A stretch of 33,013 bases of DNA, taken from positions 1-33,013 of the forward strand of contig JAUHXR010000066.1 in NCBI GenBank assembly GCA_030426845.1, read 5' to 3'. How positions within the stretch are numbered: the stretch's first letter is position 1; every line of letters starts with the position of its first letter. The position numbers and the translations under genes are program-made. Below the pieces are notes generated by a model that saw only the letters and a list, made by a program, of their open reading frames with translations, did no database searches and was not told the origin of the DNA. The DNA is from Polyangia bacterium (GTDB taxonomy: Bacteria > Myxococcota_A > Polyangia > Polyangiales > Sandaracinaceae). Positions 1 to 33,013 of this stretch are shown piece by piece.

Positions 1-34
1 GGTCGCCCTCGGCGATCAGGACCAGGCCGGGCAT
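1..34 (-). CDS. 5' fragment of a probable response regulator
   Basis: Only the first eleven codons are inside the window, reading MPGLVLIAEGD leftwards off the edge. The ATG lies three bases after the stop of the sigma-54 activator gene, so the two are very likely co-transcribed. A hydrophobic strand followed by an acidic cluster (LVLIAEGD) resembles the first strand and acidic pocket of a receiver domain, usually written VLIVDDD. The fragment is far too short to prove this. The pairing fits, because sigma-54 activators without their own receiver are often encoded with signalling partners. Confidence 0.4.
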   Translation of the reverse strand, partial: MPGLVLIAEGD

Positions 35-37
35 CGC

Positions 38-1210
<1,173 letters not shown>

Positions 1211-1220
1211 GTGCGCGCGA

Positions 1221-1250
1221 TTTATTGCACGCCGAGGCTCACCGCATCAA
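1221..1250 (-). promoter_or_regulatory. possible sigma-70-type promoter for the sigma-54 activator
   Basis: Read on the minus strand, TTGATG (1250-1245) is followed after 18 bases by AATAAA (1226-1221), with TG one base upstream as in an extended -10. This is the only AT-rich patch in the neighbourhood. Transcription would start near 1214, only a few bases before the ATG at 1210, giving an almost leaderless mRNA. Assigned by eye only. Confidence 0.4.
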
Positions 1251-1786
1251 CGCGCATCCTCGGCGACCCGCGCCTGGGCGAGCGCGCGGAGCGCCACCCG
1301 GCGGAGCGGGCGGTCGCTCGCGCGGCGGTTCACGAGGGCCAGCATCACGTCGACCCGCTCGGCGTCGAGGACGTCCTCGGGCGCCGGCGGTCCGTCGCGG
1401 AAGTTGAGCGGGCACCAGGTCACGTCGCCCCCGGGGACGCGGCCCTGAGCGGCGTCGGTCGGCAGCGTGCCCGCTGGGTAGCGCAGCGGCAGGCCCTGGG
1501 TGCGGCAGACGAGGGGGCGCGCGGGGTAGATCGCGCAGCGCCCGTCCGGCTCGAGCATCACGCAGGCGCCGGCCCGCGGCACGCGCTCGGCGAGGCGGGC
1601 GCGCGCCGCGGGCGACAGCGCCCGGAGCGCTCGCTCGATCGGCGCGGCCTCGACCTCGCTCACCTCCAGCTCCACCTGACAGCACGCCGAGCACCCGGCG
1701 CGGCAGGTGAGATCTCCACGCCGCGCCGCGACCGCTTCGGCGAAGCCGTCGACCTTCGCGCGGAGCGCGTCGTACTCGGAGCTCAT
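1247..1786 (-). CDS. YkgJ-family cysteine-cluster (metal-chelating) protein
   Basis: A 179-residue cytoplasmic protein with the conserved cysteines of the YkgJ zinc/iron-chelating family. An N-terminal CRAGCSACC cluster lies near residue 30, and a later segment has CVMLEPDGRCAIYPARP followed by LVCR, the usual C-x-x-Y-x-x-RP-x-x-CR pattern. The family is thought to coordinate a metal through these cysteines, but its biochemical role is poorly defined. An upstream in-frame start at 1924 exists, but residues encoded there look like read-through of the adjacent palindromic DNA. The ATG at 1786 places the Cys cluster at the normal distance from the N-terminus. The gene ends 36 bases before the activator gene on the same strand. 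Confidence 0.85.
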   Translation of the reverse strand: MSSEYDALRAKVDGFAEAVAARRGDLTCRAGCSACCQVELEVSEVEAAPIERALRALSPAARARLAERVPRAGACVMLEPDGRCAIYPARPLVCRTQGLPLRYPAGTLPTDAAQGRVPGGDVTWCPLNFRDGPPAPEDVLDAERVDVMLALVNRRASDRPLRRVALRALAQARVAEDAR

Positions 1787-1803
1787 GGCCCCGGCATAGC
1801 AGC

Positions 1804-1955
1804 CCGTTGAAGAACCTCCCCGCGCGCCTCGCGGCCGGGAGCCCGCGCCTGCGCGGCGCATCGCTCCCCGAGAATCCTCCGGGATTCCCTCGTCCCGCTG
1901 CGTCACGCAGGCCCGCCCTCGCAACCGCGACCCATCACGGTCGGTTCTTCAACGG
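1804..1955. repeat. 152-bp imperfect palindrome with 13-bp perfect terminal inverted repeats
   Basis: CCGTTGAAGAACC at 1804-1816 is exactly reverse-complementary to 1943-1955. The two halves also match internally: GCCTGCG-x-G-CGCA and GAATCC segments align with their counterparts on the other arm. The whole element could therefore fold into one long interrupted hairpin centred near 1880. It fills the space between the small exported-protein gene and the YkgJ gene and has no convincing ORF. It resembles a MITE or REP/ERIC-like palindromic element, or a large intercistronic RNA structure. No target-site duplication was identified. Confidence 0.75.
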
Positions 1956-1968
1956 CCTGCTCGCAGGC
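1955..1968 (-). terminator. hairpin just after the small exported-protein gene
   Basis: GCCTGC and GCAGGC are separated by two bases and end three bases from the stop codon at 1971. There is no T tract. The hairpin overlaps the outer edge of the palindromic element by one base. It could end or stabilise the minus-strand transcript. Confidence 0.35.
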
Positions 1969-1970
1969 GC

Positions 1971-2225
1971 TCAGAACGGAGGCGCGCGGCGGACCGACGC
2001 GCGGATCGCCCCGCGCGCGTCCCGGCGGAGCGGCGGCGGCTCCCACGGCACGCGGGAGCGCGGGATCACGTAGAAGCTGCGCGGCTGGCGCCCCTCCACG
2101 GTGATCTCGGAGCAGCGCAGCAGCCCCGGCTGGACCTCGACGCAGGTCGGACGATCGTCGGCCGCCGCGCCGGCGGGCAGGCCGGCCGCGCCCAGGAGCA
2201 GGAGGGCGAGGAGGGTATGTCGCAT
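1971..2225 (-). CDS. small exported protein of unknown function
   Basis: An 84-residue protein with a clear signal peptide: MRHTLLALLLLGAAGLPAG, followed by an AAA-type cleavage region near residue 22. The mature part is about 60 residues, with two cysteines near 28 and 38 that could form one disulfide, and an Arg/Pro-rich C-terminus. No lipobox is present and no family is recognised. The ATG at 2225 fits the signal peptide. It lies 60 bases downstream of the ModC-like gene on the same strand and could be the last gene of that transcript, but nothing in it suggests a transport role. Confidence 0.65.
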   Translation of the reverse strand: MRHTLLALLLLGAAGLPAGAAADDRPTCVEVQPGLLRCSEITVEGRQPRSFYVIPRSRVPWEPPPLRRDARGAIRASVRRAPPF

Positions 2226-2285
2226 CGAAGGTCCAGACGCGCCGGGGCGCAGAGCCGGCTCACCCGCCGGAGAAACCGCGCCCGC

Positions 2286-3035
2286 CTACTCGTCCTCGGA
2301 GACGTAGGACGGGGGAGGCACGCTGCCCGGGTGGCGCTCGAGGAGGGCAGCGGTGAGGGCGGCGGCGAAGGCGCTGGCCGGGCGGACGGTGACGTCGTTC
2401 ACCGAGCCGCGCTGGGCGACGCGCCCGCCCTCGAGCACGAGGAGCTGGTCGGCCAGGGTGGCCGCGTCGGCCGGGTCGTGGGTGACGACGACCGCGCGGA
2501 AGCCGTAGCGCGCGAGCCAGTCGGCGATGAAGCGCCGCACGCGAGGGCGGCCGGCCGGGTCGAGCGCCGAGAGCGGCTCGTCGAGCAGGAGCAGGCGCGG
2601 CTGCGCGGCGACCGCGCGCGCGAGGGCGACCCGCTGCTTCTGCCCCGCGGAGAGCTCCGCCGGCGCGCGATCGGCCACGTCGGCGACCTCGAGCTGGCGG
2701 AGCAGACCGCGCCCTCGGGCCGCGCGGTTGGCGCCATGCATCGCGAAGGTCACGTTGTCGAGCGCGCTCAGGTGGGGGAAGAGCCCGTAGCCCTCGGGCA
2801 CGTAGGCCACGCGCCGCTTGTCGGGCGGCACGTCCACGCGACCCGCCTCGAAGAGGATCTGCCGGTCGAGGGTGATGGAGCCGCGGCTCGGGGTCAGCGC
2901 GCCGACGATCGCGCGGAGCAGGGTGGTCTTGCCCGACCCGTTCGGCCCCATCACGACGGTGACGCCGTCGCTCTCGAAGGCGACGTCGAGCCGGAAGTCG
3001 CCGCGCGTGAGCCCGACGTCGACCTCGAGGGTCAC
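2286..3035 (-). CDS. modC: molybdate/sulfate-type ABC transporter ATP-binding protein (ModC-like)
   Basis: This 249-residue ATPase would power anion uptake with the permease encoded just upstream. Walker A GPNGSGKTT is at 30-38, the signature is LSAGQKQRVALARA, and Walker B is LLLLDEPLSALD with the D-loop. ModC usually has about 350 residues because of a C-terminal TOBE (molybdate-binding) domain; this protein ends soon after the ATPase core and lacks it. The GTG start at 3035 overlaps the TGA of the permease gene as GTGA, indicating translational coupling. The open frame upstream of this GTG is a shadow of the permease gene. Molybdate, tungstate or sulfate are all possible substrates; the permease favours molybdate/tungstate. 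Confidence 0.85.
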   Translation of the reverse strand: MTLEVDVGLTRGDFRLDVAFESDGVTVVMGPNGSGKTTLLRAIVGALTPSRGSITLDRQILFEAGRVDVPPDKRRVAYVPEGYGLFPHLSALDNVTFAMHGANRAARGRGLLRQLEVADVADRAPAELSAGQKQRVALARAVAAQPRLLLLDEPLSALDPAGRPRVRRFIADWLARYGFRAVVVTHDPADAATLADQLLVLEGGRVAQRGSVNDVTVRPASAFAAALTAALLERHPGSVPPPSYVSEDE

Positions 3036-3847
3036 GCGCGGCGCCCGAGGAGGCGCGCCGCCTGGCGGCCGCGCAGCAGCAGGAACAGGACGAGCGCGAG
3101 GGCCATCAGCGCGACCGCGAGCGCGCGGGCCGCGCCGAGGTCGCGCTCCATCGTCGCGTAGATCGCGGTCGGCAGGGTGCGCGTCACCCCCGGCAGGCTC
3201 CCCGCGAACATCAGCGTCGCGCCGAACTCCCCGAGCGCGCGCGCCCAGCCGACGGCGAGCGCGGCGAGGAGGCTCGGGGTCACCAGCGGCAGCGCGACCC
3301 GGAAGAACACGCGGGCGGGGCTCGCGCCGAGGCTCCGCGCCGTCCAGAGGAGGTCCTCGTCCAGCTCGCGGAACGCCTCGACCATCGGCAGCACGTAGAA
3401 CGGCGCGGCGACGAAGAGCTGCGCGAGCACGACCGCGCCCGCGGTGAAGGGGACCCCGAGGCCGCTCGCCGCGAGCGAGCCACCGAGCGGGGTCGCGCGG
3501 CCGAAGGCGGCGAGGAGCGCCACTCCGGCCACCGCGGGCGGGGTCACGGCGGGGAGCTGGACGAGCAGCTCGATCGCGCGGCCGACACGATCGTCGCGAC
3601 GCGAGAGCAACCACGCCAGCGGGGTGCCGAGCGCGGCGAGGAGCCCCGCGGTGATCGCGGTCGTCTCGAGGCTCAGCGCGAGCGCCTCGAGGAGACCCGC
3701 GTCGGCCGCGCGCGTGAAGTCGGCGGCGCGCGTCGAGAGCGCGAGGGCGAGCGGGGGCAGAGCGAGGAAGCCGAGCAGCGCGCCCGCGAGCCCGCGCGTG
3801 CCCAAGCGCCAGGCGAGGCTGCCCCCTCGGTCCATGCCGGGCGTCAT
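3032..3847 (-). CDS. modB: molybdate/tungstate-type ABC transporter permease (ModB-like)
   Basis: About 271 residues with five to six hydrophobic membrane segments. The cytoplasmic coupling loop LGASPARVFFRVALPLV matches the EAA motif. It is followed by ARALGEFGATLMFAGSLPG and TLPTAIY, closely matching the ModB/WtpB consensus around the conserved GEFG. The permease forms the membrane channel for the ATPase encoded downstream, with a 4-base overlap. ATG codons at 3871, 3847 and 3835 are all in frame; 3847 is chosen because a G-rich stretch precedes it, but 3835 is also reasonable. No periplasmic binding protein gene is present on either side, so the ligand cannot be fixed from this locus. Confidence 0.88.
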   Translation of the reverse strand: MTPGMDRGGSLAWRLGTRGLAGALLGFLALPPLALALSTRAADFTRAADAGLLEALALSLETTAITAGLLAALGTPLAWLLSRRDDRVGRAIELLVQLPAVTPPAVAGVALLAAFGRATPLGGSLAASGLGVPFTAGAVVLAQLFVAAPFYVLPMVEAFRELDEDLLWTARSLGASPARVFFRVALPLVTPSLLAALAVGWARALGEFGATLMFAGSLPGVTRTLPTAIYATMERDLGAARALAVALMALALVLFLLLRGRQAARLLGRRA

Positions 3848-3897
3848 CCCACGCATGCGCGGGACGCGCACCGGAAATCGTGCCCGCGGCGCGGCTC

Positions 3898-4818
3898 ATG
3901 TACGATCGGCCCGTGCCGGATCACGCGGATGGTCAGGGGCGCGCGACCCTGCCCGAGGCGATCGACGCGGCGAGCATCCTCGGGCGCGAGGGCGACGCCA
4001 AGCCCGTGCTCGTCGTGCTCACCGGCGCGCAGCTCGGCCAGCGGATCCGGCTCGAGCAGCCGGCGATCCTCGGGCGCGATCCCGAAGCGGATCTGATGCT
4101 CACCGACGGCTCGATCGGCTGGCACCACGCGCGCGTCGTCCCGCGCGGCGAGGCCTGGGTCGTCCTCGCGGAGTCGCCCGAGCACCCCGTCGCGGTGAAC
4201 GGCGAGCCGGTGGGCGAGCGCGCGCTCGCGCCCGAAGATCAGATCCACCTCGGCGGGGTGGTGGTGCGCTTCGAGCTGCACGACCCGGTCGAGCAGGCCT
4301 ACGACGAGGCGGTCCTCGAGCGGCTCAACACCGACGAGCTCACCGGGCTCCCGGCGCGGCGCAAGTTCGACGCGCGCCTGTCGGCGATGCTGATCGCGGC
4401 CGCCCGCCACACCGAGCCGGTCGCGGTCATCGTCCTCGACGTGGACCGGCTCAAGGAGATCAACGATCGCGACGGCCACCTCGCCGGTGCGGCGGTGATC
4501 GCGGCGGTGGGCCGGGTGCTCCGCGACGGGCTGCCGGAGGGATCGCTCGCGTGCCGCCTCGGGGGCGACGAGTTCGCGGTGGCGATGCGCGGGGTCGCGC
4601 CGGAGCAGGCGGTCGACGTCGCCGAGGCGCTGCGCGTGGCCGTCGCGGCGCTGCGGGTCGGTCACGAGGGCCGGGTCCTCGAGGCGCGCGTCTCGATCGG
4701 GGTGGCGTCGTTCCCGCGGGACGCGGACATGGCGAACCGCCTGCTCCGCCGGGCCGACGAGGCGATGTACGGCGCCAAGCGCGCGGGCGGCGATCGCGTG
4801 GCGGTGGCGTCGGCCTGA
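3898..4818 (+). CDS. FHA-GGDEF diguanylate cyclase
   Basis: About 306 residues joining an N-terminal forkhead-associated domain to a GGDEF domain that makes cyclic di-GMP from GTP. The FHA part (about 38-130) shows ILGRDPEADLML and SIGWHHARV, the usual Gly-Arg and Ser...His positions that read phosphothreonine. The GGDEF part begins at TDELTGLPARRKFD, has the metal-binding LDVDRLKEIND and an intact RLGGDEF. The product-inhibition I-site (RxxD, nine to six residues before GGDEF) is replaced by PEGS, so feedback inhibition at this site is not expected. Starts at GTG 3880, ATG 3898 and GTG 3913 are all possible and none has a strong ribosome site. It is divergent from the ModB-like gene with almost no spacer. 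Confidence 0.92.
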   Translation: MYDRPVPDHADGQGRATLPEAIDAASILGREGDAKPVLVVLTGAQLGQRIRLEQPAILGRDPEADLMLTDGSIGWHHARVVPRGEAWVVLAESPEHPVAVNGEPVGERALAPEDQIHLGGVVVRFELHDPVEQAYDEAVLERLNTDELTGLPARRKFDARLSAMLIAAARHTEPVAVIVLDVDRLKEINDRDGHLAGAAVIAAVGRVLRDGLPEGSLACRLGGDEFAVAMRGVAPEQAVDVAEALRVAVAALRVGHEGRVLEARVSIGVASFPRDADMANRLLRRADEAMYGAKRAGGDRVAVASA

Positions 4819-4849
4819 GTCTGCTAAGACGCACGACCCCGGCCCCGCC

Positions 4850-6544
4850 ATGGAAGTCGTCTACTTCATCGTCCTCGTAGGCGTGCTCATCTTCGTCCAT
4901 GAGCTCGGCCACTTCGTCTGGGCGAAGTTCTTCGGGGTCAAGGTCCTCAAGTTCAGCCTCGGCTTCGGGCCCAAGCTCGCGGGCTTCCGGCGCGGCGAGA
5001 CGGAGTACGTGATCGCGGCGTTCCCCCTCGGGGGCTACGTGCGCATGCTCGGCGAGAACCCGAACGACGTCGTGCGCGAGGTCGACCAGGGCCGGGCGTT
5101 CAACCAGCAGGCCCTCTGGAAGCGCGTGATCATCGTCTTCGCGGGGCCGGCGATGAACCTGCTGTTCCCGATCGTGCTCTTCTTCGTCGTCTTCCTCGGC
5201 GACAGCACGATGACCCCCGCGGTGATCGGGACGGTGTTCCCCGACCGCCCGGCGGACGGCCTGCTGCTGCCGGGCGACCGGGTGGTGCGCGCGGCGGGCG
5301 AGGACGTCACCACGTTCTACGAGCTCGCGCGGATCATCCACGAGCGGCCCGAGGAGCCGGTCGAGCTGGTGGTCGAGCGCGGCGAGGAGCGGCGCACCGT
5401 GACGGTGACCCCGTTCCTCGCCCAGGCGCGCCGACCGCTCGACCTGGTCGACGAGGTCGGGCGCATCGGGGTGAAGCCGCACCACCCGATCGCGGTCGTC
5501 GGCGTGATGTCGCCGAGCAGCCCCGCGGCGGCCGCGCGCCTCCACAGCTTCGACCGCGTGATCGCGGCGGGCGGCCGGCCGATCGAGCGCTGGATCGAGC
5601 TGGAGGACGCCCTCGATCGCAACAGCGGCTCGATGGTCCCGCTGACCTACATGCGCCCGACGCGGGTGCCGGACGCGCTCGGAGGGCTGCTCGAGCTCGA
5701 GGTCTACGACCCGCACGTCGCGACCCTCACGCCCGAGCCCGGGCCGGGGAGCGGCCTCACCCGCGCGGGGCTCGAGCCCTCCGACCTCTACGTGAGCCAG
5801 GTGACCGTGCCGCCCGGCACCGCCGACGCGGCCATTCGCCCGGGCGACCGCCTGGTGCGGCTCGACGGCCGGCCGCTGCGCCTCTGGGCGACGTTCATCG
5901 AGGACGTCGAGGTCACGCGCGACCGCGTCCACGAGCTCGTCTGGCGGCGCGGCGATCAGCTCGTGACGCGGCGCTACCGCCTGCGCGCGGCCCGGGTGGT
6001 CACCGGCGAGGAGAACGATCAGCGGGTGCTCGTCCTCGACCCGGACACCGAGGACCACCTCGCGACCCTCGGGCACTGGCGCCCCACCGTGCTCGACCCG
6101 CCGATCGAGAACCCCGCCCCCGTCACCTACGCGGCGTCGCAGGCGTTCCGGGTCACCGCGGAGCTGGTGGAGATGACCGTGGTCTCGGTGCTACGGCTCC
6201 TCGAGGGGCGCCTCCCCGTCGACGCGATCGCCGGCCCGCTCCGGGTCTTCGAGGCGACCGAGGCGGCCGCGCGCGAGGGCGCGATGAACTACCTCAGCCT
6301 CATGGCGTTCCTCAGCATCAACCTCGGCCTGATCAACCTGCTGCCGATCCCGATGCTCGACGGTGGGCACCTGCTGTTCTTCCTGTTCGAGTCCGTGACC
6401 CGCCGCCCGATCGATCGCCGCGTGCGCGGCGTCGCCTCGCTGGTCGGCCTCGTGTTCATCGGCCTGTTGATGATCCTCGCGTTCAAGAACGACATCGAGC
6501 GGACGTGGCCGCGCATCGCGGAGACGTTCGAGGAGGACCCATGA
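4850..6544 (+). CDS. rseP: RIP zinc metalloprotease RseP (site-2 protease)
   Basis: A 564-residue inner-membrane protease that cuts transmembrane segments of anti-sigma factors and cleared signal peptides. The zinc-binding HELGH is at 17-21 in the first membrane helix, and the third ligand motif MLDGGH lies near 503 in a late helix. PDZ-like regions lie between, including GTVFPDRPADGLLLPGDRV and a second set around IRPGDRLVRLDG. The protein is roughly 100 residues longer than Escherichia coli RseP; the extra length is in the periplasmic part. The TGA stop overlaps the ATG of the RsmB gene as ATGA. Whether it acts on the transmembrane sigma partner encoded at 23456 is speculative. Confidence 0.96.
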   Translation: MEVVYFIVLVGVLIFVHELGHFVWAKFFGVKVLKFSLGFGPKLAGFRRGETEYVIAAFPLGGYVRMLGENPNDVVREVDQGRAFNQQALWKRVIIVFAGPAMNLLFPIVLFFVVFLGDSTMTPAVIGTVFPDRPADGLLLPGDRVVRAAGEDVTTFYELARIIHERPEEPVELVVERGEERRTVTVTPFLAQARRPLDLVDEVGRIGVKPHHPIAVVGVMSPSSPAAAARLHSFDRVIAAGGRPIERWIELEDALDRNSGSMVPLTYMRPTRVPDALGGLLELEVYDPHVATLTPEPGPGSGLTRAGLEPSDLYVSQVTVPPGTADAAIRPGDRLVRLDGRPLRLWATFIEDVEVTRDRVHELVWRRGDQLVTRRYRLRAARVVTGEENDQRVLVLDPDTEDHLATLGHWRPTVLDPPIENPAPVTYAASQAFRVTAELVEMTVVSVLRLLEGRLPVDAIAGPLRVFEATEAAAREGAMNYLSLMAFLSINLGLINLLPIPMLDGGHLLFFLFESVTRRPIDRRVRGVASLVGLVFIGLLMILAFKNDIERTWPRIAETFEEDP

Positions 6545-7791
6545 CCGCCCGCCACGTGGCGACCCGTGTGCTGTACCGCGTCGCGGAGGACGGCGCGTGG
6601 GCCTCGCGCGCCCTCGACGCGGAGCTGTCGCGCGCCGGGCTCTCGGTGCAGGACGCCGGCCTCGCGACCGAGATCGTCTACGGATCGCTGCGCGCCCTGC
6701 CCGCGCTGGACGCGGCCGTCGACAAGTACCTCAAGCGCCCGAAGAAGACCGAGCCGTGGCTCCGCGCGGCGCTCCGCGTCGGGGCCTACCAGCTCCTGTT
6801 CCTGTCGCGCGTGCCGCCTCACGCGGCGGTCTCCGAGACGGTGTCGGTGGTGCGCCACGACCGCGGGCCTCGCCTCGGCGGGGTGGCCAACGCGGTGCTG
6901 CGCAAGGTCGCGGCGGAGCGCCCGGCCGAGCCGGCCCCGCCGACCCGCCTGCTCGCCCCGCGGTGGATCGAGAGGGCGATCGTCGAGGGCCTCGGGCCCG
7001 AGCGCGCCGAGGCCTTCCTCGCCTCGGGCGGCGCGCCGCCCACCGGCCTCCGCGCGACTCGCGGGGGGCGGGACGCGCTCGTCGAGCGCCTCCGCGAGGC
7101 CCGGCCCGGCGCCCGGTTCGAGCCGAGCGCGATCGCCCCGTCGGGGATCCTCGCCTACGGGGCGGGCGACCCGCGCGAGCTCCCCGGGTTCGAGGAGGGC
7201 GCCTTCGCGGTGCAAGAGATCGGCTCGCAGGCGGTGGCCGAGCGGGTCGGCGTCGAGCCGGGGATGCGCGTCGCGGACCTCTGCTGCGGCCACGGCACCA
7301 AGACCCTCGCCCTCGCCGAGGCGGTGGGCGACGAGGGGCGCGTCGAGGCGGTGGATCTCTACGAGGAGAAGCTCGAGCAGCTCAGCGCCGAGCGCGCGCG
7401 CCTCGGCGTGGCGCCGGAGCGCGTCGGGGCGCGGGCGGTGGACCTCACGGTCGGCCTCGGGGGCCTCGAGGAGCGGTCCTTCGATCGGGTGCTCCTCGAC
7501 GCGCCCTGCACCGGCCTCGGCACCCTGCGGCGGCGACCGGAGCTGGCGCTCCGCCTCACCCCGCAGGACCCGGCCCGGCTCGCCGAGCTGCAGGGGATCC
7601 TCACGCGGGCCGCGGCCCGCCTCGTGCGTCCCGGCGGGCGGCTCGTCGTGGCCACCTGCTCGGGCACCCGGCCGGAGGGCGAAGGCCTGCGCGAGGCGCT
7701 CGAGGGCGAGGGCCGGGCCGTCTCCTACGAGGCGATCGGGCCCTGGCAGGGCGAGCCGATCGACGTCTATCAGGTCCTCATCGGGGAGTAG
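6541..7791 (+). CDS. rsmB: 16S rRNA (cytosine-967-C5)-methyltransferase RsmB
   Basis: A 416-residue SAM-dependent methyltransferase of the Sun/RsmB family that modifies 16S rRNA. Residues 1 to about 125 form the NusB-like RNA-binding domain (MTARHVATRVLYRV...). The Rossmann domain has the SAM loop VADLCCGHGTKTLALAE. Both catalytic cysteines are present: Cys323 in LDAPCTGLGTLRRRPE and Cys373 in VATCSGTRPEGEG. The ATG at 6541 overlaps the RseP stop. An earlier in-frame start at 6505 would run into the RseP gene and is not needed for the domain. A small hairpin (CCATC-GAGG-GATGG, 7792-7805) directly follows the stop codon. Confidence 0.95.
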   Translation: MTARHVATRVLYRVAEDGAWASRALDAELSRAGLSVQDAGLATEIVYGSLRALPALDAAVDKYLKRPKKTEPWLRAALRVGAYQLLFLSRVPPHAAVSETVSVVRHDRGPRLGGVANAVLRKVAAERPAEPAPPTRLLAPRWIERAIVEGLGPERAEAFLASGGAPPTGLRATRGGRDALVERLREARPGARFEPSAIAPSGILAYGAGDPRELPGFEEGAFAVQEIGSQAVAERVGVEPGMRVADLCCGHGTKTLALAEAVGDEGRVEAVDLYEEKLEQLSAERARLGVAPERVGARAVDLTVGLGGLEERSFDRVLLDAPCTGLGTLRRRPELALRLTPQDPARLAELQGILTRAAARLVRPGGRLVVATCSGTRPEGEGLREALEGEGRAVSYEAIGPWQGEPIDVYQVLIGE

Positions 7792-7847
7792 CCATCGAGG
7801 GATGGAGGCGCCCGCCGGCCTGGAGTCCGCTCTCAGTGGAATGAGGC

Positions 7848-7875
7848 TTGACAGGCCTTCCGGCCGCGCTAATGT
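7848..7875 (+). promoter_or_regulatory. sigma-70-type promoter of tRNA-Pro
   Basis: A perfect TTGACA at 7848-7853 is followed after 16 bases by TAATGT at 7870-7875. Transcription would begin about ten bases before the mature tRNA 5' end at 7892. This is the clearest housekeeping promoter in the window. Confidence 0.75.
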
Positions 7876-7889
7876 CGGCGCTCTTTCCA

Positions 7890-7965
<76 letters not shown>

Positions 7966-7997
7966 CTGCCCGATTTCACGGGGGGTCAGAAACCGTC

Positions 7998-8606
7998 ATG
8001 GCCAAGGCCATTCCCGCGATTCGAGTCCTGGTCGTCGACGACGACCCGGCGATCTGTGACTACATGGAGACCTTCCTCGCGAAGGACGGCTTCGAGGTCA
8101 CCACGGAGACCGACCCGACCCAGGTCGAGGAGGAGGTCAAGCGGGGCGGGTATCACCTGGTCGTGCTCGACCTGATGATGCCCAAGATGGACGGCATCGA
8201 GCTGCTCCAGCGCATCCGCAAGATCGACTCGGACGTCGCGGTCGTGATCTTCACCGGGTTCCCCTCGCTCGAGACGGCGGTGCAGTCGATCAAGCTCGAC
8301 GCGGTCGACTACCTCAAGAAGCCGTTCAACCCCGAGGAGTTCCGTGAGGTGCTCGACCGGGTGATGAAGAAGAAGGGCCTCGTCCGCACGCCGGAAGAGA
8401 ACCTGCACCGCTTCATCGGCGAGACGATCCGCGGGCTGCGCAAGGGTCGCAACCTGACCCTGAAGCAGATGTCGCGGCGCACCGGCCTCTCGGTCTCGCT
8501 CCTCAGCCAGATCGAGCGCGCCGAGTCGAGCGCCTCCATCAGCTCGCTGTACAAGATCGCGTCCGCGCTCGACGTGCACATCGCCGACCTGTTCGGCGAC
8601 TTCTGA
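7998..8606 (+). CDS. response regulator with XRE-type helix-turn-helix output
   Basis: A 202-residue protein with a receiver domain (about 8-125) followed by a Cro/C1-type DNA-binding domain (about 143-200). Receiver landmarks are the acidic DDD at 14-16, phospho-acceptor Asp58 in VVLDLMMPKMDG, Thr86 in IFTGF and Lys108 in DYLKKPF. The output domain reads IRGLRKGRNLTLKQMSRRTG then SVSLLSQIERAESSASISSL, typical of HTH_3 proteins such as SinR. Most receivers use OmpR, NarL or Fis outputs, so this pairing is less common. No kinase gene is adjacent. ATG 7998 is chosen because the longer frame runs back through the tRNA. It is probably transcribed with the tRNA from the promoter at 7848. Confidence 0.92.
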   Translation: MAKAIPAIRVLVVDDDPAICDYMETFLAKDGFEVTTETDPTQVEEEVKRGGYHLVVLDLMMPKMDGIELLQRIRKIDSDVAVVIFTGFPSLETAVQSIKLDAVDYLKKPFNPEEFREVLDRVMKKKGLVRTPEENLHRFIGETIRGLRKGRNLTLKQMSRRTGLSVSLLSQIERAESSASISSLYKIASALDVHIADLFGDF

Positions 8607-8686
8607 CGCGCCGTCCCGCGCGGCTTTCCGACGTGACATCGACGCGAGCGCTGACGCGGAGCGCCGAGATGCGTTACCCCTCAGGC

Positions 8687-9463
8687 ATGCGCCGCTCGCC
8701 TTCGAAGCTCGGACTCGCCCTGCTCGGCCTCGCGCTCGCGCTCGCGGCCGGCTGTTCGCACACGTTCTACCAGTTCGACGTCAGCTCCAACGAGCTGGCC
8801 TGGATCCAGAGCACGCAGCAGAGCCTCGCCGCGTCGAGCGGCAACCCCGCGGCGCTCGCGCAGGTGGTGGATCTGCCGGGGCGGCGCGCGGTGGAGACGC
8901 TGATCGCGGGGATGACCGTCCAGAGCACCGAGGGCGACCGCCAGTACGAGCAGCTCACCCACGCGCTCTACCTCGGCGTGATGGCGGACAACGAGGACCC
9001 GATCCAGGCCCTCGACTCGGACGCGACCCTGATGGCCGCGCGGGTCGGGCAGCGGGTCGCCGCGCACGGGCTGTCGCAGATGGGCCTCGGGGGCATCGCG
9101 CAGCTCGTCGGCGGCTTCGGTGACCACGACGGCCAGCGGCTCAACGAGATGAGCCAGAGCCTCGCGCGCGGCAACATCGGCGGCTGCGTCCAGGGCGAGG
9201 TGATCGTCAGCTACGACGCGGGCATCCTCGGGCACATCCACACCGAGCTGGCCGACCAGGACGCGAACTACGTCGCGTGGCGCCAGCGCGTGCGCTCGAT
9301 CCACCTCGTGCGCTTCGCGTGTCAGCGCGGCCAGGTGCTCGTCGTCATGACGCGCAACGACGGCGAGCGGGGCCTCAAGGTGATCGGCTGGCACTTCCTC
9401 AGCCCCGAGGCCTGGCAGCAGACCGAGCCGCGCCTCCGCGAGGCGTTCGACCTGCCGCAGTAG
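8687..9463 (+). CDS. lipoprotein of unknown function
   Basis: 258 residues starting with a lipoprotein signal (MRRSPSKLGLALLGLALALAAGC) whose lipid-carrying cysteine would be residue 23. The mature part has one further pair of cysteines near GGCVQGEV and RFACQRG, and several Gln-rich stretches such as QSTQQSLAASS. No known domain is recognised. ATG at 8687 gives a normal signal peptide; the frame opens earlier at 8633, which would add a non-hydrophobic leader. It precedes the ABC export operon by about 130 bases on the same strand. An association with that system is possible but unsupported by sequence. Confidence 0.75.
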   Translation: MRRSPSKLGLALLGLALALAAGCSHTFYQFDVSSNELAWIQSTQQSLAASSGNPAALAQVVDLPGRRAVETLIAGMTVQSTEGDRQYEQLTHALYLGVMADNEDPIQALDSDATLMAARVGQRVAAHGLSQMGLGGIAQLVGGFGDHDGQRLNEMSQSLARGNIGGCVQGEVIVSYDAGILGHIHTELADQDANYVAWRQRVRSIHLVRFACQRGQVLVVMTRNDGERGLKVIGWHFLSPEAWQQTEPRLREAFDLPQ

Positions 9464-9590
9464 CGGCTCCTCGAGAGCCCCTGCGCCCCGCCTCGTCGAC
9501 CGCCTCATCGACGGGCCGCGTGGCGCTTTTTCTGGTCGAGTCGGCGCGTAGCTCTTGACTCGGGCGGGGCTGGCCCCACTCTTTAGACCG

Positions 9591-10364
<774 letters not shown>

Positions 10365-10382
10365 CGGCATGCCGGTGACGGG

Positions 10383-12752
10383 ATGCTGAGCGCGCTCGAC
10401 CGCAAGCTCCTGCGCAACCTGCGCACCCTCGGCGGCCAGGTGCTCACGATCGCGCTCGTGGTCGCGGCGGGCATCGCGACCTTCGTGACGCTGCAGGGTA
10501 CGTGGCAGAGCCTGCACGGTTCGCGCGACGCCTACTACGAGCGCTACCGCTTCGGCGACGTCTTCGCGGTCTGCTCGCGCGCGCCGCGCTCGGTCGCCGA
10601 CCGCGTGGAGGCGCTCGAGGGCGTCGCGCGCGTCTACCCCCGCGTCACCCACGTGGTCTCGCTCCCGTTCGACGACGAGCCGGAGCCGGCGGCGGGGCAG
10701 GTGGTGGGCATCCCGGCCGACGGCGCGCCGCCGCCGCTCAACGGCATCCGGGTGGTGGACGGGCGCTGGCCCGAGCCAGGGCGGGCCGACGAGATCCTGG
10801 TGCTCGACAATTTCGCGCAGGCTCGCGGGCTCGAGCCGGGCGACCGCCTCGCGGTGATCCTCAACGGCTCGCGCCGCGAGCTGACGGTCGCGGGGACCGC
10901 GCTCGGCCCCGAGTTCGTCTTCGCGATGGAGCCCGGCGCGGCGATCCCGGAGCCCGACGCCTACGCGATCCTCTGGATGTTCGAGGACGCGGCGAGCGCG
11001 GCCTTCCAGATGGAGGGCGCGTTCAGCGACCTCGTGATCAAGCTGCAGCCCGGGGCGAGCGAGGCCGCGGTGATCGACGCGGTCGACCGGGTGCTCGAGC
11101 CCTACGGCGGCTTCGGCGCGGTGGGGCGGGAGCTGCAGTCCTCGAACTACTTCCTGAGCCAGGAGCTGCAGCAGCTCGAGCAGATGGCGACGGTCGTGCC
11201 GTTCATCTTCCTCGCGGTCGCGGCGTTCCTGCTGAACGTCGTCTTGTCGCGGCTCATCCACCTGCAGCGGCCGCAGATCGCCGCGCTCAAGGCGCTCGGC
11301 TACCCGGACCGCGCGATCGGCTTCCACTTCCTCAAGCTGGTCACGGTGGTGGTCTTCCTCGGCGCGCTCCTCGGCGTCGTGCTCGGTCGCGTCCTCGGCG
11401 GCGGGATGATCGCGCTCTACACGGAGTACTTCCACATCCCGGACCTCGCGTTCCGCATGGACCTGCGCACCGGGCTGACCGGCGTCGCGGTGAGCCTCGT
11501 GGCGGCGGTGGTCGGCGCGGCGGTGGCGGTCCGCAACGTGATCCGGCTGCCCCCGGCCGAGGCGATGCGCCCGCCGCCGCCCGCGCGCTACACGCGCTCG
11601 CTCATCGAGCGGCTCGGCTTCCTCGGGCTCTTCGGCACCTCGGCCCGCATGGTGTTCCGCGAGATCTCGCGCCGGCCGCTCCGCACCGCGCTGTCGTCGG
11701 TCGGCATCTCGATGGCCGTCGCGATCATGGTCGCGGGCCGCTTCGGGATGGACTCGTTCGAGGACATGATCGACACGGTCTTCAGCCGCGCGATGACCGA
11801 GGACATGGCGGTCACGTTCGTGACGCCAGTGCCCCACCGCGCGGTGCGCGAGCTCGAGCAGCTCCCCGGGGTCACGCGCGCCGAGGGCATGCGGGTCGTC
11901 CCGGTGCGCTTCGAGAACGGGCCCCGCCACCGCGACGCGGTGATCTTCGGGCAGCCCGACGACCTCACGATGCGCACGCTGATGAGCTCCGACGGCCACG
12001 AGGTGCCCATCCCGCGCGAGGGGCTCCTGCTCAACGCGACGCTCGCGCAGATCCTCGGGGTGTCGGTCGGCGACACGGTGCAGGTGCACGTGCGCGAGGG
12101 CGAGCGCGGGGTGCACGAGGTGCCCATCGCGGGGCTGATCGACGAGATGTACGGCCTGCAAGGCTACATGCATATCGACAGCGTCAATCGTCTGCTCCGC
12201 GAGGGACGGACGGTCAGCTATGTGCTGCTCGCGATCGACGCCGCGCACGAGGACGAGGCCCGCCGGCGCCTGCGCGATATGCGCGGCGTGCAGAGCCTCT
12301 TCAGCCGCCGGGCGATGATCGACCGGGTGCGCGCTCAGACGGGCGAGACCTGGGGCGCGATGACGTTCATCCTCACGCTCTTCGCGGCCACGATCGCGGT
12401 CGGCGTCGTCTACAACAACGCGCGCGTCGCCCTGTCGCTCCGCAGCCGCGACCTCGCGTCCTTGCGCGTGCTCGGCTTCACGCGGGCGGAGATCAGCGCG
12501 GTGCTCCTCGGGGAGCTGGCGGTGCAGGTGCTCCTCGCGGTGCCCATAGGGCTCTTCATGGGCACGTGGATGGCGGAGGGGATCATGGCGACGGCGGACC
12601 CGGAGCGCTACCGGATGGTCGCGATCATCAGCCCTCAGACCTACGCGTTCGCGACGGCGGTGACGCTCGCGAGCGGGCTCGTGAGCGCGCTGCTGGTGCG
12701 GCGCAAGCTCGACCACCTCGACCTCATCGGGGTGCTGAAGACGCGGGACTGA
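10383..12752 (+). CDS. ABC transporter permease with two FtsX domains
   Basis: A 789-residue permease that appears to be an internal duplication. About eight hydrophobic segments are visible: near 21-40, 270-295, 315-345, 362-385, 437-455, 657-680, 705-730 and 750-775. Large periplasmic domains fall between segments 1-2 and 5-6. Each C-terminal three-helix group matches the FtsX/MacB fold, for example LQRPQIAALKALGYPDRAIG and SRDLASLRVLGFTRAEISAV, the conserved cytoplasmic coupling stretches. One chain therefore supplies the equivalent of a permease dimer. Substrate is unknown; relatives work in lipoprotein release, macrolide/peptide export or outer-membrane trafficking. The ATPase gene is upstream and the adaptor gene is three bases downstream. 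Confidence 0.9.
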   Translation: MLSALDRKLLRNLRTLGGQVLTIALVVAAGIATFVTLQGTWQSLHGSRDAYYERYRFGDVFAVCSRAPRSVADRVEALEGVARVYPRVTHVVSLPFDDEPEPAAGQVVGIPADGAPPPLNGIRVVDGRWPEPGRADEILVLDNFAQARGLEPGDRLAVILNGSRRELTVAGTALGPEFVFAMEPGAAIPEPDAYAILWMFEDAASAAFQMEGAFSDLVIKLQPGASEAAVIDAVDRVLEPYGGFGAVGRELQSSNYFLSQELQQLEQMATVVPFIFLAVAAFLLNVVLSRLIHLQRPQIAALKALGYPDRAIGFHFLKLVTVVVFLGALLGVVLGRVLGGGMIALYTEYFHIPDLAFRMDLRTGLTGVAVSLVAAVVGAAVAVRNVIRLPPAEAMRPPPPARYTRSLIERLGFLGLFGTSARMVFREISRRPLRTALSSVGISMAVAIMVAGRFGMDSFEDMIDTVFSRAMTEDMAVTFVTPVPHRAVRELEQLPGVTRAEGMRVVPVRFENGPRHRDAVIFGQPDDLTMRTLMSSDGHEVPIPREGLLLNATLAQILGVSVGDTVQVHVREGERGVHEVPIAGLIDEMYGLQGYMHIDSVNRLLREGRTVSYVLLAIDAAHEDEARRRLRDMRGVQSLFSRRAMIDRVRAQTGETWGAMTFILTLFAATIAVGVVYNNARVALSLRSRDLASLRVLGFTRAEISAVLLGELAVQVLLAVPIGLFMGTWMAEGIMATADPERYRMVAIISPQTYAFATAVTLASGLVSALLVRRKLDHLDLIGVLKTRD

Positions 12753-12755
12753 ACG

Positions 12756-13973
12756 ATGGCTTCGAAGAACAAGCGCGGCGCGATGCGGTGGATCAAGCGG
12801 AGCCTCTGGGCCCTCGCGGGGCTCGGCCTCGTCGCGATGATCGTGGTGGCGTTCCTGCCGAAGCCCGTGCCGGTCGACACGGTGGAGGCGCGCCGCACGA
12901 CCCTGCGGGTCACCGTCGACGAGGACGGCCGCACGCGGGTGAGCGATCGCTACACGGTCGGCGCTCCCCTCGCCGGCAACCTCGCGCGGCTCGAGCTGCA
13001 CCCGGGCGACGCGGTGGAGGAGGGCCAGGTCCTCGCGCGGATCGTGCCGCTCGCGCGTCCGCTGATGGACGCGCAGACGCGGGTGGAGGCGGAGGCGCGG
13101 GTGGCCGCGTCCCAGGCGCAGCTCCGACAGGCCCGGGCGAGCGTCCAGCGGGCGCGCGCCGCGCTCGACTACGCCCGCTCCGAGGCCGATCGCCAGCGCC
13201 AGCTCGTCGAGCGCGGCACCCTCGCGCAGCAGGCGATGGACCGGGCGAGCCTGGAGCGCCGCTCGCGCCAGGAGGAGCTCACGAGCGCGGAGTTCGGCGT
13301 GAGGGTCGCGGCGCACCAGCTCGAGATGGCGCGTTCGGCCCTCGGGCGCTTCGATGGCACGGGGACCGACGACGCGGAGCAGCTCGAGCTCGCCTCGCCG
13401 ATCCAGGGCGTGGTGCTGCGCGTCCTGCGCGAGAGCGCGGGGGTGGTGCAGCCGGGCACGCCGCTGCTCGAGCTGGGCGACCCGACCCACCTCGAGATCG
13501 CGGTCGATGTCTTGACGAGCGACTCGGTCCGCATCGAGCCGGGCCAGCGCGTGGTGATCGAGCGCTGGGGCGGGGAGGGCGCGCTCGATGGGCACGTGCG
13601 CGCGGTGGAGCCCAGCGCCTTCACCCGGACGAGCGCGCTCGGGGTCGAGGAGCAGCGCGTCAACGTGGTCATCGATCTCGACTCGGACCGCGAGGCCTGG
13701 GCGCGGCTCGGGGACGGCTACCGGGTCGAGACGCGCATCGTGATCTGGGAGGAGGAGGGCGTCCTGACCGTTCCGTCCAACGCGGTCTTCCGCTCCGACG
13801 ACGGCTGGGCTGCCTACGTGGTGGAGGGCGGCGTGGCTCGGCTCACCCCGCTCACCCTCGGCCGGCGCAACGGCCTCGCGGTGCAGGTCCTCGAGGGGCT
13901 CTCGGAGGGCGCCACCGTGATCGCGCACCCGTCCGACCGCGTGGTGGACGGGGTCGAGGTCGAGGCGCGCTGA
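12756..13973 (+). CDS. periplasmic adaptor of the MacA/HlyD type
   Basis: 405 residues. A single N-terminal membrane anchor (about 16-34) follows a basic stretch. A split lipoyl/barrel-sandwich domain (YTVGAPLAGNLARLELHPGD and ASPIQGVVLRVLRESAGVVQPG) flanks a helical hairpin of about 110-195 rich in Arg, Gln, Ala and Glu, predicted to be a coiled coil. A beta-barrel and a membrane-proximal domain follow. This layout is that of MacA-like adaptors, which bridge an inner-membrane ABC permease to an outer-membrane channel. No TolC-like gene is in the window, so the outer component would be encoded elsewhere. The stop codon lies inside a 15-bp tandem repeat. Confidence 0.92.
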   Translation: MASKNKRGAMRWIKRSLWALAGLGLVAMIVVAFLPKPVPVDTVEARRTTLRVTVDEDGRTRVSDRYTVGAPLAGNLARLELHPGDAVEEGQVLARIVPLARPLMDAQTRVEAEARVAASQAQLRQARASVQRARAALDYARSEADRQRQLVERGTLAQQAMDRASLERRSRQEELTSAEFGVRVAAHQLEMARSALGRFDGTGTDDAEQLELASPIQGVVLRVLRESAGVVQPGTPLLELGDPTHLEIAVDVLTSDSVRIEPGQRVVIERWGGEGALDGHVRAVEPSAFTRTSALGVEEQRVNVVIDLDSDREAWARLGDGYRVETRIVIWEEEGVLTVPSNAVFRSDDGWAAYVVEGGVARLTPLTLGRRNGLAVQVLEGLSEGATVIAHPSDRVVDGVEVEAR

Positions 13974-14012
13974 GTCGAGGGGCGCTGAGCCGAGGGGCGC
14001 TGAGCCGAGGGG
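13968..14012. repeat. three tandem 15-bp units containing in-frame stop codons
   Basis: CGCTGAGYCGAGGGG occurs three times head to tail. The first copy contains the adaptor gene's stop codon at 13971-13973. Because the unit is a multiple of three, TGA recurs in the same frame at 13986 and 14001. The repeat lies in the short space between two convergent genes. Confidence 0.9.
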
Positions 14013-14042
14013 CGCGTCGCTGAGCGGGTCGCCGCCGCGCCG

Positions 14043-15653
14043 TCAGCGGGCGAGGCGGCGCTGCAGGCCGGGCAGGATCACGAGCGGCCGCAGCGCGTCG
14101 CGCGCCGCGTCGTCGTCCTGGCCGGCGAGCCGCTGGAGCTCGACGAGCCGAACCCGGGCCGAGAGATCTTCGGGGGCGCGGTCCACCCACGCGGCGAGCC
14201 GCTCGATCGCGCGGGGCGCGTCGCCCGCGGCGGCCGCGCGCTCGACCTGCGCGCGGGCGCGGGCGCGGGCGTCCAGCGCGGGATCGTCGGGGTCGAGGCC
14301 CGCGTAGAGCTGCGCCGCCGCCTCCCCGTCGCCCTGGCGCTCGAGGACCCCCGCGCGCGCGGCTACGAGCGGGGGCGTGTCGCCGTCGAGCGCCGCGAGC
14401 GCGCCCCGCGGGTCGCCGGCCTCTTCGCGCGCCTCCGCGAGGGCGAGCGCGAGCGCCGGGTCGTCCGCGCGGGCCCGCGCGCGGTCGAGCGCCAGCGCGG
14501 CCGCGGCCGGGCGGCCCGCGTCTCTCAGGGCGGCGGCGAGCGCGAGCGGGGCGCGGGGCCACGCGTCCGAGCCGGGCGCGATCGCGGCGAGGGTCACCGC
14601 CGCCTCCGTCGGGCGGCCCATCGCCCGGAGCGCCCGCCCGAGCAGCAGGTGGGCCGCGGGCCCGCCGTCGCCGCGCAGCGCGACCTCGGCCAGGTCGCGC
14701 GCGCGCGCTGGCTGGCCGATCGCGAGGTAGCCCTCGGCCACCACCAGCAGCTCGGGCGCGCCCTCGGGCATCCAGGTGCGCAGCAGGGCCTCGGCGTCGT
14801 CGAGGCGCCGCGCGGACACGAGCGCGCGCAGCCGCAGCGGGCGGTCTTCGGGCAGCTCGGGCATCGCCGCGAGGAGCCGCGCCGCGAGCTCGGGACGGTC
14901 GCCGTCGAGCGCGGTCAGGACCGCGGCGCGGACCTCCTCGGCGCGCGCCGGGGCCGCCTCGAGGAGCGCGCGGACCGCCTCGGCTGCCGCCTCGGGGTCG
15001 CCGTGCTCGACCGCGAGGCGCAGGCGGGCCCGCGCGGCCCCGGCGCCGGACGCGCCCGCCAGGTAGCGCTCCAGGACCGCGTCGGCGCGATCCGGCTCTC
15101 CGCGCGCCCGCATCAGCCCCGCCAGCGCGAGCGGCCCCGCCTCGGAGCGCGGCGCGGCGGCGGCCGCGCGCGCGTAGGCTTCCTCGGCCTCGTCCGCGCG
15201 CCCGTGACGCTCTGCGATCGCCCCGCGCGCGAGGTGAATCGTCTCGCTGTCGGCGTCGAGCCCGTCGCCCTCGCGCAGTATCGCCTGGGCGCGCTCCTCG
15301 TCGCCGAGGCGGTCGTAGACGTCGGCGAGGCGCGCCACGATCAGCGGGTCGTCCTCCGGCCCCGCGCGCGCCGCCTCGTACTCGCGCGCCGCGGCCCGCA
15401 GATCGCCCGCGTCCCGCGCGAGCTCGCCGCGGATGAAGTGCTCGTACGAGCCCGGCTGGACGTAGATGCCGACCCTGGAGCGCTCGCCCACCGTCCGGCG
15501 GATCTGCGGCGCGCCGCCGAGCCCGGCGCAGCCGCCCAGGAAGACGGGGAGCAGCGCGAAGCCGACCAGCGCGAGGGCGGACGGCGCGAGGGCGGACGGC
15601 GCGAGGCACGCCAGCGCGCGCGAGGCCGGGAGGATCGAGGGGCCGCGGGCCAC
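14043..15653 (-). CDS. TPR-type repeat lipoprotein
   Basis: 536 residues. The signal peptide ends in a lipobox (FLGGC, Cys42), and the mature part is an Ala/Arg/Glu-rich solenoid of tetratricopeptide-like helix pairs. Examples are FIRGELARDAGDLRAAAREY and LADVYDRLGDEERAQAILRE, repeated along nearly the whole chain. TPR lipoproteins act as scaffolds in envelope complexes; no enzymatic motif is seen. The signal peptide carries an in-frame 15-bp duplication giving LAPSALAPSALAL. The GTG start at 15653 directly follows the TGA of the upstream gene, so translation is likely coupled. It is the third gene of an operon with a PEGA protein and a small lipoprotein. Confidence 0.82.
   Translation of the reverse strand: MARGPSILPASRALACLAPSALAPSALALVGFALLPVFLGGCAGLGGAPQIRRTVGERSRVGIYVQPGSYEHFIRGELARDAGDLRAAAREYEAARAGPEDDPLIVARLADVYDRLGDEERAQAILREGDGLDADSETIHLARGAIAERHGRADEAEEAYARAAAAAPRSEAGPLALAGLMRARGEPDRADAVLERYLAGASGAGAARARLRLAVEHGDPEAAAEAVRALLEAAPARAEEVRAAVLTALDGDRPELAARLLAAMPELPEDRPLRLRALVSARRLDDAEALLRTWMPEGAPELLVVAEGYLAIGQPARARDLAEVALRGDGGPAAHLLLGRALRAMGRPTEAAVTLAAIAPGSDAWPRAPLALAAALRDAGRPAAAALALDRARARADDPALALALAEAREEAGDPRGALAALDGDTPPLVAARAGVLERQGDGEAAAQLYAGLDPDDPALDARARARAQVERAAAAGDAPRAIERLAAWVDRAPEDLSARVRLVELQRLAGQDDDAARDALRPLVILPGLQRRLAR
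15570..15606. repeat. 15-bp tandem repeat, about 2.5 copies, inside a signal peptide
   Basis: CGCGAGGGCGGACGG occurs at 15570-15584 and 15585-15599 and partly after that. On the minus strand it encodes the repeated LAPSA of the TPR lipoprotein's signal sequence, keeping frame. Confidence 0.85.
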
Positions 15654-16256
15654 TCAGTTGGTGCAGCGGTCGACCGAGGTCGCCCGGCAGCTCACCTCGA
15701 CGCTCCCGCTGCTGCCGACCGGCAGCGGCCACTGCGGGAGATTGGTCAGCGCGTCGCCCAGCACCACGCCGGTGCGGTTCGCGATCACCCGCGCGGTGGG
15801 CGCGGGGCTGCGCGAGCGGGTCTCCTGCGTGATGTCGCAGTCCTGCCCGTTCTCGTTGCAGTCGAGGATCGCGCTCCACATCTGGAGCGGGAAGGTGTAG
15901 GTCCCGTTGCCGTTGTCCATCGAGTGGGACGCGACGTAGTCGCCGCGGATGTCGAGCTCGAGGACGCCGTCGTCCGCGACGTCGTACCGGATCGGGCCGT
16001 CCTCGCTGACGACCCCGTTCTCGTCGAAGGCGATGGGCATCACGAGCGCCGCGAAGGCCTCGTCCATCCCTTGCGGCTCGACGTTGACGTCGAGGTCGGT
16101 GATCACGTTCGGGTCGATCGAGACGAACGTGATGTTGAGGATGAAGCCCTCGGGCCGGGGCAGCTCGTCGCCGCCGCAGCCGACGAGGAGCGCGAGGCCC
16201 AACAGGCCGGTGAGGCCGCGGACCACGGCGTGGAGAAGAGGCGCGCGCTTCGGCAT
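15654..16256 (-). CDS. lipoprotein of unknown function
   Basis: 200 residues with a lipoprotein signal (MPKRAPLLHAVVRGLTGLLG then LALLVGC, Cys27). The mature part begins GGDELPRPEGFILNITFVSI and has a beta-rich composition, with two cysteine pairs (DCNENGQDCD, and SCRATSVDRC at the end) that suggest disulfides in an exported protein. No family is recognised. The ATG shares one base with the stop of the PEGA gene upstream (TGATG), and its own stop abuts the start of the TPR lipoprotein gene. Such tight packing on both sides argues that the three proteins are made together and may form one envelope assembly. Confidence 0.78.
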   Translation of the reverse strand: MPKRAPLLHAVVRGLTGLLGLALLVGCGGDELPRPEGFILNITFVSIDPNVITDLDVNVEPQGMDEAFAALVMPIAFDENGVVSEDGPIRYDVADDGVLELDIRGDYVASHSMDNGNGTYTFPLQMWSAILDCNENGQDCDITQETRSRSPAPTARVIANRTGVVLGDALTNLPQWPLPVGSSGSVEVSCRATSVDRCTN

Positions 16257-17359
16257 CAGAACATCCCCCCTTCGATGCGGGGCAGGGGCAGGCCGGTGGG
16301 CAGCATGTTGTTCGTGCTCGAGCCCTGGCTCGCGACCATCCCGATGATGATCGCGGCGCCGATCACGAGGACCGCGCCGCCGGCGACGAGCGTCCAGAAC
16401 CACCACTCCTCGGTGATGGGCGTCTCGAAGACCTCGTTGGTCTCGCCGCCGGAGGTCGCGCCGCCGGCCGACGCGACCTGGTCGGGCGAGAGCGCGGTGA
16501 GGGTCACGTCGACCCGCGCCGTGTCGCCCGGCGCGACCTGCGTGCGGCGCTGGACCATCGCGTAGCCGTCGCGGGTGACCTGCACCGCGTGGAAGCCCGA
16601 GGCGACGGTGACCGGGGCGACCGGCGACTCGCCGATCGCGACGCCGTCGATCGACACCGCCGCGCCGTCGACGTTCACCGTCACGAGGAGCGTCGGGTCC
16701 GGGGGCGGCGGGTCGGGGATCAGCGGGGTGAGCTGCTCGAGCAGGCCCGGCATCGCGTCGGCGGGCGCGCCGTCGCGGGGGATCTCCGCGGTGACCGCCT
16801 CGGCGCGCAGCGCGCCGCTCACCGGGTCGCGGGACTCGAAGACGAGCTGGTAGGTCCGGGTGCGGCGGGTGACGGTGACGAACATCCCGCTCGCGGCCCC
16901 GGCCTCGGCGAGGATCGCGCCGTAGCACGCGTCCTCCTCGCAGGCGGCGATGCGCGCGACGATCTCCGGGTTGCCGAGCGCGTGCACGTCGCGGCGGCCG
17001 GCCGGCTCGTCGAGGGCCTGCGCGACGGCGGCCCCGATGGCGGCCGCGGCCTCCTCGGGGACCCGCCGCTGCGGGAGCACCGCGACCATGATCGGCGCGG
17101 GCGGCGGCGGCTCGAGGGTCGCCGGCGGCTGGGCTGGCCGCGGCGCCTGGATCGCCGTCGTGGCCGGCGCCTGTGCTTCCGGCGCCTGTGCTTCCGCCTC
17201 TGCGGTGACCCCCTCACCGTCGGCCTGGAGCGTCACCTCGGCCTGCCCGGCCGCGTCGCCGTCGGCCGCGTCCTGGGCGTGGGCCACCCCGACCGCGCCC
17301 ACGAGGAGCAGCGCGGCCCACCCTGCGAACATGCGTTCCCCGATCATGGGGCGGACCAT
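16256..17359 (-). CDS. PEGA-domain membrane-anchored exported protein
   Basis: 367 residues. A signal sequence (MFAGWAALLLVGAVGVAHAQ) is followed by an Ala/Pro/Gln-rich linker, a globular part with a likely disulfide (RIAACEEDACYGAILAEAGA) and a PEGA domain (LLVTVNVDGAAVSIDGVAIG with SPVAPVTVASGFHAVQV). A membrane segment near the C-terminus (WWFWTLVAGGAVLVIGAAII) precedes a short tail. The middle section resembles the sensor-like domain preceding PEGA repeats in many myxobacterial proteins. ATG codons at 17359, 17347 and 17332 all precede the signal peptide and the exact start is uncertain. The linker contains an EAQAP duplication encoded by a 15-bp tandem repeat. It is first in an operon with two lipoproteins. 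Confidence 0.83.
   Translation of the reverse strand: MVRPMIGERMFAGWAALLLVGAVGVAHAQDAADGDAAGQAEVTLQADGEGVTAEAEAQAPEAQAPATTAIQAPRPAQPPATLEPPPPAPIMVAVLPQRRVPEEAAAAIGAAVAQALDEPAGRRDVHALGNPEIVARIAACEEDACYGAILAEAGAASGMFVTVTRRTRTYQLVFESRDPVSGALRAEAVTAEIPRDGAPADAMPGLLEQLTPLIPDPPPPDPTLLVTVNVDGAAVSIDGVAIGESPVAPVTVASGFHAVQVTRDGYAMVQRRTQVAPGDTARVDVTLTALSPDQVASAGGATSGGETNEVFETPITEEWWFWTLVAGGAVLVIGAAIIIGMVASQGSSTNNMLPTGLPLPRIEGGMF
17164..17193. repeat. 15-bp tandem duplication in the PEGA-protein linker
   Basis: CCGGCGCCTGTGCTT occurs twice in a row. On the minus strand it encodes the EAQAP-EAQAP pair in the low-complexity linker and preserves frame. Confidence 0.85.
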
Positions 17360-17394
17360 AGCGCATCCGCCGCCGGCCGGGCATCACGGGGTCG

Positions 17395-17422
17395 TTGAAC
17401 CGGCGGAGGGCCTTCGTATAGG
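17395..17422 (+). promoter_or_regulatory. sigma-70-type promoter of the DUF1232 gene
   Basis: TTGAAC (17395-17400) is followed after 16 bases by TATAGG (17417-17422), in the divergent gap between the PEGA gene and the DUF1232 gene. The predicted leader is about 56 bases and ends in a purine-rich GAGAGAGAAG ahead of the ATG at 17485. Confidence 0.6.
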
Positions 17423-17484
17423 ATGCCGCGACCCCGCGGGGCCCCCCGGCCCAGAGCGACGCGGGCGCGGAGAGAGAAGACTCG

Positions 17485-18036
17485 ATGAGCGACTCCCAGG
17501 CGAACTTCCTCGACACCTTCCCGAACTGGCTCCGCAGCCTCGGCGACGACGCCGAGAAGCTGTCCGGCTTGCTCGAAGAGGACGGCTTCTCCGAGAGCGC
17601 CAAGGAGGCGGTGGCCGGCGGGCTCAACTACCTCTTCAAGTCCCTCGACCTGATCCCCGACGGGATCGACGACATCGGCTACCTCGACGACGCCTTCGTC
17701 CTGCGGGTGGCCGCGGACCTCGCGGGCCGGGACGACGCCTCCGACGTCGACGCCGACAAGCTGCGGGTCCTCGGCGAGCTGGCCAACGACTGCGAGCTGA
17801 TCCGCGAGTTCCTCGAGAGCGACTACGATCGCCTCGAGGCCTACGTGCGCGGCCTCCGCAAGGGGGCGGCCCGCGGGCGTGCGGTCACCGACATCCTCAG
17901 CGACGCCGACGTGCGCGCCGAGCTCCTCTCCGACGTGCGGGGCTTCTCGGCGAGCTACCAGTCGCCGGCCTTCGCGCGCGAGGAGAAGAACCTCATCAAG
18001 CTGCGTGCGTTCTTCGACGCCAAGCTGCCCAAGTAG
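17485..18036 (+). CDS. DUF1232 (YkvA-like) protein
   Basis: 183 residues. The core NYLFKSLDLIPDGIDDIGYL then DDAFVLRVAA, near residues 51-80, carries the family's Asp-x-Ile-Pro-Asp and Gly-Tyr-x-Asp-Asp signatures. DUF1232 proteins are small, often membrane-associated, and of unknown function; here the flanks are acidic and helical with no membrane segment. The gene starts at ATG 17485, with a GAGAGA-type ribosome site and a plausible promoter at 17395. It stands alone, divergent from the PEGA operon and 152 bases ahead of the Fe-S oxidoreductase. The stop codon region (AGTAGCCGC) is duplicated 17 bases downstream. Confidence 0.85.
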   Translation: MSDSQANFLDTFPNWLRSLGDDAEKLSGLLEEDGFSESAKEAVAGGLNYLFKSLDLIPDGIDDIGYLDDAFVLRVAADLAGRDDASDVDADKLRVLGELANDCELIREFLESDYDRLEAYVRGLRKGAARGRAVTDILSDADVRAELLSDVRGFSASYQSPAFAREEKNLIKLRAFFDAKLPK

Positions 18037-18057
18037 CCGCGGACCCGAGTAGCCGCT
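18032..18057. repeat. direct repeat spanning the DUF1232 stop codon
   Basis: AGTAGCCGC occurs at 18032-18040, including the gene's TAG at 18034, and again at 18049-18057. The 17-base period places the second TAG in another frame. Confidence 0.8.
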
Positions 18058-18188
18058 CTGCGGAGGGGCGCCAACGCGGGCCGAATCCCGTCCTATCAGG
18101 CGCCCGACGCGGCGCTCCGCTGTAACGTTCGCCCCCGCGGGCGAGTGGACCCTACACACCGGGTGTACTAGGCCCCGGGCGAGGTCAC

Positions 18189-20360
18189 ATGAATCCCATT
18201 GCGATGACGCTGGTGTTCGTCTTCTTCGGCGGCGCCCTCGCGTGGTCCCTGGCGCGCCGCTACCGCCTGATGATGGCCGGCGCCCCCGAGCCGCGCTTCT
18301 CGATCGACTCGGTCTCCCAGATCGCCGACCGCGCCGGCCTGGTCGTGAAGTACGTGCTCGGCCAGGAGAAGATGCGGACCAACCCGCGCTACCTCCTGGC
18401 GGGGTTCGCCCACATCGGGATCTTCCTCGCCTTCCAGGTGCTGCTGCTCAACAGCGTCATGCTCTGGATCCGGGGCTTCGACGCGAGCTTCGACTTCTGG
18501 GGGCTCCTGTCGACCGACAGCCCCATCGGTCAGCTCTACTCGGTGGCCAAGGAGCTCGCGGCGGCGGCCGCGATCCTCGGCGCGCTCTACTTCGTCTACC
18601 TGCGCGTCGGCCCCAAGCCCCGCCGGATGAGCTTCGGCCTCGAGGGGCTGATCATCCTGTTCATCATCATCACGATGATGATCGCCGACTACCTCTACGT
18701 CGGCGGCACCCTCGCGCGCGAGGCGGCCACCTCGGGCCGGGCGGTCGAGTGGACCTGGTACGAGCCGATCGGCTCGCTCGTCGGGCTGGCCTTCGCCTCG
18801 GCCGGCGGCGGGACGACCAGCTTCGTCCAGCACCTGGGCTTCTGGTACCACGCGGTGTGGGTGCTCGCGTTCGCGAACCTGCTGCCCTACTCGAAGCACT
18901 TCCACATCTTCTCGGTCGTCCCGAACGTCTTCGCCGCGCCCCTCGACCCGAAGGGCAAGCTGCCGGACGTCGAGGACATCGAGGGCAAGCTCGAGCGCGA
19001 GGAGCCCACGGGGATCCGACGCGCGACCGACCTCTCGTGGAAGCATATCCTCGACCTCTACACCTGCACAGAGTGTGGTCGCTGCAGCGACAACTGCCCC
19101 GCCTACACCACCGGCAAGCAGCTCTCGCCCAAGCACCTCACGCTCGCGATCCGCGATCACCTCTACGACACCGAGGGCCAGGTCATCGGCACGGGCGGCG
19201 TCGACTCGCCCCGCGCCGAGACGCGGGACGAGGCGGACCTCCACGTCCACGGCGACCCGCCGAACGGCTACCGGCGCAAGCTCGAGCCGGTCGAGCTGAT
19301 CGGCGACCTGATCGACCCCGAGGTCGTCTGGGCCTGCACCACCTGCCGCGCGTGCGAGGAGCAGTGCCCGGTCAACATCTCGTACGTCGACAAGATCGTG
19401 GCCATGCGCCGCAGCGAGTACATGGACAAGAGCGAGTTCCCGCACGACCTCGAGAAGATGTTCAACGCGCTCGACGTCAACGGGAACCCCTGGAACCTCC
19501 CCGCGATGGACCGCGGCAAGTGGGCCGAGGGGCTCGGCTTCGACGTCCCGCTCGTCTCGGACCGCCCGGACGCCGAGGTCCTCTACTGGGTCGGCTGCGC
19601 GGCGAACTACGACGACCAGGCCAAGAAGGTCGCGCGCTCCTTCGCGAGCCTCATGAACCGCGCGGGGGTCGACTTCGCGATCCTCGGCTCGGAGGCGACC
19701 TGCACCGGCGACCCGGCGCGGCGCGCGGGCAACGAGTTCACCTTCCAGGCGCTGGCCGAGGCCAACGTCGAGACGCTCAACGGCTACGGCGCGTCCGACA
19801 AGACGGTGGTCACCGCGTGCCCGCACTGCTTCAACACGCTGGCCAACGAGTACGCGCCCTTCGGCGGCAAGTACAAGGTGGTCCACCACACCGAGATGCT
19901 GCGCGACCTCCTCGACGAGGGGCGCCTCGTCCCCCAGGGCCGGGTCGACAAGAAAGTCGCCTACCACGACAGCTGCTACCTCGGCCGCTACAACGAGGTC
20001 TACGACGCGCCCCGCGACGTCCTCGACGCGATCCCCGGCGTGCGGCTCGAGGAGGTCGACTACTGGAACCGTGAGCGCGGCCTCTGCTGCGGCGCGGGCG
20101 GCGCCCAGATGTGGAAAGAGGACGAGCCTCCGCGCGAGGGCGAGCAGCCCCAGCGCGTGAACACCAAGCGCACCCTCCAGCTCCTCGACACCGGCGCCGA
20201 CGTGGTCGCGACCGGCTGCCCGTTCTGCATGACGATGGTCACCGACGGCCTCAAGGCCGAGGAGGCCGAGGCGCGGGTCCTCCAGCTCGACGTGGCCCAG
20301 ATCCTCGAGCAGAGCGTGCTCGCCAACGCCCCCGCTCTCGCCGCCGAGGACGAGGAGTAG
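18189..20360 (+). CDS. membrane-bound (Fe-S) oxidoreductase, HdrD/FadF-like, with CCG domains
   Basis: 723 residues. The N-terminal third has about five to six membrane helices, with histidines placed as in NarI-type cytochrome b subunits (GFAHIGIF, HLGFWYHAVW). Two 4Fe-4S ferredoxin motifs follow: CTECGRCSDNCP (Cys293, 296, 299, 303) and CTTCRACEEQCP (Cys383, 386, 389, 393). The C-terminal half has two cysteine-rich CCG domains, with CPHCFNT, HDSCYLGRYN, RGLCCGAGG and TGCPFC. This fits proteins that pass electrons between a soluble donor, often electron-transfer flavoprotein in fatty-acid oxidation, and the quinone pool. No etfAB or acyl-CoA dehydrogenase gene is in view, so the donor is inferred. 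ATG 18189 is preceded by a GGGCGAGG stretch. Confidence 0.9.
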   Translation: MNPIAMTLVFVFFGGALAWSLARRYRLMMAGAPEPRFSIDSVSQIADRAGLVVKYVLGQEKMRTNPRYLLAGFAHIGIFLAFQVLLLNSVMLWIRGFDASFDFWGLLSTDSPIGQLYSVAKELAAAAAILGALYFVYLRVGPKPRRMSFGLEGLIILFIIITMMIADYLYVGGTLAREAATSGRAVEWTWYEPIGSLVGLAFASAGGGTTSFVQHLGFWYHAVWVLAFANLLPYSKHFHIFSVVPNVFAAPLDPKGKLPDVEDIEGKLEREEPTGIRRATDLSWKHILDLYTCTECGRCSDNCPAYTTGKQLSPKHLTLAIRDHLYDTEGQVIGTGGVDSPRAETRDEADLHVHGDPPNGYRRKLEPVELIGDLIDPEVVWACTTCRACEEQCPVNISYVDKIVAMRRSEYMDKSEFPHDLEKMFNALDVNGNPWNLPAMDRGKWAEGLGFDVPLVSDRPDAEVLYWVGCAANYDDQAKKVARSFASLMNRAGVDFAILGSEATCTGDPARRAGNEFTFQALAEANVETLNGYGASDKTVVTACPHCFNTLANEYAPFGGKYKVVHHTEMLRDLLDEGRLVPQGRVDKKVAYHDSCYLGRYNEVYDAPRDVLDAIPGVRLEEVDYWNRERGLCCGAGGAQMWKEDEPPREGEQPQRVNTKRTLQLLDTGADVVATGCPFCMTMVTDGLKAEEAEARVLQLDVAQILEQSVLANAPALAAEDEE

Positions 20361-20395
20361 GCCTCTCCCTCGGGAGCGGGACGCCCGAGCGACCG

Positions 20396-20428
20396 CGACG
20401 GATCGCCGACGGATCGCCCCGAGGGGCG
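20396..20428. repeat. 11-bp tandem pair followed by a 14-bp palindrome
   Basis: CGACGGATCGC occurs at 20396-20406 and 20407-20417. It runs into CGCCCCGAGGGGCG at 20415-20428, a perfect inverted repeat around GA. These lie just downstream of the Fe-S oxidoreductase stop and could contribute to transcript ending or 3'-end stability. Confidence 0.6.
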
Positions 20429-20437
20429 GTCCCGAGG

Positions 20438-20488
20438 CCCAAACCGACCCGGAACGGGCCTCCGAGCCCTCCCGAGGGCCGGTTTGGG
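20438..20488 (+). terminator. 51-nt hairpin with a 9-bp closing stem
   Basis: CCCAAACCG (20438-20446) pairs with CGGTTTGGG (20480-20488). Additional GC-rich pairing is possible inside. No T tract follows. Between the Fe-S oxidoreductase stop (20360) and the glutaredoxin fusion start (20546), it may terminate the first transcript or act in the leader of the second. Confidence 0.45.
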
Positions 20489-20545
20489 GCGGGACCGACG
20501 CGGCCCCCGTTGCCTCGGGGATCGGCCCGTGGTTCTTTTACCCGC

Positions 20546-21469
20546 ATGAGCGTCGACGTCGAGATCGAACGGATCGTCAGGGACCACCAGGTCGTCCTGT
20601 TCATGAAGGGCACCCGCGCCGCCCCGCAGTGCGGCTTCTCGGCGCGGGCGTGCGACATCCTGGACGAGTACCTGGACGAGTACGCGACGGTGAACGTGCT
20701 GGCCGACCCCCGGATCCGCGAGGGGATCAAGGAGTTCAGCAAGTGGCCGACGATCCCCCAGCTCTACGTCCAGGCGAAGTTCGTCGGCGGCTCGGACATC
20801 ATCCACGAGATGACCGAGACGGGCGAGCTCGCCGAGGTGCTCGGCACGCAGCGCATCGCGCTGGAGAGCCCCGAGATCGAGCTGTCGAAGTCGGCGGAGA
20901 ACGCGTTCCTCAAGTTCTGGGAGGCCGAGGGCGACAGCGAGGAGCCGGTGGTGCGGCTCACGATCGGCTCGAGCTGGGAGCCGCTGCTCGACCTCGACCA
21001 GATCCGGCCCGGCGACGTGGTCGTCGACGTGGGCGAGATGGACATCGTCATGACGCGCAGCTCCGCCCGGCGCGCCAACGGGGTGAAGATCGACTTCGTC
21101 GACCGCGGCGGCCAGAGCGGCTTCAAGGTCGACATCCCGCTGCGCCCTCCGATGGTCAACCAGCTCACGGTCGACGACCTCAAGGCGTGGATGGACCAGG
21201 GCAAGCCGCACCTCCTGATCGACGTGCGCACCGACGCGGAGCGGGCGACCGCCAAGATCGAGCCGAGCGTGGTGCTCGACGACGCCCTGCGCGCGCAGCT
21301 CGACGAGATGGATCGGGCCCAGACGCTGGTCTTCTACTGCCACCACGGCAGCCGCAGCCAGCAGGCGGCGTCGCACCTGCTCAAGATGGGCTTCCGCGAC
21401 GTGCACAACCTGCAGGGCGGGATCGAGGCGTGGTCGATGCACGTCGACCCGGACGTTCCCCGGTACTGA
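20546..21469 (+). CDS. Grx4-type monothiol glutaredoxin / A-type-like / rhodanese fusion protein
   Basis: 307 residues in three parts. Residues 1-105 are a monothiol glutaredoxin: CGFS with Cys29, Lys21, WPT (67-69) and GGSDI (81-85) match the glutathione and Fe-S cluster site of Grx4/GrxD. Residues 110-198 (IELSKSAENAFLKFWEAEGD, KIDFVDRGGQSGFKVDIP) resemble the IscA/ErpA A-type carrier fold, but the cysteine normally after the Gly-rich turn is Ser (GSSWE) and the C-terminal CGC is absent. Residues 205-303 are rhodanese-like, with LLIDVRT and the sulfur-accepting Cys265 in CHHGSRSQ. The protein probably links sulfur relay to Fe-S cluster handling in the cytoplasm. The middle assignment rests on pattern only. 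The gene is monocistronic. Confidence 0.85.
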   Translation: MSVDVEIERIVRDHQVVLFMKGTRAAPQCGFSARACDILDEYLDEYATVNVLADPRIREGIKEFSKWPTIPQLYVQAKFVGGSDIIHEMTETGELAEVLGTQRIALESPEIELSKSAENAFLKFWEAEGDSEEPVVRLTIGSSWEPLLDLDQIRPGDVVVDVGEMDIVMTRSSARRANGVKIDFVDRGGQSGFKVDIPLRPPMVNQLTVDDLKAWMDQGKPHLLIDVRTDAERATAKIEPSVVLDDALRAQLDEMDRAQTLVFYCHHGSRSQQAASHLLKMGFRDVHNLQGGIEAWSMHVDPDVPRY

Positions 21470-21477
21470 AGCTGGCT

Positions 21478-21502
21478 GGGAGGGTTTGACGCAAACCCTC
21501 CC
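21478..21502 (+). terminator. perfect 10-bp hairpin after the glutaredoxin fusion gene
   Basis: GGGAGGGTTT (21478-21487) and AAACCCTCCC (21493-21502) enclose a five-base loop. It begins nine bases after the stop codon and lacks a T tract. As the first of three consecutive hairpins it is a good candidate for the gene's 3' end. Confidence 0.7.
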
Positions 21503-21529
21503 CCCCATTCGGAGTGAATCCGAATGGGG
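21503..21529. terminator. second perfect 10-bp hairpin
   Basis: CCCCATTCGG (21503-21512) and CCGAATGGGG (21520-21529) enclose a seven-base loop. It abuts the first hairpin directly, so the two stems could stack. Confidence 0.65.
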
Positions 21530-21546
21530 CCCCCCCTCCCGACATC

Positions 21547-21561
21547 GGCGCCTTTGGCGCC
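21547..21561. terminator. third, smaller hairpin
   Basis: GGCGCC-TTT-GGCGCC is a perfect six-base inverted repeat. It lies between the two larger stems and the start of the repeat block, in a convergent intergenic region. Confidence 0.5.
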
Positions 21562-21590
21562 GTGGGCGGACCTCCTAGGCGGCGGGGGCG

Positions 21591-21966
21591 AGACTTCGCT
21601 GCGCTCGTCTCGCGGCGTGCGGGCCGTGGGCGGGACTTCGCTTCGCTCGTCTTCGGGCGAGACTTCGCTGCGCTCGTCTTCGGGCGGGACTTCGCTGCGC
21701 TCGTCTTCGGGCGAGACTTCGCTGCGCTCGTCTCGCGCCGTGCGGGCCTGGGGGCGGGACTTCGCTTCGCTCGTCTTCGGGCGAGACTTCGCTGCGCTCG
21801 TCTTCGGGCGAGACTTCGCTGCGCTCGTCTTCGGGCGAGACTTCGCTGCGCTCGTCTCGCGCGGTGCGGGCCCGGGGCGGGACTTCGCTTCGCTCGTCTT
21901 CGGGCGAGACTTCGCTGCGCTCGTCTTCGGGCGAGACTTCGCTGCGCTCGTCTTCGCTGCGCTCGG
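21591..21966. repeat. block of twelve related units arranged as a three-fold higher-order repeat
   Basis: The core RGACTTCGCTKCGCTCGTCT occurs 12 times. Most neighbouring copies are spaced 27 bp apart (core plus TCGGGCG). Copies 1, 5 and 9 are longer and carry an extra segment resembling CGCGCCGTGCGGGCC. After each long copy comes a variant with CTTCGCTTCGCTCG, starting at 21633, 21757 and 21880, so a super-unit of 123-124 bp is repeated three times. The 27-bp period is a multiple of three, so all six frames stay open and give spurious ORFs (ETSLRSSSG on one strand, DERSEVSPE on the other). The block lies between two convergent genes with no sign of translation. Confidence 0.9.
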
Positions 21967-21986
21967 CCGGGGACCGGCGCCCCAGG

Positions 21987-22415
21987 CTACGGGGGGAGCG
22001 GCGGCGGGAGGTCGGACGCCGGCGGGGCGGTCCAGCGCCCGTCGCGGCAGGTCGAGCGTCGCTCGCCGCACTCGCCGGCGGAGCAGACCGCGCCTTCGGG
22101 AGCGCAGGCGCCCCCGGCCGGGCACGAGCGCACGCAGATCCAGCGATCGGGCTGCGCGTAGGTCGGGTGGGCGCCGCCGCACCAGACCGAGCCGCAGTAG
22201 CAGGTGCCCTCCTCGTAGGTGCACGTTGGCAGCCCGCCGACCGCGCAGTTGGGCTGCTCGTCGGCTGGTGGATCGAACCGCGCCGGGCAGACCCCGGCGG
22301 CGGGCGCGGCGCGGGCAGGCTCGTGGCGAGAGGGGGCCTCGACCGCGGGGTCCGCCGATCCCCCGCAGGCGACCTGCAGGAGCAGCGCTCCCACCACGTA
22401 CGTGCGACCCCGCAT
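21987..22415 (-). CDS. small cysteine-rich lipoprotein
   Basis: 142 residues. The signal peptide MRGRTYVVGALLLQVAC places the lipidated cysteine at 17. After a short Ala/Pro-rich linker, the mature protein has more than a dozen cysteines, for example CTYEEGTCYCGSVWCGG, CVRSCPAGGACAPEGAVC and CGERRSTC. This suggests a disulfide-stabilised surface domain of the kind common in myxobacterial extracellular proteins, often ending in a CRDGRW-like segment as here. No specific family is assigned. The ATG at 22415 fits the signal. It is convergent with the glutaredoxin fusion gene across the repeat block and divergent from the FliO-like gene. Confidence 0.75.
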   Translation of the reverse strand: MRGRTYVVGALLLQVACGGSADPAVEAPSRHEPARAAPAAGVCPARFDPPADEQPNCAVGGLPTCTYEEGTCYCGSVWCGGAHPTYAQPDRWICVRSCPAGGACAPEGAVCSAGECGERRSTCRDGRWTAPPASDLPPPLPP

Positions 22416-22451
22416 CGGCTCCCCCGGGTCAGCATACGCGGTCCGCGCCGA

Positions 22452-22480
22452 TTGACACGCGGTCCGGGCGCCGGGATTCT
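22452..22480 (+). promoter_or_regulatory. possible sigma-70-type promoter of the FliO-like gene
   Basis: TTGACA (22452-22457) is followed after 17 bases by GATTCT (22475-22480). Transcription would start about 22487, directly before the GTG start at 22489, so the mRNA could be leaderless. The -35 box is perfect and the -10 box is weak. Confidence 0.5.
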
Positions 22481-22488
22481 GCCGCTTC

Positions 22489-22854
22489 GTGTGGGTCCTG
22501 CTGCAGAGCGCGCCCGGAGGCTACGGGGTGGCGCTGTTCCAGTCGCTGCTCGCGCTGGCCGCGGTCTGCGTGCTCGCCTGGGTCGTGCTGCGGTGGAGCG
22601 CGCGGAGGGGGCTCGGCGGCGCGGGGCGTCGGGTGCAGGTGCTGGAGCGGGTGCCGCTCGACGCGCGGCGGGCGGTCTACCTGGTGCGGATCGGGGAGCG
22701 GGTGCTGCTCCTCGGCGGCGGTGACGGAGCCGCGCCGAGCGTGCTGGCGGAGCTCACCCCCGACGAGCTGCCCGAGGTGGAGGACCCGGCGAGCTTCGGG
22801 GAGCTCGTGGCGCGTCTGCGCGGCAAGACGCCCCCCGCGGCCGACGACTCCTGA
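22489..22854 (+). CDS. FliO-like flagellar/type III secretion biosynthesis protein
   Basis: 121 residues. One membrane helix (about 15-37, SLLALAAVCVLAWVVLRW) is followed by a cytoplasmic domain, RRVQVLERVPLDARRAVYLV then RIGERVLLLGGGDG, and LAELTPDEL. This matches the FliO pattern of a single helix plus a small beta domain, where conserved Leu-Asp/Gly-x-Arg and LLLG positions are typical. FliO assists assembly of the FliP-FliQ-FliR export gate. No other flagellar gene is nearby, although fliO normally sits beside fliP, so it is an orphan here. GTG 22489 is the only suitable start. The segment before its stop is duplicated just after it. Confidence 0.75.
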   Translation: MWVLLQSAPGGYGVALFQSLLALAAVCVLAWVVLRWSARRGLGGAGRRVQVLERVPLDARRAVYLVRIGERVLLLGGGDGAAPSVLAELTPDELPEVEDPASFGELVARLRGKTPPAADDS

Positions 22855-22864
22855 CGACGACTCC
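22842..22864. repeat. direct repeat flanking the FliO-like stop codon
   Basis: CGACGACTCC occurs at 22842-22851 and at 22855-22864, separated only by the TGA stop. The duplication therefore sits exactly at the gene's 3' end. Confidence 0.85.
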
Positions 22865-22922
22865 GGACACGCGCGGGGAAGAAATCTTCGGAAACCCCGG
22901 CCCTCGGCGCACTATCGAGGGG

Positions 22923-23459
22923 ATGGAGCGACACGAGTCCGACGCAAGGGCGGAACGGGTGGCGTCCATCTTTCGTGAGCACGGGCGCTACGTGTGGCGC
23001 TCGCTGGTGTACCTCGGGATCCCGGAGCGCGACGTGCCGGACCTCGTTCAGGATGTGTTCCTGATCGTTCATCGCAAGCTCGATGGCTTCGACGGTCGCT
23101 CGTCGGTGCGCACGTGGCTGCACGGGATCACGGCGCGCGTCGCCATCGCCGACCGGCGTCGCGCGCGGGTCCGGCTCGAGGAGGTCACCGACGCCCCGCC
23201 CCCGCGACAGGTCGACGCGCACCAGGAGCGGGACGTCCAACGCGCGCAGGATCGTGCCCGGCTCCAGCGGGCGATCGCGGAGCTGCCGATCGAGCTCCGG
23301 CTCGTCTTCGTGCAGTTCGAGATCGAGGGCGTGCCGATCCAGCGCATCGCAGAGTCGCTCGAGCTGCCGCCGAAGACGGTCTACTCGCGCCTCTACAAGG
23401 CGCGCTCGGAGGTTCGGCGCGGCTTCAAGCGAGCCCAGCTGGCGGGGGGGCGCTCGTGA
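22923..23459 (+). CDS. ECF-type RNA polymerase sigma factor
   Basis: 178 residues with the two domains of a group 4 (ECF) sigma factor. Region 2 (about 15-85) includes DVPDLVQDVFLIVHRKLDGF and SVRTWLHGITARVAIADRRR, and recognises the -10 element. Region 4 (about 115-168) has AELPIELRLVFVQFEIEGVP and the helix-turn-helix ending KTVYSRLYKARSEVRRG, and reads the -35 element. The linker is acidic and Gln-rich. ATG 22923 is used; GTG 22959 is an alternative that trims a poorly conserved leader. A GGAAACC sequence at 22890-22896 could be a self-recognised -35 element, but no convincing -10 was found. The stop overlaps the downstream transmembrane partner's GTG start as GTGA. Confidence 0.93.
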   Translation: MERHESDARAERVASIFREHGRYVWRSLVYLGIPERDVPDLVQDVFLIVHRKLDGFDGRSSVRTWLHGITARVAIADRRRARVRLEEVTDAPPPRQVDAHQERDVQRAQDRARLQRAIAELPIELRLVFVQFEIEGVPIQRIAESLELPPKTVYSRLYKARSEVRRGFKRAQLAGGRS

Positions 23460-24214
23460 GCGTCGACGACGAGCGGGGTGATGAAGGCTTGGCCGACGAC
23501 GCGTGGGCGGACGGGGAGCCGCAGCGGTGGCTCGACGAGCCCGGCGATCTCGAGCTCGATCTCCGCGCGGCGCTCGAGGCGACCCAGGCCGACTTCGCCG
23601 GCGACGCGCAGCTCGCGGCGGCCGAGGCGCGGCTCCTCGGCGTCATCGGGGCGGGTGGCGGCGGCGGCGGCGGGCCCGGGGCGAGCGCTCCGCCCGCCGC
23701 GACCGCTGCGACCGCCCCGACCTACGCGATCCCCGCTGCCCTGGCCGCGGCCGGGGTGATCGCGGCCGGAGTGATCGCGCTCCTCTGGCCGCGCGAGGCG
23801 GCGCCCCCGCCTCCAACCCCGCCCCCGGCTCCGGTCGCGAGCGAGCCCCTCACCGCGCCCGCGCCGGCGGAGCTCCCGCCGGTCGCGGAGACCCCATCGC
23901 CCGCGCCCGTGCCGCCGCCCGCCGCGCCCGCGACCGATCCTCCCCCGGCGACCCGCCCCCTCGACGAGGGCGCGCTGCTGGAGCGGGCTCGGCGACGGGT
24001 GCGCACCCGCCCTGCGTCGGCGATCCGGCTGCTGGCGACCCACCGCGCCCGCTTCCCGGACGGCGCGCTGGCCGAGGAGCGGGAGGCGCTCTTCGTCGAG
24101 GCCCTCCACGCGCGCGGCCGGCACGACGAGGCCCGCGCCGCGCTCGATCGGTTCCGGACCCGCTACCCGCGATCCGTCCACCGCGTGCACCTCCAGAGCC
24201 TGTTCCGGGAGTAG
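23456..24214 (+). CDS. transmembrane TPR protein, probable sigma-factor partner
   Basis: 252 residues. The cytoplasmic N-terminus (1-90) is acidic and ends in a Gly-rich run. One membrane helix (about 91-110, AIPAALAAAGVIAAGVIALL) follows, then a Pro/Ala-rich periplasmic linker, then a small TPR-like helical domain (about 175-252, RTRPASAIRLLATHRARFPD). Translational coupling to an ECF sigma gene, together with one membrane span, is the arrangement of an anti-sigma factor, but no ZAS zinc motif or known anti-sigma domain is visible. Membrane-anchored partners of this shape are frequent in myxobacterial ECF operons. The anti-sigma role is an inference from context. Confidence 0.75.
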   Translation: MSVDDERGDEGLADDAWADGEPQRWLDEPGDLELDLRAALEATQADFAGDAQLAAAEARLLGVIGAGGGGGGGPGASAPPAATAATAPTYAIPAALAAAGVIAAGVIALLWPREAAPPPPTPPPAPVASEPLTAPAPAELPPVAETPSPAPVPPPAAPATDPPPATRPLDEGALLERARRRVRTRPASAIRLLATHRARFPDGALAEEREALFVEALHARGRHDEARAALDRFRTRYPRSVHRVHLQSLFRE

Positions 24215-24281
24215 TCGGTTGCCGAGGGACCATGTCGACGCCGCGGTCGGCGCAACCGAGGACGCGCGCCCGTGTCGCGTC

Positions 24282-25694
24282 GTGGCGCGCTCGGCCGTCC
24301 GGAGGGGCCGGGCGTCGCGCGCGCGACGAGCGGTCGTAGGGCTCGGCGCGCTCGGTGTGCTCGGTGTGCTCGCCGCGGGCTGCCAGGATGTCTCGATCGG
24401 TCGCCAGCGCCCGCGCGACGACGGCGTGGACGTCCGCCGCGAGCGCGTGCTGCCCCTCCCGGAGGCGGAGCTCACCTTGCGGGCGCTGGACGTGGGGCCG
24501 AGCGGCGAGGTGGTGCTGCTCGGCCAGCTCACGGGAAGCGCCGATCTCGGCGACGGGGTGATCCACACCGCCACGACGGACGGCGGCGACGGAGTCCTGC
24601 TCGTGTTCGAGCCCGACGGGACGCTGCGCAGCAGGCGCGTGCTGACCGCGGAGTTCCTGACGGTCTACCGCGCGGCGGTGGCCGGCGATCGCGTCCACAT
24701 CACGGGGCTCTTCCGTGGGGCCCTGTCGGACGGCGCCCCGATCGGCGACGCGCCGACGGGCCAGGCCGCGGTGCGCCTCGCCTACAGCCTCGACGGAGCG
24801 CGCGTGGACGCCCGCGTGCTCGCGTCCGCCGCGGGTCAGCAGAACGTCCAGGGAAAGGGCGTGGACGGCCGGGGCGATCGCGTCGTCTGGTGCGGCAACT
24901 ACCTCGGGCAGATCGACGCCGGCGACGGACCGGTCGACGACGCGGGGCTCCGCGGCGACAACGCCTACGTCACGGTGGCCGACGCGGGCGGCACGATCTT
25001 CACCGACGCGTTCGTCACGCCCGAGGGCAGCTCGCGCGGGGCCTACGGACAGAACTGCGCCCTCGCGGCCGACGACGGCGCGTTCGTCGCGGTCGACTTC
25101 GACGCGGAGGTGGCCACGCAAGGAGGCGTGCGTGTCGCGGATGGCCTCGACGGCCTCGTCGCGCGCTACGGCGCGGACGGCGCCGGCGGCTGGGTCCGCA
25201 TGATCGGCGGGCCCGGAGACCAGCAGCTCAGCCCGATCGCGGTGCGCTCGGAGCGCGTCCTCGTGGCGGGGACCTCGACCGCCGCGTTCGACGTCGACGG
25301 GGTCGCGGTCGAGGGCGGGGCGTTCGTGCTGGCGCTCGAGGCCGACGGCGCGGCCGGCTGGGCGTGGTCCGCCGACGGCCCGAGCGCGGTGACCTCGATC
25401 GACGCGTCGGGCGTCGACACGATCGTCTCCGGGTTCTTCGGCGCCCCGGTGGACGCGCTCGGTTGGACGAACCGAGGCGCGATCGACGGCTTCGTCCTCG
25501 GGCTGGACGACGAAGGCCACGCGCGCTGGAGCCACACCTTCGGCAGCGCGGCCGCCGACCGCTGCCTCGCGCACGCGAGCGGCGCCGAGGTGGTGGTGGT
25601 CTGCGCGTTCGGGGGAGCGCTCGAGTCCCCCGCCGGCACGCCGATCCCCGACGGCGGCGCGCTGTGGATCGGGCACGTCGCGGTCGGGGGCTGA
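24282..25694 (+). CDS. lipoprotein with beta-propeller-like repeats
   Basis: About 470 residues. An Arg-rich start and hydrophobic stretch (VVGLGALGVLGVLAAGC) give a lipobox with Cys34. The mature protein consists of repeated units of about 50 residues, each with Gly/Asp-rich turns and phrases such as GEVVLLGQLTGSADLGDGVI, DGVLLVFEPDGTLRSRRVLT and DGLVARYGADGAGGWVRMIG. These resemble the SBBP/delta-60 type beta-propeller repeats of secreted myxobacterial proteins. The frame opens at TTG 24219, directly after the upstream gene, but GTG 24282 gives a normal signal length. It follows the sigma/partner pair on the same strand and could be a target or member of that regulon. Confidence 0.75.
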   Translation: MARSAVRRGRASRARRAVVGLGALGVLGVLAAGCQDVSIGRQRPRDDGVDVRRERVLPLPEAELTLRALDVGPSGEVVLLGQLTGSADLGDGVIHTATTDGGDGVLLVFEPDGTLRSRRVLTAEFLTVYRAAVAGDRVHITGLFRGALSDGAPIGDAPTGQAAVRLAYSLDGARVDARVLASAAGQQNVQGKGVDGRGDRVVWCGNYLGQIDAGDGPVDDAGLRGDNAYVTVADAGGTIFTDAFVTPEGSSRGAYGQNCALAADDGAFVAVDFDAEVATQGGVRVADGLDGLVARYGADGAGGWVRMIGGPGDQQLSPIAVRSERVLVAGTSTAAFDVDGVAVEGGAFVLALEADGAAGWAWSADGPSAVTSIDASGVDTIVSGFFGAPVDALGWTNRGAIDGFVLGLDDEGHARWSHTFGSAAADRCLAHASGAEVVVVCAFGGALESPAGTPIPDGGALWIGHVAVGG

Positions 25695-25716
25695 GCGCGC
25701 GGGCGGCTGAGCGCGC
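25689..25716. repeat. direct repeat spanning the propeller-lipoprotein stop codon
   Basis: GGCTGAGCGCGC occurs at 25689-25700, including the TGA stop at 25692, and again at 25705-25716. The 16-base period puts the second TGA in a different frame. The repeat fills the gap to the convergent gene. Confidence 0.85.
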
Positions 25717-25721
25717 AAGCC

Positions 25722-26759
25722 TCAGCGCACCGCGAACCCGAGGCTCAGCGAGACGATCCCGGCCACCGGATCCGGCGCGTGCGCGACCCGCGTGCTCCGG
25801 TCGGCGTCGTCGAACACGTATCGGTCCCGCAAGAGCGGCGTGTCCAGGCCGACTCCGAGCCCGAGCCGCAGGCCGCCGAGCGCGAGCGTGGCGCGCAGCT
25901 CCGCCCCCGCGCGAAGGGACGCGCGCACCTGCGACGCGGGCTCGTCGAGGCCTTGGCCTTCCACGCGAAGCACGCCGAGCTCCGCCGTGAGGCAGCCCGC
26001 GAGGTGCAGCGCGTCGGCGTCCGCGCCGAGGCACCCCCCGAGCCGGAGCGCGCCCCCGAACATCCGCACCGTGATCGGCTCCTGGACGACGCGCTCGCTC
26101 GGGACCCAGCCCAGCGCGCTCGCGTGCAGGCTCCACAGCTCCCCGATCCGAAGGACCGCGCCGAGCCCACCTCCGCCCGAGACCCCGGGGAACCAGCCGA
26201 CGTGGCCGGCCCCGACGAGCGACAGCTGGAGCTCGATCCGCGTCGGCTCGGCCCGGGGCGCCTCCTCGACCTCGGGCGCCTCGATCTCGCTCTCCTCGAC
26301 CTCGGGCGCCGAGCGCGCGCTCGGAGCGGCTGGCGCGGGCGGCAGGCCGGGGAGCTGCGTGTCGACGACGAGGGCCACGATCAGCGCGGCCCGGTCGAGC
26401 AGCTCCTCGCAGGTCGCCGCCTCCACGCGGCGCTCCCCGAGGAGCCGACCGCGCTGCTCGACGAGGACCCCGAGCTCGTGCGCCTCGCCGTCGTGGGAGG
26501 CGGTGACCCGGACGAGGAACTCCGCGGCCGTCGCGTCCACGAACGCGTCCCGGCCGAGCCGCCGCCGGAGGTCGTCGTCGAGGCGCGCCGCCTCGCAGCC
26601 CTCGAGCGCGCTGTGGTCGAGCGCCACGGTGATCGCGCGTGGCGGCGCGTTGGCGTCGGGCTGGGCGAGCGCGGGCTGGGCGAGCGCGGGCCGGGCCAGC
26701 GCAGCCAGGGTCAGCGCGCCCGCCGTGAGCCACAGAGCCAGCGTGAGGAGCCGCCGCAC
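25722..26759 (-). CDS. probable outer-membrane beta-barrel protein
   Basis: 345 residues. A signal peptide (MRRLLTLALWLTAGALTLAA, cleavage near ALAQ) leads into an N-terminal domain of about 100 residues with Cys pairs (LEGCEAARLDDDLRRRLGRD; VEAATCEEL) and a Glu/Pro-rich linker with EVEES. The C-terminal half alternates hydrophobic and polar residues, for example LQLSLVGAGHVGWFPGVSGG, and ends with IVSLSLGFAVR, as in small outer-membrane barrels. Many myxobacterial proteins combine such a periplasmic domain with a barrel. Start is GTG 26759. The signal peptide contains three copies of a 15-bp unit (RPALAQPALAQPD). It is convergent with the propeller lipoprotein gene. Confidence 0.72.
   Translation of the reverse strand: MRRLLTLALWLTAGALTLAALARPALAQPALAQPDANAPPRAITVALDHSALEGCEAARLDDDLRRRLGRDAFVDATAAEFLVRVTASHDGEAHELGVLVEQRGRLLGERRVEAATCEELLDRAALIVALVVDTQLPGLPPAPAAPSARSAPEVEESEIEAPEVEEAPRAEPTRIELQLSLVGAGHVGWFPGVSGGGGLGAVLRIGELWSLHASALGWVPSERVVQEPITVRMFGGALRLGGCLGADADALHLAGCLTAELGVLRVEGQGLDEPASQVRASLRAGAELRATLALGGLRLGLGVGLDTPLLRDRYVFDDADRSTRVAHAPDPVAGIVSLSLGFAVR
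26658..26702. repeat. three 15-bp units inside a signal-peptide coding region
   Basis: GGGCTGGGCGAGCGC occurs at 26658-26672 and 26673-26687, with a diverged third copy at 26688-26702. On the minus strand the units encode repeats of ALAQP at the signal cleavage region. Confidence 0.85.
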
Positions 26760-26816
26760 GGGCCGAGTCTAAGAAAACTTGGGAAGAACGGGGCGAGGTC
26801 GCACTAACCGGGCGTC

Positions 26817-28313
26817 GTGACACGGAACCTCACCGCACACCTCGCCGCGCGAGGGCTCTCCGCCCTCCTCCTCCTGCTCCCCGCCGCCTGCGATGACGGC
26901 ACGACGGAGCCCCCGGCCGACGACGCCGGCCCGCCGATCCCGGGCACCGACGCGGGCCCTCCGCTCCCTCCGGGGACGGACGGCGGCCCCGGCGATCCTG
27001 ACGCGGGGGCCCCTCCGATCCCTCGGCCGCCCGCGACCTGCGACGCGATCACGGATCGCATCGCCGCCGCGACCGGGCGCACGATCACGGTGAGCCCCGG
27101 GGCGGACGGCGAGGTCATGGTCGACGGCCGCACGAGCACGCTGCGGTCGGTCGTGCGCGCGGCGGAGGAGGGCGACACGATCCTCCTCGAGGACGGGACC
27201 TACGTGCTCCCGGAGGCCGGAGCTGGCGACTACACGGGGATCTACTTCACGACCCCCGGGGTCACCCTCCGCGGCGCGTCGGGAGACGCGTCCCGCGTGA
27301 TCATCGACTCGGCCTACCGCCCGCACGGCGGGGGCAGCGGCGCGATCACCATCGACGCTCCGAACGTGGTGATCGCGCACCTCACCGTCCGCCGATCCAT
27401 CTACCACCTCATCCACCTCTGGGCGGACGGGGACGACGCGCTCATCCACGACGTCCGCATGGTCGACGGAGGGCAGCAGTTCCTGAAGTCGAGCCCGGGC
27501 GCCGCGGCCCGCGTGGATCGCGTCGAGGTGAGCTGCAGCCAGTTCCTCATGACGCCCGAGGGGCGCGACAACGTCTGGGGCTACGGCGCCGCGGGCGGCA
27601 ACACGACCTGCTACACCGGCGGGATCGACACCCACGACGCGCGCGACTGGCACGTCCACGACAGCTACTTCGAGGGCATCTACTGTGACGCGACCGGGGT
27701 CGCGCGCCCCGCCCACGGGCAGCGCGCCGACGAGCGCGGCGGCATGACCTACCAGGGCGGCCTCGCCGAGCACGCCATCCACATGTGGGACAGCGAGTCT
27801 GGCAGCGGGCACCTCATCGAGCGGAACGTGATCGTGAGCTGCGCCCGCGGCATCGGGCTCGGGTTCCGCACCGAGATCTACGGCGCGATCGTCCGCAACA
27901 ACATGATCTACAGCTCGTTCGCGGGCAGCCGCGAGCACGACGTCGGCATCATGCTCGACCGGCTGCACGACTCTCAGGTCGTGCACAACACGGTGTTCTT
28001 CTCCAGCCCCGACGCCTACCCGAACGCGATCGAGTACCGCTACGGCTCGACGTCGGGCCTCACGGTCCTGAACAACCTCACGAACCGCCAGATCCGCGCC
28101 CGCGACGGGGCGGACGCCACGCTCGGCGGCAACGTCACCGACGCGGCGGGGGACTGGTTCCGCGCGCCGTCCGCCGGTGACCTGCACCTCGCTTCGTGCG
28201 ACCGCCCCTCGGTCGTCGGGGCGGGCGAGCCCACCTCCCACGTGTCCGTCGACATCGACTCGGAGCCCCGGGAAGGCGCCCTCGACGTCGGCGCGGACCA
28301 GTGCACGGAGTGA
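26817..28313 (+). CDS. secreted lipoprotein with right-handed beta-helix
   Basis: 498 residues. The lipoprotein signal has Cys25 (LLLLLPAACDD), followed by a DAG-type linker (PADDAGPPIPGTDAGPPLPP). From about residue 75 the chain has the rhythm of a right-handed parallel beta-helix: TLRSVVRAAEEGDTILLEDG, then rungs such as GVTLRGASGDASRVIIDSAY, NVVIAHLTVRRSIYHLIHLW and LIERNVIVSCARGIGLGF. Such helices bind or cleave polysaccharides; the opening resembles alginate lyase/chondroitinase-B-like proteins, but no catalytic residues can be assigned. GTG 26817 is the only sensible start. It shares a 4-base GTGA overlap with the next gene, implying co-translation. Confidence 0.82.
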   Translation: MTRNLTAHLAARGLSALLLLLPAACDDGTTEPPADDAGPPIPGTDAGPPLPPGTDGGPGDPDAGAPPIPRPPATCDAITDRIAAATGRTITVSPGADGEVMVDGRTSTLRSVVRAAEEGDTILLEDGTYVLPEAGAGDYTGIYFTTPGVTLRGASGDASRVIIDSAYRPHGGGSGAITIDAPNVVIAHLTVRRSIYHLIHLWADGDDALIHDVRMVDGGQQFLKSSPGAAARVDRVEVSCSQFLMTPEGRDNVWGYGAAGGNTTCYTGGIDTHDARDWHVHDSYFEGIYCDATGVARPAHGQRADERGGMTYQGGLAEHAIHMWDSESGSGHLIERNVIVSCARGIGLGFRTEIYGAIVRNNMIYSSFAGSREHDVGIMLDRLHDSQVVHNTVFFSSPDAYPNAIEYRYGSTSGLTVLNNLTNRQIRARDGADATLGGNVTDAAGDWFRAPSAGDLHLASCDRPSVVGAGEPTSHVSVDIDSEPREGALDVGADQCTE

Positions 28314-29656
28314 GCCTGGTGACCCGTCGCCTCGGCACGCTCGTCTTGACCGTCGCCCTCGTGGCGGCGTGCGACGCCGACGCGCCGGCGGGCCCCGACG
28401 CGTCGACCGACGCGGGTCCTGGGCGCCCCCTCGACGCGGGCCCCGAGCGCCCCCTCGACGCGGGCGAGCCGTCATCCGACGCCGGTCCGCCCCTCGACCC
28501 GGGGCTCTTCGCGATGACCGACCTGACCTACGCGGGGGCGTTCCGCGTCTCGAGCGCCGAGCACGGTGAGTCGAGCAGCAACTACGCGGTCGGCACGCTC
28601 GGGTTCCACGCCACTCATCGATCCCTCTATCTCGCGGGTCACGCGCAGCAGAACGCGATCGCCGAGTTCGCGATCCCCGACACGCTTGGGATGGGCGACG
28701 TGGTCGACGAGCTGCCCATCGTGGACACGCCGCTCCAGGGCTTCCGCAACGTGCTCGGCGCGACGCCCAACGGGAACCCCGACGGCATGGACCGGGTGAC
28801 CGGGCTCTACGTGCAGGACGGCCACCTCGTGGTGCAGGCCAACCGTTGGTACGACGCCTCGGGGAGGGCGCGCGACACCACGCTCCTCGTCGTCGACGGG
28901 GATCTCCAGGGCACGGTCATCGGCTACTTCGAGCTGGACGGAGCCGCGCGGAGCGCGGGCTTCATCGCGCCGATCCCGGCGGAGTGGCGCGAGCGCCTCG
29001 GTGGCCCCGCGCTCGCAGGCTGGGCCTCCAACTACTCGATCGTCGGCCGCTACAGCGTCGGGCCGAGCCTCTTCGCGTTCGATCCCTCGGACCTCACCGC
29101 GCGCGCCACCGAGCCCGCCGCCGAGGGGCCGATCGCGGCGCGCGCGTGGATGGAGTTCCCGCACGCCGGCGGCGCGTTCCTCGCCGACGACGCGCTCGCG
29201 CGGCAGTGCGACCTGGTGGACGGCGTCACCTCGTGCGACGGAGTCGCCTCGTCGCTCTGGAACCACCTCTCCCGGGCGATGTACGGGTTCGTCGTGCCCG
29301 GCACGCGGACCTACGCGGTGTTCGGCAGCACCGGCGGGCTCGAGACGGGCATCGGCTACAAGATCGACCAGGACAACGGCAACCGCTGCGGCGGCTACTG
29401 CGCCTACGGCGCGGACGACTACACGAACTACTACTGGCTCTTCGATCTCGACGAGCTGATCGCGGCCGCGTCGCCGTCCGAGCCGCGCCCCTACGACTAC
29501 GGCGCCTGGGAGCTGCCGTTCGACGACGGCGGGAGCCACCGGATCGCGGGCGGCGCGTGGGATCCGGACGAGCGCGTGCTCTACCTGTCGCTCGGCGGCG
29601 CCGGCCAGGTCGGCACGTACGACCGCCCTCCGCTCATCGTCGCGTACCGGCTCTGA
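28310..29656 (+). CDS. secreted lipoprotein of unknown function with DAG linker
   Basis: 448 residues. The signal (MSLVTRRLGTLVLTVALVAAC) puts the lipidated cysteine at 21. A linker rich in DAGP follows, partly built from an 18-bp sequence repeated 24 bp apart. The large mature domain has Gly/Asp-rich loops and phrases like LYLAGHAQQNAIAEFAIPD, GYFELDGAARSAGFIAPIPA and RVLYLSLGGAGQVGTYD, suggesting a beta-propeller-type fold. There is a cysteine-containing insert (CDLVDGVTSCDGV; CGGYCAYG). No family is recognised. GTG 28310 overlaps the stop of the beta-helix gene as GTGA; GTG 28319 is a second option. The tight link suggests the two act on the same extracellular substrate or surface. Confidence 0.75.
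   Translation: MSLVTRRLGTLVLTVALVAACDADAPAGPDASTDAGPGRPLDAGPERPLDAGEPSSDAGPPLDPGLFAMTDLTYAGAFRVSSAEHGESSSNYAVGTLGFHATHRSLYLAGHAQQNAIAEFAIPDTLGMGDVVDELPIVDTPLQGFRNVLGATPNGNPDGMDRVTGLYVQDGHLVVQANRWYDASGRARDTTLLVVDGDLQGTVIGYFELDGAARSAGFIAPIPAEWRERLGGPALAGWASNYSIVGRYSVGPSLFAFDPSDLTARATEPAAEGPIAARAWMEFPHAGGAFLADDALARQCDLVDGVTSCDGVASSLWNHLSRAMYGFVVPGTRTYAVFGSTGGLETGIGYKIDQDNGNRCGGYCAYGADDYTNYYWLFDLDELIAAASPSEPRPYDYGAWELPFDDGGSHRIAGGAWDPDERVLYLSLGGAGQVGTYDRPPLIVAYRL
28423..28464. repeat. 24-bp-period direct repeat in the linker of the unknown lipoprotein
   Basis: GCGCCCCCTCGACGCGGG (18 identical bases) occurs at 28423-28440 and 28447-28464. It encodes two copies of a RPLDAG linker motif. Confidence 0.85.
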
Positions 29657-29732
29657 GCGCACGCCGTCGTCACCTCCGGGGCGACAGGTGCGCGCCGGTC
29701 GGCTCGCCGACCGGCTCGGCACGCGGAGTGCG

Positions 29733-29738
29733 AAGGAG
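29733..29738 (+). promoter_or_regulatory. Shine-Dalgarno site deciding the protease start
   Basis: AAGGAG sits six bases before GTG 29745. It selects this start over the in-frame GTG 29688, which has no such site and would add a non-hydrophobic leader ahead of the lipoprotein signal. Confidence 0.7.
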
Positions 29739-29744
29739 CTGGAG

Positions 29745-30863
29745 GTGCGCTCGACCTCCGCCTTCGCCTCGGTCCTTCTGCTCGCTGGCTGTGTCGGCGA
29801 GCTGCGCCTCGAGCGGCCGGAGGAGGGCCGGCCCGTCCCTCGGGTGTTCTTCGACGCGGGCCCGCCCGGCTCCGCCGACGCGGGCCCCGGCGCGGCGGAT
29901 CGGTGCGGGGACACGCGGCGCCTCAGCCAGGCCGTCCACTTCGGGACCCCGACGCCGAGCTACCTGCCGCTCACCGATGGTCAGACCTACGCGGTGGCCT
30001 CGTTCCGCGGCTGCAGCGGCCTGTTGGTGGCCCCGCGGTGGGTGCTCAGCGCCAAGCACTGCCAGCTCCGCGCGGGCAGCCGCGCGTGCTTCGACGTGCA
30101 GGCCCAGAGCCCGAGCCAGTGCTTCACCGCGGCCGCGGCCCACCACCACCCGAGCGCCGACCTCACGCTGCTCGAGCTGACAGAGGACGTCCCGGCGCGG
30201 TTCGCCGCGGTCGAGCCGGTGCCGATCTCCTACGCCGATCTGGATGCCTCCTGGGTCGGACGCACCGTCGAGGCGGGCGGCTACGGACAGCAGGAGAACG
30301 GTGGCTTCAACGAGCGCGAGTTCGTCGTCAACACGATCGACGCGCTGCAGGGCGACCAAGTGGTGGTCGACGAGGGAGGCGAGCGCGGGGTCTGCCGAGG
30401 CGACTCGGGCGGGCCGCTGATGGCGCTGATGGAGGACGGCTCGCCGCGCGTGATCGCGGCCGTCCACGGCGGCGACGGCACGTGCACCTACCAGGCGTCG
30501 TTCACCCGGGTCGACCCGTACCGCGACTGGATCGAAGGTCTCCTCGGGCCGACTCCCGGGCCCGCTCCGGCGGGGTGCGGGGCGGTGACCGCGGAGGGGA
30601 GCTGCGTGGACGGCGCGGCGGTCTACTGCGCGGGGGACGCGCGGGTGCGGGACCCGTGCGCGGCGAGCTGCGGCTGGGACGAGGCGGCGGCGGGCTTCCG
30701 CTGCCTGAGCGGCCCCGACCCGTGCGCGGGCCTGAGCCCTCGGGGGCGCTGCGACGGCCAGACGGCGCGCTGGTGCGAGGACGGCCAGCCGCGGGCTCGC
30801 GACTGCGCGGCCTGCGGACAGACCTGCGACGAGGCTCTGCCCGGCGGCGCCTACTGCGGCTGA
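29745..30863 (+). CDS. trypsin-fold serine protease lipoprotein with Cys-rich tail
   Basis: 372 residues. A short lipoprotein signal (MRSTSAFASVLLLAGC, Cys16) and a DAG linker precede an S1-family protease domain (about 55-265). The triad is visible: His105 in VLSAKHC, Asp139 in HPSADLTLLEL and Ser221 in CRGDSGGPL. The residue six before the serine, Asp in trypsin, is Gly215, so Arg/Lys specificity is not expected. The C-terminal 100 residues form two cysteine-rich repeats of about 45-50 residues (CGAVTAEGSCVDGAAVYC; CAGLSPRGRCDGQTARWC), possibly a binding or attachment module. It would be anchored to the cell envelope and act outside the cytoplasm. It lies about 90 bases after the preceding lipoprotein gene. 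Confidence 0.9.
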   Translation: MRSTSAFASVLLLAGCVGELRLERPEEGRPVPRVFFDAGPPGSADAGPGAADRCGDTRRLSQAVHFGTPTPSYLPLTDGQTYAVASFRGCSGLLVAPRWVLSAKHCQLRAGSRACFDVQAQSPSQCFTAAAAHHHPSADLTLLELTEDVPARFAAVEPVPISYADLDASWVGRTVEAGGYGQQENGGFNEREFVVNTIDALQGDQVVVDEGGERGVCRGDSGGPLMALMEDGSPRVIAAVHGGDGTCTYQASFTRVDPYRDWIEGLLGPTPGPAPAGCGAVTAEGSCVDGAAVYCAGDARVRDPCAASCGWDEAAAGFRCLSGPDPCAGLSPRGRCDGQTARWCEDGQPRARDCAACGQTCDEALPGGAYCG

Positions 30864-30880
30864 CGACGGGAGGGCGATCG

Positions 30881-30893
30881 GCCCGCTACGGGC
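30881..30893. terminator. short hairpin between convergent genes
   Basis: GCCCG-CTA-CGGGC lies between the protease stop (30863) and the PhoX-like stop (30961). The stem has five pairs and no T tract, so termination here is only a suggestion. Confidence 0.3.
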
Positions 30894-30960
30894 TGGGCCA
30901 GGTCATCGACGGGGGCCACTCGGGCCGGGCCCTCCACGGCTCCGCCGTAGTCCGGCAAGC

Positions 30961-32250
30961 TCAGGCCGGCTCGTGGAACGGACCGGTCACCTCGAAGGTG
31001 ATGCCGTCGCCGTCCGTCCCGCGCTGCGAGCTGAAGTAGAGGCGCGTGCCGCTCGGGTCGAACGCGGGGCCGGTGATCTCGGAGGTGTCCTGGCCCTCGA
31101 TCTGGAGGAGCGGCTTGATCTGGCCGTCGGGCTGGATCGCCACGATCTGCATCGAGCCGCCGTCCTCCGCCACGAGCACGTCGCCGCAGCAGGAGACGGT
31201 CACGTTGTCGACCCCGCGGAGCGGCGCGCCGCCCCCCATCGCGTCGCCGTCGTACAGCACCTCGATCGTCTCGTCGACGACGTCGTAGGCCCACACGCGG
31301 TTGTCACCCTTGGTCGTGAAGTAGACGACGTCCTGGTGGAACCACACGCCCTCGCCGCCGTCGAACGGCGTCGAGGCGACCTGGTCGCGCGTCAACGTCC
31401 CATCCGCGACCGTCGGGTCGGGGACGGTGAGCCAGGTGACCGCGCCCATCTCGACCGCGGCGATCTGCAGCTCGCCCCGCGTCAGGTCGGGGAAGCCGCG
31501 ATCGTTCATCCCCGCCGGCACGTAGCGGTAGAAGCCGCCGTTGCCCGCGTCCTCGGTGAGGTAGAGGTGGCCGCGCGTCGGGTCCACGGTCGCCGCCTCG
31601 TGCTTGAACGAGCCGAGCGCGGGCCGGACGATCGCGCTCACCTCGCCCCACGGGTCGCACTCGTAGACCTGGCCGGTGTCGAACTCCTCGCAGGAGAGCC
31701 ACGTGTGCCAGGGCGTCGGCCCGCCCGCGCAGTTGATGTTGGTGTCCTCGAGGATCGGGTAGGCGTCGACGATCGCGCCGGCGGAGTCGAAGCGGATCGC
31801 GCCGACCCCGCCGATCAGCGGGACCTCGGAGTTGGAGACGTAGATCCAGCCGCCGTCCTCGGTGAGGAAGGTCGCGCCGCCGTCGGGCGCGGGGTGCCAC
31901 TCGTAGCTCGACCCGGCGACCACCTCGGTGCTCCGCGCGATCACGCGTGAGGTGAAGCCGGCGGGGAGCCGCACCGAGTTGGCGTCGGCCGCGCCCAGCG
32001 GGCCGATGTCGCCGATGAGCGAGCGGAGGGTCGGCCTCGCGCCGATGTTGCGGACGGGGAACATGTGCGGCCCCGCGTCGACCCCTGGCCCGGCGTCCAG
32101 GCGGCGGCCCGCGTCGACGCCGCCGTCCGTCGCGCCGTCGCCGTCGCAGCCCATCAGGGGCGGCACCGCGACCGCGGCCGCGAAGCCCGCGAGCCCGTTG
32201 TGGATCACCTGGCGCCGTGTCCAGCGCGCCCGCCGTCGTCCGGTCTTCAC
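30961..32250 (-). CDS. PhoX-like (DUF839) exported protein
   Basis: 429 residues. The N-terminus RRRARWTRRQVIHNGLAGFA looks like a Tat signal (twin Arg12-Arg13), followed by a possible lipobox (PLMGC, Cys35) and a DAG linker. The mature domain matches the PhoX/DUF839 family, a beta-propeller that includes calcium/iron-dependent alkaline phosphatases. Family-like segments include GGPTPWHTWLSCEEF, SFKHEAATVDPTRGHLYLTE and DAGNGGFYRYVP, and GVDNVTVSCCGDVLVAEDGG. The cysteine, Trp-His and Glu positions near 170-215 are those usually involved in metal binding. GTG 32250 is favoured over GTG 32286 because it places the Arg pair near the start. Phosphatase activity is plausible but unproven. It is convergent with the protease gene. 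Confidence 0.85.
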   Translation of the reverse strand: MKTGRRRARWTRRQVIHNGLAGFAAAVAVPPLMGCDGDGATDGGVDAGRRLDAGPGVDAGPHMFPVRNIGARPTLRSLIGDIGPLGAADANSVRLPAGFTSRVIARSTEVVAGSSYEWHPAPDGGATFLTEDGGWIYVSNSEVPLIGGVGAIRFDSAGAIVDAYPILEDTNINCAGGPTPWHTWLSCEEFDTGQVYECDPWGEVSAIVRPALGSFKHEAATVDPTRGHLYLTEDAGNGGFYRYVPAGMNDRGFPDLTRGELQIAAVEMGAVTWLTVPDPTVADGTLTRDQVASTPFDGGEGVWFHQDVVYFTTKGDNRVWAYDVVDETIEVLYDGDAMGGGAPLRGVDNVTVSCCGDVLVAEDGGSMQIVAIQPDGQIKPLLQIEGQDTSEITGPAFDPSGTRLYFSSQRGTDGDGITFEVTGPFHEPA

Positions 32251-32301
32251 GGGCGGCAGCGTACCCCCGCGCGCCCGCGATTGCACAGGGCGGCGCCGCG
32301 C

Positions 32302-33013
32302 TCAGAACACGAGCGCCGCGGCCGGCTCCTGCTCCTCGGGCGGGGCGAGGCAGGTGGCCCCGAGGAGGATCAGCGCGATCCACGTGAGGTCGGCGAGCAG
32401 CAGGTGGACGAGCTGCATCCACACCGGCGCGAGGAGCGCGAGGTTGAGGAAGCCGCCCGCGATCTGGACGAAGACGAGCCCGAGGACCGCCTGCGCGTAG
32501 AGCCGCGCGTGCGGCCAGCGGCGGGCCGCCCAGACCGCGACGCCGAGCACGAAGACTCCGCTGAGCGCGGCGCTGACCGGGTGCCAGACGCGGAGGCGGA
32601 CGAGGAAGTGGGCGGTGGCTTCGAAGTCCTGGGCGATCCCCTCGCTGAGGCTCCCGGCCGGGAACAGGGTGTCGCCGAGCGCGGTGATCGCGCCGGTCAC
32701 GCTCACGACCATGAGCGCCAGGGCGGCGAGGCCGATCGGGATCACGCCGCGGTGGAGCGGCCCGCGGCGCGCGTCGGGGGCGGCCCAGTGCACGGTGAGG
32801 GCGAGCGAGGCGACGAGGAGGAAGGTGTTCACGAGGTGGGCGCCCATCCAGTAGACGCGGGCCACCGACTGGTCCTGGGCGACGTGCTCGAGCAGGACGA
32901 GGCCCGCGCCGACCGCGGCCTCGAGCACGATGAACACGAAGGACGCGACGGCCGCGCCGCGCAGGGGGTGACCCTTCGGGCGCGCGCGGAAGGCCGCGAT
33001 GAGCAGGCCGAGC
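32302..33013 (-). CDS. ctaA: COX15/CtaA heme A synthase, 5' end outside the window
   Basis: At least 236 C-terminal residues of a polytopic membrane protein; the frame stays open to the right edge, so the N-terminus is missing. Several helices are visible. Conserved histidines sit in LLEHVAQDQS, MGAHLVNTFLL, LRVWHPVSAAL and MQLVHLLLADL, placed as the heme-binding histidines of CtaA/COX15. The enzyme oxidises the methyl group of heme O to give heme A for cytochrome c oxidase. The tail is Pro/Glu-rich. It lies 51 bases upstream of the PhoX-like gene on the same strand, but the two functions are unrelated. Confidence 0.88.
   Translation of the reverse strand, partial: LGLLIAAFRARPKGHPLRGAAVASFVFIVLEAAVGAGLVLLEHVAQDQSVARVYWMGAHLVNTFLLVASLALTVHWAAPDARRGPLHRGVIPIGLAALALMVVSVTGAITALGDTLFPAGSLSEGIAQDFEATAHFLVRLRVWHPVSAALSGVFVLGVAVWAARRWPHARLYAQAVLGLVFVQIAGGFLNLALLAPVWMQLVHLLLADLTWIALILLGATCLAPPEEQEPAAALVF

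Follow-up and report, generated by a model that had tools for sequence, protein, structure and literature searches.

Foldback MITEs (miniature inverted-repeat transposable elements) such as Correia/NEMIS and ERIC are intergenic, palindromic over their whole length of 100-170 bp, and transcribed as a hairpin when they lie within an operon. They duplicate TA, unlike the element family described here, in which the duplication comprises 4 bp. Closer in description are the MITEs that belong to ISMac2, an IS1182-family insertion sequence of Methanosarcina acetivorans, which are given as 160 and 169 bp long (PMC3852290). The 160-bp form, with 14 copies, 26-bp inverted repeats and 4-bp direct repeats, resembles the present element in its length, long repeats, 4-bp duplication and IS1182-type partner; the likeness is one of description, and the ISMac2 MITEs differ in having an archaeal host and a tabulated partner (PMC3852290), whereas no partner was found in the genome studied here. 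ISPse1, also of the IS1182 family, is recorded with 4-bp repeats (PMC3281130). The target YTAR, given for insertion sequences of the IS5 group (PMC10359306), is also the target here, but the transposases found in this work score best against IS1182. The main text of a review of prokaryotic MITEs contains neither 'IS1182' nor 'Myxo' nor 'Planctomycet' (PMC10969869). Six end sequences of the elements had no occurrence in the literature text searched, and within the portions of the literature covered the sole match joining myxobacteria with miniature inverted-repeat transposable elements concerns Acidobacteria.

The locus lies in a stretch of 33,013 nucleotides, hereafter the window, and comprises the following features.

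1800..1959, plus strand: whole palindromic element, read as a MITE, 160 bp; borders common to the dispersed copies, sequence-model match 1800-1958
1800..1816, plus strand: left terminal inverted repeat CAGCCCGTTGAAGAACC
1943..1959, minus strand: right terminal inverted repeat, reading CAGGCCGTTGAAGAACC on the minus strand; one mismatch relative to the left end
1878..1881, no strand: loop TCCG, the hairpin tip of the predicted fold
1796..1799, no strand: left target-site 4-mer ATAG, decayed YTAR duplication (family consensus YTAR)
1960..1963, no strand: right target-site 4-mer CTCG, decayed YTAR duplication

The perfect 13-bp ends reported in the first-pass annotation (1804-1816, CCGTTGAAGAACC; 1943-1955, GGTTCTTCAACGG) are present, and so is the palindrome. 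Its extent of 152 bp (1804-1955) has to be revised, as the aligned dispersed copies place the true borders at 1800 and 1959, 4 bases wider on each side. In the family consensus the ends form a perfect 17-bp inverted repeat, CAGCCCGTTGAAGAACC, within which the window copy carries a single mismatch, at 1803/1956. The motif GTTGAAGAACC, with at most one mismatch, occurs in the window only at the two ends of the element (0.14 chance matches expected). The proposed single long hairpin is borne out by the predicted fold of -93.7 kcal/mol, compared to -71.7 for shuffled sequences (z -4.8; 0 of 200 shuffles equally stable). Of the two strands, the minus strand gives the more stable fold in the consensus of both this family and the sister family described below, for DNA as well as for RNA. 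The statement that the element has no ORF holds with the qualification that a mechanical 88-aa ORF (1807-2073) and the 5' extension of an ORF at 1247-1924 overlap it, neither of which shows any sign of being a gene.

A BLAST search of the same genome yielded 77 matches, corresponding to about 40 places plus self-complement matches, so that the dispersed copies expected of a mobile family are indeed there; most of the full-length copies are 88-97% identical. With a sequence model built from 20 copies, 50 places were found at E<=2.3e-16, 35 of which cover at least 149 of the 160 positions. The mean pairwise identity of 32 aligned near-full-length copies is 94% (84-99%), and the flanks of the dispersed copies are unrelated. 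Internally deleted short forms of 126, 92, 84 and 72 bp also occur. A second repeat, GGAGCTTGATTCGCTAC, stands beside three copies (in the flanks of L005, L013 and L060), and one flank is common to L013 and L018. No match for the window element was found in the plasmid collection.

The target duplication is 4 bp long and of the type YTAR. Among 36 two-ended copies the flanking 4-mers match exactly in 9, compared to 2.8 for re-paired flanks, and 107 of their 144 letters agree, compared to 80.7. A MITE of the IS630/Tc1 type would duplicate TA only, and TA does form the centre of the target. However, the outer bases of the 4-mers agree across the two sides as well, in 25 and 31 of 37 pairs versus 15.5 and 16.7 after shuffling (this position-by-position test includes one false pair, L039, which was dropped for the 36-copy test). 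Four bases are thus duplicated, and at the four loci with PF13358 that were found (genomes G005, G008 and G043) no such ends occur with 3 or fewer mismatches, which leaves an IS630/Tc1 origin hardly credible. As the duplication is exact in only 9 of 36 copies, most copies are not fresh. The window copy itself, judged from its sequence, is probably old or damaged, since it is flanked by ATAG on the left and by CTCG on the right, and its right end has also decayed.

The element was described as lying between two genes of the same strand, and both neighbours are indeed encoded on the minus strand.

1247..1786, minus strand: downstream gene for a CxxCxxCC (PF03692) protein, with 13 bp between its ATG and the element
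1971..2225, minus strand: upstream gene for a protein of 84 aa that has no Pfam match; its homologue adjoins the CxxCxxCC gene in G008

G008 belongs to another genus of the same family, and shares with the window the order ABC-transporter gene, small gene, CxxCxxCC gene and sigma-54 activator. At its junction from the small gene to the CxxCxxCC gene there is a gap of a few tens of bases without the element, an empty site that was aligned mainly via the genes and not base by base. In this family, 7 of 10 genomes carry the CxxCxxCC gene; apart from the window's genome, the small gene was found next to it only in G008, so that a single site could be compared. These data bear on the second suggestion of the first-pass annotation, a large mRNA structure. 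As a structured RNA or regulatory hairpin of the gene pair, kept for its effect on the mRNA, the element would account for the very stable fold, for the even greater stability, in the family consensus, of the minus strand, i.e. the transcribed direction for the neighbours, and for the 13 bp between its end and the CxxCxxCC start codon. The dispersed copies have other neighbours, however, and the G008 junction does without the element; no Rfam family was assigned, the two chance-level Rfam matches both lying outside the element, and individual pairs are not conserved across the sister families. A local RNA structure was therefore rejected on the grounds of dispersal and the empty site, and the RNA explanation in general is very improbable. 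No sigma-70-type promoter or intrinsic terminator was found in 1600-2400. A putative effect of the element on the mRNA of the downstream gene is possible.

Sequences with the same ends were sought in the genomes of about 85,000 species, in which at least 105 stretches were found. The end matches listed come from Myxococcales/Myxococcota, Planctomycetota, Verrucomicrobiota, Pseudomonas, Bradyrhizobium, Nitrosomonas and other records; many of these are again short elements flanked by YTAR, and some are complete insertion sequences. Two of the latter (L107, 1439 bp; L126, 1494 bp) have YTAR/CTAG duplications, two from Bradyrhizobium (L109 and L179, about 1528 bp) have CTAG on both sides, and so does a 1507-bp insertion sequence in G008 (L219), which encodes a 480-aa protein. 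The proteins of L219, L107 and L126, the three scanned, match DUF772 and DDE_Tnp_1. Their best NCBIfam model is IS1182, with 178-199 bits and thus under its cut-off of 270, and the second-best, IS5_4, is also under its cut-off; the partner is therefore named only "IS1182-like". Among 183 genomes of the order, 20 encode relatives of the L219 protein, G008 included. The window's genome gave 0 matches for the L219-type protein, PF01609, PF05598 and PF13358 in an assembly of 538 contigs that is 95% complete and from which repeats are easily lost.

The same ends also bear on the idea that the palindrome is of the REP/REPIN type and owes its movement to a RAYT (Y1) transposase. The intergenic position, the palindrome and the roughly 50 copies would suit such an origin, but REPs are described as 20-40 bp long (PMC3733652), a size that the 160-bp unit does not have, and the element shows 17-bp terminal repeats and target duplications and shares its ends with DDE insertion sequences. 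We consider this origin to have next to no probability. The element has the terminal repeats, the target duplication, the length of 160 bp without a transposase gene, the dispersed copies and the element-free site of a MITE, and its ends are common to the insertion sequences L107, L126 and L219, as in IS1182-derived MITEs. An autonomous partner was found in G008, of the same family, and not in the same genome; a partner in the same genome is not a strict requirement for a MITE, as MITEs outlive lost partners.

The suggestion of a non-autonomous mobile palindrome thus stands, on the dispersed copies with unrelated flanks, the target duplications, the empty site in G008 and the full insertion sequences elsewhere. 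At the level of sequence, the dispersal, the common ends, the target duplications, the empty site and the same-ended insertion sequences are established, and from these the family appears to have been moved by a transposase of the IS1182-like type. An IS1182-like DDE transposase would recognise the CAGCCCGTTGAAGAACC ends, mobilise the element and insert it at YTAR, which would result in the 4-bp duplication. The element is very probably a foldback-type non-autonomous MITE mobilised by such a transposase. IS1182-derived MITEs are already known, and the element is one more MITE family.

A sister family is present in the genomes G005 and G008. It differs in about 30% of the sequence, is 159 bp long and has retained the foldback over its whole length. 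The predicted fold of the window copy and that of the sister family have 35 pair columns in common; of 56 pairs, 5 are changed on both sides and kept and 16 are broken, and covariation across the sister families is weak. The pattern resembles that of a palindrome maintained as such more than that of a defined RNA. Many contigs of G005 and G008 stop within the element (e.g. L086:1-141 and the ends of L095 and L096), at a depth of about 134-141 bp or about 112-119 bp. As contigs stop inside copies at a near-constant depth, the element is a main cause of the assembly breaks in these two genomes.

Strong foldback was also seen elsewhere. Among 22 hand-picked short elements of other lineages that share these ends, at least 70% of the bases are paired arm to arm in nine (L108, L119, L123, L137, L140, L200, L206, L207 and L098), and the same applies to two Pseudomonas elements (L150 and L184); 8 of these 11 are 157-161 bp long. 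L119, L137, L200, L206 and L207 have related cores and so, separately, do L108, L150 and L184. Within such foldback groups, related cores extend across the phyla or genera of the records, e.g. Nitrosomonas and Pseudomonas. Matches to the Pseudomonas element L150 occur in 9 plasmid records; no match for the L137 element was found in the phage collection. In G043, a genome of another family (JAHBWH MAG), same-ended elements (L082:2508-2766, L145:407-665 and L176:1491-1769) contain internal direct repeats that are about 110 bp apart, and each repeat opens with the terminal sequence. One Myxococcales MAG carries a 141-bp family (L105, L106, L113, L114 and other CANJCO records) that is often found at contig ends and has terminal repeats that are themselves small hairpins, CAGGCCGTT-GAAG-AACGGCCTG and CAGGGTGTT-GAAA-AACACCCTG.

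Several incomplete copies are unusual and unexpected, and are the part of this work worth following. Eight left halves of the window's genome break off at consensus positions 82-84, only 0-2 nt beyond the loop (79-82); three sister-family copies end likewise.

L066:2460-2541, L067:2443-2525, L071:2453-2535, L073:2537-2619: tip-ended left halves
L286:515-597, L287:497-580, L288:514-592, L294:577-646: tip-ended left halves
L302:259-341, L306:274-356, L307:195-277: tip-ended left halves, sister family

In the window's genome, these are 8 of 14 left parts with an internal break, for which a rough model of evenly distributed breaks (5 of 130 positions) gives P ~1e-8. The other left parts counted were L039, L289, L078, L298, L064 and L076; L290 repeats L289 with the same flanks and was not counted separately. 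Excluded from the count were 16-bp end matches (L061, L077), internal pieces (L291, positions 9-71; L293, L292, L295, L299), internal deletions (L063, L065, L070, L074, L300), right parts (L036, L040, L060, L068, L072, L285, L296) and copies cut by contig ends (L022, L037, L038, L069, L075, L297). The eight tip-ended halves seem independent of each other, as they have no diagnostic changes in common; for the same reason, a half-element subfamily moving as a unit was not supported.

In the sister genomes, 8 places with partial copies were examined, chosen by hand among the matches listed; one of them, L301, is cut by a contig end. L302 and the pair L306/L307, which represent two loci, have their break at position 83 of the sister consensus, 2 nt past the loop. 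L306 and L307 come from two genomes assembled separately and share their flanks, which argues against an assembly artefact. No right half starting at the tip was found among the copies examined in the window's and the sister genomes. For L302, the other species of the genus has the empty site (L311), with flanks 98-99% identical. In the filled site a single target 4-mer, CTAA (where the empty site has TTGA), is followed by the left half and this by the right flank, which is about 5 bp short, with a few bases of unclear origin. Measured against the empty site, this copy has thus lost its right arm together with the right-hand duplication and some 5 bp. In the tip-ended copies L066 and L286 as well as in L039, which is broken at position 92, the same 4-mer stands on both sides, and the loss therefore stopped at the hairpin base. 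Exactly matching flanking 4-mers were found in 3 of 13 cases, with 0.6 expected (P 0.012).

From their end points, the half copies would be products of a cut at the tip of the hairpin; the leading alternative is one-ended transposition. SbcCD cuts hairpins at the 5' side of the loop. If the half copies arose by cutting, the palindrome would be extruded in vivo, mainly on the more stably folding minus strand, a hairpin nuclease such as SbcCD would nick it at the loop, the freed arm would be degraded in the 3'-to-5' direction back to the hairpin base, and the remaining arm would be joined to the flank. Such events would have recurred, always with the same polarity, in two genera and in two element families that have diverged. 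Were the minus-strand hairpin cut on the 5' side of its loop and the freed arm then degraded 3' to 5', the right arm would be lost and the left one kept, which fits the polarity. It is possible, if still doubtful, that the half copies are in this sense a natural record of hairpin-tip cutting, with in vivo extrusion mainly of the minus strand, a nuclease such as SbcCD and a fixed polarity. In E. coli work on this question, SbcCD is called the hairpin nuclease, and the fate of palindromes is addressed with an inserted palindrome (PMC3315005).

Overall, the element described here ties widespread foldback repeats, in records from Myxococcota, Planctomycetota, Pseudomonas and Nitrosomonas, to one type of insertion-sequence end. 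Of greater importance than the element itself are the half copies. Should they result from hairpin cutting, many examples of the fate of a long palindrome in the living cell would be present in natural genomes, and palindromic MITEs would be in-genome reporters of cruciform processing.
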